NCBI GenBank assembly: GCA_021296135.1
Contig: JAGWAZ010000008.1
Span: 1-61,102 of the forward strand
Direction: 5' to 3'
Length of the DNA: 61,102 nt
Source: Chlorobiota bacterium
GTDB lineage: Bacteria > Bacteroidota > Ignavibacteria > OLB7
The notes beneath the pieces were generated by a model. That model was not told the origin of the DNA and made no database searches. It was given only the letters and a program-made list of their open reading frames with translations. The position numbers and the translations under genes are program-made. This document shows positions 1-61,102 of this stretch, piece after piece. Numbering within the stretch: position 1 is the first letter of the stretch; each line of letters opens with the position of its first letter.

Positions 1-99
1 TACCGGCTAAAGAATCGCCCGAGGAAATGTCTGGGGTGGAAGAGACCCTGGGAAGTATATTGCGGTAAAGCTCCTCCACCTGTTACACTTCAGACTTGA
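1..99 (+). mobile_element. IS30-family transposase, C-terminal end (cut by window edge)
   Basis: Reading frame 1 is open from the first base to a TGA at 97-99. The peptide contains NRPRKCLGWKRPWEV and ends VTLQT. The pattern RPRK-x-LG-(W/F)-x-(T/R)P-x-EV is the conserved C-terminal block of IS30-family integrase-like transposases, just after the last catalytic Glu region. Only about 32 residues are visible, so it cannot be said whether the copy is intact to the left. The right terminal repeat should lie in the next few dozen bases (about 80-115), but its partner is outside the window. Confidence 0.65.
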
Positions 100-172
100 A
101 TGTGGGGTTTTAATGAGTGCTTGATTCGATAGAATTCATACGATTTCGACATTGCATAGGAGTAATCTCATA

Positions 173-2668
173 ATGCCACAAATGACTCAATCCTTCGTGA
201 GAGGAATCCTCTTTTTGCTTGCCTTGACCTTCGCTACCGATCTCCTCGCTCAACGACCCGGAGGCCGAGGTGGGAGAGGGAGGATCAGCGGTACGGTAAC
301 CGGTAGGATTCTCGACAACGAATCGGGCAGACCAATTCCAGGTGCAACCGTTGCGATCTGGAGGGTTCGCGATTCGTCGTTGGTAACCGGTGGGGTCAGC
401 AAAGCTGATGGAAGAATAGCGATCGAGGGAATGCCTCCCGGAAGATTCTATGCAAAAATCGGTTCGCTTGGATATCGGGTGCAGGTAGTTGATGATCTTG
501 CGATACGTCCCGGATCGATCGAGGTCGATCTTGGAACTATACGGCTTGCAACCGATCAGGGGGTAGAAACTCAAGAAGTCACCGTAACTGCAGAACGTCC
601 CGATGTGGAGTTCAAGGCCGACCGGACAATCTATAACGTCGAGAACCAGCCGGTGAATGCTGGAGGTGATGGGATCGATGTGTTGAGAAATGTACCGCAG
701 GTTGAGGTTGATATTGATGACAATATTAGTCTGCGGGGGAGTCAAAACGTTGCAGTTCTGCTTAACGGTCGGAGCGTTCCGCTTCGTGGAGAGGCTCTTG
801 CCGGTTTCTTACGTTCTCTCTCTGCAAATGATATCCGTAGTATTGAAATAATCCCGAATCCATCCGCAAAGTATGATCCGGACGGAATGGCGGGCATTAT
901 CAACATTGTTCTGAAGAATGAAAAGAAAGAGGACAATCTGAGTGGGACCGTTACTTTGAGCGCCGGTACAACCAACAGCTATAACAGTTCGGGCTCGTTG
1001 AACTGGAGATCGGAGAAACTGAAGATCTATAGTGGATATAGCTTCCGATATGATCAGAGAGAATCGGAGCGACTGCTCTTCAGGGAGAACAGAATTTTCG
1101 AGCCTGTTACATCGCTTGATCAGGTATCGAAGAATGAACGTATCCGGCGGCCACATTCTCTCAACTCAACAATTGAGTATGCCTTTGATAAAATCAATAC
1201 CCTTTCTCTCGCATCGTTTGTGAGCCTTCGTTCGGGAGATAGGTATGGAAAGGTTAACTATACAGAGATGGGCAACCTTGATGAGATCACTTCTCAAACC
1301 TTTCGATATAATCTCGAGGATGAAAATGAATTGAGCATTGATTTCGCTCTCGGCTATCAGTGGAAGAAGGAGCCCGGGCGCCATGAATTTTCAGTAGAGG
1401 CTCGATACAATGATAATAGCGAGGAGGAGGCAAACGATTATGTTGAGTATCTGGCAGAGACTACCGATTCTATTGTAGAGCTTCAGAATATTTTGAGCGA
1501 TGAAAGCAATAGTGAGGGGACATTCCAGATTGATTATGTCCGTCCGATTGGATTGACCGGGCGTCTTGAGGGAGGATACAAAGGGGAATTGAATCGTGTC
1601 GAGAACGATTATTATTCTGAGACGTTCAATCCGATAACAGAGGAATTCCAACCGGACACCGATCTGAACAATCTATTTGTATACGATCAACAACTACACT
1701 CCCTTTATCTCATTCTTGGCGAAGAGTTCGGGCCGTTTGACGCGCAGGTTGGTCTACGAACCGAACAGGCCTGGACGAATTTCAACCTGAAGACAACCAA
1801 TGAAGAGTTTGAGAAGAACTACTTTCATCTGTTCCCGAGTGGGGCTCTTTCCTACTCTTTTTCCGATGTCTCACGGCTTCGTGCTTCCTACAGTCGTCGC
1901 GTTCGGCGACCAAGTGTCAGACAATTAAATCCTTTTCCACGGTCACCGGATCGTCTCAACCTTAGGATTGGCAATCCTTATCTGTTGCCGGAATTCGTTC
2001 ATTCGTTTGAAATCAGCTTGAGTCAATCAATCGAGTGGGGTACTCTTAGTCTCTCGCCCTACTTCCGACATACTACCAACGAGATTGAGCGATTTTTCTC
2101 ACTCGACAGCAGTGGTATTTCAACGCTAACCTACAGGAACTTCAACGAGTCAGATTCGTATGGAGCAGAGTTTGTTGGAACGTTCAGAATAAAGGATCGG
2201 TTTACCGGGTTCATCAATCTGAGCGGTTATCGTATTGTCACTGATGCAGATAACGTGGAGTCGGATCTCTCGAACGATGCCTTTAGTTGGTCGGGACGAT
2301 GCAACGGCAAGGTAACGATCATCCCTGATCTTGATCTGCAACTCTCATACTTCTATCGTGCTCCTTTCGATATTTCAAATGGTCGAATCAATGCAATCCA
2401 TAGCGCAGACCTTGCCTTGAAACAATCATTCCTGAATGATCGTGCGAGTCTTTCGTTGCGTATCAGCGATTTGTTCGACACGCGCGGATTTTCTCTCCAG
2501 CGTGACGACGATGAGTACTACATTGAGGTGGATGCTCGAAGAGATTCACGCACTGCCTGGCTCTCGTTTTCATGGAATTTTGGCAGGAAACAGGATCGAC
2601 AGAAAAAGAGGAATCGGGGAGGCGAGCGCGAGGCTGGGGGAGAAGCCCCGACCGGCATTGAGTTTTAG
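173..2668 (+). CDS. TonB-dependent receptor / outer membrane beta-barrel family protein (copy 1)
   Basis: Outer-membrane receptor of the CarboxypepD_reg + plug + OMP_b-brl_3 architecture, expected to bind and import a ligand with TonB/ExbBD energy. The ATG at 173 is preferred over the TTG at 152 because AGGAG at 158-162 sits 10 nt before it. Order: signal peptide (about 1-27), Gly/Arg-rich linker, CarboxypepD_reg Ig-like domain (VTGRILDNESGRPIPGATV), plug with the family signature NPSAKYDPDGMAGIINIVLK, then a long barrel ending in SFSWNFG. A roughly 30-residue Lys/Arg/Glu-rich tail ending PTGIEF follows the last strand. The next gene is a diverged paralogue in tandem. The substrate cannot be read from the sequence. 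Confidence 0.9.
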   Translation: MPQMTQSFVRGILFLLALTFATDLLAQRPGGRGGRGRISGTVTGRILDNESGRPIPGATVAIWRVRDSSLVTGGVSKADGRIAIEGMPPGRFYAKIGSLGYRVQVVDDLAIRPGSIEVDLGTIRLATDQGVETQEVTVTAERPDVEFKADRTIYNVENQPVNAGGDGIDVLRNVPQVEVDIDDNISLRGSQNVAVLLNGRSVPLRGEALAGFLRSLSANDIRSIEIIPNPSAKYDPDGMAGIINIVLKNEKKEDNLSGTVTLSAGTTNSYNSSGSLNWRSEKLKIYSGYSFRYDQRESERLLFRENRIFEPVTSLDQVSKNERIRRPHSLNSTIEYAFDKINTLSLASFVSLRSGDRYGKVNYTEMGNLDEITSQTFRYNLEDENELSIDFALGYQWKKEPGRHEFSVEARYNDNSEEEANDYVEYLAETTDSIVELQNILSDESNSEGTFQIDYVRPIGLTGRLEGGYKGELNRVENDYYSETFNPITEEFQPDTDLNNLFVYDQQLHSLYLILGEEFGPFDAQVGLRTEQAWTNFNLKTTNEEFEKNYFHLFPSGALSYSFSDVSRLRASYSRRVRRPSVRQLNPFPRSPDRLNLRIGNPYLLPEFVHSFEISLSQSIEWGTLSLSPYFRHTTNEIERFFSLDSSGISTLTYRNFNESDSYGAEFVGTFRIKDRFTGFINLSGYRIVTDADNVESDLSNDAFSWSGRCNGKVTIIPDLDLQLSYFYRAPFDISNGRINAIHSADLALKQSFLNDRASLSLRISDLFDTRGFSLQRDDDEYYIEVDARRDSRTAWLSFSWNFGRKQDRQKKRNRGGEREAGGEAPTGIEF

Positions 2669-2926
2669 AAAAGGTAGGGAGAAGATAGGAGGTAGAGGGT
2701 AGTCCCCCTACCTGTTAATTTTCCTCATGGGGAACCTTATGCTCTCCAATTCGTCCGAATCCAAACAGGGAAAGGAATAATCTGCTTGGGTGCCTGAATC
2801 ATTTCTCGATAACCTTCCGTAGACCTATCCCAATGTAGAGGAACTTGCTTCTGATATTGCGTTTTCTCTACAGCCTCTCGATCTTACGATTATTACTACA
2901 GTTGGCGAAAAGATAGATCTTTGACC

Positions 2927-5410
2927 ATGAAGAAGCTTCTCAGGTATGGTTTTGCCATCGCTCTTTTACTTCCTCTCATCTTACCCGATATGGTTGAAGC
3001 CCAACCCGGGCGTGGGATGGGGCCGTCGGGAAGTATTACCGGAACTATTGTTGGAGATGATACTGGTGAGCCAATTCCCGGAGCAACCGTTGCAATCTGG
3101 AACGCCGCCGATTCAACACTGGTAACCGGAGCGGCAAGTAAAGGGGATGGAACGATTGCGATCGAGGGATTGCGCCCCGGTTCGTTCTATTTGAGGATTT
3201 CTACTCTTGGCTACAAGGTGCAGATTATCCCGTCAGTTGAGATTACTCGCAGTTCAATGACGTTTGATTTTGGTACGGTTCGCATGAGTCTCGACGAAGA
3301 ATATGAGGCTGATAAGGTTACAATCATAGGGGACCGCGCAGATATTGAGTTCCGATCTGACCGCACGGTCTACAACGTGGAAAATCAGCCTGTAACATCA
3401 GGTGGCAACGCAATTGATGTGTTGAAGAACGTACCTCAGATAGAGGTTGATATTGATGATAATGTCAGTTTACGAGGGAGTCAGAACGTGGTGATCCATA
3501 TCAATGATCGTCCGATACCAATAAGTGGTGAAGCCTTGACCGGCTTCTTGAAGGGGTTGCCTGCTGATATGGTCAAGAGTGTTGAAGTGATTCCCAATCC
3601 TTCGGCAAAGTATGACCCCGATGGCATGGCGGGGATCATCAACATTGTGCTTGAAAAGGCAAAGGATAATGGCGGGGTTAGCGGTAGCGTTAACTTGAGC
3701 CTCGGGACAAGCGAGAGCTACAATGTCAGTGGTTCGCTAAACCTGCGTCAAAGCAAATTGAATCTTTTCTCCAGTTATAGTTTCCGGTACAATGAGTGGG
3801 AATCCGAAGGTGGAGTCTTACGTGAAAATCGCGTTCTTGATCCGATCACTCTGCTTAACGAAGATTTTCTTGGAAACAGTCTCAGCCGTTCTCCTCTGTT
3901 GAACACATCGCTCGACTACTTTCTTGACGATGTCAACTCTCTTTCTCTCTCCGCTCTCGTCAGTCACCGATCCGGAAGAGGAGATAATACTATCTCGTAT
4001 GCACTCAGTGAGTTGGGGAGTAGTCTGATCGACACCACACTGCGCAACAGTCCGAGCGATCAGAGTCGATTACATATGGACTACATGCTTGGTTATCAAT
4101 GGGTTAAGGAGACTTCGCGGCATGAATTCTCGGTCGAGGCACGATACTTCAGCGATGAGAGTGAGAACCATGGCAGCTATGTTGAACGGCTTGGTGGCGA
4201 GCTTGCGTTGGACTCGGTTGTTGAACGACAATCAACTTTGAGCAATAACAAAGACTTCGGTGGCACGTTTCGTCTTGATTATATCCGGCCAATAGGAGAG
4301 CAAGGCCGATTGGAGACTGGGTATAAAGGAGACTTGACCCGAATCAACAATGAGTTTTACTCAGAGACATACAATACATCTACTGGGGAGTTCCAGCCCG
4401 ATATAGATCTGAACAACGAATTCACGTATGACGAGCATATCCATGCTCTCTATGCAATCTACAATCGGCAGTTCGGTGACTTTGACGCACAAGTTGGATT
4501 ACGAGCCGAACAGGCATTGACGGACTTTAATCTGAAGACGACGAGTGAGAACGATTACTTCAGTCTCTTTCCAAGCGCTGCAGTCTCCTATGCGTTTGGT
4601 CAGATGACACGACTGCGTGCTTCCTACAGCCGTCGTATCAAACGTCCTGGTGTCTGGCGATTGAATCCGTTCCCTCGGTATGAGGATCGACTCAATTTAC
4701 GTCGAGGCAATCCCTATCTCCGTCCTGAATACATCAATGCATTTGAGCTTGGCTTCAACCAGTTTACATCGTGGGGATCGTTCAGTCTCTCTCCATACTA
4801 CCGCCACTCCTCCGATCTGATTGAACGCTGGCTGACGATCGACAGCAACGGGGTCTCAACTGTCTCATGGGAAAACTTTGCGACGACTGAAACCTATGGT
4901 GCTGAGGTTGTCGGCACATTCCGTCTTAAGGACCGATTGCGTGGATTTGCCAACCTGAGTCTTTATCAGTTCGATCTTGATGGAAACAACATCGAGACAG
5001 ATTTGACAAACAACTCCTTTGGCTGGTCGGTAAGTGGAAACGCAACGGTGTCGATCCTTTCCTGGCTTGATTTCCAGGCGAACTATTTCTACCGCGCACC
5101 GATCAAGATCAGTCGTGGTGAGATCACCGCAATGCAGTCGTTCGACGGAGCGCTCAGGGCATCCTTCCTGAACGACAAGGCGAGTCTGAGTCTACGGGTA
5201 AGCGATATCTTCAACAGAATGAAGTTTGATCTTTACCGGGATGATCCGAACTACTACATAGAGATAGATCGGAAGTGGGAATCGCGGCGGGCAACGCTTA
5301 CATTCTCGTGGAACTTCGGGCAGCAGGATCAGAATCGGCAACGCCGCCGACAGCGCCGCGATGGTGGTGACGGGCAAGAAGGAGGAACTCCGGCGGGAGT
5401 TGGGTTCTGA
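2927..5410 (+). CDS. TonB-dependent receptor / outer membrane beta-barrel family protein (copy 2)
   Basis: Tandem paralogue of the gene at 173-2668 with the same layout: signal peptide ending near VEAQ, CarboxypepD_reg domain (SITGTIVGDDTGEPIPGATV), plug (NPSAKYDPDGMAGIINIVLE), barrel ending TFSWNFG, and a charged Arg/Gln tail ending PAGVGF. The first ATG (2927) is chosen over the TTG at 2921 because the MKKLL signal peptide begins there; no strong ribosome site is visible. Long blocks match copy 1 (for example YNVENQPV, DLNN, LRASYSRR), so this is a duplication followed by substantial divergence. The 258 bp between the copies holds no convincing gene. Substrate unknown. Confidence 0.9.
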   Translation: MKKLLRYGFAIALLLPLILPDMVEAQPGRGMGPSGSITGTIVGDDTGEPIPGATVAIWNAADSTLVTGAASKGDGTIAIEGLRPGSFYLRISTLGYKVQIIPSVEITRSSMTFDFGTVRMSLDEEYEADKVTIIGDRADIEFRSDRTVYNVENQPVTSGGNAIDVLKNVPQIEVDIDDNVSLRGSQNVVIHINDRPIPISGEALTGFLKGLPADMVKSVEVIPNPSAKYDPDGMAGIINIVLEKAKDNGGVSGSVNLSLGTSESYNVSGSLNLRQSKLNLFSSYSFRYNEWESEGGVLRENRVLDPITLLNEDFLGNSLSRSPLLNTSLDYFLDDVNSLSLSALVSHRSGRGDNTISYALSELGSSLIDTTLRNSPSDQSRLHMDYMLGYQWVKETSRHEFSVEARYFSDESENHGSYVERLGGELALDSVVERQSTLSNNKDFGGTFRLDYIRPIGEQGRLETGYKGDLTRINNEFYSETYNTSTGEFQPDIDLNNEFTYDEHIHALYAIYNRQFGDFDAQVGLRAEQALTDFNLKTTSENDYFSLFPSAAVSYAFGQMTRLRASYSRRIKRPGVWRLNPFPRYEDRLNLRRGNPYLRPEYINAFELGFNQFTSWGSFSLSPYYRHSSDLIERWLTIDSNGVSTVSWENFATTETYGAEVVGTFRLKDRLRGFANLSLYQFDLDGNNIETDLTNNSFGWSVSGNATVSILSWLDFQANYFYRAPIKISRGEITAMQSFDGALRASFLNDKASLSLRVSDIFNRMKFDLYRDDPNYYIEIDRKWESRRATLTFSWNFGQQDQNRQRRRQRRDGGDGQEGGTPAGVGF

Positions 5411-5856
5411 GATTGAATCTCAGACGTAACGTTAAAATGGGCAGGATGTTGATTCTTAGCATCCCGCCCGTTGTGTTCTATATGAAATTGTCGTTTCAGT
5501 TCCTCGTACTCTTTTGATTCCGCAAATTCTGTAAACTCCGGATCAACATCTATCAACTTAAAAGCAATTTCATCGGCTCCGATCGTCTGCATTCTCCCGA
5601 GAGCTTTAGCAGGAGCTTCAAAATCCTTTTGTTCAGGCACAATGGTTGCCATTAAGAGGTATGGTTCGGAGAGGGTAGAATCGAAACGAATAAGGTCTTC
5701 GGCATATTCTTGACTTTGGCCATACTCTCCTTGGGCAAAGGCAATACTCCCACGTTGGTAATTCAGATATGGGTCCTGAACTCGTTGATCGAGACGATCA
5801 ATTGCTGCGAGTGCACTATCATACTGATCACGGATTACGTAAAAATCTAGAGTCAT
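5329..5856 (-). pseudogene. TPR-like protein fragment, probably N-terminally truncated
   Basis: The frame reads as tetratricopeptide-like helices (YDSALAAIDRLDQRV, YLNYQRGSIAFAQGEYGQSQEYAEDLI), so it is probably real coding sequence. It has no signal peptide and starts mid-repeat, and coding-like sequence continues upstream of the ATG for about ten codons to a stop at 5884-5886, next to a decayed IS1595 transposase. Its last 27 codons run antisense into the end of the receptor gene and look non-native (Arg/Pro-rich), suggesting the original stop was lost. I read it as the 3' remnant of a longer TPR protein broken by the insertion element. A short intact protein remains possible. Confidence 0.45.
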
Positions 5857-5900
5857 GACTAGATTACGAAGTGAATATCTTTGTTATCAGTTATGGTTCA

Positions 5901-6178
5901 ATGAAAAACAAGTACATAAAACATCCGCACTTTTCAGAACGTAAATTCAGAGAGATCTTACGTCTCTTCTGTGAAGATCTAACAACTGTTCAAATTTGAC
6001 AGGTGTAAATCGCAATGCTATCAATCGAATTCTGAGTTTAATACAGAAGCGCATTTTGAATGTAAATTTGCTTGAGAGTCCATGTAAGGGTGAAATAGAA
6101 GTGGATGAATCGTTCTTCGGAGCAAAACGAGGAAAGCCGTTTACTTTGTTGTTTTACGAGGAAGATAACTTAATGTAA
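5901..6178 (+). pseudogene. IS1595-family transposase remnant (frameshifted, truncated)
   Basis: From the ATG at 5901 the frame reads MKNKYIKHPHFSERKF...LFCEDLTTVQI and stops at 5997-5999. The reading continues in another frame from about 5996 (LTGVNRNAINRILSLIQKRI...GEIEVDESFFGAKR). Together these match the N-terminal helix-turn-helix and the start of the ISXO2-like DDE domain of IS1595 transposases; VDESFFG holds the first catalytic Asp. After GAKR the homology ends and a stop follows at 6176-6178, so most of the catalytic domain is missing. It overlaps the prmC start codon by one base and might still contribute translational coupling, though that is speculative. Confidence 0.75.
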
Positions 6179-7062
6179 TGACATCGGCGCAGACAGAAAT
6201 ATGGACGATCCTGAGACTGATCGAATGGGGAACATCATACTTTCGCGAGAAGCGGATCGACTCACCCCGTCTTACCATCGAACTGATGCTCGCACACATT
6301 CTGAATCTGAAGCGATTTGATCTCTATGTTCAGTTCGACCGGCCTATGCTTGAGGATGAACTTCTCAAGCTACGATCTATGGTTAAACAACGTGTGGCCC
6401 GTGAGCCATTGCAGTATATCCTCGGTGAGGCGGAATTCCATGGGCGTAGGTTCTCCGTTCGTCCCGGTGTGTTGATCCCACGCCCGGAGACCGAACTTCT
6501 TGTCGACGAAGCTCTGCGCAGGACGAAATCGCTCCGTTGTCTCGATGTAGGAACCGGCTCCGGATGTATTGCAATCACCATTAGCCTTGAGCGGCCTGAG
6601 ACGGAGGTTGTGGCAATTGATCTTTCTGAAGAAGCAATCGAGATTGCGCTGGAGAACGCTGAGCGGCTGAAAGCCGGGCTTATCGACTTTCAAAACATCG
6701 ACTTTTTTGATGATGAGGCGGTTAAGAGCCTCGGTTCTTTTGATTTGATTATCAGCAACCCACCCTACGTCTCTACCAACGAAATGTCGGAACTGCAAAT
6801 CGAGGTACGTGATTACGAACCACGCATAGCCGTTATTGACGGTAATGATGGCTTGAGTTTTTATCGGCGTCTCGTGGAGTTAGCCCCCGTCCTGCTTCGA
6901 CGGGAAGGAGAGATATTTCTTGAGTTAGGTTACGGTACGGCCAACGCCGTACGACAGATGTTTGAAAAGGGAGGGTTTCAGGTAGAGATATACAGTGATT
7001 ACGATCGAATCGAACGAATACTTCGTGCTTATCCTCAACCTGCGTCTGAATCTCCGCTGTAA
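6178..7062 (+). CDS. prmC: Peptide chain release factor N5-glutamine methyltransferase PrmC (HemK)
   Basis: Methylates the Gln of the GGQ motif in release factors RF1/RF2 using S-adenosylmethionine in the cytoplasm. Visible features: N-terminal helical release-factor-binding domain (about 1-85, REPLQYILGEAEFHG), SAM-binding DVGTGSGC (123-130), acidic AIDLS (147-151), and the catalytic NPPY (194-197) that holds the substrate Gln. The 294-aa length is normal for the family. The ATG at 6178 overlaps the stop of the IS1595 remnant and has AGGA 15 nt upstream, so the element may have displaced the native promoter. Confidence 0.95.
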   Translation: MTSAQTEIWTILRLIEWGTSYFREKRIDSPRLTIELMLAHILNLKRFDLYVQFDRPMLEDELLKLRSMVKQRVAREPLQYILGEAEFHGRRFSVRPGVLIPRPETELLVDEALRRTKSLRCLDVGTGSGCIAITISLERPETEVVAIDLSEEAIEIALENAERLKAGLIDFQNIDFFDDEAVKSLGSFDLIISNPPYVSTNEMSELQIEVRDYEPRIAVIDGNDGLSFYRRLVELAPVLLRREGEIFLELGYGTANAVRQMFEKGGFQVEIYSDYDRIERILRAYPQPASESPL

Positions 7063-7167
7063 GCGAGTACTGTAACATCACTCTACCTTTTGGGTAGCTT
7101 TTGAGCTGATTATCATAAAAGACCGATTTTTTCCAACAATAAGCTTCTGTGGAGTACCTATCGGGTT

Positions 7168-7629
7168 ATGAGAGCTGTTGTGCAACGGGCAAAGAATGTG
7201 TCGGTATCGGTAGAGAACGAGGTTGTGGGACGCATTGAACGAGGGATGTTGATTCTGCTCGGTGTGGGGCACGATGACAACGACACGCATGCGGGAATGC
7301 TTGCCCGAAAGATAGCCCGGTTGCGTATCTTTCCTGACAATCAGGGTGTTCCGAATCTCTCATTGCTTGATACAGGTCTTCAAGCGCTTGTTGTAAGTCA
7401 ATTTACCCTGATGGCCGATACACGTAAAGGAAACAGGCCAAGCTATGTCGCGGCCGCAAGGCCTGAGCAAGCTGAAAGGCTCTATGAACGGTTTGTGGAC
7501 CTTTTAGGAAAGGAGATTGGAATTGAGAAGGTCGCTACAGGCTGTTTTGCTGCAATGATGAACGTGGCATTTGTGAATGAAGGACCATATACCCTGATTC
7601 TTGAATCAAAAGGGGCTGAACCGAAATGA
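7168..7629 (+). CDS. dtd: D-aminoacyl-tRNA deacylase
   Basis: Hydrolyses D-amino acids from mischarged tRNAs (and Gly-tRNA-Ala), a cytoplasmic proofreading function. The protein starts MRAVVQRA as is usual in the family and is 153 aa, near the typical 145-150. The active-site signature SQFTL (77-81, Thr80) is present. The cross-subunit Gly-cisPro loop reads NEGPYT rather than the common N-x-GP-V-T. A non-overlapping gap of 105 bp separates it from prmC, with no clear terminator between. Confidence 0.95.
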   Translation: MRAVVQRAKNVSVSVENEVVGRIERGMLILLGVGHDDNDTHAGMLARKIARLRIFPDNQGVPNLSLLDTGLQALVVSQFTLMADTRKGNRPSYVAAARPEQAERLYERFVDLLGKEIGIEKVATGCFAAMMNVAFVNEGPYTLILESKGAEPK

Positions 7630-7728
7630 CCCGGAGGTCTTGCAAAACGCAATGTTGACAATGTAACGTATTCATTTCTTGCAAGACCGCTACCGAAGAG
7701 ATAACTTCACTCCTTCCAAAAAATAGGT

Positions 7729-8190
7729 ATGTCAATTTTGGCACATAAATTCCTATTCAGAGACAACACGGGAGGGCAATGTCAGATACTGACACCGAAA
7801 GTAAACATGAAAGAGGAAGCAGGGGTACACGTAATTGACACTCGCGGAGAGTTTGTTGTTGGAAAAGAGACCGACAACGTACGCGATACGCCGACAAAGG
7901 AAGCCGAGGAAGGCACGGATCGCCTCTTGATCGATCTTGCAAACGTCACATATCTGAATCCCTCGGCACTCGGCGTTCTGATCTCTGCCCACACGAACCT
8001 CTCCAAACGTGGAGCCATGCTCGGCCTGTGCAACGTCTCGGACGGAATCACCAACATTTTTGTCATTACGAAGCTCTCGTTGGTCTTTAACGTGTACGGA
8101 AATCGGGAAGAAGGCATGGCAGCTCTGAGCAAGAGCCCGAGCAACAATGGCGGAAAGGGGGTAATTCCGCATAAGCGAAGCATAAAATAA
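7729..8190 (+). CDS. STAS-domain protein (anti-sigma factor antagonist family)
   Basis: Single STAS domain: VHVIDTRGEFVVGKETD, then DRLLIDLANVTYLNPSALGVLISAH, then LGLCNVSDGITNIFVITKLS. The Ser in NPSALG aligns with the phosphorylated Ser58 of SpoIIAA, so a partner-switching role with a kinase/anti-sigma factor is possible; no kinase or phosphatase gene is adjacent. The start is uncertain: ATG 7729 gives a 26-residue extension, while ATG 7807 (MKEEAGVHV) begins where STAS domains usually start. A GGAGGG at 7771-7776 lies between them but is only 2 nt from an out-of-frame ATG at 7779. The C-terminal tail (about 25 aa) is basic. It precedes exbB by 33 bp and may be co-transcribed. Confidence 0.8.
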   Translation: MSILAHKFLFRDNTGGQCQILTPKVNMKEEAGVHVIDTRGEFVVGKETDNVRDTPTKEAEEGTDRLLIDLANVTYLNPSALGVLISAHTNLSKRGAMLGLCNVSDGITNIFVITKLSLVFNVYGNREEGMAALSKSPSNNGGKGVIPHKRSIK

Positions 8191-8223
8191 TCTTCCAACT
8201 ATAACAGTCTTTACGGAGAGTTC

Positions 8224-9009
8224 ATGAAAAACAAGTATTTCGTCATTCTGGTCATTATTCTTTGTCTGGTCGTTTCCTATGCCATCTATGAGTTTTGGTT
8301 CGGAAACCCGGAGAACTTTCTGGATCCAGAAATTCGCCATGAGCCAAAGCCTGGCAACACGTATGGCACTGTCTATACTGGAGGCCCAATTGTGGCAGTA
8401 CTCCTGTCGTTGGTCTTCATGGTTGTGACCTTTGTAACCGAGCGATTTATTTCTCTTTGGCGTGCCCGTGGTCGTGGCCCTATCGAGAAGTTCGTGAAGC
8501 AAGTACATGATCATGTACAGAGCAACAACATTGATGCTGCTATAGATGAATGCAACAAACAGCGTGGTTCTGCAGCCAGCATCCTGCGCTCAGGTCTCGA
8601 GCAATACCAGCTTGTCAAGGACAAACCCGATCTGAATGGCGAGCAACGACTTGGTGAAGTGAAGCGAGCAATTGATGAGGCAACCGGTCTTGAGACACCA
8701 TTGCTGGAACGCAACCTGATCGTTCTCTCGACAATTGCTTCGATTGCAACGATGCTTGGTCTTCTCGGAACAACAGTTGGTATGATCCGAGCCTTCCAGG
8801 CACTTGCAACGTCCGGACAGGCAGCCTCAGCAGTTCAGCTTTCAATCGGTATTTCCGAGGCTCTCATTAATACTGCAGGCGGTCTTATCGGAGCTGTCCT
8901 TGCCATCATTTTCTATAACATCTTCACCAACAAGGTAGATAACTTCCTCTACATGATTGAGGAGTCAACTCTTTCGTTAATGGAGACACTGGCGGTCCGG
9001 GTAAAGTAG
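8224..9009 (+). CDS. exbB: MotA/TolQ/ExbB proton channel family protein
   Basis: Inner-membrane proton-conducting subunit that powers TonB (or a Tol-like motor). GGAG about 6 nt before the ATG supports the start. Membrane segments are visible near 5-24, 56-76, 173-195 (IVLSTIASIATMLGLLGTTVGMI) and 215-238 (ALINTAGGLIGAVLAIIF). The GLLGTTVGMI and NTAGGLIGAV blocks are the MotA_ExbB signature, and a large cytoplasmic loop sits between TM2 and TM3. It is followed by two exbD genes and tonB in the same orientation, so exbB and not motA is the right reading. At 261 aa it is slightly longer than E. coli ExbB because of the extra N-terminal segment. Confidence 0.92.
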   Translation: MKNKYFVILVIILCLVVSYAIYEFWFGNPENFLDPEIRHEPKPGNTYGTVYTGGPIVAVLLSLVFMVVTFVTERFISLWRARGRGPIEKFVKQVHDHVQSNNIDAAIDECNKQRGSAASILRSGLEQYQLVKDKPDLNGEQRLGEVKRAIDEATGLETPLLERNLIVLSTIASIATMLGLLGTTVGMIRAFQALATSGQAASAVQLSIGISEALINTAGGLIGAVLAIIFYNIFTNKVDNFLYMIEESTLSLMETLAVRVK

Positions 9010-9028
9010 GTAATAGCATACAAGAACA

Positions 9029-9577
9029 ATGGCAATACATAAACCAAAACGACTCGGCTTCAAGCTCGACATGACACCCCTTGTCGACATTGCTTTCCTG
9101 CTGCTGACGTTCTTCATGTTTACCACGAAGTTCAAATCGGCTGCTGAAAGCGAGCAGAAGTTCACGATAAAACGACCGGTCGCAACTGCCGACACAACGA
9201 AACTACCGGAAGTTGGAACCGCAATAGTGAAGATTGCGATTGACGAGACTGGTGATACAGCATACTGGTTTTCCATTACGAATGAGGTAGATAGAGAGTC
9301 CGTATACAATAAGGCCGAATTGCCCGACTCCATAAGGAGTAAAGCGTTGATTCCCATCGGGAAAGACTCGGTAATGCTGGCTCGACTTATCCTGGCAACG
9401 CGATTCCACGATAGTGATAAACGTGAGAAGGATTCCGCCAGCTTCCAGCCGACCCAGTTTGCTATCGACGCCGATAAGGATATCGACTTCGCAATTATTG
9501 ATCAGCTCATGAACGTTATGCGCAGTCAGGGAGCGACTATTTTCAACTTTATCACGGTCGACCAAAGTGAAGGATAG
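9029..9577 (+). CDS. exbD: ExbD/TolR family biopolymer transporter (first copy)
   Basis: Accessory subunit of the ExbB proton channel. N-terminal cytoplasmic [27 protein letters not shown] contains the family-defining DMTPLVD with the proton-carrying Asp at the start of the single membrane helix (about 17-35). The remaining 145 residues are periplasmic. It follows exbB by 19 bp. The DNA around the DMTPLVD helix is nearly the same as in the second exbD at 9675, indicating duplication or gene conversion limited to the membrane helix. Confidence 0.92.
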
Positions 9578-9674
9578 AGTAGGGAGGGAGACATAGTCTA
9601 AGGTGCGACGGCGACAAGGGCCGCATAGGAACAAGGGTAGTAAAATAGTAACTGTATAAACTGAACGAGAACCA

Positions 9675-10220
9675 ATGGGTGCTGTAGATATTGGTGCCGG
9701 TAGTGGCCGGCGAGTAAAGAAAGGTGGAGTAAAGAAACCGAAACGGGTAGGCTTCGTGCTCGACATGACACCTCTTGTCGACATCGCCTTTCTGCTGCTG
9801 ACGTTCTTCATGTTTGCAACAACAATGGCTCACCCGCAGATTATGGAGATGAGAATTCCGCCGGACATAAAAACAGAAATACAAGTGAACGCCGACAATA
9901 TGTTGGTGCTGTATGTGGCCGAAGATGGAGACTATTATTATCGGGTAGGTGTCGATACTACATTTCAGTCTTTGGAAAGCAACAAACTGCGCGATTTTTC
10001 CGTTGCTCGTAACTCCGAGAAAGGAAACGACTTGGTTCTTTCATTAAAACTCCATCCCAACGCAAAGTATGAGAGTCTTATCGTTGCACTGGATGAGCTA
10101 AACAAGGCTGAGGCTATTTTGACTCGCCAATATCCGTCGGAAAAGAACTCCGAACGTGAACGAAAGTTTTCAATACAGCCTCTCGATTCCCTGGAACAAT
10201 ATCGATTGGAGCAATTATGA
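9675..10220 (+). CDS. exbD: ExbD/TolR family biopolymer transporter (second copy)
   Basis: Second ExbD-like subunit: 30-residue basic N-terminus (GSGRRVKKGGVKKPKR), then [26 protein letters not shown] with the functional Asp, then a periplasmic domain. Paired exbD genes after one exbB are usual in Bacteroidota-type TonB loci and suggest hetero-oligomeric ExbD. The stop overlaps the tonB start by 4 bp (ATGA), so translation is coupled. Confidence 0.92.
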   Translation: MGAVDIGAGSGRRVKKGGVKKPKRVGFVLDMTPLVDIAFLLLTFFMFATTMAHPQIMEMRIPPDIKTEIQVNADNMLVLYVAEDGDYYYRVGVDTTFQSLESNKLRDFSVARNSEKGNDLVLSLKLHPNAKYESLIVALDELNKAEAILTRQYPSEKNSERERKFSIQPLDSLEQYRLEQL

Positions 10221-11011
10221 GTGTACAAGAAGCTTTGAAATTAGGAGCATACGACCTGAAACGGTATGCCAATCGGAATCTTGCTATTGCTTTTCTTATT
10301 GCCCTTCTCCTGCATGTAGTACTGCTTGGCTATCCGATGATAGCCAACATCTTTGACAAGGAAGAGGCACAAGCAGAAAACCTTATCAATACCGGCCCAA
10401 TAACGCTTGAGGATTTCAAGGAAGAAGATCTTCAATCGCAGGAAGATACTCCTCCGGATGAGGTTATCCCGCCACCGCCTATGGCTGATAATATGGTAAT
10501 AGGGACTGGTTCTGAAAATGCGATGGCGCGCATTAAGGCCGTTCAGGATCTGGAGGACGGACTTGATATCGAATCATTCCAGAACATGAACATTGCCACT
10601 CCTCAGGGAGGTGGAGACGGAGGCGCACCACCACTTGATCCAAGCCTGATACAAATGCCGACTGAGATTAACTACAGGAAAGAAGAAACGAAAATCTCTC
10701 GACAGCAGGAGTACGTGGAGTTCATTAGTGAAGGAACCATACCACAATTTGATATGGGTGAAATTGAAAGCCACCTGGTATACCCAGAGGTTGCCGAGGA
10801 GGCGGGTATTGAGGGAACCGTGTATGTCCAGGTCTTTATTAATGAGCATGGAAAGATCACAAAAATACTTGTTAAAAAGAGCGATAACAGTCTCTTTAAT
10901 AACAGTGCTATGGAGGCTATTCGGAAGACAACGTTTACTCCAGCGATTCAGAACGGTTACCCTATACGTTTCAAGATGATAATCCCTGTACGTTTTCGCT
11001 TGGTGGATTGA
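10217..11011 (+). CDS. tonB: Energy transducer TonB
   Basis: Transmits the ExbBD-derived proton motive force to outer-membrane receptors. Short cytoplasmic N-terminus (about 22 aa), one transmembrane helix (LAIAFLIALLLHVVLLGYP), acidic/Pro-rich periplasmic spacer (DTPPDEVIPPPPM), and a C-terminal TonB domain (about 180-264: YPEVAEEAGIEGTVYVQVFI...GKITKILVKKS...AMEAIRKTTFTPA...PVRFRLVD). The start overlaps the preceding exbD by 4 bp. Likely partners include the two receptors at the left of the window, although they are not in the same operon. Confidence 0.93.
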   Translation: MSVQEALKLGAYDLKRYANRNLAIAFLIALLLHVVLLGYPMIANIFDKEEAQAENLINTGPITLEDFKEEDLQSQEDTPPDEVIPPPPMADNMVIGTGSENAMARIKAVQDLEDGLDIESFQNMNIATPQGGGDGGAPPLDPSLIQMPTEINYRKEETKISRQQEYVEFISEGTIPQFDMGEIESHLVYPEVAEEAGIEGTVYVQVFINEHGKITKILVKKSDNSLFNNSAMEAIRKTTFTPAIQNGYPIRFKMIIPVRFRLVD

Positions 11012-11144
11012 TGGATCTGCTAAGAGTAACCACGATGCAGCACACAGCTGCGAATAACTTGAAGCCTTTGAAGGTAAATGCTCTTCAGCAAACGGAGAGC
11101 ATTCATTTTGATAAGGATTCAGATATCTAAGGAAGAGGAGGATT

Positions 11145-11372
11145 ATGCGTAACCCAAACGTCCTTATCGGTTATCTCCTTGGCGGATCTATGGTTCTGGT
11201 CGGTATCCTGATCCTTACCGGGGTTTTCAAGTTACGCGCAACATGGGATCCACTGTTCGAAACGATTTTCGGGATCGTTGTCCTCCTCTTCGGAGTCTAT
11301 CGTATTGTTATTACCGATACGAAACGTCGGCAAGATGAACGGAGAGACCTATACTCTCATCATCAGGAATAG
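11145..11372 (+). CDS. Small two-helix membrane protein, unknown function
   Basis: 75 aa with two predicted membrane helices (about 7-26, IGYLLGGSMVLVGILILTG, and 37-55, LFETIFGIVVLLFGVYRIV), then a basic cytoplasmic tail (TDTKRRQDERRD). A strong GAGGAGG site 4-5 nt before the ATG makes translation likely. It sits between tonB and the PstS-like gene on the same strand; small membrane proteins are commonly found at this position in related loci, which suggests an accessory role in the TonB/Exb complex. No domain is recognised. Confidence 0.75.
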   Translation: MRNPNVLIGYLLGGSMVLVGILILTGVFKLRATWDPLFETIFGIVVLLFGVYRIVITDTKRRQDERRDLYSHHQE

Positions 11373-11493
11373 ATTATGTTTACGTGGACCAAAAGGTCCC
11401 GAATATGATGGAAGTGCCACTACAGATTTCACCTTAGGTTCCAGAAAATCTGAATTAACTCAAACCCCTTGCAGTAAGAAGACTACGTTTATC

Positions 11494-12471
11494 ATGATTC
11501 AGCTCACGTATTCAACATATTGGACGATTCGCAAGGGCTTGACAGCAATCCTTTTTCTGGTAATGCTCTCTGGTTGCGAACCACATGATACAAGCAAGAA
11601 TTCTCCCACTTCGGGAAGCCTAATCCTGTACGTCGATGAGACATACGTGGAGCTTATTCGCCCTCTTGCCGACTCTTTTACAACAAGTTATGCTCCCGCC
11701 ATGTCGATTGATATCAAGACTCTGCAAGCACGTGATGCCGTTGAGGAATTGATTAATCAACATTTGGCAGATACATCCCTTTCCAACACTGCCGCAGCCG
11801 TTGGAATCATCATTGGTAGGGAGTTATTGGAAGATGAGCGAAGGATAATCGGGGAGCGGAATCTGAATCAGCGCTTGTTAGAGATACCTCTAGCCTGGGA
11901 TGGTCTTGCACTTGTAGTACCAAACGAGTCTCCTCTGAAGGAGACAACTGTTGCGCAACTACGAGAGGCATTAATAACTGAGGATCGAAGGGCAAATGTT
12001 CTCCAGGAAGGATCGGGTAACGAGCAACTCCGTTTCGTTTTCACGTCACCGAACTCATCATCTTACGGATATGTTCGTGAACATCTCCTCAAAGGAGATG
12101 AGCCTGCAAGCCCTGCACGATGGCTCGGCACAGCAGATTCTGCCATTGACCAGATTGCCAACGGTGAAGGCATCGGACTAATGGCCTGGTATCGGGCCCA
12201 TCAGGATAGTGTCAGACTCCGTACGTTGAAGGTTGGTTATGCTGACTCGACCGGTATTATCAATCCACCGGTAAGGGTCCACACTGTCTCGCTCGTGATG
12301 GACAAGTATCCGATGAAACTGCATGTCGTTGGCTATTCACTTGCCGGAACGAAATCACCGGCAAATGGCTTCCTCTCCTGGCTTGCCAGTTCGGATATAG
12401 CCCAGCAACAAATGGCAAAGAAGGGGCTGGAGCCGGAAAATGTCCGTTTCACACTGATACCAAGCCAATAA
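11494..12471 (+). CDS. PstS-like substrate-binding lipoprotein
   Basis: Periplasmic binding protein-like fold of the phosphate/PBP2 type. Starting at ATG 11494 gives a lipoprotein signal (ILFLVMLSGC, Cys about 27); a longer frame upstream overlaps the preceding small gene and lacks a signal. Mature part begins SGSLILYVDETYVELIRPLADSF and contains IPLAWDGLALVVPNESPLKETTVAQLREAL and EGSGNEQLRF, in the style of PstS (IPIAKDGIAVVVN...L). No permease or ATPase genes follow, so it is probably not an ABC importer component. Its place between tonB and a TPR gene is typical of Bacteroidota exb-tonB clusters, where its role is unclear. Confidence 0.75.
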   Translation: MIQLTYSTYWTIRKGLTAILFLVMLSGCEPHDTSKNSPTSGSLILYVDETYVELIRPLADSFTTSYAPAMSIDIKTLQARDAVEELINQHLADTSLSNTAAAVGIIIGRELLEDERRIIGERNLNQRLLEIPLAWDGLALVVPNESPLKETTVAQLREALITEDRRANVLQEGSGNEQLRFVFTSPNSSSYGYVREHLLKGDEPASPARWLGTADSAIDQIANGEGIGLMAWYRAHQDSVRLRTLKVGYADSTGIINPPVRVHTVSLVMDKYPMKLHVVGYSLAGTKSPANGFLSWLASSDIAQQQMAKKGLEPENVRFTLIPSQ

Positions 12472-12660
12472 TGGTCGTAGACATACACACGATTCAACCT
12501 CTCTTAACATTAGTTGTTCTGAGTAGAGGGTAGTGTTACAAAACAACGTCAATATCGTTCTATCTCCGGAGAGATTTTGTGTCTACCGAATACCTCGAAC
12601 GTATACGAACGAAGCATTTGAAAACTTAGCACAGATAGTCAAATAAATCGGAATCAGACC

Positions 12661-14418
12661 ATGAAAGCGGACTTATTTCTCAAATTCATTGGTAGTGTAG
12701 CCTCTGTTCTCTTCATCGTTGGGGGAACATTTCCACTGCACGCTCAGGATAAATTGAATGAAGCACGCATTGCATACTCCAACAAAGACTATTTGCAGGC
12801 TGCCGAATTCTACAAGGAGGTTCTTCGTCAGAAACCAAAAGATGAGAAGATCCTCGTTGAGGCAGGCGATGTATATATGGTTCTGGAGCTGTATGACACC
12901 GCGCGTGACCTTTATCAACGGGCCTACAACCAGGATAGTCGCGACGGAGAGATTAACCGAAAGCTCGGTACAGCTCACTCATTTCTCGGCGAGCATGATC
13001 AGGCAATCGAGAAATTGCGTCGTGCTTTCAAGTTCGATGATGAATCGCTCGAGTCCCGCCTTGCCCTTGCCGACGGTTTTCTCCGTATAGGAACAGATTC
13101 CCTCAACAAAGCACAGATCGTGATCCTTCAGGCAAAAAAAGAGTTTCCTGAGAATCCGCAGGTCTATGTTGCACTTGGTGATTTGTACTTTCAACAAGGA
13201 ATATTCCAACTTTCCGAGGATGCCTATAAAGAGGCTATCAACCTTAACCAGGGATTGATTGAGCCACGCATAAGACTTGGTATCTCGTACCGGGAACAGG
13301 GAAAACGTGAGAACAAACCGGAGTTCTATCAGAAAGCCCTTGAGCAGTTTAACTACGTGACCGAGGCTGCTCCCAAGGAACCGGTTCCGTGGCGACAACA
13401 GGGGGAAATTCTCTTCCTGGCAGGTCTCTATGACCAGGCAATTGCCTCGTTGAAACAATATCAGGAGCTTCGACCGGATGACTCCCAAGGCGATTATATC
13501 ATAGCCTTAACAGCTTCAAGGGCACGATATTATTCTATCGCTATCGAGCCTGCAAAACGCATTATACGTAGAGATGACGACCGTTCGAAGCAATTTCGTT
13601 CACAAGCATACCGTCTTGTAGCCCTCGGTTATTACTCAAAAGCACAGACCGCAGCCAATAATGGAGATGTCGACAGCGCCAGGACCTTCTACAGCCTATC
13701 TGCAGAGACATATGCCGAGACTCCGGACTCTGTTCTCGATCCAAACGATGTTATCTATCACGGCACTGCGTTGATGTGGAATCGCGATACAGTTCAAGGT
13801 TTACAAGTATGGGCAAACATGATAGAGCTTTTTCCCGATAGCTGTGGTCTTGCCTACACCGTAGCAAGAGGAATGTTCGGCATCCAACGCTACAACGAGT
13901 TTCTTTCAACCATTGATCGTATAGAATCAATCTGTGGAAAAAACTTTGCTTCAAGTATCCCGACCCTTCGTGGCCTTGCATATTTTAACCTCAAACAGCA
14001 TGAAGATGCAATCAATGCGTTCAACGAGGCCATAGCCAATGACAGCTCGAATTTTGACTCGTATTATTGGCTTTTGAATACCTTGATAACGTTAAAGGAG
14101 TATGAAGATATTCCTTCCATCGTGGACAGAATGGCACAGCATATAAATCCTGATGAGGTCGATTCTGAAAAGCTTGCGTGGTGCCATTATTTCAAGGGTA
14201 TAGCTCTCTTTAACGCTGATGAGTTCAACGATGCGATTGAAGATTTCTTGAAGGCAGTCGAGTTGAAGAGCGATCACCTGCAAGCCTATCTTTATACCGC
14301 TGTCAGCTATCACACCCTTAAGAACAAGCAAAAGGCCTGTGAATTCTATCAGAAGGTCTTGCAATATGACCCTGAGAATCAGTACGCCGCGGAGAATGCC
14401 AAGAAACTGGGCTGTTAG
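12661..14418 (+). CDS. Tetratricopeptide repeat protein, exported
   Basis: 585 aa with signal peptide (ends near PLHAQ, about residue 29) followed by at least ten TPR-like helical pairs, for example LNEARIAYSNKDYLQAAEFYKEVLRQ, AEDAYKEAIN, ALEQFNYVTEAAPKEP and AIEDFLKAVELKSDHLQAYLYTAVSYHTLKN, ending in a TPR cap with CEFYQKVLQYDPENQYA. Probably a periplasmic scaffold. It is separated from the PstS-like gene by 189 bp but keeps its strand and order, as in other exb-tonB-pstS-TPR groups. No enzymatic motif is present. Confidence 0.85.
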   Translation: MKADLFLKFIGSVASVLFIVGGTFPLHAQDKLNEARIAYSNKDYLQAAEFYKEVLRQKPKDEKILVEAGDVYMVLELYDTARDLYQRAYNQDSRDGEINRKLGTAHSFLGEHDQAIEKLRRAFKFDDESLESRLALADGFLRIGTDSLNKAQIVILQAKKEFPENPQVYVALGDLYFQQGIFQLSEDAYKEAINLNQGLIEPRIRLGISYREQGKRENKPEFYQKALEQFNYVTEAAPKEPVPWRQQGEILFLAGLYDQAIASLKQYQELRPDDSQGDYIIALTASRARYYSIAIEPAKRIIRRDDDRSKQFRSQAYRLVALGYYSKAQTAANNGDVDSARTFYSLSAETYAETPDSVLDPNDVIYHGTALMWNRDTVQGLQVWANMIELFPDSCGLAYTVARGMFGIQRYNEFLSTIDRIESICGKNFASSIPTLRGLAYFNLKQHEDAINAFNEAIANDSSNFDSYYWLLNTLITLKEYEDIPSIVDRMAQHINPDEVDSEKLAWCHYFKGIALFNADEFNDAIEDFLKAVELKSDHLQAYLYTAVSYHTLKNKQKACEFYQKVLQYDPENQYAAENAKKLGC

Positions 14419-14600
14419 TTCTTGGGGGATATCGCATAACATTATCGGGCGATCGTCGTCTTATGTTCGGCGGCCGTTCGATCTTGAGTCGGGGCCGGAA
14501 TAAAGAAGACTCTTGCATAGCGTTCGCCGTATGGCGATATTTGATATCAGCGTATAACGAACTATCATTACATCATTAACTAAAGCACTCTGGAGTTACT

Positions 14601-15359
14601 ATGAACACACAACACTTGCTTTCGATTGCATTGTTATTGGCCTTGATTGGCTTCTTTCCCCTTGCAGCACAAGTAGAGGGGGAAGAGGCGCAGACCACCG
14701 GAGACGGGAAGCTTGAAGTCGTCGATCAGTACGATTGGGGGACTACGATACCTGGCACGCTGGAAGCCGACATTGAGATCAAAAATGTCGGGACTGGACA
14801 GCTCCAGATAGAACGTGTGAAGCCAAGCTGTGGATGCACCGCTGCTCCTCTGGATGACTATCTGCTTGATCCGGGAGAGAGCACAACCATGCACGTTTCT
14901 CTTAACGCCAAGAATCGTAAAGGACCACTCAGAAAGTCGATTACGATATTCTCAGACGATCCAAGCAACCCGACCAAGTTTGTTCAACTCATCGCTAATA
15001 TTCAGACTGACATTTCGTACAATCCGGATGTCAGGTGGTTGGTCTTTAACAATGTTGTTGCTGGGAAAGAAGCTACAACGTCTGTCCGGGTTATGAACAC
15101 GAGCGACAAGCCAGTTACAATCTATCCTCCGGAGATCAGAGGCACCGATGCTCCGGTCAGCTTCAATCTGGTGGAGGAGAAAGTACTGGCTCCGGATGAA
15201 GAGTTGGAACTGGTGGCACGCGTGATGTCGGAAAAACCGGTACAGATTGAGGGGAAAGTGACGTTGAAGACTTCATCAGAGAACAGCCCGATGCGCGAGT
15301 TCACGCTCCATGGAAACGTAATTGAGGCCGCGACTGTGGACAACGCAGCAAACCAGTAG
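14601..15359 (+). CDS. DUF1573 domain exported protein
   Basis: 252 aa with signal peptide (ends near FFPLAAQ) and a GGAG ribosome site 6 nt before the ATG. The first Ig-like domain carries the DUF1573 hallmark YDWGTTIPGTLEADIEIKN...VKPSCGCTAAPLDD...PGESTTMHV, where the CGC pair is characteristic. A second beta-sandwich repeats the pattern without the cysteines. Members of this family are secreted proteins of uncertain role, probably protein-protein interaction modules related to ASPM-SPD-2-Hydin (choice-of-anchor D) domains. It lies between the TonB cluster and the sigma-factor gene. Confidence 0.85.
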   Translation: MNTQHLLSIALLLALIGFFPLAAQVEGEEAQTTGDGKLEVVDQYDWGTTIPGTLEADIEIKNVGTGQLQIERVKPSCGCTAAPLDDYLLDPGESTTMHVSLNAKNRKGPLRKSITIFSDDPSNPTKFVQLIANIQTDISYNPDVRWLVFNNVVAGKEATTSVRVMNTSDKPVTIYPPEIRGTDAPVSFNLVEEKVLAPDEELELVARVMSEKPVQIEGKVTLKTSSENSPMREFTLHGNVIEAATVDNAANQ

Positions 15360-15618
15360 TATAAATCACAAATAGTACTACATTGATATTATAGACCTCT
15401 ATCTGGTATAGTAAAAGATAGGGAACGGATCAATGAATCGTCCTCACTCTTTGGCTCTATACTACTCGACTACGAAAGCTATTGGAAATTTTTGGTCTAC
15501 CCCTCCATCTTTTCATTCGAAAAAGATTCACGTAAACTTTTCTTCATATTTCTGCAACTTTTTGCTTCGCTGTGTCACTTCTGTTACGGGACTGAGGAAA
15601 GGAGGCAGACATTAACTC

Positions 15619-16206
15619 ATGAAACGAAAGAGACGACAGGAAATATTCCTTGGGCTCCTTGAGCCGAAGCTTGAGGACCTCTCTCGTTTCTGTCTGGCTA
15701 TGACCCGAGAGACTGAAGCAGGAAGAGATTTGATGAGCGATGTAATTCTTGCAGCGTGGGAGAGATTTGACTCTCTGCGCGAAGAAGAAGCATTTCTCAG
15801 CTTCCTCTTTACGATTGCCCGACGGACGTATCATCGTCGAAGAAGACGCGAAGAGCTTTTTGGCAAGTATGATGAGCAATCAGCACGCAACATCGCTGGC
15901 AATGGAACACCGGTCTGGATTGGAGCCGACGTTCGTGCCTTGTACGATGCGCTTGCAGAATTGCCGAAAGCACAACGCGAAGCAGTAGTCCTCTTCGAAA
16001 TTACCGGGCTATCTCTCAAAGAGGTTGCCACCGTGCAAAACGCTTCTCTATCGACTGTCAAGTCACGCATTGCGCGAGGACGCGAACGACTCACAAAACT
16101 CCTCGGGGCAATGTCCACATCGGATTCGAGTCAGTTGACTCGTGGTCGAGACATCGTGACAAAGCCAGACCTTTCTCCTTCCCACAATACACTGTTCTCT
16201 ACATAG
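15619..16206 (+). CDS. ECF-like RNA polymerase sigma factor
   Basis: 195 aa. Region sigma-2 spans about 18-80 (FCLAMTRETEAGRDLMSDVILAAWERF...FLFTIARRTYHRRRRREELF). Region sigma-4 spans about 110-165 (ALAELPKAQREAVVLFEITGLSLKEVATVQNASLSTVKSRIARGRERL), with the helix-turn-helix at LSLKEVATVQNASLSTVKSRI. A GGAGG lies about 15 nt upstream of the ATG. A roughly 30-residue tail follows sigma-4. The gene is 125 bp upstream of a membrane-anchored PD40 protein on the same strand, the position where an anti-sigma factor is usual. Confidence 0.9.
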   Translation: MKRKRRQEIFLGLLEPKLEDLSRFCLAMTRETEAGRDLMSDVILAAWERFDSLREEEAFLSFLFTIARRTYHRRRRREELFGKYDEQSARNIAGNGTPVWIGADVRALYDALAELPKAQREAVVLFEITGLSLKEVATVQNASLSTVKSRIARGRERLTKLLGAMSTSDSSQLTRGRDIVTKPDLSPSHNTLFST

Positions 16207-16331
16207 GCATATCGACAACCTCTAGCGCCGGGTAGTCTTTTGAGGATTACTCGCTCTATCAGGTCAAGATTGTCTGTCTGAGATCCATTAATTGCCAACA
16301 GATTGAGTGCATCTGCATAACCAAAGACGTT

Positions 16332-18296
16332 ATGAACAATCGCGAAGACATACTGAACCGCTACCTTGATCAGGCATGCCAGCAACCCCCTCTTCTTTCA
16401 CGTGATGAGGCGGAAACGATACTTTTACAACGTGGCGTGGCAACCGAGCCAAATGGACGCTCTTCGCAAGGAATCGTTAGCACACTTCTTGTCGGTGTTG
16501 GGGTGATGGCTCTGTTCCTGTTGCTTCCTGGAGATACGAAAATCGCAGAAGCGCCAGAGCTCACCTCCTCTCTACCTGTGTTGGCCGAAGCAGTTAATGT
16601 AAAGGGGGAGAATCGCAACTCCAATACGCCTAAGCCGACGTTGTCGCAGTCTCCACTCACAACTCAATCTTTGGAGAACAATTCTGAAGAAGAGGACGTG
16701 GACAGACCTGATAACAACTCAGTTCCACAACCGACTGACGTCGAAAACAGACCACCGAGTGTCACGCCGCAGCACATCACTACTTCCCCATCTCTCACGC
16801 AAGGCACCCTGAGCAATTCGTCAGCAAACGAAGAAGTTCAGCCTGAGCAACTCTCAGCAAATGCTCCAAAGGTTAACCTTGGCTACCTGCAGGCAACTCC
16901 GCGTCTGCAACCATTGCCGGAAACTGGCATGGTTCCCGAGAAGTTGATGGTGGCAAAACTGACGGCTGTAAACTCCTACTCCAATGACTATAACCCCATG
17001 GTAACGGCTGACGGCCGCACACTCTACTTTGTTTCCGATAGAGAACACGGTCTGGGAGGACATGACTTCTGGGTCGCGACAAAAGAAGAACGACATGACC
17101 TCGACTTCACCGTCCCGAGCAATCTTGGAAGCTCAATCAACACCCCCAGAAATGAAGGCGGAGCCACCATCTCTGCCGATGGACAACGCATGTACTTTAC
17201 CGCATGTAACCGGCCTGATGGCCTTGGCGAATGTGACATTTACGAAGCCCATCTTGGTGATGCCGCGTGGGAAGAGATCCGAAACATTCATGAGATTAAC
17301 TCCGGTTACTGGGAAACTCAACCGGCTATTTCGTCTGATGGCCGGACACTCTACTTTGTCTCGAATCGTCCGGGAGCCACTGGTGGTTATGAGGATACCG
17401 ACATCTACATTTCCAATAAACAGGCAGACGGCACATGGTCGCGTCCGAAAAACCTGGGAGAGCCGATCAATACAGCAAAGCGAGAAGACAGTCCATTTAT
17501 CGTTCCTGGTGGCAACGCTCTTTACTTCAGCTCAGAAGGGCATCCGGGATATGGAGGACTTGATTTCTTTATCTCTCACAAGAAGGACAACCAGACATGG
17601 GGACGTCCGGTTAACCTTGGAAACGAGTTTAACACCCCTGACGATGAGCGCTTTATTGCTGTGCCAGCAGCAGAAGATGTTATCTACTTTGCAAAGTCAG
17701 GTAACGATGGAAAGCTCGACCTTTATATGGCACGCAAACAGACTCGCTCGACTTCTGTCATTATCACAGGAAACGTACAAAAGGCCGAGACTAACAGTAC
17801 ACACTACGCCGATCTCCTCTTTGTTGATGCTCATACAGGGGAAATTATTCAATATGCCCGCACAAGCGACAAGACCGAAGGGTTCTCGCTTGTTCTTGGA
17901 AAGAATACGTCGCAGCGCACTATTGACATCTTCGGCTATACTGACTCTTTCGGGGAGTTCCGTACACGTATTACGCTTGGGCCGTCAGACTCATACCGGG
18001 AGTATCGCTGCGACCTGATCGTTAGTACGGCAGATAAGCAGATTGCAACGTTGTCCACTTCAGTACCAAGACTCTCCATCTCTACAATCGGACCACGAGA
18101 GCTTATTATCAAGGCGCCAGAGCAGAAGGGTGGAGAACTTGTTGTGTTCGACGCCTGGGGCAACAGGCTTGTGCAAGAGACTTTCCTGCCTGGAGAAGAA
18201 CAAAGGATTCATCTTGATTCTGCACCAGAAGGTATCTATCTGGCACGACTTGGAGATCATTCAGGAGTCATCTCACTCCAAAAGCAGAATAAGTAA
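16332..18296 (+). CDS. Membrane-anchored PD40 beta-propeller protein, possible anti-sigma/sensor partner
   Basis: 654 aa with no cleavable signal peptide. A cytoplasmic N-terminus of about 46 residues (LNRYLDQACQQPPLLSRDEAETILLQRG) is followed by one transmembrane helix (about 48-66, IVSTLLVGVGVMALFLLLP), a Ser/Thr/Asn/Pro-rich linker (70-195), five WD40-like PD40 repeats (for example MVTADGRTLYFVSDREHGLGGHD and TISADGQRMYFTACN), a beta-sandwich similar to a carboxypeptidase regulatory domain, and a C-terminal domain resembling a T9SS sorting module (GIYLARLGDHSGVISLQ). The topology (cytoplasmic head, one TM, large external sensor) and position after an ECF sigma gene suggest an anti-sigma/sensor role. 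The head has no zinc-binding HxxxCxxC motif, so this is inference. Confidence 0.7.
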   Translation: MNNREDILNRYLDQACQQPPLLSRDEAETILLQRGVATEPNGRSSQGIVSTLLVGVGVMALFLLLPGDTKIAEAPELTSSLPVLAEAVNVKGENRNSNTPKPTLSQSPLTTQSLENNSEEEDVDRPDNNSVPQPTDVENRPPSVTPQHITTSPSLTQGTLSNSSANEEVQPEQLSANAPKVNLGYLQATPRLQPLPETGMVPEKLMVAKLTAVNSYSNDYNPMVTADGRTLYFVSDREHGLGGHDFWVATKEERHDLDFTVPSNLGSSINTPRNEGGATISADGQRMYFTACNRPDGLGECDIYEAHLGDAAWEEIRNIHEINSGYWETQPAISSDGRTLYFVSNRPGATGGYEDTDIYISNKQADGTWSRPKNLGEPINTAKREDSPFIVPGGNALYFSSEGHPGYGGLDFFISHKKDNQTWGRPVNLGNEFNTPDDERFIAVPAAEDVIYFAKSGNDGKLDLYMARKQTRSTSVIITGNVQKAETNSTHYADLLFVDAHTGEIIQYARTSDKTEGFSLVLGKNTSQRTIDIFGYTDSFGEFRTRITLGPSDSYREYRCDLIVSTADKQIATLSTSVPRLSISTIGPRELIIKAPEQKGGELVVFDAWGNRLVQETFLPGEEQRIHLDSAPEGIYLARLGDHSGVISLQKQNK

Positions 18297-18511
18297 TACT
18301 TCTGTGTGAAGGGAATAGTAGCGTGACATTCTCTTTGCCTCAAGATTCTGGTCAGAGCATTTCTCCGAAAACTTATGGTACGAGTTTGTTTCGTTCGCAC
18401 TATATTCTCTCCCTTAGCTCCATACCTCAAGTTTTGAACTGACTACATAACAGTTACTATATCGCATACAAAGCGACTTGTTTACCACAAAAAAAAGGAG
18501 CAGACTGAACA

Positions 18512-20998
18512 ATGAAGAGAAAACTCCACACTACGCTCTTTGCCGCGCTTGCGGTCATACTCTTAGGGAACGGGATTCTGCCGTCGTACGCTCAAGATAC
18601 AGGGGGAGCTCCTGATGAGAGCTTTAATGAGTTTATCATCCGCAATCTCGGTCCGATTGTCAACACATCCGATCTTGAATACGCACCGACGATTACAGCC
18701 GATGGTAAGACACTCTACTTCGTGTCGAATCGGACAGCTACCGGAAGTGTTGGTGGCCATGATTTCTGGGTGACAACCAAAGAAGATCGTCTCGATACAG
18801 TCTTCGCTGTGCCGTCGAATCTCGGCGCACCTGTTAACACTACGCTGAATGAAGGTGTTGCATCCATTTCGGCTGATGGACAGGTGATCTATTTCACTGC
18901 ATGTAACCGGGATGATGGTCTCGGAGACTGCGACATCTATGAAGCAGAACTTGAGGGAACAGAGTGGATTAACGTCCGCAACCTGAGAGAGATTAACTCA
19001 TCAGACTGGGACTCTCAGCCATCAGTCTCATCTGACGGCAAGACCCTTTACTTTATCTCGAATCGTCCAGGCACATTGGGTGGCACAGATGACGCAGACA
19101 TCTATGTTTCCCGCCTGGAATCAGACGATCGCTGGTCAGAACCAGTAAACATGGGCCCGTCGATCAACACGAAGAAACGCGAGGATAGTCCCTTCATCTT
19201 GCCTGGTGGAAAGGTCTTCTACTATGCTTCTGCCGGACATGGTGGTTTTGGCAAGCTCGACTTCTTTGTCTCTCGTTTGCAGGATGATGGTACATGGAGT
19301 GCGCCTGAGAACCTCGGCAAACCGTTCAACACATCGGAAGATGAGCGCTTCATCACGTTGCCCGCAGCAGGAGACATCGTCTACTTTACATCAGAACGGG
19401 TGGATGTTGGTAATGAAGGAACGCTCGACGTCTACATGGGTCTGCTTCCTCCACGTACTGTCACAGTTCTGATTGCCGGGCGTGTCTACGACGTCTGTAT
19501 AGATGGGAATCTTCCGGCTTCGCTGAGCTTCACCAACACTACAACCGGCGAAGTTGTGCATACAGCGAACACAAACTCAGCCACAGGCGAATATTCCTTT
19601 GTGATGGACATAGAACAGAACGAAGCGTTCAACATTGCGGTGGCCGGTAACGTGCCGGGGTATGGAGACGTTCAGGCTGACATCGAAGTACCAGCATCGC
19701 GTGAGTATCGTGAGATTCGTCGTGACTTCCCACTCGGTGAGTCACCAGAACTTACGTGGACAGCGCCGCAGTCAGACTATATCGCAAGTCTTCCGGCCTC
19801 TGCTCCGGCCAAGTACAGGAACTTTAACGGGCTGGTTATCGAAGAAATTCTTGTGAAGGAGATCTATCCACTCCTCACATACGTCTTCTTTGACTCCGCC
19901 AGTGCTGAGATACCTAAGCGCTACAAGCTCTTCCGGAACGCAAGCCAGATTAGCAACTTCTCTGACACAACGATTCCAGGCGGCACGCTTCAGAAGTACT
20001 ATCACTTGTTGAACATTGTCGGCTTCCGGATGACACAATATCCGAACACGAAGATTACGATTCAGGGACATGATTCCAAGGAGCCGGGCGAGGATCCTCA
20101 ATTGTCCGCTCAACGCGCTCAAGTCGTCTATGATTACTTGACCAGTATCTGGGGAATTGATCCAAGCCGCATCAAAATGCTGAGGCATGGAGGCTACCCA
20201 AAAGAGAGATCAAACCCCAAAGATCCGCTCGGTAAAGTCGAGAACCGTCGAACTGAAATACGGAGCAATGATTGGGAAATCATGCGCCCTATTCTGATCA
20301 CGGAAATTCGTCGATTCCACTCCCCTGACAACATGACCTTCCAGATGAAGAACGGTATAGCCGACCAGCTTGTAGCACGGCGTGAGATCGAGATTCGTCG
20401 CCAGGGAGAACCGAACTGGCATACAATGAAAGAAATCGGGAGAACCGAGCCGAACTCGCCGGAATACACCTGGTACAAGAATGCCGATTCGAGCAGTATA
20501 ATTGCCAGCAATGAAACACCATACACTGCACAACTCGTGGTCTATAGCGAGGATGGAAAGGAATGTCGGTCAAACGAGGTAGAAATTCCTGTAACCATTA
20601 TTACCAACGAAACCAAACGCCGCGAGCGTCTCGTTGACAAGACTATCGACCGTTACTCGCTCGTGCTCTTCGTCTTCGACAGCGACAAGGCGGGTGCATT
20701 GAATGAGCGTATTCTGAAGACATACGTATACGACGACATTCGTTCAGGCGCGAAGATCAAGGTGACCGGATATACCGACATCGTTGGTCTGGAAGATAGA
20801 AACAAGCGTCTCTCCGAACGGCGTGCTGCAACTGTGGACAGAGGTCTCAAACGGAATGTCTCAAGAAGCAAGATCGCATCACTGCAGACCGAAGGTGTCG
20901 GCGAAACCCAGCCGCTTTACACAAACGACTTGCCGGAAGGACGCTTCTACAACCGCACTGTGCAGATCGTTATTGACACGCCAACCGGAGGCGAATAA
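18512..20998 (+). CDS. PorE-like PD40 + carboxypeptidase-regulatory + double OmpA protein
   Basis: 828 aa, signal peptide ending near LPSYAQ, AGGAG about 11 nt before the ATG. Domains in order: PD40 propeller (about 45-315, TITADGKTLYFVSNR, SISADGQVIYFTACN, SVSSDGKTLYFISNRPG), CarboxypepD_reg-like sandwich (about 320-410), first OmpA-like domain (about 445-590, TYVFFDSASAEIPKRY...ENRRTEI), an Ig-like spacer, and a second OmpA-like domain (about 710-828, LFVFDSDKAGALNERIL...VTGYTDIVG...LSERRAATV...NRTVQIVID). This resembles T9SS-linked PorE of Porphyromonas, which has a propeller, a regulatory domain and one OmpA domain; two OmpA modules is unusual. The propeller is paralogous to that of the preceding gene. 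Likely a periplasmic, peptidoglycan-binding protein. Confidence 0.82.
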   Translation: MKRKLHTTLFAALAVILLGNGILPSYAQDTGGAPDESFNEFIIRNLGPIVNTSDLEYAPTITADGKTLYFVSNRTATGSVGGHDFWVTTKEDRLDTVFAVPSNLGAPVNTTLNEGVASISADGQVIYFTACNRDDGLGDCDIYEAELEGTEWINVRNLREINSSDWDSQPSVSSDGKTLYFISNRPGTLGGTDDADIYVSRLESDDRWSEPVNMGPSINTKKREDSPFILPGGKVFYYASAGHGGFGKLDFFVSRLQDDGTWSAPENLGKPFNTSEDERFITLPAAGDIVYFTSERVDVGNEGTLDVYMGLLPPRTVTVLIAGRVYDVCIDGNLPASLSFTNTTTGEVVHTANTNSATGEYSFVMDIEQNEAFNIAVAGNVPGYGDVQADIEVPASREYREIRRDFPLGESPELTWTAPQSDYIASLPASAPAKYRNFNGLVIEEILVKEIYPLLTYVFFDSASAEIPKRYKLFRNASQISNFSDTTIPGGTLQKYYHLLNIVGFRMTQYPNTKITIQGHDSKEPGEDPQLSAQRAQVVYDYLTSIWGIDPSRIKMLRHGGYPKERSNPKDPLGKVENRRTEIRSNDWEIMRPILITEIRRFHSPDNMTFQMKNGIADQLVARREIEIRRQGEPNWHTMKEIGRTEPNSPEYTWYKNADSSSIIASNETPYTAQLVVYSEDGKECRSNEVEIPVTIITNETKRRERLVDKTIDRYSLVLFVFDSDKAGALNERILKTYVYDDIRSGAKIKVTGYTDIVGLEDRNKRLSERRAATVDRGLKRNVSRSKIASLQTEGVGETQPLYTNDLPEGRFYNRTVQIVIDTPTGGE

Positions 20999-21032
20999 TT
21001 GAAATTCAATCTTCACGTGTCGAACTGAATGT

Positions 21033-21064
21033 GCGCTCGTTCCTGATAGCGCGGGAACGGGCGC
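21033..21064 (+). terminator. Hairpin after the PorE-like gene
   Basis: An 11-bp inverted repeat, GCGCTCGTTCC (21033-21043) against GGAACGGGCGC (21054-21064), with one T-G wobble and a 10-nt loop. It lies 35 bp after the stop of the PorE-like gene and is followed by a weak T-containing tract (AACTTGTTTTC). Probably a transcription terminator, though the U-run is poor. Confidence 0.5.
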
Positions 21065-21437
21065 AACTTGTTTTCACCGCAGACATATACTCTATTCTTA
21101 CTTTGAGTTCTTCTCTTTCAATTGCAGGCCTCTTTCTATTAACCACAGCTGATATGCCCTTCCGCATCATAAATTCCATCAAACAGCTTCGAAAAGCTGC
21201 GACATTTCATCCTCTGAAGCCTCTTTTATTATACCCGCCTTATACGAAAGACTCCTTGAATTGAAAATATCAGGAACCCTTGTATCTTACTGTATGTTTC
21301 GTATATTTCTTATTACGTCTTGTTTAGGTTGGACTTCTTCTTGATAACTCCCTGGAGAAATTGACAATCTGGAACTCTCGAAACATGCGTTATACCAAAT
21401 GGAAGGCTCTGCCCACTGAAACCTGGATAGAAAGCCT
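21065..21437. other. Intergenic stretch without a convincing gene
   Basis: About 370 bp between the hairpin at 21064 and the large T9SS cargo gene. Open frames here lack coding character. The stretch probably contains the promoter of the following gene, but no consensus elements could be assigned with confidence. Confidence 0.4.
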
Positions 21438-24400
21438 ATGAAATACGTTACGCGGTTACTTTGTACAACACTGCTTGCATTTCTTTCCTTCGCCACGACG
21501 AGTGCTCAGGTTCTGGGCGACCCTGAAAAAAGAGATGCCTCACCAACAATACAGGGAGTGAATGCCGAGGGGACACGGTTTATTGTGGGATTTATGGAAA
21601 ACGAGGAAAGCTCGTCAGTCTGTGCTCGCCGAGGAGAGCGGAATCTATCTCAACACCGTATTGCCATTGCCTCGCGTCTTGCAACCAACGTTACTATCAT
21701 CTACCCCAACGGCACCAGAATCGTTCGTGTTCTCAAACCAAACCGGATTAACTCCCTGATCCTTAACGGCGAACAGTACGAATGCCTTGGTGATAGAGTC
21801 TGCAATAAAAGCTTTGAGATCGTCTCGGATGAACCGGTCAGCGTTTACTGCTTCAGCAGCAAACCCTATACCTCTGACGGATACCTGGCACTCCCAATCA
21901 GTTCATGGGGAACGGAATACTTCACGGTAAATGCCGCTGTCGATCATTACCCACCACGCAGTGATTCTGCTGATGATCCCGACAATTGTCGCATAGAACC
22001 GCGACCTGGAGAATTTGCAGTCATCGCAGCCGAAGACTTTACAACAGTCACTGTAACAGCTACGACCCGAACACGCTCGGGAACTCCAGCGAATGTGCCT
22101 CAACAGAAAATCCTGATGAAAGGTGAGATCTGGCAGGTTCAGGCGCAAGGAAATGTGCGTGGTCGGGATGATATCACAGGTTCACATGTCGTTGCCGATA
22201 AACCGGTTGGTCTGCTGAGCGGACATGTCAGGACCGCTATGCCCTGGTCGTTTAAGACGAAGGACCACTTGATCGAGATGATTCCCCCGGTGGAAGCACT
22301 CGGCACTCGGCACATTGTTGTACCATTTAGTGGCCGAAATGGCGGAGATATTGTGCGGGTGATCGGTGCTCGACCTGGCCGGACTACCATTACCGTTACC
22401 ACAGAGAGAGAGAGCGTTCAATACAGCGTAAATGATGCCGGATCCTTCGTCGAGTTTACAGTCAACGTAAGCGATAGCGCGGCCGTTATCGAAACAAATC
22501 AGCCGGTACTTGTTGCCCATTACTCGCAATCGAACGATGCAGATCCAGATACCACCAATGGTTTCGATCCTTACCTGATTATAACAACTCCTGAAGAACA
22601 GTTTGCAAATGCGGCAGTCTTTCAGACAATGCCGAACGGTAGCATTCTTCTTCAGACTGGACGCACTCAATTCGAGCGGCACTTCGTCACCATTGTCAGT
22701 GAAAAAGAGAACGTTGCCTCTCTTCGCCTCAACGGCTCTTCCCTTACCCGTGATCCACGTATCATTGCCCAAGGGAGAGTCCCAAGCCTGGAGAACGACT
22801 TTGTCTGGTTCACAATACGGCTTCCCGATAATCGGGCATATGTCATTGAAGGAAATGCTCTGTTTGGCGGCTATGTCTACGGTATTGGTAAGTTTGATTC
22901 GTATGGGTGGCCTGTTGGAACCGGTTTCTTTACAGAGACGTTCGATACCATTCCGCCAATCCTCTGGGCAAAACCGGAATGTGGAGAGTTGATTTATGAT
23001 ATCTACGCTCTCGACAGCGACACGATAAATTATAATAAAGGCCTCCTTTCTCTCTTCCTCGATCAAACTCGCTCGGAAAACGTGAGGGTTGTTGAGTTAG
23101 ATCCAAATCCGTTGCCAAGGGACGGAAACCTTGGCTATCGCGACACCGCAAGAATCCGAGTCACGCTTATCGACCCAACCAAGCCGGGTCGTGCGCGAAT
23201 CGTAGCTCGCGACGCGGGGGGAGTCTGGAATGATGCACGGGAGGCGCTCGACCACAATCATGACACAATCGAGGTTGTGCTCCGTGTAATACCGCCGACT
23301 TTCTCGAGAGATTCAATTCTGATCGACAAGGCTGAGATCAATACTCTTCGGCGCGAGCTTATAACGATTATGAACTCCGATGGAGATCGACCGATAAGAA
23401 TAGACCGTGCCGTTCTTGTCAAGGGTGTGGAGTTCAAGATTGATGGTCTTGATAGAGGGGGCCCGATCGAGCGATCTCTTACACCTGACGAAGAATTCGA
23501 TCTTACAATTTTGTTCCGAGCAGACAAGAATGGAGCTTTTTTCGACACATTGGTTCTCTGGGTCGATTGTCTGCGGTATCGCATACCGCTACACGCCCTT
23601 GTGGCTGTGCCACGCATCGAGACACAGGATCTCAACTTCGGCACGATCCGCAGAGGCACGAGCAAATGTAAGGAGATATGCATTTCAAATACAGGCAAGG
23701 CTATACTCCGAATCGACAGTATTGTCTTCAGAAATAATGACGGTCAGGTCTACCGATTTGGTCCTGATGGTCTACCCGACCTTCCCTTCTTCCTGGAAGC
23801 CGGTGCCGATACGTGTATTACCATCTGCTTCTATCCGGACGAACTCGGCACCTTTACGGGAGAGATCGAGTTCATCAGCAATGCTTCCGACGGGGACAAT
23901 CGAGGGGATTTGAGCGGTCATAGCGTCTACCCACAAATCAACATTGAGGGTCATGACTTTGGTGAGGTTCAGGTGGGTGATACTGCCTGCTCTGATACCA
24001 CGGTGTTTATCGCCAACACAGGAACTGATACGGCCTTCCTGACGGGGGTAACTATTATTGGAGAGAAGGATATCTTCATCGCAGATTCGTCGATCTTCCC
24101 GTATGCACTTCCTCCGGGTGATACGCTTTGGGTTCCCGTGTGCTTTATTCCAACAGGAGAAGATGATTATGACTCCTTCATCGGTGCTAAAAACAATGAT
24201 GGACTTGAGACTGTGGGCACCCTTCTTGGTAAAGGTTATCAGCTTCTGGCCAAGATTGATGGTTACGACTGGGAAGAGCGCCGGGTTGGCACAGAACATC
24301 GAGGCGTCGTTTATCTTCGAAACCTGAAGGGTCATGAGATAAGGATTGACAGTCTCTGGCTCGAAAAGGGTGGTGACGAAGATTTCGCATTGCTGACACC

Positions 24401-25616
24401 GATACCACTATCAATTACACTCGGTCCGTTCCAGGAATACGCGCTTGATGTAATGTTCTCGCCACTTTCGGCTGGCGAACGAAGTATCAACATCTTTGCT
24501 CTGACATCATCGCGTGTAAAACCGGTAATCGATAGCGTTCTCGAGGGCGTCGGCATCCAACCGATACCCGAAGATAAGCTTGTGCATGATTCGTCTCTCA
24601 TCTATTCATGCGAGGGTCGTACGAGTCGCGTCGTTCTCTACAACAGAGGGAGGGCTCCATTGACTCTTGACACTGTTTGGCTTGATATTGATACTACTGA
24701 AGCTATTGCCACACTGAATGCTCCGAGTCCCGGATCACAGATTCTGGTAGGGGGTATGCCTCTGGAAATCGAGATCAACTTCGACAGCTTTGTTGGAGTT
24801 GGAGAAACAATTGCAACCGTTTACTGGACCTTTAAGGATAAGGAGTTTCGGGGAAAAACATACAGTCGAGAGATGAAGATCAGCTCTGAACCACAACGAT
24901 ATTGGATTTCTGCTGCTGCACCACCCCAAGTCGATAATGGCACTGAGTTTGATCTCTTCATCACTGTTGACAGTTCCTTCTGGAAAGGAATTTTGCATGA
25001 TGAAGTATTGCTGAAAACTTCGTATAATCCTCGCGTTTCGCTCTTTGATAAAGATCGGTGGCGGACTCTGACAGCAGGTCCGACATCTGACTGGACATTT
25101 GTTGGCGTGCCAGAAATAGACTCAGGTGTTGTTTCTCTCCGACTCCGTCCTACTTCGGGAACAAAACTGATTGATGGAGCGACGTTCCCACCGATTCCGT
25201 TCCGTGGATTCCTGGGAGATCAACCGGTCGATACGTTCCGGGTTGATATGCAGGCCAATACCGTTGAGTGCGTGCGGCCAACCGCAACGGTCCTGCCATA
25301 CTCGATACACGAGATTTGTGGTCTGAATCACCGACTCTTCTACAGCGTAGGTGATCCTCCGTCGCTCAGCAGTGGAAAGCCAACTCCGGCAACTTCAAGC
25401 ATTACTCTTGAGTTTACGGTCCCTTTTGAAGGACCTGCATTGCTTGAACTCTACGGACTTAACGGTGAGAAAGTAGGCACGATCCTCGATGAGACTGTCG
25501 GTGCCGGAGATCACGTATTAACGGTCGATTTGACTGAGCTACCAAGTGGTATCTACTATTATCGTCTCCGTTATGGCGACTACAGCGCGACACGAAAACT
25601 GATTTTGAACCGATAA
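21438..25616 (+). CDS. Giant secreted protein: IgGFc-binding-like N-terminus, choice-of-anchor-D repeats, T9SS sorting domain
   Basis: 1392 aa, signal peptide ending near TTSAQ. Residues about 45-520 match the IgGFc-binding N-terminal domain pattern (GTRFIVGFMENEESS, LALPISSWGTEYFTVNA, EFAVIAAEDFTTVTVTATT, SHVVADKPVGLLSGHVRT). Residues about 600-1070 hold choice-of-anchor D/Hydin-like Ig repeats (LNFGTIRRGTSKCKEICISNTGKAILRIDSI, HDFGEVQVGDTACSDTTVFIANTGTDTAFL). A further sandwich follows, and about 1310-1392 is a T9SS type A sorting domain (ALLELYGLNGEKVGTI...LPSGIYYYRLRYGDYSATRKLIL). Expected at the cell surface or released. Adhesion is a guess from architecture. Confidence 0.85.
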   Translation: MKYVTRLLCTTLLAFLSFATTSAQVLGDPEKRDASPTIQGVNAEGTRFIVGFMENEESSSVCARRGERNLSQHRIAIASRLATNVTIIYPNGTRIVRVLKPNRINSLILNGEQYECLGDRVCNKSFEIVSDEPVSVYCFSSKPYTSDGYLALPISSWGTEYFTVNAAVDHYPPRSDSADDPDNCRIEPRPGEFAVIAAEDFTTVTVTATTRTRSGTPANVPQQKILMKGEIWQVQAQGNVRGRDDITGSHVVADKPVGLLSGHVRTAMPWSFKTKDHLIEMIPPVEALGTRHIVVPFSGRNGGDIVRVIGARPGRTTITVTTERESVQYSVNDAGSFVEFTVNVSDSAAVIETNQPVLVAHYSQSNDADPDTTNGFDPYLIITTPEEQFANAAVFQTMPNGSILLQTGRTQFERHFVTIVSEKENVASLRLNGSSLTRDPRIIAQGRVPSLENDFVWFTIRLPDNRAYVIEGNALFGGYVYGIGKFDSYGWPVGTGFFTETFDTIPPILWAKPECGELIYDIYALDSDTINYNKGLLSLFLDQTRSENVRVVELDPNPLPRDGNLGYRDTARIRVTLIDPTKPGRARIVARDAGGVWNDAREALDHNHDTIEVVLRVIPPTFSRDSILIDKAEINTLRRELITIMNSDGDRPIRIDRAVLVKGVEFKIDGLDRGGPIERSLTPDEEFDLTILFRADKNGAFFDTLVLWVDCLRYRIPLHALVAVPRIETQDLNFGTIRRGTSKCKEICISNTGKAILRIDSIVFRNNDGQVYRFGPDGLPDLPFFLEAGADTCITICFYPDELGTFTGEIEFISNASDGDNRGDLSGHSVYPQINIEGHDFGEVQVGDTACSDTTVFIANTGTDTAFLTGVTIIGEKDIFIADSSIFPYALPPGDTLWVPVCFIPTGEDDYDSFIGAKNNDGLETVGTLLGKGYQLLAKIDGYDWEERRVGTEHRGVVYLRNLKGHEIRIDSLWLEKGGDEDFALLTPIPLSITLGPFQEYALDVMFSPLSAGERSINIFALTSSRVKPVIDSVLEGVGIQPIPEDKLVHDSSLIYSCEGRTSRVVLYNRGRAPLTLDTVWLDIDTTEAIATLNAPSPGSQILVGGMPLEIEINFDSFVGVGETIATVYWTFKDKEFRGKTYSREMKISSEPQRYWISAAAPPQVDNGTEFDLFITVDSSFWKGILHDEVLLKTSYNPRVSLFDKDRWRTLTAGPTSDWTFVGVPEIDSGVVSLRLRPTSGTKLIDGATFPPIPFRGFLGDQPVDTFRVDMQANTVECVRPTATVLPYSIHEICGLNHRLFYSVGDPPSLSSGKPTPATSSITLEFTVPFEGPALLELYGLNGEKVGTILDETVGAGDHVLTVDLTELPSGIYYYRLRYGDYSATRKLILNR

Positions 25617-25764
25617 CGTTCGATCTGAAAAAAAATCGGGTTGTCGTTGTAACACTATAGAAGCAAGAAGGTCTCTATGTAGGCATCGAAACCGACGATC
25701 GAATTCGCATAGCAACTAAGGATATTTATACACAACCATTACTTTGAACTGGAGGGAGTTCTTT

Positions 25765-26604
25765 ATGAACTTGAAAACGGTATCACTTGCAATCCTTGCC
25801 ATATTCATGGCAATTCCAATGATTCCAGCCAAATCTGTTGCTCAGGATGGGAAGGACAATCCCCTTGATCCAACTCCTTCACGTCGTCAGATTCTTGTTG
25901 GCCCAACAGTTGGAATCCACCGGAATTACCACTCCGGTGGATTTAGAACAATTAGTGATCCAGTTTGTCCGTTCTTTGAGGATGGGACAGGTTGGGGTTT
26001 TGCTGTCGGTTTGAGCGCCGAGTTTTTGCCAAGCGTCGATGGTCGCTGGGGAATTATCCCGCGCATCACTTTTGAGCAGCGTCCGGGACAGTTCCGTCAG
26101 GAGTTGCCAGATGTACCTGTTCTAGTGCCAAACCCAATCGATCCAAGCACACCGGAAGTCGTCGATCAGACAATCTCAACTACCTCGGACATTACATACT
26201 CGCTCTTGAATGTGGAGCTCATGTACAAGCAGGAAGTTCTGCTTCTTGGTGATCTGCGTGTTGGCGTTCTTGGTGGACCGGCTGCCCAGTACATTATGGG
26301 CGGCACAAATCGCCAGGTTCAGGATCTTGATGAACCTGAGAATGCACGTTTCATCAATCCTGATGGTCTTCCGACTGAGAACAATGGTCGCCGCCTGATC
26401 TTCTTTGATGGCGACATTCCTGAGCGAAACGCAACACGTTTCTCGGTAAAAGCAGGAGTTCAAGGCGAGATCGGTCTCTTTAATAACCAGTGGGCTATGA
26501 CGCCAGGCATCTACTATGACTATGGTTTGTCGAATGTCATATCGACAGAGAAATGGCAGCTTAGCTCAGTCATCTTTCAGGTCGATTTCCGCCGCGCCTT
26601 CTAA
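25765..26604 (+). CDS. Outer membrane beta-barrel protein
   Basis: 279 aa from ATG 25765, preceded by GGAGGGAG at 25751-25758; the TTG at 25744 lies before that site and is rejected. Signal peptide ends near AKSVAQ. The mature protein reads as amphipathic beta strands (GPTVGIHRNYHSGGF, WGFAVGLSAEFLPSVDGRWGIIPRITFEQRPG, LLNVELMYKQEVLLLGDLRVGVLGGPAAQYIMGG, FSVKAGVQGEIGLF) and ends VIFQVDFRRAF with a C-terminal Phe, as expected for an outer-membrane barrel of the OmpA-N/PorT-like type. The ligand or function cannot be assigned. A strong terminator follows 22 bp downstream. Confidence 0.75.
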   Translation: MNLKTVSLAILAIFMAIPMIPAKSVAQDGKDNPLDPTPSRRQILVGPTVGIHRNYHSGGFRTISDPVCPFFEDGTGWGFAVGLSAEFLPSVDGRWGIIPRITFEQRPGQFRQELPDVPVLVPNPIDPSTPEVVDQTISTTSDITYSLLNVELMYKQEVLLLGDLRVGVLGGPAAQYIMGGTNRQVQDLDEPENARFINPDGLPTENNGRRLIFFDGDIPERNATRFSVKAGVQGEIGLFNNQWAMTPGIYYDYGLSNVISTEKWQLSSVIFQVDFRRAF

Positions 26605-26625
26605 CTAACTCAAGCCACGTATTCC

Positions 26626-26661
26626 AACGGCACGTAGTTCATTGTAGCTACGTGCCGTTTT
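26626..26661 (+). terminator. Strong rho-independent terminator
   Basis: A perfect 12-bp inverted repeat, AACGGCACGTAG (26626-26637) and CTACGTGCCGTT (26648-26659), with a 10-nt loop; the run of T (26658-26661) overlaps the right arm. It ends the plus-strand barrel gene and abuts the stop codon of the convergent minus-strand gene. Confidence 0.9.
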
Positions 26662-28025
26662 CATTGTTCAGACTCTCTTTCACATATCTGTCTCGCAGCA
26701 ATCAGCCCACTTCGTACAGCCCCCTCAATCGTTCCCGGCAATCCGGTGGCAGTCCAGTCTCCCGCAACAAAAAGGCCTGATCCAAGAGAGCCAGGAACCG
26801 GACGTGCTTTATTGATATCGGGCGAAGCATGGAAAGTCGCTCGTTTCTCTTTTACTACCTGTGAAGCTATCAGGTTTGCTCCCTCAAGTTCGCGGAAGGC
26901 TGCACGCAACTCCTTCTCGGCAATTGCGACAATCTCACCGTTGTCCAATTCAACCAATGTGTCAGCAGCGCTGACGACACATTCCAACAGACCTGGGAAT
27001 CGTTGGTTCTTCTCACCCGAAATCTTCCGCCGATTGAACATCCATTCAACCTGTGTGCCAAGCATTGCATTGAACTCGGGCATCTCTTCAAGAGAACGAT
27101 CAAACCAGAGGTAGACGGAAACAATGGGGTTATGTCGGGGGAGTTCTCCCGGATAGGGGCTTGGAGAAGGTCCTTTTTGAAGTCGGGGCAAATGTTCTCC
27201 GAGAAGAGTTGAAGATTCGCGCCAGGGAAGAGCCGAAAGGACCGTTGATGTTCGTAGCACCATGCCATCTCGCAGGTGTACTTCCCACTCCTTGGCGATT
27301 CGTACTATGTGAGCAACAAAGCGACCTGAAAAAATGCGTCCACCACGAGAAGTTATGTATTCCTCTCCAGGAGCAATAAGCCGAGAAAGACCAACGCGAG
27401 GTATCGCCAGTTTGGAATCATGAGATTTGCTCAAAAAGGCAAGACGCATCACCGCTGCAAAGAGACGTGCCGAAGCTTCCTCCGGCCTTGTGTTCAAGGT
27501 CGCAATTACTAATGGACTCCACAGCCTCTGCTGTGTTCTCTTTGACTGATCCAATCGACCGAGATATTGAGCAACTGTTTCGTTTTCATGTGGTCCTTTC
27601 CTCTTCACATCCAAACCAACTCGAAGCAGGCCCGCTCGTTCTCGAAATGAGAGTTGCTTCAACCGAAACATACCTGCCAGAACATGTAATGGCGGGGGAA
27701 GCCATGAAGGAGAGATGAGTGTATCATCGGAATTGTCCGTCGTTCGGAATTCAACACGGAGAGCCGGCTGAATGGTCACAAGATCGTCTGTCCCGAGTTT
27801 CCGCAGCAGATCGAACGTCTTGTGATAACAGCCGATCAGCAGATGGCGACCATTGTCGATCTCATCCCCGGTCTCCTGATGAATAAAGGATCGAACTCGT
27901 CCACCAAGATAGGGTCGGGATTCCACAAGAATTGGACTGGCTCCCCGATCGGCCAATTCCATTGCAGCGGCAATGCCGGCCATGCCACCTCCGAGGACGA
28001 TTGGTCTGTCGCGCGAATCAGTCAC
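26661..28025 (-). CDS. hpnE: FAD-dependent hydroxysqualene dehydroxylase-like protein (HpnE)
   Basis: 454 aa flavoprotein with Rossmann motif VLGGGMAGIAAA (about 10-21), VESRPYLGGRVRSF and DNGRHLLIGCYHKTFDLL, the last being characteristic of HpnE, which reduces hydroxysqualene to squalene for hopanoid synthesis. The C-terminal FAD block reads SGLFVAGDWTATGLPGTIEGAVRSGLIAA. The start is GTG (28023-28025); an upstream ATG is closed by a stop after two codons. HpnC/HpnD or squalene-hopene cyclase genes are not nearby, so the assignment rests on the protein alone. A carotenoid desaturase-like role is the main alternative. Confidence 0.78.
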   Translation of the reverse strand: MTDSRDRPIVLGGGMAGIAAAMELADRGASPILVESRPYLGGRVRSFIHQETGDEIDNGRHLLIGCYHKTFDLLRKLGTDDLVTIQPALRVEFRTTDNSDDTLISPSWLPPPLHVLAGMFRLKQLSFRERAGLLRVGLDVKRKGPHENETVAQYLGRLDQSKRTQQRLWSPLVIATLNTRPEEASARLFAAVMRLAFLSKSHDSKLAIPRVGLSRLIAPGEEYITSRGGRIFSGRFVAHIVRIAKEWEVHLRDGMVLRTSTVLSALPWRESSTLLGEHLPRLQKGPSPSPYPGELPRHNPIVSVYLWFDRSLEEMPEFNAMLGTQVEWMFNRRKISGEKNQRFPGLLECVVSAADTLVELDNGEIVAIAEKELRAAFRELEGANLIASQVVKEKRATFHASPDINKARPVPGSLGSGLFVAGDWTATGLPGTIEGAVRSGLIAARQICERESEQ

Positions 28026-28053
28026 CCGTTTCTTATTCCATCAAGATGAAATC

Positions 28054-29910
28054 TCAATACTCCTCTGTTGCCACCGGGGCTTTCCGCAAGCCGGTCCGCT
28101 CCAGCAACTCCTTCACCATAAACTCCTTGTGGTTTGGCGGCATGATATAAAGGCCGGCAATCTTCTCAGGCATCTCGCCAATGCTTTCCAGGAACTCAAC
28201 CGTCACGTTAACACCTTCAGCCACAGGCTCTTCGGCATTCCTGAGCCTTTCTTGAATAGCATCAGGAATGGTCATACCGGGCACTTCATGATGCAGGAAC
28301 TCTGCATGGCGCGTGCCGCTCAAAAGACTCAGCCCTAACATAATCCGAATTGGAATATGTTCAATCCGTTCAAGAAAAGGGAAGAGCGTATCACATTCAA
28401 ACACTGGCTGTGTAAAGGCAACTTCGGCCCCTTCTTCGGCTTTTCGTTCCAGGCGTGCAATCTCCCGCTCCATATCTTTAGCGACAGGGTTAACCGCACA
28501 TGCTATTGTGAAACGGGTCGGACCACCAATCGGATTGCCAACAAGATCGAGACCTTCGTTCATTCGCTTCAGAGCACGGACAAGACCGATGGCGTCGACA
28601 TCATAGACCGATGTTGCATAAGGATAATCACCGATATGCGTAGGATCACCAGTAACGGCAAGGATCGTCCGCAGGCCAAGGGAGTGTGCCCCGAGTAACT
28701 CGGCCTGCAGTCCGACCATGTTTCGGTCACGACATGCCAGATGCGTAACGCACTCAATACCGACATGCTGTTGTACCAGATAACTTATCGTGACAGGGCT
28801 GATGCGAAGCCGTGCACGCGCACCATCAAAGATATTAATGGCATCAACTCCTATCTTCTTGAAGGATTCCACCTCCTTGAAAACGCCTCTCATGTCAAGT
28901 CCTCGTGGAATGCCAACTTCAGCCGTTATCAAAAAGTCGGTTCCAAGTCGCCCTCCAAAATCGCTTGGAGCCGGCTCGGGCTGCGGCTCGTTCGACCTCG
29001 ACTTCTTCTTTCGCGGCTTGATCTCCGGAACTCCCACCTTCATTTGCTTCACACGCTGACTGATCGCCCGGACATATTCCGGAGTCGCTCCACCATCGGC
29101 ACCAACAATTGCAACACCCCCCTTTATCAACTTTTCGATTGAGCGCGACACATACTCGGGGGTTGCGTTGTAGAGAGGCATTCCATCAACTAACGTCGGA
29201 GTGCCAATATCGGGCTGGGCAGAGAGGACTGCCCCGGTGGCGCTCCGTAACGCACGCACAATGCTTCGCATACGTTGCGGCCCAACTGTGCCGTTCGATC
29301 CGATAGCCGCAACGTTGTGTGCTTCAAGCCGACGTGCAATCTCGCGAGGATATTCGGAAGCAAGGACCGAACCATCCTCCGGGAATGTCTTTAGTGCTAT
29401 GATCGTCGCATCCTGAGAGACATGGCGGGCAGCTTCGAGGGCGATCTCAAGATCATCAATATCTATAAAGGATTTAAGAATAAGAAGATCGCATCCGCCA
29501 TCAAGGAGTGCGTGAATTTGTGCTGCATAAGCATCCCGCGCATCTTCCTGCCGAAGCTGGCCAACGGGTGCAAAAAACTTCCCGACCGGGCCGACTACGC
29601 CTGCAACATAGGCCTTGCCAAGCGCTGCCGTGCGAGCAAGCCAGACCCCTTTCCTGTTGATCTCGTAGACCTTGTCATCAAGCTTATACGAAGCAAGGGT
29701 CAGACCATTGCCGCTCTGCGTGTTGGATTGAATAATATCGGCCCCGGCATCAATAAAGAGCCCATGCAGTCGCTCAATCAACAACGGATTCTTCAGATTA
29801 TAAATCTCGATCGGGTACTCGCTATAGCCTTCTGCACGAAGAGCCGCCTCCATCGAACCATCGAGGAGAAGTGGGCGACCCGAACCGAGCCGTTCTGCAA
29901 CGTCGATCAT
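28054..29910 (-). CDS. Methylenetetrahydrofolate reductase fused to a homocysteine-methyltransferase-like domain lacking zinc cysteines
   Basis: 618 aa. Residues about 8-290 have the homocysteine S-methyltransferase (BHMT-like) barrel: LLLDGSMEAALR, AGADIIQSNTQSGN, GVVGPVG. Residues about 322-618 are 5,10-methylenetetrahydrofolate reductase (FLITAEVGIPRG, ECVTHLACRDRNMVGLQ, GLRTILAVTGDPTHIG, AEVAFTQPVFECD). The two are joined by a Lys/Pro-rich linker (298-316). The layout matches B. subtilis YitJ. However, the zinc ligands are absent: the NC of the G-x-NC-x-x-GP motif is N206-G207, and the usual GGCCGT is GADGGAT (270-276). The N-terminal half is therefore unlikely to act as a standard zinc-dependent methyltransferase. 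It lies 28 bp upstream of hpnE on the same strand. Confidence 0.88.
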   Translation of the reverse strand: MIDVAERLGSGRPLLLDGSMEAALRAEGYSEYPIEIYNLKNPLLIERLHGLFIDAGADIIQSNTQSGNGLTLASYKLDDKVYEINRKGVWLARTAALGKAYVAGVVGPVGKFFAPVGQLRQEDARDAYAAQIHALLDGGCDLLILKSFIDIDDLEIALEAARHVSQDATIIALKTFPEDGSVLASEYPREIARRLEAHNVAAIGSNGTVGPQRMRSIVRALRSATGAVLSAQPDIGTPTLVDGMPLYNATPEYVSRSIEKLIKGGVAIVGADGGATPEYVRAISQRVKQMKVGVPEIKPRKKKSRSNEPQPEPAPSDFGGRLGTDFLITAEVGIPRGLDMRGVFKEVESFKKIGVDAINIFDGARARLRISPVTISYLVQQHVGIECVTHLACRDRNMVGLQAELLGAHSLGLRTILAVTGDPTHIGDYPYATSVYDVDAIGLVRALKRMNEGLDLVGNPIGGPTRFTIACAVNPVAKDMEREIARLERKAEEGAEVAFTQPVFECDTLFPFLERIEHIPIRIMLGLSLLSGTRHAEFLHHEVPGMTIPDAIQERLRNAEEPVAEGVNVTVEFLESIGEMPEKIAGLYIMPPNHKEFMVKELLERTGLRKAPVATEEY

Positions 29911-30052
29911 CTGTTCTGCTTTTGAATCGAGAAAGGAGGAAAGTTACGGAACGATGTTCAGAAAGACGTCAGAGGTTAGGGCTTGAAGATTACGTTCTCT
30001 TCTATACGGATTTCCTGGCACACGGACTAAAGAGCTGATCATCAAGAGAGGA

Positions 30053-30427
30053 TTAGTTTCCGAGAGTATCACGCAGATATTCGAAGAGGCGTTGACGTTC
30101 ATCAACACCGATCTCCGGATATTCCGGCATACTCTTCGGGCCAGTATTGAGAGAAGCCTCAAACCTCGAGAATGACTGGAAGCGACGAATGTTAGTAATC
30201 TGGTTTGTCGCCGGCTCACCATCGATCCCATGACAACTTGCACATTTGCAACGGTATATCTCCATGCCTGATAACGGCGTAAGGTTATCACAGTCCAACT
30301 CTGTTGGACGAGTTATTGTTGCTTTGGGTGAAGGATCGAGCAGGTCACACGCACTGAAGAAGAACGCAAAACCGAACATTCCTATCGCACTCATCAACAC
30401 GATATAGTAAAACCCTCGGTACATCAT
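30053..30427 (-). CDS. Small monohaem c-type cytochrome, probable sulfite dehydrogenase electron acceptor
   Basis: 124 aa. N-terminal hydrophobic segment (about 7-26) ends in FFSAC (Cys27), a possible but imperfect lipobox. One haem c site CASCH (62-66), plus a likely axial Met in SMPEYPEI. Cytochrome_C-type fold, with C-terminal RLFEYLRDTL. The start codon is 7 bp after the stop of the molybdoenzyme gene, so they are co-transcribed; the pair resembles SorA/SorB, in which the cytochrome takes electrons from the molybdenum centre. Double Met at the start; either could be used. Confidence 0.8.
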   Translation of the reverse strand: MMYRGFYYIVLMSAIGMFGFAFFFSACDLLDPSPKATITRPTELDCDNLTPLSGMEIYRCKCASCHGIDGEPATNQITNIRRFQSFSRFEASLNTGPKSMPEYPEIGVDERQRLFEYLRDTLGN

Positions 30428-30434
30428 GCTTCTC

Positions 30435-31547
30435 TTACGTTACGCTGACCCGGTATGTTGTTACTCTGTTCTGTCCGTCATTAATATTATCATCACTATC
30501 AGGCTGCATATTCCCTGCAGTATCGAACGCCCGAATAGCAATTGTATGATCTCCCCGCACTGCATCCCACGCAAAACGCCAGGGCGTCCAGACTCCAAGG
30601 AAGGGATAGGCTTCCGAGTCGACTATTTGCTTGATGTTCGGTGGAAGATTGGCAGTGAATTCATCGAACGGCACAATCTCTGCTAACCCAACGGGACCAC
30701 CATCTATGCTGATCTCTACTTTTTCAATCGGTGCAAAACCACTCAGAGCAAAACCAAAGATCATTGACGGGCCGGCAGACACCCGAATCTTATCGAAGAG
30801 ACTTGTTGCCCGACTATTGACACGCATGACACCATCATCAATAAATCCCTGACCCTGATATGTTCCAAAATTTATGTCAACGTTGACTGCTTGAACTTCG
30901 GTGAGCCACTTCACGTTTTTGTAGCCGTATGCTTCCTGAATAATCAGACGAACCGGAAAGCCATGTTCGGGTGGCAATTCTTCCCCGTTTATTTTGTACA
31001 CGAGCAGGGGTTGCACCAAACCCATACTTTCAGCATCAAAAATTCGTTCCGGCTTGATGTTGTTGACAAATCTATCAGCTCCGGTCAGGACAAGCCTCTT
31101 GGTTGCTGAAAGGTCTATGCCACCAAGAAATCGCTGCAGGGGCACGCCTGTCCAGTAGGCGTTACCGGAAAAGCCGGTCGGCGAAACCCTCACCTCGCTT
31201 TGCAGCACACACTCAATTGTCTTCAAGAGCGTAACCTCAACTCCCGGTTCATCTGCTGCTGTCATCAGCTCATCATATGTCACTGTCGCAATGGTAGTGT
31301 TTCGGTTCTTTATCACGAGAGACCAGTCGTTCGGGGAAGCAAAAACCGGCCGCGTCCAGCCTGTGATTGCTCCTTCACCACCATTCTGCTCAAAAAACTG
31401 ACTGACCGGCGTCAAAAAGGGCTCCGGTTTCGGCTCAACGAACGGCGTGATGGTGTGAGACTCGCATCCCTCCATCAATGGAAGGATAAAGACCCCGGCA
31501 ACGCCGACTCCACTCAGTCGTAAAAACTCTCTACGATCGATTCCCAT
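30435..31547 (-). CDS. Tat-exported molybdopterin oxidoreductase, sulfite-oxidase family
   Basis: 370 aa. Twin-arginine signal DRREFLRLSGVGVAGVF at the N-terminus. Sulfite-oxidase molybdopterin fold: TLLKTIECVLQ holds the probable molybdenum-ligating Cys113, followed by WTGVPLQRFLGGID, LVYKINGEELPPEHGFPVRLIIQEAYGYKNVKWLTEVQ and a C-terminal Ig-like dimerisation domain (VSAGPSMIFGFALSGFAPIEKVEISIDGG). Together with the downstream c-type cytochrome it looks like a periplasmic sulfite (or related S/N oxyanion) dehydrogenase; YedY-like methionine-sulfoxide reduction is less likely because the Ig-like domain is present. It is 8 bp downstream of an outer-membrane barrel gene. Confidence 0.85.
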   Translation of the reverse strand: MGIDRREFLRLSGVGVAGVFILPLMEGCESHTITPFVEPKPEPFLTPVSQFFEQNGGEGAITGWTRPVFASPNDWSLVIKNRNTTIATVTYDELMTAADEPGVEVTLLKTIECVLQSEVRVSPTGFSGNAYWTGVPLQRFLGGIDLSATKRLVLTGADRFVNNIKPERIFDAESMGLVQPLLVYKINGEELPPEHGFPVRLIIQEAYGYKNVKWLTEVQAVNVDINFGTYQGQGFIDDGVMRVNSRATSLFDKIRVSAGPSMIFGFALSGFAPIEKVEISIDGGPVGLAEIVPFDEFTANLPPNIKQIVDSEAYPFLGVWTPWRFAWDAVRGDHTIAIRAFDTAGNMQPDSDDNINDGQNRVTTYRVSVT

Positions 31548-31555
31548 ACATACTT

Positions 31556-32491
31556 CTAATTCTGATTCGATTGTGAATCAAACAACCTTCCCTGCCAGGA
31601 TATACCTATGAAAAGATCACGGCTGTTTGCCGTCTTCTTTCCGGATGGCGTGGCGGAGAGATCGGCACTGATTGCAAAATTCTTCCAGACCGATACGGCA
31701 ATCCCGCCCCCAACTTTTAGATACTGTTCCGTCTCCGGAGGATGAACAACATCGAAGTCGTTGTCATCCGAACGGGTGGTTCTCAGGTAGCGTATGCTTC
31801 CTGTAACAAGAAAGCGATTGAACAGCCTATAGCCAACCTCAGCCTCGGCAGTGACAACATCTGCGTAGTCCGGCTCAAACTCTTCCGATTCATCGTCAAG
31901 AGAAGAAAACGCATAAATGGACGGTCGCATTCGATAGCCAAGCGTTGCCGTTGCATAGGCTGGTGCTCGATAGAATGAGACACCATACTCTGCGGAAAGA
32001 GACAGATTCAGGTTGCCATTGCCAAGCGGAGGAGTAATATCTCGACGATACCCTGTCGGCAAAGAAAAATCCGCACGACCAGAAAGGACATGCGGGCCTG
32101 AGCTGAAGAAACGATAACGCGCACTCAAGCCAACATCACCAACCCCTTCTGTCGTACGCTGTTCCAGAGGAGATGTGATGATCGAACGCTTGAGAGCCAC
32201 ATCGGCGATTAGAGTGAGATCGCTCGTTACGCCATGCTCAAGGTAGAGAACCAAACCACGGTCTGCCAGCGGATAATCCCGCACAGTAGCACCACCATTG
32301 TCAGTCGGATACTTTGTCTTTCCGTCGAATCGATAGACAGTATTCGACGATGAACTTCCAAAAGTGATCTTGATAAATGTACGCCCCACTTCCTGTGGCC
32401 AACCCCCGGCAAGCAGAGACTGAGGGGTTACAAGCGCTAAACACAAAGATGAGCCAATGAGGGCGAGAGGAAATCTGAACAATTGATGCAT
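31556..32491 (-). CDS. Outer membrane beta-barrel protein, first gene of the molybdoenzyme operon
   Basis: 311 aa from ATG 32491, chosen because a normal signal peptide (MHQLFRFPLALIGSSLCLALVTPQSLLAGG) begins there; the frame extends upstream without homology. Mature protein shows alternating beta strands (GLVLYLEHGVTSDLTLIADVALKR, GVGDVGLSARYRFF, VTAEAEVGYRLFNRFLVTGSIRYLR, LKVGGGIAVSVWKNFAISADLS), as in DUF/MetA-pathway-type outer-membrane barrels. Tight spacing with the molybdoenzyme suggests a channel or partner for that system. The start lies 210 bp after the Spt-like gene. Confidence 0.7.
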   Translation of the reverse strand: MHQLFRFPLALIGSSLCLALVTPQSLLAGGWPQEVGRTFIKITFGSSSSNTVYRFDGKTKYPTDNGGATVRDYPLADRGLVLYLEHGVTSDLTLIADVALKRSIITSPLEQRTTEGVGDVGLSARYRFFSSGPHVLSGRADFSLPTGYRRDITPPLGNGNLNLSLSAEYGVSFYRAPAYATATLGYRMRPSIYAFSSLDDESEEFEPDYADVVTAEAEVGYRLFNRFLVTGSIRYLRTTRSDDNDFDVVHPPETEQYLKVGGGIAVSVWKNFAISADLSATPSGKKTANSRDLFIGISWQGRLFDSQSNQN

Positions 32492-32625
32492 ACACTTCGC
32501 AAATAGGTAGAAACACGCGACCTCTCGGGATAAATAACCCTGAATTGGAAAAGAAGTTACCAATATGATGAAATAATAGAGAAACAATAGCATGGGGCAG
32601 TCGGGTAGCGACGCTCCATAGGTAG

Positions 32626-32645
32626 CCCCATGCGGGAGCATGGGG
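32626..32645. repeat. Palindromic hairpin (REP-like), between two minus-strand genes
   Basis: Perfect 8-bp arms CCCCATGC (32626-32633) and GCATGGGG (32638-32645) around GGGA, preceded by TAG. A partial copy of the right arm (GCATGGGG) occurs at 32590-32597. The TAGCCC...GGG framing recalls the repeated hairpins at the right end of the window. No U-run follows on either strand, so it is probably a repeat element and not a classical terminator. Confidence 0.5.
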
Positions 32646-32701
32646 TAGAAGATTGACCCAGTCGTTCTCTTTCCCAACTCTTCGCCCCCCGACTCTATGA
32701 A

Positions 32702-35089
32702 CTACAACTTCTTCTCATACACCCCATAGACCTTGTACGCCTCAGCGTTCATCATCTCGGCGGCACGGTTCATCATTTTGTTGTCTTCGAGGACCCATGA
32801 TGCTTCACCACGCTCCATCCCTTTGGCTACCCCCTGTTCCATCAATTCCCGGTAGAGCATTGCATCGACTCCCTTAGCCTGATATTTTGGAAGTACACCG
32901 AGCGTAATAATGCGCATGGCGTCTATCTTCTTTTTGTTGGTCATCAGGTTCATGATCGCTGTCGGCAGATTTTTCGCACCCGGAGGAATCGGCTTACCAT
33001 TCTTGAATGCCTGGTTAATGTTCGGCACTGCAAGAGCAAACCCGATCGGTCTGTCTTCACCCTCTTTTTCTGCAAAGACCACAAGATCAGGATCTATAAT
33101 CTGTTTTAGTTCATAGGCCATCGTGTTCATCTCCTCGTCACTCATCGGAAGGAAGCCCCAGTTCGGTTGCCAGGCTTGATTGTAAATCCCCTTGATGTTT
33201 TCGACCTCCTCCGGGAATCGCTTCATGCTCAGCGGACGAACGCGAATCTTTCCACGTTGTTTCAACGCTGCGGTGACTCGCAGGATCTTGTCGGTCATGC
33301 ATGCAGGGTACTCCACGTTCCACGCAAGAAGTTTCTTCTCCAGAGCGAAACCAGCATTCTCAAGCAGATCAACACAGTACGGAGGATTCCAAGGCATTAA
33401 GGCCGAAGGGATATGTTCAAAACCTTTGATTAGCAGCCCAACTTCATCGTTTGTTGATGGGGAGACGGGACCGCGAACCGTATCCATTCCTTGTTCCCGC
33501 AACCAATCGCTTGCGACGTTTAACAGTGCATTTGCCACATTCTGATCGTTCACTGATTCAAAGAAGCCGAAGAAGCCGATCTTGTCATTATAGGTCTGGT
33601 TATGAACATCGTTGACAATTGCGGCGATACGTCCAACCGGCTCTCCATCACGCTCAGCTATGAAGAGTTTCAGGCCTGCATGTTTGTAGAACGGATTCTT
33701 TACAGTGTCGATCAACCGCATCCTATCCATCTCAATCGGAGCCACCCACTTCTCTTCGTCTTTATGCAATCGCCAGACCATACGCACAAATTCCTTGTTC
33801 CCTTTTCTTCCGGAAAGTTCGCGGATCGACACGTCTCCTTCCACAGGCAATGGTTCGTATGCAAGACTCCCCTCAGCAGCGACTGACCCGACCTCTTTAT
33901 CGAGCAAGCCCATCTCCATACCGATGTCCTCAAAGAGTTCAAGAATCTTGTCGAGATGCTCTTTCTCATGAGTAGCCATCACTGAGCAACGCATCATCTG
34001 GTATCCCTGCATCACGCCTGGTGTGATAAATGCGTTGACGAAGACACCTGCATCGAAGAGACGTCGCCAGAAGATGAAGGCGAGCGTATCATCGCCAACA
34101 ATCACCGGTATCACACCGGTAATGCCATCAATCACTTTGTATCCTATCTCCTTGAAGCCGTTTCGGAGATAGTCTGCGTTTGACTTCAGTCGGTCGATCC
34201 TCTCTGGCTCCTCACGAATGATCTTCAAGGCTTCAAGAGCAGAGGCAACGGAGGCCGGCGTTGGAGAGGCAGAAAAGATCAAGGCAGGAGAAGTATGCTT
34301 GATATAGTTGATTACCCGCTCATCACCCACAACCCAACCTCCAAGCGATGCAAGCGACTTCGAGAACGTTCCCATGGTCAGGTCGGTATCATCCTCAAGT
34401 CCGAAATAGCTTGCGGTTCCGCGTCCTCCTTTCCCAATAACGCCAAGAGCGTGTGCATCATCTACCATCATTCGTGCACCGTACTTTTTTGCGATCTCAA
34501 CAAGGCGTGGGAGATCAACGAGGGTTCCTGTTGTTGAGAACACCCCATCGGTGACAATCAACTTTCCGGTATCCTCAGGAAGTTTCGAGATACGGCGCTC
34601 GAGATCATCCATGTCGCCATGCTTGAAGCGCACAACCTCTCCAAACGCACCCTTGGCCATGAGGTTTGCTGCAACAATACAGGCATGGTTATCACGGTCC
34701 GAGATCACATACTCACCCCGCCCAACCAGTGATGGAATCACACCCTGGGCAGTCTGATATCCGGTTGAAAAGAGTAGACAGGACTCTTTTCCCATATAAT
34801 CGGCAAGCTCATATTCCAGATTCTCGTGCAGATTCACCGTACCGGTCAGATACCGGGAACCCGAACAACTTGTCCCATACTGGTCGATCGCTTTCTTCGC
34901 CGCCTCCATAACACGCCGATGACCTGTCAAACCGAGATAATTGTTTGAACCGGCCATAATAACCTCTCTTCCCTCAACCCTGACAACCGGGCCTTCATTC
35001 TCTTCAATTGCTCGAAAGTATGGATAATACCCTGCCTCCTTTACATCGTCAGCACGGGTGAAGTCTCGGCACTTCTGAAAGATATCCAC
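32702..35089 (-). CDS. Fusion: serine palmitoyltransferase-like alpha-oxoamine synthase + GNAT-fold N-acyltransferase
   Basis: 795 aa. Residues 1-395 are a PLP alpha-oxoamine synthase closely following Bacteroidota serine palmitoyltransferases: [31 protein letters not shown], stacking His134, [10 protein letters not shown] (Asp210, His213) and the PLP-binding Lys244 in [13 protein letters not shown]. Residues about 420-795 belong to a long GNAT-like acyltransferase family ([45 protein letters not shown]). Serine palmitoyltransferase makes 3-oxosphinganine; the bacterial ceramide synthase known from Caulobacter is, as I recall, in this GNAT family, so one chain may supply both steps. GTG start with GGAG (35098-35101) 8 nt upstream; an in-frame stop at 35102 excludes a longer start. 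Alternatives: KBL or AONS activity. Confidence 0.8.
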
Positions 35090-35243
35090 TCTGAATGCTC
35101 CTTAATAACGTAGATGTTGTTTGTCAATGAGACCCTAAAGTTAGCACCTTAAGCAATGCGAAATTCGAAATGAAACCTTCAAATAGTTAGCAATACTCTT
35201 TTTGGTATTTTAAAGTTTGGATATGGACTTTTGCATTGATATC

Positions 35244-35747
35244 ATGGCTTCAAAATCCCCAAATATCATCCACACCATTGGCCACTCGACCCGACTCCGA
35301 TCGGAACTTGCTTCACTCTTGAAGAAGCACAACGTTGATACGTTGCTTGATATTCGGGCCATCCCCTATTCCGGTTATAATCCGCAGTTCAACCTGGAGA
35401 CAATGATCGAAGAATTTCCAACGAGCGGCATCACGTACGAACATGTGGCTTCGCTTGGCGGGATAACCCCATCAGGCACAGTGATGGCTGCCGCAAAATC
35501 ATGCAGCGAGCGCTCACGCGGATTTGCAGAATACATGCAAAGCGATGAGTTCCGAGATGGGCTGAACTATGTACTGAGCCTTGCCGAAACAGGTAAAAGA
35601 ATCGCCCTGATGTGTGCCGAGTCGAAACCGGAGCATTGCCACCGATTCTGGGTCGCAGATGCCGTGCAAGAACAGGGATGGCAGGTTCAACATATCGTAT
35701 CGGAGGATGGCCTGAGGGATCATCCCGCAAATTTGTTTACGTATTGA
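35244..35747 (+). CDS. DUF488 domain-containing protein
   Basis: 167 aa from ATG 35244 (MASKSPNIIHTIGHS), where the domain begins; ATG 35223 and TTG 35217 are also in frame and no ribosome site decides. Conserved blocks of DUF488: TIGHS, LLDIRAIPYSGYNPQFN, VASLGG, FAEYMQSDEFRDGL, LMCAESKPEHCHR. The CxE...CHR motif is the family hallmark. Biochemical function is not established. It points away from the Spt-like gene across a 154-bp divergent promoter region. Confidence 0.85.
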   Translation: MASKSPNIIHTIGHSTRLRSELASLLKKHNVDTLLDIRAIPYSGYNPQFNLETMIEEFPTSGITYEHVASLGGITPSGTVMAAAKSCSERSRGFAEYMQSDEFRDGLNYVLSLAETGKRIALMCAESKPEHCHRFWVADAVQEQGWQVQHIVSEDGLRDHPANLFTY

Positions 35748-35954
35748 TCATTTTCTCTCCATTTGCCACTTGCCACAGCAATCGAAGTACTCGTATCCTG
35801 AGCATACAAAATTTTATTCTCTGAGTATTTGATCCTGCGTCTCCTTGAACAACCGAGCTATAATCACATCTTATATCGTTCCACGTCCCACTTTTCTAAC
35901 GTTCTTGTATTCTCTTTGTTTCCTGCAAAATTTCGAGGCCGCTTTTCCCCACCG

Positions 35955-36185
35955 TTTTCCACAAATTAACCAGATTTTCACTCCTTCTGCTGGGATTCAC
36001 CGTGTGCTACCATTCTATCCCCCATCTCTTCTTTCTCTCTTTCCACGCTTATGTGGATAACTCCCTATTTTTCCACACACAATCCACACCATATCGTTCC
36101 CCCGTAACATCCCTCTTTACCCATTCTTAACAGGACATTCTCTCCATTTCTTTTCACAATCCACAGCCCTATCCACTTTTCCACT
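35955..36185. other. Candidate replication origin: cluster of DnaA-box-like 9-mers
   Basis: Within 231 bp: a perfect box in reverse orientation, TGTGGATAA at 36052-36060 (complement of TTATCCACA); one-mismatch boxes TTTTCCACA at 35955-35963 and 36069-36077; two-mismatch boxes CAATCCACA at 36080-36088 and 36157-36165, CTATCCACT at 36169-36177 and TTTTCCACT at 36177-36185. AT-rich flanks could serve as an unwinding element. No dnaA or dnaN gene is nearby, which is common for this lineage, and gene orientation does not flip cleanly here. The cluster may instead be a DnaA-titration or regulatory site. Confidence 0.5.
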
Positions 36186-36300
36186 CCCTCTATTATCTAT
36201 ACATTCAAAAAGTTCTTAGAAAGTACTCAGCTTTCGACACGAGCGTTAAAGATAGTCTATGTGAAACCTTTCTCATCCAATCAAGAAACCTAAATCATAA

Positions 36301-36363
36301 CTGACATGACGACATGCCATACCGATCTGACTTATAGTCACACAAATACCTGACATAATGACA
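36301..36363. promoter_or_regulatory. Imperfect direct repeat upstream of hsp20
   Basis: CTGACATGACGACA (36301-36314) and CTGACATAATGACA (36350-36363) agree at 12 of 14 positions with start points 49 bp apart. It lies 130-195 bp upstream of the hsp20 start and does not match CIRCE or HAIR heat-shock operators. It may be a regulator site or chance. Confidence 0.25.
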
Positions 36364-36494
36364 GATGCTGTGGTCAAATAAAGTACCGTATGGACGAAAT
36401 TTGAAAATCTTCAAGAACCAAGGATTCGGCATAGCAATTGATATTAAGAAAGATAGAAAAAGATCGTAATTCCATTCATCAAGGGGGAACAACT

Positions 36495-36980
36495 ATGTAT
36501 TTCTATGCCAACGCCAATGGTAATCACCGTTCACGTGGACATGATATCTTCCGCGAGATTGAGAGTATCTCAAAGGAGATTGCCGGCAAGCTAAAAGTCT
36601 ATTTCGAGAATATCGACGCTCCGGGAGCCATCAATCATCTTCAGAAGCAATTTCGTCCTGCTGTCGATGTAACTCAGGATGTGAGTACTATCTACGTTCG
36701 GGCTGAGGTTCCCGGTGTATCAAAAGAGGATATCAGTGTAATTATGAAAGGAAACGGTAAGCTGGAGATTTCCGGTGTAAAGACCAACGTAACACCAGAA
36801 TCAGAGACCGCTCTCTTGAAAGGTGGGCGCCGCTATGGTAAGTTCAGTCATGAGATTGAGCTTCCGGAGGGGACAGAGGTAGATGCCCAGAACATCACAG
36901 CAGAATATACTGATGGTGTGTTAACAATCACGTTACCGAAGTCTTCGAAAGCCAATGGCGTGACCATCAGCGTGGTCTGA
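36495..36980 (+). CDS. Hsp20/alpha-crystallin small heat-shock protein
   Basis: 161 aa from ATG 36495, which follows AAGGGGGA at 36481-36488; the upstream in-frame start at 36438 precedes the ribosome site. The alpha-crystallin domain covers about 55-161: FRPAVDVTQDVSTIYVRAEVPGVSKEDISVIMKGNGKLEISGVK...GKFSHEIELPEGTEVDAQNITAEYTDGVLTITLPK. A holdase preventing aggregation in the cytoplasm. The charged N-terminal segment (RGHDIFREIESISKEIAGKL) is less conserved. It sits 86 bp before dnaK; both are heat-shock genes and may be co-transcribed. Confidence 0.92.
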   Translation: MYFYANANGNHRSRGHDIFREIESISKEIAGKLKVYFENIDAPGAINHLQKQFRPAVDVTQDVSTIYVRAEVPGVSKEDISVIMKGNGKLEISGVKTNVTPESETALLKGGRRYGKFSHEIELPEGTEVDAQNITAEYTDGVLTITLPKSSKANGVTISVV

Positions 36981-37066
36981 AGGCATCGAAGAGTTGGATA
37001 TTCGGAAGCTGATTCTATTATCAAGAAATATCAGAACATTGAACCATACAGAAGGGGAAAGAAATC

Positions 37067-38989
37067 ATGGGAAAAATTATCGGTATTGACCTTGGCACCA
37101 CCAACTCGGTGGTTGCGGTTATGGAGGGGAGCTCTCCGACAGTGATTGCTAACAGCGAAGGAGGAAGAACAACTCCATCGGTTGTTGCCTTCACAAAGTC
37201 TGGTGATCGACTTGTCGGCCAGGCAGCAAAACGCCAGGCAGTAACAAATCCAAAAAACACGATATACTCAATCAAGCGCTTCATGGGGCGCACGCATAAC
37301 GAGGTAAAGGAAGAGGAAAAGATGATCTCCTATGAGGTCGTTCCTGGTGAGAATGACTCGGTTCGTGTCAAGATTGATGACCGGCTGTATTCACCACCCG
37401 AGATTTCGGCAATGACTCTCCAAAAGACGAAGCAGACTGCCGAGGATTACTTGGGACAGAAAGTGGCCGAGGCGGTAATCACTGTTCCGGCATACTTTAA
37501 TGACTCACAGCGACAAGCAACAAAAGATGCCGGTGAAATTGCAGGGCTCGAGGTAAAAAGGATCATTAATGAGCCTACGGCCGCAGCTCTGGCGTATGGT
37601 CTGGACAAGAAAGGTCAGGATCAAAAGATCGCTGTTTATGACCTTGGTGGTGGAACCTTCGATATCTCGATCCTTGAGCTTGGTGACGGGGTTTTTGAAG
37701 TAAAGTCAACAAACGGCGACACGCACTTGGGCGGAGATAATTTTGATCAGCGGCTCGTTGATTACATCGCTGAAGAATTCAAGAAGGATGAGGGGATTGA
37801 TCTGCGAGACGACCCAATGGCATTACAACGCCTCCGAGAAACCTCTGAAAAGGCCAAGATCGAGCTTTCAAGTCAGATGCAGACCGATGTGAACCTTCCG
37901 TTTATTACGGCCACGCAGAAAGGTCCAAAACACCTAAACCTTAATATTACACGTGCCAAGTTCGAGCAGCTCTGTGAGTATCTGTTCAAACGCACAGTTG
38001 AGCCATGCGAAAAAGCGCTTCAGGATGCGGGCATGACACCGAACGATATCGACGAGGTAATCCTGGTTGGTGGATCGACTCGCATTCCGAAGATTCAGCA
38101 GATTGTCAAGGATTTCTTTGGCAAAGAGCCAAACAAAGGAGTGAATCCTGACGAGGTAGTAGCAGTGGGAGCGGCAATTCAGGGAGGTGTGCTAACAGGC
38201 GATGTGCAGGATATTCTTCTTCTCGACGTTTCACCACTCACGCTCTCAATCGAGACGATGGGTGGTGTTGCAACGCCGATGATTCCATCGAACACAACGA
38301 TTCCTACGAAGAAGACCGAAATCTTCTCGACAGCAGCAGATAAACAGCCATCGGTTGAGATTAACGTATTGCAGGGAGAGCGTTCGATGGCAACCGACAA
38401 CAAGTCACTGGGCAAATTCCATCTCGATGGCATTCCGTCCGCACCGCGAGGCGTTCCCCAGATTGAAGTGATGTTTGATATCGATGCAAACGGTATTCTG
38501 AACGTTTCGGCAAAGGATAAGGCGAGTGGTAAAGAACAATCGATCCGGATTGAGTCTTCAAGTGGTCTTACCGATGATGAGATTGCCCGGATGAAACGGG
38601 AAGCACAGGAAAACTCAGCAGCAGACAAACAACGTAAGGATGAGGTAGAACTGCGCAACCAGGCAGACCAGACAATTCATTCTTCGAAGAAGCAGCTTGA
38701 TGAGCTTGGTGAGAAGATGGCGCCTGAAGATAAAACAAAGATTGAGGAAGCTATTGGTAAGCTGGAAGAAGGGGTGAAATCTGGAAATATCGACACAATC
38801 CGTTCAGCCAAGGAAGAGCACGATCGTGCGTGGAACGAGGTCTCACAACGGATGTACCAGGATTCCGGGGCCGATGCAGCTGAAGATGCATCTACTGCAA
38901 CCGATGGAGCAAACGGCCAGGCATCAAGCGGAGATGAAAACGTAGAGGAGGCCGACTATACAATCGTGGAAGAGGACGAAAAGAAGTAA
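37067..38989 (+). CDS. dnaK: Molecular chaperone DnaK (Hsp70)
   Basis: 640 aa, full length. ATPase domain signatures [36 protein letters not shown] and [17 protein letters not shown]; linker [12 protein letters not shown]; substrate-binding domain; acidic C-terminus ending in the EEVD-like [26 protein letters not shown] about 6 nt before the ATG. grpE and dnaJ are not adjacent in this window. A strong terminator follows 26 bp after the stop. Confidence 0.98.
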
Positions 38990-39015
38990 AGTGTTCGACA
39001 ATCGACCCACTAATC

Positions 39016-39059
39016 CACAACAGCCAAGCTCCTGAAACGGGGCTTTGCTGTTGTGAGTT
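39016..39059 (+). terminator. Rho-independent terminator of dnaK
   Basis: Arms CACAACAGC-C-AAGC (39016-39029) and GCTT-T-GCTGTTGTG (39042-39055) pair with a single mismatch, a 12-nt loop, then AGTTTTA. It lies 26 bp after the dnaK stop. Confidence 0.85.
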
Positions 39060-39153
39060 TTACTCTTTCAGACAGGTTTGCTAAACGTTTCTATCCTATT
39101 GTTCGTAGTATTAATTCCTGTTTTAGCCTAGAGATGTTGACTGAGCCAATAAC

Positions 39154-39381
39154 ATGATTGACGAGTTACTTGTTGCTATTACTCGTAGCGATATCTCCTG
39201 TCCCACAGCCGAGAAAAACCCGGGGTTTCATCCTTCAGAGTCTTATCCTGAATACCGATTCAGCGAGATTTCTAATGTGGAGAACCCGATATATAATAGC
39301 GTTCGCAGACTTTTATTCCTTTTAGGTCTTGATAAAGAAAGATACGGCACTTCTGATCGGACATTGCGACTGGGGAGTTGA
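39154..39381 (+). pseudogene. Fragment of a DUF362-domain protein
   Basis: The short frame contains EYRFSEISNVENPIYNSVRRLLFLLGLDKERYGTSD. The combination NP-(V/I)-Y-x-x-VR-x-LL-x-LLGLD-x-x-x-YGT is the N-terminal segment of DUF362 iron-sulfur-type proteins, which normally continue with a W-N-P-L-G and PGD-x-V block. Here the homology stops after YGTSD and a stop codon follows. Only about 75 of more than 300 residues remain, so it is a decayed fragment. Which part of the protein remained is seen directly; identity is from memory of the family. Confidence 0.55.
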
Positions 39382-39530
39382 TTCAGCCCAAAACGTATCA
39401 TAAGTATAAAGCAGTTTCTGAAATACAAATGAGCCCTGATGGTATGCGAGGACCATACGATTGAATAAGGAGATGTAAACAATCAAAGAGGATAATAACT
39501 GGCCTGGGATGTGCCGGTACCCTCCTTGTG

Positions 39531-41945
39531 CTATTGCACGATCAATCGCTCAACTGCAATTTGATTTCCAGCTACCCCTCTCACCACATACCATCCCGGG
39601 TGCAAATCGCTTCGAAGTGGAACCTGATGGTCGCCGGGAGCAAGAATGCCTTCGAACGGTACGGAGATAGTGCGACCGAGTGAGTTAATGAGTTCAACGC
39701 GAGTCAGTTCTCCGGTTCCGGTTATCTGCAGAAGGGCTTCGTCGTGAGCAGGATTGGGGTGGATCGTAAGTCTCAGACCCCTTGCGGTGTTCGATTCCCC
39801 CTTTTTGTCATCGACTCCTGAGAAGAGTCGGTCTACAACCTCAAAATTGTCGATCCCCGAAACGACAAGAATGTTCCCGAGGGTGTCGGACACACGGAAC
39901 CTGATCCGCATTTCATTGCTAAGTGAGAGATGATCGCGCGGGAAAATGATCCCTCGCTTCCATCCTGCAGTCCCTTTCACTTCGCTATACGATTCTACCC
40001 AGGACCGTCCATTGTCGTTTGAAAGTTCGATAACCAATGAGTCAAGGATGGTGTCGCGCTCAAAATGAACAAACCAGCGATCAAACAGAACTATAGGATC
40101 ACCATAGCCCTGCAAATCCATTAATGGAGAGGTTAACGTTGTACGTCCGTTGTTCACATCATTTTGGTCGGGAGGAGCAAAGAGTGGTGGTTGCCCCGTA
40201 AAGAAAATCCGACTGTCGGTCCCGGCTGGATCGGTCGGAGGGTGAACCCAATCGGAGTTCGGATAACCGAGGTAAGGCCGGATTTGGTTCCAGCGACCGG
40301 TCGTTGCGTTGTCTTCACTCGATTCGTAGCTCCAACCAAGATCAAGCGTAGCGTCATCCTGGTAGCCGGTCTGCAGCCTTGCAACGATCTCTTCTGTATT
40401 CTCGTCAACTGTAATCGTCATTCGCCTGATGCGATATCCCCATTTGCCAACGACAAGTGAGAATGTTGGACCAATAGGCAAGGATATCTCTGTGCTCTCC
40501 CCTTCGATAACAACAGGATCAATGTATGGATCGACTGTGTAAGAGAAATCGTTGATTCGAGTACCGCTCTCTTCATCAATTGCCACGAGTCTGAAGGTCT
40601 TGGACGGAATTGGATCAAGCACTATATCTTGCTCGATATCCCCATCAATTGTTTCGGAAAACGAGACGCTACGGTATCCAAAGCTTGAGACTGTGCCGCG
40701 TATCTCTTCACCCAGAATTGCCCCAATGTAATAGTGGCCTGCGGCATCGGTTGAAGCAGGATCCTTGTTTGCAGCAAGTGTAATCGTCGCGTATGGAATC
40801 GGATCACCTGTCAGGGCATCCTGAACAACACCGGAGACTGAGCCGGCCCTTGCTCGATTGAATTCCAGTATGTAAAGCCCACTGTTCCGGTCGCTTGCCG
40901 CAATCTTCCCGGAGGGAAAGTGAGGGAAGACTTCCCAAACTCCACTGAGACCACCATCACGGCCCTGATACGTATCAAAAAAACCGACCTCACGTGGATG
41001 CAACGGGTCAATCAAATCAATGATGCGAACTCCGGCAGTATACCAGGCGACATAGGCATAGCGTCCTCGTACTCGTGTGTTGTGGATTGTTTCGACAATG
41101 TTTGGTGTGTATTCGGCGACTTTCATAATATCATCCGGATCGCTGATGTCCCATACCTTCAGGGTTTTCGGGGTGAACCCGACTTCATCGCTCGTTACTA
41201 CATAGCGGCCGTCCGTGAGCAGCTCGCAGTTATGCGTGCCACTGAAGGGATAGGTGATTGTCGCGATGTGTTGCGGTTTCTCCTTGTTGGATACATCGTA
41301 AAGATCGACCCCGTTGCCATTGATCGCGGCGCCGACAAGCGTATCATTCCGCACAAACGCATCGTGGTAGTAATACGGATCAACCCCTCCTACGCGACGA
41401 GGATGTTCCGGATCAGGTTCCAGATCGAGAATCACTGCGCCACCATTTACTTCTGCTTCGGCACGGGTGCCCATGGCATAGAGATAGTGGTCTGCAATCC
41501 AGAGAGTGTGAGCGCTGATAAAGGTGTTGGTGTCAGTACGAATCAGGGCTGCTGTGTCGGGAAGTCCGGAGAGATCGACGATCTGCAATCCTGCTCCTTG
41601 TTCTGTGTTCCGGTTCTCAGTCGAGATATAAGCGTAGTTCTTGTAGACTTTGATGTTTCGCCATGGAGATGTCGGGCCAGCAATGACGCCGACTTGACGG
41701 AGTGGTTTTTCAGTGATATCAAAGATATATGTGGCGATCTGCGTTCCCAAAAAGGCATACTCTCTCCCATCAGGCGCTACATAGCCCCAGCAGGAATTAT
41801 GTAACCCGCCGGCCTCCTCGTTTGTAATTGGTTCGATGTAATCGAAAAGAGTGATGTTTTTCGCCGGCGCGTTCTCCGGCTGTGCTGAGAGAACGGGTGA
41901 GACGAAGAGCAGGAATGCCCCAATATAGATAATGCCGTTCTTCAT
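39531..41945 (-). CDS. Secreted LVIVD/choice-of-anchor-B propeller protein with T9SS sorting domain
   Basis: 804 aa from ATG 41945, where the signal peptide MKNGIIYIGAFLLFVSPVLSAQ begins; 16 upstream codons are open but unlikely. Residues about 25-365 form a propeller with LVIVD-type repeats (YIFDITEKPLRQVGVI, LQIVDLSGLPDTA, VDLYDVSNKEKPQHIATI, LKVWDISDPDDIMKVAEY, VRIIDLIDPLHPREVGFF). A CarboxypepD_reg domain follows (GSVSGVVQDALTGDPIPYATITL), then a jelly-roll-like region, and a classic T9SS type A sorting domain (LTIHPNPAHDEALLQITG...LHPGWYVVRGVAGNQIAVERLIV). Predicted cell-surface protein; related to the shorter LVIVD protein at 57.2 kb in repeat type only. Confidence 0.85.
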   Translation of the reverse strand: MKNGIIYIGAFLLFVSPVLSAQPENAPAKNITLFDYIEPITNEEAGGLHNSCWGYVAPDGREYAFLGTQIATYIFDITEKPLRQVGVIAGPTSPWRNIKVYKNYAYISTENRNTEQGAGLQIVDLSGLPDTAALIRTDTNTFISAHTLWIADHYLYAMGTRAEAEVNGGAVILDLEPDPEHPRRVGGVDPYYYHDAFVRNDTLVGAAINGNGVDLYDVSNKEKPQHIATITYPFSGTHNCELLTDGRYVVTSDEVGFTPKTLKVWDISDPDDIMKVAEYTPNIVETIHNTRVRGRYAYVAWYTAGVRIIDLIDPLHPREVGFFDTYQGRDGGLSGVWEVFPHFPSGKIAASDRNSGLYILEFNRARAGSVSGVVQDALTGDPIPYATITLAANKDPASTDAAGHYYIGAILGEEIRGTVSSFGYRSVSFSETIDGDIEQDIVLDPIPSKTFRLVAIDEESGTRINDFSYTVDPYIDPVVIEGESTEISLPIGPTFSLVVGKWGYRIRRMTITVDENTEEIVARLQTGYQDDATLDLGWSYESSEDNATTGRWNQIRPYLGYPNSDWVHPPTDPAGTDSRIFFTGQPPLFAPPDQNDVNNGRTTLTSPLMDLQGYGDPIVLFDRWFVHFERDTILDSLVIELSNDNGRSWVESYSEVKGTAGWKRGIIFPRDHLSLSNEMRIRFRVSDTLGNILVVSGIDNFEVVDRLFSGVDDKKGESNTARGLRLTIHPNPAHDEALLQITGTGELTRVELINSLGRTISVPFEGILAPGDHQVPLRSDLHPGWYVVRGVAGNQIAVERLIVQ

Positions 41946-42063
41946 CGTGAGTTCTGCTTGTAAGACCTCTGTCGAGTGAACGAATGTCCGCAAAATAATA
42001 TTCTTCTAAGAGTAATCATTTGGTCGACAAACAACAAACAATTGTAGCCATGAGCCCCGTACT

Positions 42064-43542
42064 CTATCTGTAGGGCTCTTCTCTCACAATCATTCCGGCA
42101 GCAAAGCCTGCCACTTCAATTGATCGTGTTAGAGTTCTTGTTGATACTTCAACGACATAGACAATTCCCGGAACAACTTCCGTCCCTTCGAGCGGATGGT
42201 GGAGATTCTCCCTCCCGGCTTGGTTCTCGCAACTGACAAAAACTCGTTTTCCATCTTTTGTAAAGATAACTGCATGTGGTTGCGAGAGAAATTCGTCAAT
42301 CGTCCTAACAACCTGTCGTGAAGCTACATCGATTATCGACACCGTATTCGATCCTTGATTCGGTACCCAAAGCTCCGTTCCGTCTGGACTAAGGGCAGGA
42401 ATCAGAGGTTTTGCGCCGACAGTGATGCTATCAATAACACGATCCTCTGCCAGGTCAATCACCCGTACCTCACCACTCTTGCGACAGGTCACGAACAGTA
42501 GTCCGTTTGAGGTGATCTCACTTTGATATGGTTCATGCTGAGCGGCATTGGCCGGTGCTGGTGGCGACCCGGGAACAATCGGTATACGGGCGACAACTTG
42601 ATCAGTTGACAAGTCAATTTTACTGACGTCATCGCTTCCGGCGTTCATTGTATATAAGAACCTTTCATCCTGACTCAAGGTTACGCCATGCGGAGCGAGT
42701 CCCTCAACTTCGATGTTTTGTTGTGATGTCATCGTTGCCGCATCAACCCTCGTTATAAATTGCTGGATGAAAGTTCCATCAAAATTCGAGACGTAGAGCG
42801 TCGATCCATCGGCAGTTACCCGAATTTGAGCCGGAGCGAGTCCAACCTCTGCCTGGCCCAGGTTTTCAAACGTTCGCGCATCATACTTCTCAACAACACT
42901 TGAGGCGATCAGATTTACGTAGAAAAATCTTTTATCAGGAGAGATTGCAATGTTATGGGGGGCTTCCGGAGGTGATGCCTCGTCTGGTCGTGAGCCAACC
43001 CCGATATATCGGGCAACATACTCGGTCTGAAGATCGACCGCACATACCAGGTCTTCACTCTGACATGTCACAAAGAGTCGAGGGCGATCTTCCCCTGCCA
43101 ACGGAACTTCTCCGTTATCATTCTTGGCTCCTTGATCGATCCATTCTTTGATGACCTTAATCTGCTCTATCGGAAGTGGATCGCGACTAAGGGGCATACG
43201 AAACTGACTGACAGTGGGGCCTAATGATTGATCGGTGTTGATGTGCTGGAAAAGATGACTGCGCACTCCGTTATACGGTACAACAACTCCACCAAAATCC
43301 GAACCGGCAGTGAGATTATCCCATGAATCCAAAGAAAGACCTGCCTCGTTATCATCGCCGATGTGACAACCACTGCCGGCACACGAAGTCAGGAAAATCG
43401 GCTCGATATGTTTTGAATAGAGGACTGCTTCCCCTGAATCCGGTAGAACGATTGGAGGAGGGCCAGTCGGATCGCTTTCGCATCCAATACCGACCAAGAG
43501 AATGAACAGAGTGAGCCCCCAAATTGCTGTGTAAAGGCGCAT
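42064..43542 (-). CDS. CxxxCH cytochrome-like domain + YncE-type beta-propeller lipoprotein
   Basis: 492 aa from ATG 43542. Lipoprotein signal ILLVGIGC (Cys about 21). Residues about 35-145 resemble planctomycete-type cytochrome domains: KHIEPIFLTSCAGSGCHIGD with an unusual CxxxCH haem site, MPLSRDPLPIEQIKVIKEWIDQGAKNDNGE. Residues about 155-490 form a seven-bladed YncE-like propeller (HNIAISPDKRFFYVNLIASSVVEKYD, VTADGSTLYVSNFDG, VTLSQDERFLYTMNAGSDDVSKID, PALSPDGTELWVPNQGSNTVSIIDV). Probably attached to the outer membrane, perhaps an electron-transfer or binding protein. The gap of 118 bp to the LVIVD gene downstream allows co-transcription. Confidence 0.82.
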   Translation of the reverse strand: MRLYTAIWGLTLFILLVGIGCESDPTGPPPIVLPDSGEAVLYSKHIEPIFLTSCAGSGCHIGDDNEAGLSLDSWDNLTAGSDFGGVVVPYNGVRSHLFQHINTDQSLGPTVSQFRMPLSRDPLPIEQIKVIKEWIDQGAKNDNGEVPLAGEDRPRLFVTCQSEDLVCAVDLQTEYVARYIGVGSRPDEASPPEAPHNIAISPDKRFFYVNLIASSVVEKYDARTFENLGQAEVGLAPAQIRVTADGSTLYVSNFDGTFIQQFITRVDAATMTSQQNIEVEGLAPHGVTLSQDERFLYTMNAGSDDVSKIDLSTDQVVARIPIVPGSPPAPANAAQHEPYQSEITSNGLLFVTCRKSGEVRVIDLAEDRVIDSITVGAKPLIPALSPDGTELWVPNQGSNTVSIIDVASRQVVRTIDEFLSQPHAVIFTKDGKRVFVSCENQAGRENLHHPLEGTEVVPGIVYVVEVSTRTLTRSIEVAGFAAGMIVREEPYR

Positions 43543-43733
43543 CAAACTTTTTTATCTCTACAGATTACGGATGTAAGGATCAAATCGTCTATGAAGAACA
43601 ATAAATTCTGATAGCGATACGATTCCAGAGATAGATGACGAAATCCTTCTATCCTGAATTGATATCATGATGGGATGATTTGGTGATTTCCTTACCCTTG
43701 AGCGAATCTATGTAGATTTGCCTTGCTGTTGGA

Positions 43734-44006
43734 TTGATGAACGGGATAATCATGGGAGCCCTTGCCGGTGTAATTGTATGGGGAATGTGGGGGAGCTTCC
43801 GTCTCGGTCTCTTGATTGCAGTTGCAATGTTCGTGAATCTTATCATTGCAGGTTCGGTCGGCACTGCTATTCCGCTCCTCCTTCGTAAACTAAAATTCGA
43901 TCCGGCACTCTCATCCGGTCCAATTGCTACCACGTTTACCGATGTCTGCGGTTTCCTCACATTCCTTGGCCTTGCAACCCTAACCCTGAGTTGGCTTCTC
44001 GATTAA
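43734..44006 (+). pseudogene. C-terminal fragment of an MgtE-type magnesium transporter
   Basis: The frame (NGIIMGALAGVIVWGMWGSFRLGLLIAVAMFVNLIIAGSVGTAIPLLLRKLKFDPALSSGPIATTFTDVCGFLTFLGLATL) matches the last three membrane helices of MgtE, including the DPA-x-x-SGP-x-x-T-T-x-TD motif that lines the Mg2+ pore. The family is about 450 aa with N and CBS domains, all missing here. The open frame extends upstream only to a stop at 43713-43715. A 5'-truncated remnant; no functional product expected. Confidence 0.75.
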
Positions 44007-44059
44007 CAGGTCCACATCTTCCGGATGCCAGATATCGGGCCTCTGATCTCTATCTCTTC

Positions 44060-44620
44060 TCAACGCCACCCTTCTGAAATAGCGAGTTGATTAAACTCTT
44101 TCTGTAATGCTTTACGAGGACCATTTCGTTGCTCCCGATCTTTTCCATCAGGGTAGTTATAATCGAGGATCAGGCAGGCCATGTATGCGGTGAGGTCACC
44201 AACACAGTACTCATGCTTGCGGGCAATCGGTGCATCTGGACCCAAACAGGTAAGTGCATCGGAGTTGTCCATCTCGTCGACAAGATGAGGAATCGCGTTT
44301 TCGCCAAACTTGATGACGGTCTCACCAAATTTCCCAAGATGACGACCGGGCAATCCCCACCACTGGTGCATAAATGCTCCGGGGATGGCTTCGCAATATA
44401 CACGAACCATTTTCTTGATTGGAACCTTACCTGACATCATAAGCAGTTCCTGTGCAATCACGCGCAGGCGATTGTCTCCTCGTTCTGATTTGACGATCTT
44501 CAGCAGGGCCTCTGCTGCCCCGTCACTCTCTAAAATGTTCTCTGCTTCACCTCGCAGAAAAATTGCGTCGACCGATGTTCCCTCAAGTGCTTCGCGGATT
44601 GTTCCCAGAACAATTGCCAT
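44060..44620 (-). CDS. Hypothetical protein, possibly HEAT-like
   Basis: 186 aa from ATG 44620, with GAGAG about 10 nt upstream (a GTG at 44626 is the alternative). Predominantly helical and coding in character: IREALEGTSVDAIFLRGEAENILESDGAAEALLKIVKSERGDNRLRVIAQELLMMSG in the first half, then IPHLVDEMDNSDALTCLG and YCVGDLTAYMACLILDYNYPD. The regular helix spacing suggests HEAT-like repeats, but I recognise no named family. Cytoplasmic; divergent from the exonuclease gene. Confidence 0.65.
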   Translation of the reverse strand: MAIVLGTIREALEGTSVDAIFLRGEAENILESDGAAEALLKIVKSERGDNRLRVIAQELLMMSGKVPIKKMVRVYCEAIPGAFMHQWWGLPGRHLGKFGETVIKFGENAIPHLVDEMDNSDALTCLGPDAPIARKHEYCVGDLTAYMACLILDYNYPDGKDREQRNGPRKALQKEFNQLAISEGWR

Positions 44621-44728
44621 GCTCACTCTACTCTCTCAAAGTTGATACTGATGATCGCGCCATGTCTTCGATCCTTCCGTATCTTGACGCGCCATTGTTC
44701 TATTGATGGGAATGTAACGCGATTCACC

Positions 44729-45277
44729 ATGTCAGGCAAGCCATACTTTTTAGTGATTGATTTTGAGGCCACTTGCTGGGAGGGAGAAAGCCAAGCCGAT
44801 CAGCGGGCCGATCAGGAGATGATAGAGATTGGTTGTGTTGTAGTTGATAAAGACTCCACAGATATTCTTAACAAGTTCTCCTCTTTTGTCCGTCCCGTCC
44901 GATATCCTCTGCTTAGTGATTACTGTAGTGCTCTCACGGGAATAACACAGACCGATGTTGACACTGCCCCGACATTTCCATACGCACTTGGTATGATGGT
45001 CGATCAGCTTGGTAATCCCTTAGACTACCTATTCTGTTCGTGGGGAGAGTTTGATCGTTATCTCTTGCGATCAGCCTGTCGGTATCATCGCGTTCCGTAC
45101 CCTTTTGATGATGGGCACCTTGATCTCAAGCCTCTCTTTTCCGAGCAGGTCTCAGGTCGCAATGTCCCTATGCAGCGTGCACTCGATATGTTGGGGATAC
45201 CTTATAAAGGACAACTGCACCGTGCCCTCGACGACGCACAGCATATAGCTCTGATTCTTAAAGAGATGCTTGCCTGA
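44729..45277 (+). CDS. DEDDh 3'-5' exonuclease (ERI-1/KapD-like)
   Basis: 182 aa from ATG 44729 (MSGKPYFLVIDFEATCW); 29 upstream codons in frame have no homology. DEDDh residues are all visible: Asp and Glu in VIDFEATC, Asp in WGEFDRYLL, and His/Asp in HRALDDAQ near the C-terminus. The insert WEGESQADQRADQEMIEIGCVVVD and the FSSFVRPVRYPLLSDYCSALTGITQ block are typical of ERI-1/KapD-type exonucleases, which trim structured RNA or act on DNA ends. It stands alone on its strand. Confidence 0.88.
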   Translation: MSGKPYFLVIDFEATCWEGESQADQRADQEMIEIGCVVVDKDSTDILNKFSSFVRPVRYPLLSDYCSALTGITQTDVDTAPTFPYALGMMVDQLGNPLDYLFCSWGEFDRYLLRSACRYHRVPYPFDDGHLDLKPLFSEQVSGRNVPMQRALDMLGIPYKGQLHRALDDAQHIALILKEMLA

Positions 45278-45290
45278 GTTTTCTATCTCA

Positions 45291-45572
45291 TCAGCTTCCG
45301 GGCGTATTAGTCGTCATGTTGTGCACGATAATATTTGTTCCAACAAGGAGATTCTTAAGATAGTGTTGATGGCAAGTCGATACGTCCTGACAGGAAAGAA
45401 ATTGCCAATTTGACCGTGATACATTAATTAAGGAACGATCCAGTCCATATCTCGTCATCTTCACCCTCTGGCTACTGATTTTTGCCGCTCCAGCCAGATC
45501 ATGATTGTCGCACCAATACTGCCACGTATCGCGGAAGAGTTGAGCGTGGAGAAGTCCGTGCTCGGGATGCAT
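45291..45572 (-). pseudogene. Unrecognised coding remnant
   Basis: The frame around the ATG at 45572 reads coding-like (preceded in frame by FVPRLNQISHA, then MHPEHGLLHAQLFRDTWQYWCDNHDLAGAAKISS) but is closed upstream by a stop near 45605, and the downstream part (from about KMTRYGLD) has lost that character. It looks like a piece of a longer protein that has been interrupted. No family could be assigned. The rest of 45278-45638 holds nothing else I can support. Confidence 0.3.
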
Positions 45573-45626
45573 AGCGTGAGAGATTTGATTGAGTCGGGGA
45601 ACGAACTCTTACAGCCAATAAAGGCA

Positions 45627-45663
45627 TAGAATAAAGAAAACGCCGGAAAGAATTTCCGGCGTT
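45627..45663 (-). terminator. Rho-independent terminator of the OrfA-like gene
   Basis: Perfect 11-bp arms AACGCCGGAAA (45639-45649) and TTTCCGGCGTT (45653-45663) around a 3-nt loop. On the minus strand the hairpin is followed by TTTTCTTTATT, which fits termination of the gene at 45703-46047, 40 bp upstream. Confidence 0.9.
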
Positions 45664-45702
45664 GAATCTACGCAAATATCCGTAATGTTCCGACCAGTTA
45701 GT

Positions 45703-46047
45703 CTATTTCGCGCTAAGCTCTTCAAGCTGACGGCGCAAAAGAATATTTTCTACGGTCAGTTTGCCAATCATGTGCTCCAGTTCAGCAATGTTTATATGCG
45801 AGGAGCCTGACGTGCTGGCAGCCGGTGCCGATACCCTTACCTTGCTGACAGCACTCTTGGATGCCGGTCTTCCAGCAGTCTTTTTCTTGCCACCACCCTG
45901 CTTTGATTTCCATTGACTCAACTGTGACGGTTGCATCTCGTACTTCTTTGCGACATCAACCAGCTTGTTCCCAGCAGCAATTTCGGCAAGAATGTTTTGC
46001 TTTTGTTCCGATGAAAATGTGCGACGCGTCCTTTTTGCTTTCTCCAT
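45703..46047 (-). CDS. IS3 OrfA-like helix-turn-helix protein, stand-alone
   Basis: 115 aa with strong GGAGGA 5 nt before the ATG. N-terminal helix-turn-helix of the IS3-family OrfA type (RRTFSSEQKQNILAEIAAGNKLVDVAKKYEMQPSQLSQWKSKQ), a Lys/Ala/Ser-rich linker, then a leucine-zipper-like coiled coil (IAELEHMIGKLTVENILLRRQLEEL) as in OrfA proteins. No OrfB integrase gene or inverted repeats are seen on either side, and the gene has its own promoter space and terminator. It therefore looks domesticated, possibly as a DNA-binding regulator, not a mobile element. Confidence 0.75.
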   Translation of the reverse strand: MEKAKRTRRTFSSEQKQNILAEIAAGNKLVDVAKKYEMQPSQLSQWKSKQGGGKKKTAGRPASKSAVSKVRVSAPAASTSGSSHINIAELEHMIGKLTVENILLRRQLEELSAK

Positions 46048-46381
46048 ACTTCCTCCTTACTATTGAAGATTATATGATTTATGTTTTAGGGAGACGATCT
46101 CGTTTGATAACAACGGGGAGAAATGATTGTTACTGCTATACATTGAACACAAAGTTAATAAAATATAGATAATAGAGATCAATGAATGTGAAACGTAAAG
46201 TTACGATAAAACTCCCGACTCATACTATGAGCCTTCAGCTATGAGCTTTGAACTCTCGCCTCATAGACCCCTGACCCTTTGACCCCGACTCTACAAACTG
46301 TATCTACGGAAACTGTATGACCTCATTCCGTGTCATAGTTATTGTTTCCGAACATGGTGGCCATTAGACATAATTTTCGAT
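46048..46381. other. Intergenic stretch with short dispersed words
   Basis: About 330 bp between divergent genes; it must contain both promoters. It includes the phrase TTTGACCCCGACTCT near 46277-46291, close variants of which (CCCCCGACTCTATGAACT, CCCCCGACCCTTTGACTT) occur near 32686 and 48129, and a run related to CAGCTATGAGCT. No gene is supported here. Confidence 0.4.
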
Positions 46382-47200
46382 ATGCGGCTTGCACAAATCA
46401 ATAGCGAACGCTTTTTGGGAGTACTCCTTTTTTTGCTGCTGTTCGTAGCGCTGAATAGCGCTACGGCTCAGATCCCTGATAGTGCATGGTATCTGGAGTG
46501 GGAGCAGGTTCTTGAAGGGCGGAGTGGGGGACTTTTTCAGGGTCCCCCGTTTCAGATGTGGATCGGTGATGGGCGTGCTCGCGTAAAACTCGATGATGAA
46601 CAGTACTTCACCATTATTGGAGATACCATTAACATCGTTGATACGTATGCCAAAGCATACTCCAAGGGGCCGGTAGACCAACTGGATATGGCCTGGATTA
46701 CGATGCTCGATTTTCTCTGGAAAATGCGAAGAGCTCCAGGTGTTACCTACACGCTATCAAACAGGCGGGAGGAGGTTGCCGGAATTCCCGGACGGGGAAT
46801 GAGCGTAACGCTTAAAGGAAGCAAGTTAATGCAACCGATGCGTATGGATATGCTCGTCGGTCTGGTTGATGATTTGCCAATACCCGACTCCGAATTCAAT
46901 ATGTTCTACATTGCTTTCACAGCCTCAAACACAGATAAATCGGTTGACTTCGTTGAAATCAGTGATACCTTGAAAGCACAGGGATTGTTCCCTTTGTCAA
47001 CGAGCATAATCTCGCTTGTTCCTAACGATACGAGCGCTATCTTCAAAACGAAATTGAGTCGTATTGAGCGAGTTGCCGTCCCGGTGGATTTCTTCAGTCC
47101 GCCCCATGAATATAAGGGTAATGTTCTGCGCAGCCCGACAGAAGCTGAACGGTGGGAGTTGACCGCAATCCCGTTACCAGGAGGTCCACGAAAAAAATAG
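46382..47200 (+). CDS. Hypothetical exported protein
   Basis: 272 aa with a clear signal peptide (ends near LNSATAQ, about residue 29). The mature part is beta-rich with MWIGDGRARVKLDDEQYFTIIGDTINIVDTYAKAYSKGPV, then SNRREEVAGIPGRGMSVTLKG, reminiscent in style of LolA/DUF4412-type beta-sheet proteins that follow modified outer-membrane material, but no family is recognised with confidence. Its 3' end encodes poly-Lys from an A7 run that also serves as the T-run of a terminator on the opposite strand. Confidence 0.75.
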   Translation: MRLAQINSERFLGVLLFLLLFVALNSATAQIPDSAWYLEWEQVLEGRSGGLFQGPPFQMWIGDGRARVKLDDEQYFTIIGDTINIVDTYAKAYSKGPVDQLDMAWITMLDFLWKMRRAPGVTYTLSNRREEVAGIPGRGMSVTLKGSKLMQPMRMDMLVGLVDDLPIPDSEFNMFYIAFTASNTDKSVDFVEISDTLKAQGLFPLSTSIISLVPNDTSAIFKTKLSRIERVAVPVDFFSPPHEYKGNVLRSPTEAERWELTAIPLPGGPRKK

Positions 47201-47223
47201 GTGCGGAGATCCCTCACACCTAT
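47191..47223 (-). terminator. Terminator of the DUF427 gene, embedded in the 3' end of the opposing gene
   Basis: On the minus strand the arms ATAGGTG and CACCTAT (47217-47223 and 47197-47203, plus-strand numbering) are followed directly by a run of seven T (47197-47191). This is a canonical rho-independent terminator for the minus-strand DUF427 gene; its T-run is the coding A7 of the convergent gene. Confidence 0.75.
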
Positions 47224-47255
47224 GTGGCCAACACTTCAATATGATCTGCGTTCAG

Positions 47256-47537
47256 TTATTCGGTGATTTCTACTCCGCGCCAGAACGCAACCCGATCCTT
47301 AATCCTTTCGGCAGCCTCTGATGGTTCCCTGTAGAACCACGCGGCATCCGGGTTTTCCTTTCCATCAACAACAAGCGTATAGTAGCTCGCTTCTCCTTTC
47401 CATGGACAGACCGTGTGGAGTTGACTCTCCTTCAGATAGTCATCCTTTACTGTGCTACGAGGGAAATAATGGTTCCCTTCGACAACGACCGCGTCATCGC
47501 TCTCGGCGATAACGGCCCCATTCCATAGTGCTTTCAT
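47256..47537 (-). CDS. DUF427 domain-containing protein
   Basis: 93 aa, full-length for the family. Conserved DUF427 features: WNGAVIAESDDAVVVEGNHYFPRSTVKDDYL, then T-V-C-PWKGEASYYTLVVDG and DAAWFYREPSEAAERIKDRVAFWRGVEI. The CPWKG-x-A-x-YY motif is diagnostic. Function is unknown (a beta-tent fold). A terminator follows 30 bp downstream on its strand. Confidence 0.9.
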   Translation of the reverse strand: MKALWNGAVIAESDDAVVVEGNHYFPRSTVKDDYLKESQLHTVCPWKGEASYYTLVVDGKENPDAAWFYREPSEAAERIKDRVAFWRGVEITE

Positions 47538-48287
47538 ACAGTTCGATCGGTATAGGTTAGGTTAACTCTCTCGCGGAACATCAAGTCGCGAAAAAGGGTT
47601 CCGAATTTATGGTCCTCTTCTTCATAAACATAAGAACATTTCTCATTGAAGTCAATCCGAGGAGAACCTTACCTGGGATGCTGCGCCGCGGTTGAGCCTT
47701 ACGAGGAGCAAATGATTGAAACTTCAGCAGCACAATTTCGGAATCTCTAATTAGGAAGGGTCACAAGGGATTCAGTAATACGATCTCTTTTTATCCTGCG
47801 GGGGTTTGGTAGTATCAGGGTCCCGGTTGCATTTTCTGTCAGCAATTGCCATTTAGCTTGTCGAGAGAGAATGAATCCCGTATTTGGAGGCACATGGGTT
47901 GCATGGAATGCTCTTGCAAGGAGAGGCTGGTATCGGAAAAAGCCGATTCATTGAGGATGTGCCGATGCAAGATAAACATTCGTGATGGTTGATAGTAGAA
48001 CGTTGATGGTTGTCTGCTGACTTGCCCGCGCCTCTTCGACTTCTATTTTTTTGATTTCAGAACATCGATCAACGATGTAAGATCTTAGAAGTTGAACCAT
48101 TCATGGAAACTGCTTTCAGCTATCAGCTACCCCCGACCCTTTGACTTACCGCTGCAAATCCTTCGAGACAGAATAGTTCAGGCATAGGGAAAGATATAGC
48201 TGAATTGAGATCGTTACAATGGTCGCCCTCTGTATCTTTTATGTGGTCTCCTGGATAAACTGTTATTGAGAAGTCAAAAGATAAGGA
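47538..48287. other. Intergenic stretch, mostly without features
   Basis: About 750 bp between the divergent DUF427 and channel genes. Apart from the short Cys-rich frame listed separately and repeated short words (CAGCTATCAGCTACCCCCGACC near 48117-48138), nothing coding or structured is evident. It may contain decayed genes not recognisable now. Confidence 0.4.
47894..47992 (+). CDS. Possible Cys-rich microprotein
   Basis: A 32-codon frame preceded by GGAGG (47886-47890). The peptide begins MGCMECSCKERL and ends MCRCKINIRDG, with Cys at 3, 6, 8, 23 and 25, a C-x-x-C-x-C and C-x-C pattern able to bind metal. The ATG is 3 nt from the ribosome site, slightly close; the next ATG (47903) is 12 nt away. 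The small size means chance cannot be excluded, and a second overlapping frame (ATG 47871, 27 codons) is also open. Confidence 0.22.
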   Translation: MGCMECSCKERLVSEKADSLRMCRCKINIRDG

Positions 48288-49214
48288 ATGAAGGAACCGA
48301 TACAGGACAACCGAAAGGAACAGCCCATTGGACGTCACCTTCGAGCCAGAAGGTGGATGTATGATCTCATACAATCTCCGGAAGTCGACTCGAAGCGTGG
48401 AAAATTTGTTCGCACATTCATTGCGGTCATCATCGTCAGCAACGTTATCGTTGTGATGCTTGAGACTATAGGTGAGGTGAACCAACGGTTCCATGAACTT
48501 TTCTTCTGGATTGAAGTCTTCTCCGTTGCCATCTTCACGCTTGAATATATTCTTCGCCTCTGGGTCGTTGTGGAAGATCCGCGATATTCGCGCCCATTCA
48601 CGGGACGTTTGCGCTATTCAGTCTCCTTTTTTGCCTTGATAGATTTAATGGCAATTATCCCCTTCTATCTTCCCATGTTTTTCAAGGTCGATATGCGAGC
48701 GCTCCGTATCCTGCGATTGTTGCGTCTGGTACGAGTATTGAAGTTAGGACGATACTCTCGTGCTGCCCGCATCTTTGTCGGCGTACTTCGAAACCAGCGA
48801 GAGCAACTCGTCATATCATTGCTTGCCATGTTGCTTCTTCTGATTGCTTCCTCTGCAATGATCTATTACCTTGAACATGATGCTCAGCCGGAGGCTTTCC
48901 CAAGCATACCAGCATCACTCTGGTGGGGTATCGTCACATTGACAACCATCGGATATGGCGATGTCTATCCTGTGACTGTAAGTGGGAAGATCTGCGCAGC
49001 GATAATCTCGGTTCTGAGCATTGGCATGGTGGCGCTCCCGTCTGGAATTATCGTCTCAGGCTTTATTGATGAATTGGATGAACAGCGTGGACAGAATAGA
49101 AAGGAGGATACAACATCTGAAGGGATGTTTTGTCCGAACTGTGGCAACCCGTTAAGAATCAACGTACAACTACATAATGGGACTACACATGATGAAGAGC
49201 AAAACGAGGATTGA
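48288..49214 (+). CDS. Voltage-gated potassium channel protein
   Basis: 308 aa six-helix ion channel. S1 about 40-60, S2 about 71-91, S3 about 112-130, S4 with repeated Arg/Lys (RALRILRLLRLVRVLKLGRYSRAARIF, about 137-163), S5 about 173-195, pore helix and selectivity filter TLTTIGYGD (filter TIGYGD 220-225), S6 about 232-260. The TVGYGD-type filter indicates K+ selectivity and the charged S4 voltage gating. The C-terminus carries CPNCG (282-286), half of a zinc ribbon; the second CxxC is absent. The next gene overlaps its end by 26 bp. Confidence 0.92.
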   Translation: MKEPIQDNRKEQPIGRHLRARRWMYDLIQSPEVDSKRGKFVRTFIAVIIVSNVIVVMLETIGEVNQRFHELFFWIEVFSVAIFTLEYILRLWVVVEDPRYSRPFTGRLRYSVSFFALIDLMAIIPFYLPMFFKVDMRALRILRLLRLVRVLKLGRYSRAARIFVGVLRNQREQLVISLLAMLLLLIASSAMIYYLEHDAQPEAFPSIPASLWWGIVTLTTIGYGDVYPVTVSGKICAAIISVLSIGMVALPSGIIVSGFIDELDEQRGQNRKEDTTSEGMFCPNCGNPLRINVQLHNGTTHDEEQNED

Positions 49215-49896
49215 TTTGCTGGAAGGACGCCTTGCTCAGCTTGAACGAAAAGAACGGACCTGGCGTCGTGCTTTCTTTGGAACAGCTGCCGTGTTTGCCG
49301 CTTTGGTTCTGATTGCGGCCGGACCGGGAGAGGTACCAGAGCTGATTCAGGCACAAGAATTTCAGGTGGTTGATAATGATGGCAAGGCCTTGATTCAGCT
49401 GACGAGCAATCCTCTTGGTGGAATGGTGATGGTGATGAACCAGGAAGGGCAGCCGGTTGTTCTTGCCGGGGCCTCTGGTCTTGGAGGTGTAATGGGGATC
49501 AGCAACACGGATGGTAATCCCATTGCACTGTTGGAAGCTACCGGTTCAGGAGGAGCCGTTACGGCAAAGAGCAATGGGGGAGTCAATCTCGCACAAATTG
49601 GTTCACGTCCGGAGGGTGGAGCTGTTGTTGTAAACAGCAGCTCCGGCCTCAACAATATCATCATACAGACACAGGAGAACGGGGGACAGATTGATATAAA
49701 CGGTTCTTCCGGGCGTCCCCTTCTCTCCTCTTTAGCGGCTGATGATGGTGGAGCGATGGTTGTACTTGATACTGCCGGAGTTGCTCGCATGACAGTTGTT
49801 AGTGGTGAGTTAGGTGGTGTGGCAACGCTCTACAACACATCAGGCAACATGATCTGGCAAGCGCCAAGCCCGGGGTTTTTCGGAGGAGACAAGTAG
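49189..49896 (+). CDS. Membrane-anchored 22-residue-repeat solenoid protein
   Basis: About 235 aa from ATG 49189 (49192 also possible), overlapping the channel gene by 26 bp in another frame. A charged coiled-coil-like N-terminus (RIDLLEGRLAQLERKERTWRR) leads into one membrane helix (about 29-45), then eight consecutive repeats of exactly 22 residues (DNA 49357-49875; the last is 19 residues). Each repeat has Gly at position 9 and, in the seven full ones, Gly-Gly at 21-22, with alternating hydrophobic residues at 2 and 4 and around 12-15. This is the pattern of a beta-solenoid. No known family is recognised. The overlap suggests co-translation with the channel. Confidence 0.85.
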   Translation: MMKSKTRIDLLEGRLAQLERKERTWRRAFFGTAAVFAALVLIAAGPGEVPELIQAQEFQVVDNDGKALIQLTSNPLGGMVMVMNQEGQPVVLAGASGLGGVMGISNTDGNPIALLEATGSGGAVTAKSNGGVNLAQIGSRPEGGAVVVNSSSGLNNIIIQTQENGGQIDINGSSGRPLLSSLAADDGGAMVVLDTAGVARMTVVSGELGGVATLYNTSGNMIWQAPSPGFFGGDK

Positions 49897-49979
49897 GCGA
49901 TGGCCGATGGCTAATAGCTAATGGCTGATAGGGTGGATTGTTAATGGATTGTTCTGTGAATACATGAGAACGAGGAGAA

Positions 49980-51263
49980 ATGTCTTTATTCGATTTGTTG
50001 GCCGGGTTGATTGGTATCTCGGCGATCTTCAGCTACATCAACTACCGGTTTCTGAAGCTGCCGATGGCTATCGGCCTGATGGTGATCGGCCTCCTTTTTT
50101 CGCTCGTGATTGTAGTGATGGGATTGTACGATCCCGCAATACACGATCAAGCTCAAGCGATTCTTCTACAGGTCGACTTCGATGAGGCACTGATGCAGGG
50201 AATGCTCGGCTTCCTTCTCTTTGCCGGCGCACTTCACGTTGACATTAATGATTTGCGAGAGCAGCGCGGGTTGATTCTGACTCTTGCAGTTCTTGGCACA
50301 CTTCTGACAACCATTCTTGTTGGTGGAGTTCTCTATCTTGTTCTTCCTTTGCTCGGGGTCGAACTCAGTCTCTGGTACTGCCTTCTCTTTGGCTCGTTGA
50401 TTGCACCAACCGACCCGATTGCTGTCCTTAGCATCCTGAAAAAACTTGGTGTACCAAAGTCATTGGAAGTCCAGATTACGGGCGAGTCTCTCTTCAATGA
50501 TGGTGTGGGAGTGGTGGTCTTCCTTGCCATTCTCTCTCTGGCAGGTATTGGTGGCGGACATGCCGATATCTCCGGAGGGGCAATTGCCTGGCTTTTTGTG
50601 CAGGAGGCGCTCGGTGGTGCGCTCTTCGGCTTGGCTATTGGTTTGCTCGGTTACTGGACTCTCAAGAGTATCGACAGCTATCAAGTAGAGATACTCATTT
50701 CACTCGCCTTGGTCTTTACCGGCTATGCTATTGCACTCTGGCTCCATATCTCAGGCCCGATTGCCATGGTTATCGCCGGTTTGCTTCTCGGCAATCATGG
50801 AAGAGCCTTTGCTATGTCGCGTACAACACGGGAACATCTCGACATGTTCTGGGAGTTGGTCGATGAGTTTCTGAACGCGATCCTCTTCGTGCTCATAGGT
50901 CTGGAGATGTTGATCCTTTCATTTCTCGGAGAATATCTTTTTGCCGGAGCTATAGTTATCGTCATCGTTCTGCTTGCCCGACTCGGCACAGTAGCCTTAC
51001 CGATCAATTTCCTTAGGTGGCGTGGTAAAGGAGAAAACCTTCCACGATACACATCACGCCTGATGACCTGGGGAGGACTTCGTGGTGGCATCAGTGTTGC
51101 GCTTGCCCTCTCAATTCCGGCAACGCTCAGCGGAGAGCCCGTTGCCGAACGTGAAGTGGTTGTCTCACTGACCTACATCGTCGTTGTCTTTTCAATCGTT
51201 GTGCAGGGCCTGACAATAGGGCCGCTGTTGAGGAGGTGGGAGATAGTCTCACCAAATTCGTGA
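49980..51263 (+). CDS. Na+/H+ antiporter, NhaP/CPA1 family
   Basis: 427 aa with about 12 membrane helices. Conserved CPA1 blocks: FLLFAGALHVDINDLREQRGLIL, FGSLIAPTDPIAVLSILKKLGVP (TDP), ITGESLFNDGVGVVVFLAIL (ESLFNDG, ion-binding ND), and TWGGLRGGISVALALSIP. These identify a NhaP-type Na+(K+)/H+ exchanger of the inner membrane. GAGGAG lies about 4-9 nt upstream of the ATG. It stands 83 bp after the solenoid gene, in line with a K+/Na+ homeostasis group including the K+ channel. Confidence 0.92.
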   Translation: MSLFDLLAGLIGISAIFSYINYRFLKLPMAIGLMVIGLLFSLVIVVMGLYDPAIHDQAQAILLQVDFDEALMQGMLGFLLFAGALHVDINDLREQRGLILTLAVLGTLLTTILVGGVLYLVLPLLGVELSLWYCLLFGSLIAPTDPIAVLSILKKLGVPKSLEVQITGESLFNDGVGVVVFLAILSLAGIGGGHADISGGAIAWLFVQEALGGALFGLAIGLLGYWTLKSIDSYQVEILISLALVFTGYAIALWLHISGPIAMVIAGLLLGNHGRAFAMSRTTREHLDMFWELVDEFLNAILFVLIGLEMLILSFLGEYLFAGAIVIVIVLLARLGTVALPINFLRWRGKGENLPRYTSRLMTWGGLRGGISVALALSIPATLSGEPVAEREVVVSLTYIVVVFSIVVQGLTIGPLLRRWEIVSPNS

Positions 51264-51414
51264 CATGTTTCGTGCCCTGATTTCCGTAAATTTGCGCTAA
51301 CTCTTGTCGGGCTTCTGTCGTTTTTGTTACAGTAGTGTGAGTGGCCAGTCTATTCTTCGACATTGAGAATCTCATAACTATCAACGTCCATCGGACCAAT
51401 AATTTTGTTTACGT

Positions 51415-53412
51415 ATGAAGAGAAGACTTATCAATCGCTTTTTTGCTAGTGCACTTATGACCGGTGTGCTTCTGTTTACAGATGCGCATCGGACACATGC
51501 CCAGACTCCGGGAGATACGGTTGAAGGGTGGGCAAGCTGGTGGTTCGGTCTTTATGGCGGTATGAACTTCAGTACATTCAGTGGTGAGTTGCGAAATTTC
51601 GGACAGGGATTAGGTTCAACGTTTGATCAGGGAAGCGGCCTTGGTCCAACGCTTGGCAGCGTTGTGGAGTACAATTCCGGTAACCTGCTCGGCTTTACCA
51701 TGTTAATCGGCTATGACGCCCGCCCGGTCGGTTTTGATTCGGTTCGGACACAAGTCTCGGAAACTGGCATAGTCAGTGAGGGACTTTCGACAAGCCTTTC
51801 CTATCTCGGTATCGAGCCGAGTTTCCGACTGAATCTCGGCAACCGCTTCCTTCATCTGCTTCTTGGACCAACGTTCAACTTCAATCTTAGGAAGGGGAGT
51901 GATTACACAGTTGTGGACACTAATGGGACACCAACTACAACCAGTGCCGATCTGCAGAACGTTCGGAGTGTTGCCATCGGAGCACAAGGGGGAATCGGGT
52001 ATGACATTCCGCTGACCGGGTCGGAAGCAAACACACAGATTCTCTTGACTCCTTTTGCACAATTCCATCTCGGTTTCCAGAACTTGATGGAGAATCCTGG
52101 TGCTTCCGATGAGTCAAATACTATTCGTGATTTTTCAGTCAACACAATTCGGGTTGGCCTCCAGCTTAAGTTCGGTGCACGACCGGCTTCCCCGGTTATT
52201 GCTGAGGGACCGGATGGTCAACCGTTGGTCTATGACTTCCGTGTTGATGCTCCTATCGTTATTGCTGAAAGTCGGCGTGTTGAGGAGACCTTCCCGCTCC
52301 GGAACTATATCTTCTTCGATCAGGGATCGACTGAGATCTCATCTCGGTATAAGAAGCTCTCTCGTTCCGAAGCCGCATCGTTTCGTGAGGAGCAACTGTT
52401 GAATCTCGATGACAAGCCGGGACCGGGCGAAGTGCAACGTTCACAGCGGCAGATGGAAGTCTACTATAACGCGTTGAATATCTTTGGTGACCGTATGAGG
52501 AGAAACCCGTCGGCTCGTATCACGCTGACCGGTGCCGCTAATGGGGATGGGGAAAAAGGAAAAGAGATGGCCGAAAACGTCAAGAACTATCTTGTCTCAT
52601 CATTTGGAATTGATGCTGAGAGGATTAGCACGAAAGGGGAGAAAATGCCACCGAACAGGTCGGGCAGTGGTGGATCGAGTGGTGATGACAGGAGAATGAT
52701 CGACGCGGAAAACCGGCGCGTGGAGCTTGATGCCGAGCCGACAAGCATTATGCTGCCGGTAGAGATTATAACGCTTGAGGAAGAGCCAATCGGCAACGAC
52801 GTTATCTTCCGCCTGAATGCCGATGATAACGTTGAATCGGTGTCAATAACGATCACAGAACGTGATGGCGGGACACGGACGCTTGGGCCGTATAGTGGAG
52901 ATCAGGATGTCCGAATTGATGCACGCGATCTTCTTGGCAAAACAAACCGCGATGGGCGCTATAGAGCAAAGACGACCTATATGTTGAAGGATGGAGGAAC
53001 GTATGAGTCCGAGTCACGGGAGTTCCGTCTGGTCCGTGCTGATCCTGATGAAGAGCAGAGGGGTGTTCGCTATTCCATCCTTTTCGAGTTCGACAAATCG
53101 AAGACCATCGCGACATATGAGCAGTTCCTGCGCGAGACAGTTGCGCCGGCAATTCCGAATGGATCGACCGTTATCATTCATGGACATACCGACATCATCG
53201 GCAAGCCTGAGCATAATGACAAGCTCTCCGATGACCGTGTCGACGAAGCCCGTCGCATTCTGACTGATGCGTTGACGCAGCTTGGACGGAAAGTGACGTT
53301 CGACTCATACGGTTTTGGCGAGGACGAAAAGCGTTCTCCCTTTGGCAATGCTCGACCGGAGCAGCGTTACTACAACAGGATTGTTGTTGTGGAAATTGTG
53401 CCGGGCGGATAG
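51415..53412 (+). CDS. Outer membrane protein with N-terminal beta-barrel and two OmpA-like domains
   Basis: 665 aa, signal peptide ending near RTHAQ. Residues about 35-260 are beta-barrel-like (WWFGLYGGMNFSTFSGEL, GFTMLIGYDARPVGF, LSYLGIEPSFRLNLGNRFLHLLLGPTFNFNLR, IRVGLQLKFGARP). A first OmpA-like domain follows (about 290-440: NYIFFDQGSTEISSRYKKL...ARITLTGAANGDGEKGKEMAENVKNYL...ENRRVEL), then an Ig-like spacer, then a second OmpA-like domain (about 545-665: SILFEFDKSKTIATYEQFL...IIHGHTDIIGKPEHNDKLSDDRVDEA...NRIVVVEIV). The tandem arrangement mirrors the C-terminal half of the PorE-like gene at 18.5 kb. Likely anchors peptidoglycan to the outer membrane. Confidence 0.85.
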   Translation: MKRRLINRFFASALMTGVLLFTDAHRTHAQTPGDTVEGWASWWFGLYGGMNFSTFSGELRNFGQGLGSTFDQGSGLGPTLGSVVEYNSGNLLGFTMLIGYDARPVGFDSVRTQVSETGIVSEGLSTSLSYLGIEPSFRLNLGNRFLHLLLGPTFNFNLRKGSDYTVVDTNGTPTTTSADLQNVRSVAIGAQGGIGYDIPLTGSEANTQILLTPFAQFHLGFQNLMENPGASDESNTIRDFSVNTIRVGLQLKFGARPASPVIAEGPDGQPLVYDFRVDAPIVIAESRRVEETFPLRNYIFFDQGSTEISSRYKKLSRSEAASFREEQLLNLDDKPGPGEVQRSQRQMEVYYNALNIFGDRMRRNPSARITLTGAANGDGEKGKEMAENVKNYLVSSFGIDAERISTKGEKMPPNRSGSGGSSGDDRRMIDAENRRVELDAEPTSIMLPVEIITLEEEPIGNDVIFRLNADDNVESVSITITERDGGTRTLGPYSGDQDVRIDARDLLGKTNRDGRYRAKTTYMLKDGGTYESESREFRLVRADPDEEQRGVRYSILFEFDKSKTIATYEQFLRETVAPAIPNGSTVIIHGHTDIIGKPEHNDKLSDDRVDEARRILTDALTQLGRKVTFDSYGFGEDEKRSPFGNARPEQRYYNRIVVVEIVPGG

Positions 53413-53422
53413 ATGGAGAGGG

Positions 53423-53478
53423 GAGACAAGGAGACAAGGAGACAAGGAGACAAGGAGACAAGGAGACAAGGAGACAAG
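53423..53478. repeat. Seven tandem copies of an 8-bp unit
   Basis: GAGACAAG is repeated seven times without interruption, starting 10 bp after the stop of the OmpA gene and lying before the RidA-family gene. The unit length is not a multiple of three and the tract is noncoding. Such perfect short repeats are prone to slippage. Confidence 0.95.
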
Positions 53479-53495
53479 GGGGGAGAGGTGCATAA

Positions 53496-53519
53496 GCCAC
53501 GGCGTTCACGCCGGGGGAA
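53496..53519. repeat. Short GC-rich hairpin (REP-like)
   Basis: CGGCGT (53500-53505) and ACGCCG (53508-53513) pair almost without a loop and are followed by GGGG. The context AAGCC-hairpin-GGGGA is like the hairpins near 32626 and in the right-end array. Confidence 0.4.
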
Positions 53520-53573
53520 GGGTCTAAAGTGGTTTGCTATCTTCAGACATCACAAATACTTGATGATGTAGAG

Positions 53574-53993
53574 ATGAGCAGTACAGCATATATCCTCGAT
53601 GACCGAGCCGGGGCGCTGGCAAACTATCCCCATGCTCGAAAGGCAAACGGATTCATTTACGTTTCAGGCGTCTCATCCCGTCGACCGGACAACACGCATG
53701 TTGGTGTGAGGATTCATGATGATGGAACGATTGAGCGGGATATTCAGGAGCAGACACGCGCGGTGATCGAGAATATCAGGGCAATTCTGAATGCCGCCGG
53801 TGCTGATCTTAAAGACCTGATCGATCTGACAGTTTTCCTTGTTGACATGGCCGATTATGCTGGTATGAACCGGGTCTACAACGAATACTTCAACGCGCAG
53901 ACCGGACCAGCGCGAACCACCGTTGCTGTGAAGCAGCTTCCTCATCCGAACTTGTTGATCGAGATAAAAGCTGTTGCGAAAGAACCGGGATGA
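53574..53993 (+). CDS. 2-aminomuconate deaminase-like RidA family protein
   Basis: 139 aa from ATG 53574; 15 upstream codons are open but without homology. RidA/YjgF fold with FIYVSGVSSRRPDNTHVGV, IENIRAILNAAGADLKDLIDLTVFLVDMADYAGMN, GPARTTVAVKQLPHPNLLIEIKAVA. The SSRRPDNT and LPHP-x-LLIEIKAVA segments are those of 2-aminomuconate deaminases, which convert 2-aminomuconate to 4-oxalocrotonate in aminophenol/3-hydroxyanthranilate meta-cleavage. The three genes after it supply the following steps except oxalocrotonate decarboxylation. General RidA imine deaminase activity is the alternative. Confidence 0.85.
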   Translation: MSSTAYILDDRAGALANYPHARKANGFIYVSGVSSRRPDNTHVGVRIHDDGTIERDIQEQTRAVIENIRAILNAAGADLKDLIDLTVFLVDMADYAGMNRVYNEYFNAQTGPARTTVAVKQLPHPNLLIEIKAVAKEPG

Positions 53994-54062
53994 AGGCGGA
54001 GCGGGGGCATCCTGCCTGCATAGAGGGATGAAGGCAATTTTCATTTTTCATTTTGAATTCCA

Positions 54063-54836
54063 TTGAGTCTAACTGAAGAACTTGCCGAACGACTTCGCAA
54101 TGCAGGGGCATCACGCACACCATGTGATTCTTTGACCAGCAACCATCCTGACCTGAGTGTCGAGGATGCCTACGCAATTCAGGGAATCAACCTTGATCGA
54201 AGGATTGCTGATGGTGCCCGGCTTGTTGGACGGAAGATCGGTTTGACAAGCAGGGCTATTCAGGAATGGCTTGGAGTTGCGGAGCCGGATTTCGGTGGGT
54301 TGCTTAGCACAATGTCTGTGCCGAACTGTGGTACCGCCCCGATAGATGAACTTCTTCAGCCTCGTGTTGAAGGAGAGCTTGCATTTGTCCTTAAAAGATC
54401 GCTGAGTGGTCCCGGCATAACAGCAGCAGAAGTAATTGCTGCCACTGATCTTCTCCTTCCAGCAATCGAGATTATCGACTCACGGATAAAGGACTGGAAG
54501 TTCACGATTCAGGATACGATTGCCGACAACGCATCGAGCGGCATGTTTGTTGTCGGCTCACAGCCGATGAGCTTGAACCAGATCGACATGAAAACGATTG
54601 GCTTGACACTCCGTAAGAACGGAGAGGTCGTTTCAACCGGAGCAGGCGCCGCATGTCTCGCAGATCCTGTCAACGCGGTTGTCTGGCTTGCGAATAAGCT
54701 CGGAGAATTGGGAACCGAAATTGAGGCAGGACAAGTGATCCTCTCCGGCGCTCTTGGACCCGTTACGCCAGTGGTGCCCGGGGATTATGTGACCGTGCAG
54801 ATCGGGAGGATGGGGGAAGTGGGGGTAAGGTTTTAG
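54063..54836 (+). CDS. mhpD: 2-keto-4-pentenoate hydratase (MhpD-type)
   Basis: 257 aa, fumarylacetoacetase-like fold. Conserved LVGRKIGLTSRAIQEWLGVAEPDFG, PRVEGELAFVLKR, LLPAIEIIDSRIKDWKFTIQDTIADNASSGMFVVG, ADPVNAVVWLANKLGELG and ILSGALGPVTPVVPGD fit the hydratase that makes 4-hydroxy-2-oxovalerate, and the SGALGP ending fits it better than the sister 4-oxalocrotonate decarboxylase (DmpH), which is otherwise similar. The start is apparently TTG at 54063, with no good ribosome site; a nearby upstream ATG is out of use because its frame stops. If no separate decarboxylase exists in the genome, this protein may need to cover that step. Confidence 0.85.
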   Translation: MSLTEELAERLRNAGASRTPCDSLTSNHPDLSVEDAYAIQGINLDRRIADGARLVGRKIGLTSRAIQEWLGVAEPDFGGLLSTMSVPNCGTAPIDELLQPRVEGELAFVLKRSLSGPGITAAEVIAATDLLLPAIEIIDSRIKDWKFTIQDTIADNASSGMFVVGSQPMSLNQIDMKTIGLTLRKNGEVVSTGAGAACLADPVNAVVWLANKLGELGTEIEAGQVILSGALGPVTPVVPGDYVTVQIGRMGEVGVRF

Positions 54837-55029
54837 AAGTTAGAAGTATGAAAAGGGCCATCCTATGCTTAGTAGTCTGTTTGTTTTGTCTCCCTTGTGC
54901 TGTTGAAAGGGAGAAAGAGAAGTCAGTAAAGCGTAAACAGAGAATCAGATACCGTCTTTGCGATAAGGAATAACTTGCCTCCGCTTGATTTGTACCCCTA
55001 ACTATCTAAGCACTATGAACTAAGCTCTA

Positions 55030-55956
55030 ATGCCAATGAACTGCGCAATCATCGGTTCCGGTAATATCGGAACAGACCTTATGATAAAAATCCTTCGGCT
55101 TTCTGAAGAGTTGGAAGTGAAGATGTTAGTCGGCATCGATCCTGAGTCGGATGGTCTTGCACGAGCCGGACGAATGGGGGTCGAGACAACACACAAAGGA
55201 ATTGATGGATTGGTCAACAGTCCGCTGTTTGAAGGCATTGACATCCTCTTCGATGCTACAAGTGCGAAGGCTCATCTTCATCATGCTCCGATTCTCAAGG
55301 AACATGGAAAAAGATCGATTGATCTGACACCTGCTGCTGTCGGTCCCTACGTTGTGCCGGTAGCAAACCTGACCGAACATCTGGATGCTCCTAACGTCAA
55401 CATGGTCACCTGTGGCGGGCAGGCGACTATCCCGATCCTCTGGGCCGTCAGTTGTGTTGCACCTGTGATCTATGGGGAGATTGTTGCTTCTATAGCCAGC
55501 AAGTCGGCTGGCCCGGGAACGCGTGCGAACATTGACGAGTTCACCGAGACTACGGCCCGTGGTATTGAGGAGATAGGGGGAGCACGCAAAGGGAACGCAA
55601 TTATTATCCTCAACCCGGCCGAACCTCCCCTTATCATGCGAGATACTGTCTATGCTTTCTGCGAGAATGGCGACGAGAAGGAGATAACCGAATCAATCGA
55701 TGAAACGGTTGCACGGGTTGCCGAATACGTACCGGGCTATAGAGTGTTGAAAGACCCGATATTCGACGAACAAAAGATCGCGATGCCTGACTTTGGCGAG
55801 TATCATGGATTGAAAGTGACCTGTCTCCTGGAGGTAGAAGGGGCCGGACATTACCTGCCGAAGTATGCTGGAAACCTGGACATCATGACATCGGCTGCTT
55901 TGCAGGTAGGAGAAGTGATGGCGAGGTATATGCAGAAAGAGGTGGTAGATAACTGA
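55030..55956 (+). CDS. mhpF: Acetaldehyde dehydrogenase (acylating)
   Basis: 308 aa. NAD-binding [16 protein letters not shown] (about 6-21), catalytic Cys128 in [13 protein letters not shown], and the dimerisation/aldolase-interacting C-terminal half ([23 protein letters not shown]). Converts acetaldehyde, NAD+ and CoA to acetyl-CoA, normally receiving acetaldehyde by channelling from the aldolase encoded 56 bp downstream. ATG 55030 or 55036 could be used; neither has a strong ribosome site. Confidence 0.93.
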
Positions 55957-56012
55957 TTTGGTAAACCGTAAAGTCCTGGTTCAATAATCATTACGGCAGG
56001 AGTTCTCAACAG

Positions 56013-57035
56013 ATGTCTTCACGACTGATTATCAACGACGTCACATTGCGCGACGGAATGCATGCTGTAGCGCATCAATACTCGCTCGAGCAGATGCAGG
56101 CGATTGCCCGCAAGCTGGACGAGGCAGGCATCCCGATTATTGAGGTGACCCATGGGGACGGGCTGAGCGGATCGAGCTTTAACTATGGATTCCCTGCACA
56201 TAGTGATCTTGAATATATCCGGGCTGTTAAGGAAGTTGTAATGCAAGCAAAAGTTGCTGCGCTTCTGTTACCAGGTATCGGGACAATCGAAGAGATGAAA
56301 GAGGCTCACAAAGCTGGAGTCGATACGATTCGTGTTGCCACACACTGCACAGAAGCCAATATCGCTGCTCAGCATATAGAAACAGCTCGTGACATGGGCT
56401 TCGACACAGTCGGTTTCCTGATGATGGCACACATGATTCCAACCCCCCAGCTTCTTGAGCAGGCGAAGCTTATAGAGAGCTATGGTGCTCAATGTGTCTA
56501 CATCACCGATTCGGCAGGAGCGCTCCTGATGGATGAAACGCGGGAGCGTGTTAGAGCCTTTAAGAACGAACTCGGTTGCGAGGTCGGATTTCACAATCAC
56601 AACAATCTCGGTCTTGGCGTGGCGAATACGGTTATCGCTGTGGAAGAAGGAGCTGATCGCGTTGACGCATCGTTAGCAGGTATGGGAGCCGGAGCAGGAA
56701 ACTGTCCGCTTGAAGTTCTGGTGGCAGTTTTGCAACGCATGGAGATCGAGACAGAAGTTGAATTGTATCCGCTGATAGATGGTGCAGATCAGATTGTTCG
56801 ACCTCTTCAACAACGCCCGGTGCAGACCGATGGAAACGCTCTTATGCTCGGCTATGCCGGCGTTTACTCCTCCTTCCTTCTTCATACAGAGCGTGCCTCG
56901 AAACGCTTCGGTGTTGATTCACGGGATGTTCTTATCGAGCTCGGACGTCGCAAAATGGTTGGCGGACAAGAGGATATGATCGTCGATGTGGCCCTTGACC
57001 TTCTCAAGCAGGAAACGAGCGCCGAAGCAGACTGA
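56013..57035 (+). CDS. mhpE: 4-hydroxy-2-oxovalerate aldolase
   Basis: 340 aa, DRE-TIM metallolyase barrel. [15 protein letters not shown] carries Arg13/Asp14 and the catalytic His17 region; [14 protein letters not shown] holds the metal-binding His194/His196. The C-terminal communication domain is present ([28 protein letters not shown]). Cleaves 4-hydroxy-2-oxovalerate to pyruvate and acetaldehyde. AGGAG about 11 nt before the ATG. Last gene of the lower meta-cleavage group. Confidence 0.95.
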
Positions 57036-57151
57036 GTTCTTTTGTTGGACAGCTTGCTGTTGATATTAGACTCCTAACTTCTAATGTGAATCACAAGCAG
57101 TGATAGGAAACGGCTGGAAGCGGTTCTCTCCTGCGAGAGGATCACTCGGAT

Positions 57152-57171
57152 CACCGCGCTAAAGCACGGTG
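57152..57171. repeat. Imperfect palindromic repeat unit
   Basis: CACCG-C-GC and GC-A-CGGTG flank a 4-nt loop (TAAA); GCTAAC continues to the right. Placed between mhpE and a convergent gene; no U-run. Similar phrases (CCGTGCTTTAGCGCGG) are familiar as dispersed elements in several phyla. Confidence 0.35.
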
Positions 57172-57211
57172 CTAACTTGTAGAGTTCTCTACGCTTACTT
57201 CTCACTTTCCA

Positions 57212-58357
57212 CTAAAATAGCTGTCCGTACTTCCTCGAGTTACAGGGATCGCTTGCATCGTAGAGGAAGAAGCCTTCCTCGGCAGTAAGGATCAGCAAGT
57301 CTCTATACCAGATGACGTCGTATGCTGTCAGGTCGTCGAGCAGAGCACACTGCGTAATGTTGTTCAGATCGCCTGTTTTCATGGTCCTCAATCCCGAACT
57401 TCCATCGCAGACAAGGACTGTGCCGTTGCGTGCCGCAAGTCCGTATGGACCATCCATCTCTACCGTTTTCAGCAGCTTCGGATTCTTTATGTTGCTGATG
57501 TCGATGATATCGAGTTGATCGGTGAAGCCACCACAGGGAGACCCGCCTCGGAGTGTCACGTAGGCTCGGTCACCGTCAACGACAACCGGGTCGCAACTTC
57601 TGCGATGGGTGAACTCCGAGACACGAACTGGCTCTTCGGGATTATCACGTGAGTATATATACATCCCTTGCTGTCCACCGATAAAGAGATGATCTCCGTC
57701 GTGGAAGATCGTCTCGATACCCCGATCCACATAGACCATGTTGCGATAGCGTGGACGTGCCGGGTCACTGATGTCAAAAACCTTGATCTGCTCTCGGTCT
57801 ATACAGTAGAGGTAATCCCCGACGATCATGAAGCGAGCGAGCGAGCCACCCTGACCGGAGGCATCGGCTCCGTCTAGAGTTTGCAAATTAGAAGACTGGG
57901 TACCTGGAGAAATCGGGGCATCCTCATCCTTACAACCGATACTTCCGCATCCCAAAAGGCCACCGACGTCGTCATCCTCCACCCGGTCTCTTCCGCCCCG
58001 GTCATCCCGGACAGGGTAGTAGTTCAGATACTGAAAAACCTTGAGAACTGAATCGACTATTCTTGGCGATGCCGGGTTGCTGATGTCGTAGACCAACAGA
58101 TCATACTGGCGATCGGCGTACATATAGTTCCCGGTGGCCGCAACATCGCTGTTTCCTTCGATCTCGATTTTGCCGAGCTCGGCGACCGCAGCCGGATTTG
58201 CAATGTTGTAGAAGCGAATATCGTGACCGGGTGTTGTGCGAATCAATGTATTGCCGATGAGATAGATCTTTGAAATCTCGTCACCGTTGTGATTCTTCGT
58301 GTAGCCGAAGGAGAGAAGAACAAGCAGAAGAAGAAGGAGAATGTTTGTGCGTTTCAT
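57212..58357 (-). CDS. Exported LVIVD-repeat propeller protein
   Basis: 381 aa from ATG 58357 (MKRTNILLLLLLVLLSFGYTK signal); six upstream codons are open. Repeats of the LVIVD type: IRFYNIANPAAVAELGKIEI, LLVYDISNPASPRIVDSVL, IKVFDISDPARPRYRNMVY, MYIYSRDNPEEPVRVSEF, LDIIDISNIKNPKLLKTVEM. A Cys/Asp-rich insert (GGLLGCGSIGCKDEDA) interrupts the propeller. No T9SS domain, unlike the larger LVIVD protein at 39.5 kb. The following 330 bp on the upstream side (58376-58706) contains no gene I can support. Confidence 0.8.
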   Translation of the reverse strand: MKRTNILLLLLLVLLSFGYTKNHNGDEISKIYLIGNTLIRTTPGHDIRFYNIANPAAVAELGKIEIEGNSDVAATGNYMYADRQYDLLVYDISNPASPRIVDSVLKVFQYLNYYPVRDDRGGRDRVEDDDVGGLLGCGSIGCKDEDAPISPGTQSSNLQTLDGADASGQGGSLARFMIVGDYLYCIDREQIKVFDISDPARPRYRNMVYVDRGIETIFHDGDHLFIGGQQGMYIYSRDNPEEPVRVSEFTHRRSCDPVVVDGDRAYVTLRGGSPCGGFTDQLDIIDISNIKNPKLLKTVEMDGPYGLAARNGTVLVCDGSSGLRTMKTGDLNNITQCALLDDLTAYDVIWYRDLLILTAEEGFFLYDASDPCNSRKYGQLF

Positions 58358-58375
58358 ATCCCTATCCCACCTCAA

Positions 58376-58706
58376 AAAAAAAGTTCGGTTGATGTATTAC
58401 AAGCCCTTTGGGTCGGGTTCGGTTCCATTGAGAAGGTTCTCGTCCTGTAATAATCGATCAAGGAAGAGCTTGTTTCAGATAAGGACACATAAGTAGAAGA
58501 TTTATAACATAGATCCGGCCTTTGAAGGAGAGGGCTATGTCTCCGGAGGCTCGAGCTTTATCTGAGTCGTTTTCTCCCGCAAAAGCGTTCCAAGGCCTCT
58601 CCCGGTAATCTTGCTTTCCAGCCATGGAACAACCGGGAACCGGGCAATGAGTGCCGGTCTGTTCCGATGCACCTGACTCTTCTAATACCGATAGAATTTA
58701 CTGATT
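58376..58706. other. Intergenic stretch
   Basis: About 330 bp between two minus-strand genes. It must contain the promoter of the LVIVD gene and the end of the dioxygenase transcript. No convincing hairpin, gene or repeat was recognised; a 23-codon plus-strand frame starting near 58535 behind AAGGAGAGG is too short to support. Confidence 0.35.
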
Positions 58707-59663
58707 CTACACTTTTGTCATTATGCGTGTTTGTTTTGCGTCGCCTGCACTCAATCGGCAGAAGTACGTGCCCGCGTCAACCTGCTTCCCTTTGTCGTCA
58801 GTACCGCTCCAGTCAACAACGTGTGTTCCCTCTGTCATCTGTCGGTCGAGAAGCGTTGAGATCGATCTTCCATGCAGATCATAAACCTTCAGTGTTACGT
58901 TTTCAGGTCGGGCAAGATAGAGTGGAACGCGAGTCGTATGTGTAAATGGATTAGGATGATTCTGACGAAGACGTGTTCCTTGTCGAGAGGTCTCCTCATC
59001 CACGCTTGAGGGCGGTTCTACGTTCAGGACAATGTCGAAGATACCGTGCTGAACATTATCCCGTTCTTTGAGCCGGATGATTCTTCCGGCTGCATCAGGA
59101 TGCGAAGCGGCAGCATCGCTCTTGATGTATGGATCCCCTTCGAAGTAAAGCTGCGTCTCCAGATCAGCAATACCAGGATACCGGACAATCAAGTGAATGT
59201 GACTTGGACGGTATTGCGCTCCGTTCAGGTAGTATCCCGGCTTGATTGTCTCCAGAACAAACATTCCCTTGGAGTCAGTCCGGATGATACCACGCAGATT
59301 ATAATCCTCCCCCGAAGGGTTCTTACAGTTCATGTTTATGTGTTCCTGTTCGCTATAGCAGCCGTCATTGTCGGCGTGCCAGATGTCGAGCTCAACGTTG
59401 CTTAAAGGACTCATGCAATCGTTGGCATAGACTGTTCCGGTTAGACGGAGCCGCTCACCCGGCTCCTCAGGTGCGGCGAGCATATATCGCTCTGGTGCGC
59501 CAGGTTTGTCAAAGGGGCCAGTACGAAACAAATCGACCGTTGTCGTATCACAGTCATCGACTCGGGAGCTCAGTCCTCGTGGAATAATTGTGAAGGCCGC
59601 GGCTCCGAGAAGACCGGTTCGCAGAAAAACGCGCCGTTTGTTTCCTTCATGATTCTTTTTCAT
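58707..59663 (-). CDS. Tat-exported intradiol ring-cleavage dioxygenase-like protein with T9SS sorting domain
   Basis: 318 aa; AAGGA about 8 nt before the ATG. Residues 1-30: twin-arginine signal KRRVFLRTGLLGAAAF. Residues about 70-215: intradiol dioxygenase fold, VELDIWHADNDGCYS, YNLRGIIRTDSKGMFVLETIKPGYYL, YRPSHIHLIVRYP. All four iron ligands can be placed: Tyr103, Tyr145 (or Tyr144), His155, His157. Residues about 233-318: T9SS type A sorting domain with NHPNPFTHTTRVPLYL, VTLKVYDLHGRSISTLLD and DAGTYFCRLSAG. It would be folded with iron in the cytoplasm, exported by Tat and then secreted across the outer membrane. Substrate unknown; a structural use of the fold is possible. An AraC gene and a direct repeat are upstream. 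Confidence 0.85.
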   Translation of the reverse strand: MKKNHEGNKRRVFLRTGLLGAAAFTIIPRGLSSRVDDCDTTTVDLFRTGPFDKPGAPERYMLAAPEEPGERLRLTGTVYANDCMSPLSNVELDIWHADNDGCYSEQEHINMNCKNPSGEDYNLRGIIRTDSKGMFVLETIKPGYYLNGAQYRPSHIHLIVRYPGIADLETQLYFEGDPYIKSDAAASHPDAAGRIIRLKERDNVQHGIFDIVLNVEPPSSVDEETSRQGTRLRQNHPNPFTHTTRVPLYLARPENVTLKVYDLHGRSISTLLDRQMTEGTHVVDWSGTDDKGKQVDAGTYFCRLSAGDAKQTRIMTKV

Positions 59664-59754
59664 AGTAGTATCCTTATAATAGAAGTTAGAAATGAGACAT
59701 CGTATTTCTTATGGAACAACTACGGTAATATACACTCTGGCAGATAAGTGTAGG

Positions 59755-59796
59755 TAGGACAAATTGCGGATAAAGTAGGACAGATTGCGGATAAAG
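59755..59796. promoter_or_regulatory. 21-bp tandem direct repeat, candidate AraC-family operator
   Basis: Two adjacent 21-bp units (59755-59775 and 59776-59796), each TAGGACA...TTGCGGATAAAG, identical at 20 of 21 positions. They lie 92-133 bp upstream of the dioxygenase start and 8 bp beyond the araC-like stop codon. A 21-bp period is two helical turns, the spacing expected for an AraC-type dimer on direct half-sites. Confidence 0.6.
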
Positions 59797-59804
59797 CAGG
59801 ATTT

Positions 59805-60707
59805 TTATGCTGAAGTCGCATCACCCTCTTCGAACTGCTTACGAAATAGTCCCGGGGCTTTGCCAACTCGATCCCGGAAGAAGCGCGAGAAGTACGAGCG
59901 ATCATCAAAGCCGAGGGTAGAGGCTATGTCCTTGATTGGGTAGTTCGAATGAGCCAGAAGACGTTTTGCCTCCAGAAGAATCCGTTCCTGAATCAACGAA
60001 CTAACAGTTTTACCGGTAATTCTCTTTACCACATCGTTCAAGTATTTCGGTGTGACGTAAAGCGAATATGCATAGGCTGAGACTTCGTGCATTGCGTAGA
60101 AGTTCCGTTCGATCATCCTCCGTAGTTTTCTCTGAAGGCGGGAATTGCTTGTTTCCTCAACGCTTATCCCCTCCGAATCTTCAAAGAGTCGGCGCGATGT
60201 GATAAGCAGAAGGTTCAGAAGTGAGCGAATGGCATCATCGCAATATGGGTTCATGTTCTCTAACTCATGTCGAATCCCGTTAATTGTTCGAACAATTTCC
60301 TCGTTTGCGGCCGGATTCAGGTTGATAATCGGTCGTGGATGGTTTTGATTCAGGAGAGGGATATCATGCAGAATATCTCGGTTTATCAGATTCAGATAGT
60401 AAAAATCGTCGGTAAAAAGGATCGCCCATCCATCTGAATCTGCATCGCGACGTACCTGATGGACTTGGCCTGGCGAGACAAAATGAAGGCAGGGAGCTTC
60501 AATCGAGAACGACGTGAAGTCAATGTCATGCTCTCCTCGTCCATGTCGAAAGTAGAAGATTTCATAGTAGTTATGGCGATGTGGGCGCGAGTAATCATAG
60601 CTCCCCCCATCGAACTGCGTTATCTCTACAAGTCGGAACGGATGCTCCAGACTGTCCCCGTGATCCAGCGAATACATCGGTATTATTGTGTTGAGTTCGT
60701 TGTTCAA
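59805..60707 (-). CDS. AraC family transcriptional regulator
   Basis: 300 aa. N-terminal cupin-like ligand domain (about 20-110: RPHRHNYYEIFYFRHGRGEHDIDFTSFSIEAPCLHFVSPGQVHQV), C-terminal AraC double helix-turn-helix (about 195-290: MHEVSAYAYSLYVTPKYLNDVVKRITGKTVSSLIQERILLEAKRLLAHSNYPIKDIASTLGFDDRSYFSRFFRDRVGKAPGLFR). Start uncertain: TTG at 60707 has AGGGGG 5 nt upstream, while ATG at 60677 has none; the first ten residues are not conserved. Located just upstream of the secreted dioxygenase, with a direct repeat between the two, so it likely regulates that gene. Confidence 0.88.
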   Translation of the reverse strand: MNNELNTIIPMYSLDHGDSLEHPFRLVEITQFDGGSYDYSRPHRHNYYEIFYFRHGRGEHDIDFTSFSIEAPCLHFVSPGQVHQVRRDADSDGWAILFTDDFYYLNLINRDILHDIPLLNQNHPRPIINLNPAANEEIVRTINGIRHELENMNPYCDDAIRSLLNLLLITSRRLFEDSEGISVEETSNSRLQRKLRRMIERNFYAMHEVSAYAYSLYVTPKYLNDVVKRITGKTVSSLIQERILLEAKRLLAHSNYPIKDIASTLGFDDRSYFSRFFRDRVGKAPGLFRKQFEEGDATSA

Positions 60708-60855
60708 CTCGGCCCCCTGTGTTGATGTTCTGTGGTAACTGAAAGAGTCCGGATTCTTGTGGACAAATTACTCTTTACAGGGGGAATAACAATTGAGGGA
60801 TGATTTCGGTAGGACCTTTGGTTGCAAGAAGATCTCGGTTCGGGTGAACAACGAA

Positions 60856-61102
60856 TAGCCCAGCGGTTTACGGCTGGGAAGATGTGATCGGATCGACCCT
60901 CGGGGCTACCCATAACCCGGCGTTTTACGAATAGCCCAGTCGTTTACGGCTGGGATGATGAGAGCAAAGCTAGCCCAGTCGTTTACGGCCGGGAAGATGT
61001 GATCGGATCGACCCTCGGGGCTACCCATAGCCCGGCGTTTTACGAATAGCCCAGTCGTTTACGGCTGGGATGATGAGAGCAAAGCTAGCCCGGCGTTTTA
61101 CG
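60856..61102. repeat. 115-bp tandem repeat array of hairpin-forming units, running off the window
   Basis: Two full units (60856-60970 and 60971-61085, four differences in 115 bp) and the start of a third (61086-61102). Each unit holds two TAGCCCAG...GTTTACGG...CTGGGA hairpins (for example 60856 and 60931; 60971 and 61046) and a half-hairpin reading CCCGGCGTTTTACG. The region 60708-60855 before it contains no gene. Confidence 0.9.

What the first reader, a model, noticed from the sequence alone, without database searches (positions are those of the whole stretch)
49357..49875. Eight perfect 22-residue repeats in a membrane-anchored protein overlapping a K+ channel gene
Residues after the single membrane helix divide without gaps into seven 22-residue units plus one of 19. 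Gly at position 9 is invariant and Gly-Gly closes each full unit. DNA identity among the units is low, so the period is held by selection at the protein level. The pattern implies a regular beta-solenoid outside the membrane, translated next to a voltage-gated channel. I recognise no named repeat family.
Basis: seen in the sequence. Interest (0 to 1): 0.6.

Follow-up and report, generated by a model that had tools for sequence, protein, structure and literature searches.

The report
Membrane-anchored tandem beta-hairpin repeat protein
The gene encodes a membrane-anchored protein of eight 22-residue beta-hairpin units, a member of a scattered, uncurated bacterial family of 'hypothetical proteins'; its place beside a potassium-channel gene appears to be particular to this genome.

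Summary
The repeat is real. After one transmembrane helix, the ORF at 49177-49896 divides without gaps into 22-residue units. The lag-22 score is 9.5 sd above shuffles, Gly9 is invariant, GG closes the units, and DNA identity between units is only 39%. 'Perfect' is true of the spacing only; protein identity between units averages 23%. The interpretation mostly fails. AlphaFold models give two strands per unit (tandem beta-hairpins), and Foldseek matches single-layer hairpin sheets (engineered OspA, MORN-repeat, Rhs/teneurin), so a solenoid is not supported. The protein is not a one-off: full-length relatives (20-32% identity) with the same plan (short basic coiled-coil-like segment, one TM helix, 'IQAKxFQVVDxxGxxLV', 21-28-residue repeats) occur in Bacteroidota, and looser ones in Nitrospirota, Planctomycetes and Armatimonadetes. 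No Pfam, NCBIfam or PHROG family covers them. In 30 relative loci (191 kb) no channel or NhaP homologue was found. Three sister genomes keep the channel but lack the repeat protein. Best reading: an inner-membrane-anchored, extracytoplasmic hairpin sheet acting as a binding or spacer scaffold, placed by chance in an overlapping ion-transport gene cluster. Function is inferred, not shown.

The parts
48288..49214 (+). 6-TM voltage-gated-type K+ channel (Ion_trans) with a C-terminal CPNCG zinc-ribbon-like half; upstream neighbour
   Evidence: Pfam PF00520 E=2.3e-33
49177..49896 (+). Repeat protein ORF (239 aa from ATG 49177); the real start is probably ATG 49189 or 49192, overlapping the channel stop by 23-26 nt
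   Evidence: translation, start and GGGA check, alignment to relatives
49179..49182 (+). GGGA, Shine-Dalgarno-like, 6 nt before ATG 49189 and 9 nt before ATG 49192
   Evidence: sequence
49192..49269 (+). N-terminal basic, coiled-coil-like segment (LLEGRLAQLERKERTWRR), predicted cytoplasmic
   Evidence: K+R 9, D+E 4; conserved LExRxxKLE in relatives; helix in AF2
49270..49326 (+). Single transmembrane helix (residues 32-50)
   Evidence: best hydropathy window, mean KD 2.02
49357..49422 (+). Repeat unit 1, EFQVVDNDGKALIQLTSNPLGG; the family's most conserved unit (QAKxFQVVDxxGxxLV)
49423..49818 (+). Repeat units 2-7, six units of 22 residues
49819..49893 (+). Repeat unit 8 plus tail, VATLYNTSGNMIWQAPSPGFFGGDK; the [WF]x[AS]P C-terminal motif is shared with same-class relatives
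49980..51263 (+). CPA1/NhaP-type Na+/H+ exchanger; downstream neighbour
   Evidence: Pfam PF00999 E=3e-65

Best explanation
The ORF encodes a signal-anchored inner-membrane protein. A short basic helical N-terminus lies in the cytoplasm, one helix crosses the membrane, and about 180 residues outside form eight tandem amphipathic beta-hairpins. Each 22-residue unit is strand, NxxG turn, strand, GG turn, and the hairpins line up side by side into one long up-and-down beta-sheet of the MORN/OspA-single-layer type. It belongs to a sparse but widely spread, uncurated bacterial family with the same plan. The most likely action is passive: an extracytoplasmic sheet whose regular face binds a partner (another copy, an envelope protein or a glycan) or holds it at a fixed distance from the membrane. 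It sits in an overlapping gene pair with a K+ channel in this lineage only. Shown: the repeat, the family and its plan, and variable neighbours. Predicted: fold and topology. Inferred: function.
For: Period 22, z = 9.5. Relatives share the plan: L024 (32% identity over residues 13-231, E 4e-20), L031-L035, named Chitinophagaceae, Hydrotalea, Sphingobacteriales, Planctomycetaceae and Armatimonadetes records, same-class members, and a looser Nitrospirota plasmid protein, P0002. A profile built without the window gives it 92 bits, 44.6 for the repeat region alone; the best of 492 scored glycine-fixed shuffles gives 13.6. Family-wide units show alternating hydrophobic positions around an N/D-x-x-G turn. 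AF2 with 13 sequences: two strands per unit. Foldseek: engineered OspA single-layer sheets E 2.8e-5, Rhs/teneurin weaker; MORN-repeat models. MORN units are 23-residue beta-hairpins (PMC7725318).
Against: AF2 support is moderate: mean pLDDT 75 (repeat blocks mostly 61-88), pTM 0.47, shallow alignments. TM-scores to matches are only 0.4-0.5. AF2 is known to mispredict repeat proteins (PMC11795689). Coordinates were not inspected. Hydrophobic residues in a single-layer sheet suggest that it pairs, rolls up or oligomerises, which a monomer prediction cannot show. No experimental data were found on any member.
Confidence: 0.6

Rival explanations
1. Beta-solenoid (monomeric, or a trimeric beta-helix on the N-terminal coiled coil): each 22-residue unit is one turn of a coil.
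For: About 20 residues per unit, invariant glycines at turns and a hydrophobic periodicity are also typical of solenoid coils. The N-terminal coiled-coil-like segment could trimerise (inference).
Against: Both AF2 runs give hairpin-type strand pairs and Foldseek hits are dominated by hairpin sheets, not solenoids, although AF2's reported bias is towards solenoids. Unit spacing varies 21-28 in relatives, loose for stacked coils.
Confidence: 0.2
2. The sheet rolls up into a closed barrel or shell, like a small YD/Rhs shell, enclosing or capping something.
For: Foldseek also returns Rhs effectors and teneurins, whose shells are single up-and-down beta-sheets (PMC5851990). The units are amphipathic.
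Against: No Pfam RHS_repeat hit. Eight hairpins are few, there is no Rhs core or toxin domain, and TM-scores are about 0.2.
Confidence: 0.12
3. Accessory subunit of the neighbouring K+ channel (or NhaP), translationally coupled to it.
For: 23-26 nt overlap with the channel gene, same strand, antiporter 83 nt downstream.
Against: Sister-genome channel orthologues (about 52% identity) have no detectable repeat protein in the genome; in G002 a different membrane gene follows. No channel or NhaP homologue in 191 kb around 30 relative loci. Neighbours there are unrelated genes.
Confidence: 0.1

Closest known systems
Uncurated 'hypothetical protein' family with 22/23-residue D-x-x-G repeats behind one TM helix (e.g. 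WDT82930.1, Candidatus Manganitrophus plasmid; Chitinophagaceae and Armatimonadetes records)
   Same: TM helix, pre-repeat IxAxxFxxxDxxGxxxxxL, tandem repeats; basic LExRxxxLE N-terminus in the closer members; [WF]x[AS]P end in same-class members
   Different: Window units are unusually regular (all 22 residues with GG); most relatives drift between 21 and 28
MORN repeats (23-residue beta-hairpins)
   Same: Unit length, hairpin per unit, glycine-rich turns, extended single-layer sheet in the predicted model
   Different: No GxG...YEGEW motif, no Pfam match; membrane-anchored with repeats outside
OspA single-layer beta-sheet and its engineered repeat versions (PSAMs)
   Same: Best Foldseek matches; one such entry also matched by sequence profile (3eex, E 8.7e-6)
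   Different: OspA's sheet is capped by globular domains (PMC3776556 on PSAMs); about 10% identity, so analogy rather than ancestry
YD/Rhs repeats (Rhs effectors, teneurins)
   Same: Up-and-down hairpin repeats with 'YDxxG'-like turns (turn motif from general knowledge)
   Different: No Rhs core or toxin domain, far fewer units, no Pfam RHS_repeat match
CPAP TCP domain (G-box)
   Same: Free-standing extended beta-sheet that binds a partner peptide (PMC3776556)
   Different: Eukaryotic and centriolar; no Pfam match

Membership tests
Uncurated bacterial CC-TM-repeat family found here | Basic LExRxxKLE N-terminus, one TM helix, QAKxFQVVDxxGxxLV, tandem 21-28-residue repeats | tested here: met
   Alignment A8; leave-out profile 92 bits
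MORN repeat | Pfam MORN profile / GxG and YEGEW motifs | tested here: not met
   No Pfam hit at E<=1 for the window protein; MORN not among hits at E<=0.1 for 13 members; motif absent from units
MORN repeat | About 23-residue unit folding as beta-hairpin | tested here: met
   22-residue units, two strands each in AF2, a prediction; Foldseek to viral MORN models
YD/Rhs repeat | RHS_repeat profile and Rhs core domain | tested here: not met
   No Pfam hit; protein is only 239 aa
Beta-solenoid | Successive units stacked as coils | tested here: inconclusive
   Two AF2 models give hairpins; oligomer not modelled
K+ channel auxiliary subunit | Conserved gene neighbourhood with the channel | tested here: not met
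K+ channel auxiliary subunit | Physical interaction with, or effect on, the channel | not testable with these tools
   needs co-purification or electrophysiology

The most novel reading that the evidence does not exclude
A distinct, uncurated class of extracytoplasmic single-layer beta-hairpin repeat, spread thinly over several bacterial phyla, that acts as a membrane-tethered binding rod and in this lineage has been recruited as a translationally coupled regulator of a K+ channel/antiporter module.
Probability: 0.07. Interest if true: 0.65.

Novelty: new variant of a known kind. Interest (0 to 1): 0.3.

Why it matters
The family appears in several phyla (Bacteroidota, Nitrospirota, Planctomycetes, Armatimonadetes) but no family library searched here covers it, so members are annotated 'hypothetical'. 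Defining it would name a set of orphans and give another natural example of a free-standing single-layer beta-sheet. The supposed ion-channel link, which would have been the exciting part, is not supported.

Tried and rejected
Single-protein pattern scan of genome contigs found nothing, as did tblastn of plasmids and phages with the window protein. Unit-pair alignments shifted register in MAFFT. In the unit alignment A2 one F of the last unit was left out to keep 22 columns. The 22-mer profile gave only chance hits outside the window in 40 relatives (the G003 hit is on the opposite strand of a long gene). A consensus of a related repeat recalled from memory was used as a probe only; the hits, not the memory, are the evidence. 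The 3eex OspA sequence-profile hit is treated as shared hairpin composition, not homology. The 753-aa hit in L055 looks like a tail-fibre/adhesin-type protein and is not counted as a relative. Viral contigs gave no relative. Consensus promoter and terminator scans around the cluster were at or below chance level and say nothing on operon structure. Paper searches found no description of this repeat family.

Full report
Observation. The ORF at 49177-49896 reads through without a stop and contains one hydrophobic stretch (residues 32-50), followed by units of exactly 22 residues from residue 61. The autocorrelation at lag 22 lies 9.5 standard deviations above shuffles, with a harmonic at 44. Gly9 is invariant, and GG ends each unit (the last reads FFGG). 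'Perfect' applies to spacing only. The overlap with the channel gene is real. GGGA at 49179-49182 favours a start at 49189 or 49192, an overlap of 23-26 nt.

Known families. Pfam, NCBIfam and PHROGs have no credible match for the window protein, nor Pfam or NCBIfam a consistent one for 13 relatives scanned one by one. Sequence search of the PDB with the protein alone found nothing credible.

Relatives. The nearest genomes lack it: none in 98 other relatives at E 0.01. Searching around it gave five more. A named-genome scan gave Sphingobacteriales, Hydrotalea and Chitinophagales members, plus looser ones in Planctomycetaceae and Armatimonadetes. A 13-member profile then found several in the window's own class (9 of 294 genomes including its own), most with the same plan and often a [WF]x[AS]P end like the window's WQAP. 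A recalled consensus of a 23-residue repeat, used as a probe, hit hypothetical proteins on Candidatus Manganitrophus plasmids; the window protein aligns with one of them across the pre-repeat segment and unit 1 (E 2e-5 for the single comparison). A profile made without the window scores it at 92 bits, and the repeat part alone at 44.6, against at most 13.6 for 492 scored shuffles that keep every glycine in place. Membership therefore does not rest on glycine spacing.

Neighbours. Relatives sit beside Gfo/Idh and cobalamin adenosyltransferase, glutaredoxin and PriA, ROK and NUDIX, acetyltransferases, EVE and Sir2 genes. No homologue of the window's channel or antiporter lies in 191 kb around 30 relative loci; flanks were short (about 1.5 kb) for some of them, and a few loci are two copies of the same record. 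The channel's orthologues in three sister genomes lie in genomes with no detectable repeat protein, and in G002 a MgtC-like membrane protein follows the channel (assigned by eye). The ion-transport neighbourhood thus looks particular to this lineage.

Structure. AlphaFold2 with 6 and with 13 family sequences gives two strands per 22-residue unit, with mean pLDDT 68 and 75 and pTM 0.47. Foldseek returns engineered OspA single-layer sheets first, then Rhs and teneurin shells, and viral MORN-repeat models. MORN repeats are 23-residue beta-hairpins (PMC7725318); the CPAP TCP domain shows that such an open sheet can stand alone and bind a partner (PMC3776556). Across the family the units keep alternating hydrophobic positions around an N/D-x-x-G turn. 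I read this as a tandem beta-hairpin sheet rather than a solenoid, with moderate confidence. AF2 is unreliable on repeats (PMC11795689), although its reported bias is towards solenoids, not away from them.

Function. By the positive-inside rule (nine K/R before the helix, acidic after) the repeats face outside the inner membrane. Lacking recognisable enzyme domains and a conserved neighbour, the protein is best explained as a membrane-tethered binding or spacer sheet. That step is inference.

Noticed in passing
window 49129-49160: The K+ channel ends in a CPNCG zinc-ribbon-like half site; a sister channel ends similarly (QCPHCGRLVE in L021).
   Followed up: partly
window 60856-61102: 115-bp tandem repeat (2.1 copies, 93% match) containing AGCCCAGCCGTTTACGGC-type palindromes at the contig end.
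   Followed up: no
window 53422-53479: Perfect 8-bp tandem repeat (GGAGACAA, 7.2 copies) just after the OmpA-like gene; possible phase-variable or merely intergenic repeat.
   Followed up: no
L014 3863-4657: A repeat protein of the looser family lies directly downstream of a CusA/CzcA RND efflux gene on Candidatus Manganitrophus plasmids; on the GAC2 plasmid (L016) the same place is annotated as two short ORFs.
   Followed up: partly
L051 and L058 (G639 contig 31): A short version of the repeat protein occurs twice about 44 kb apart in one genome, with identical scores.
   Followed up: no
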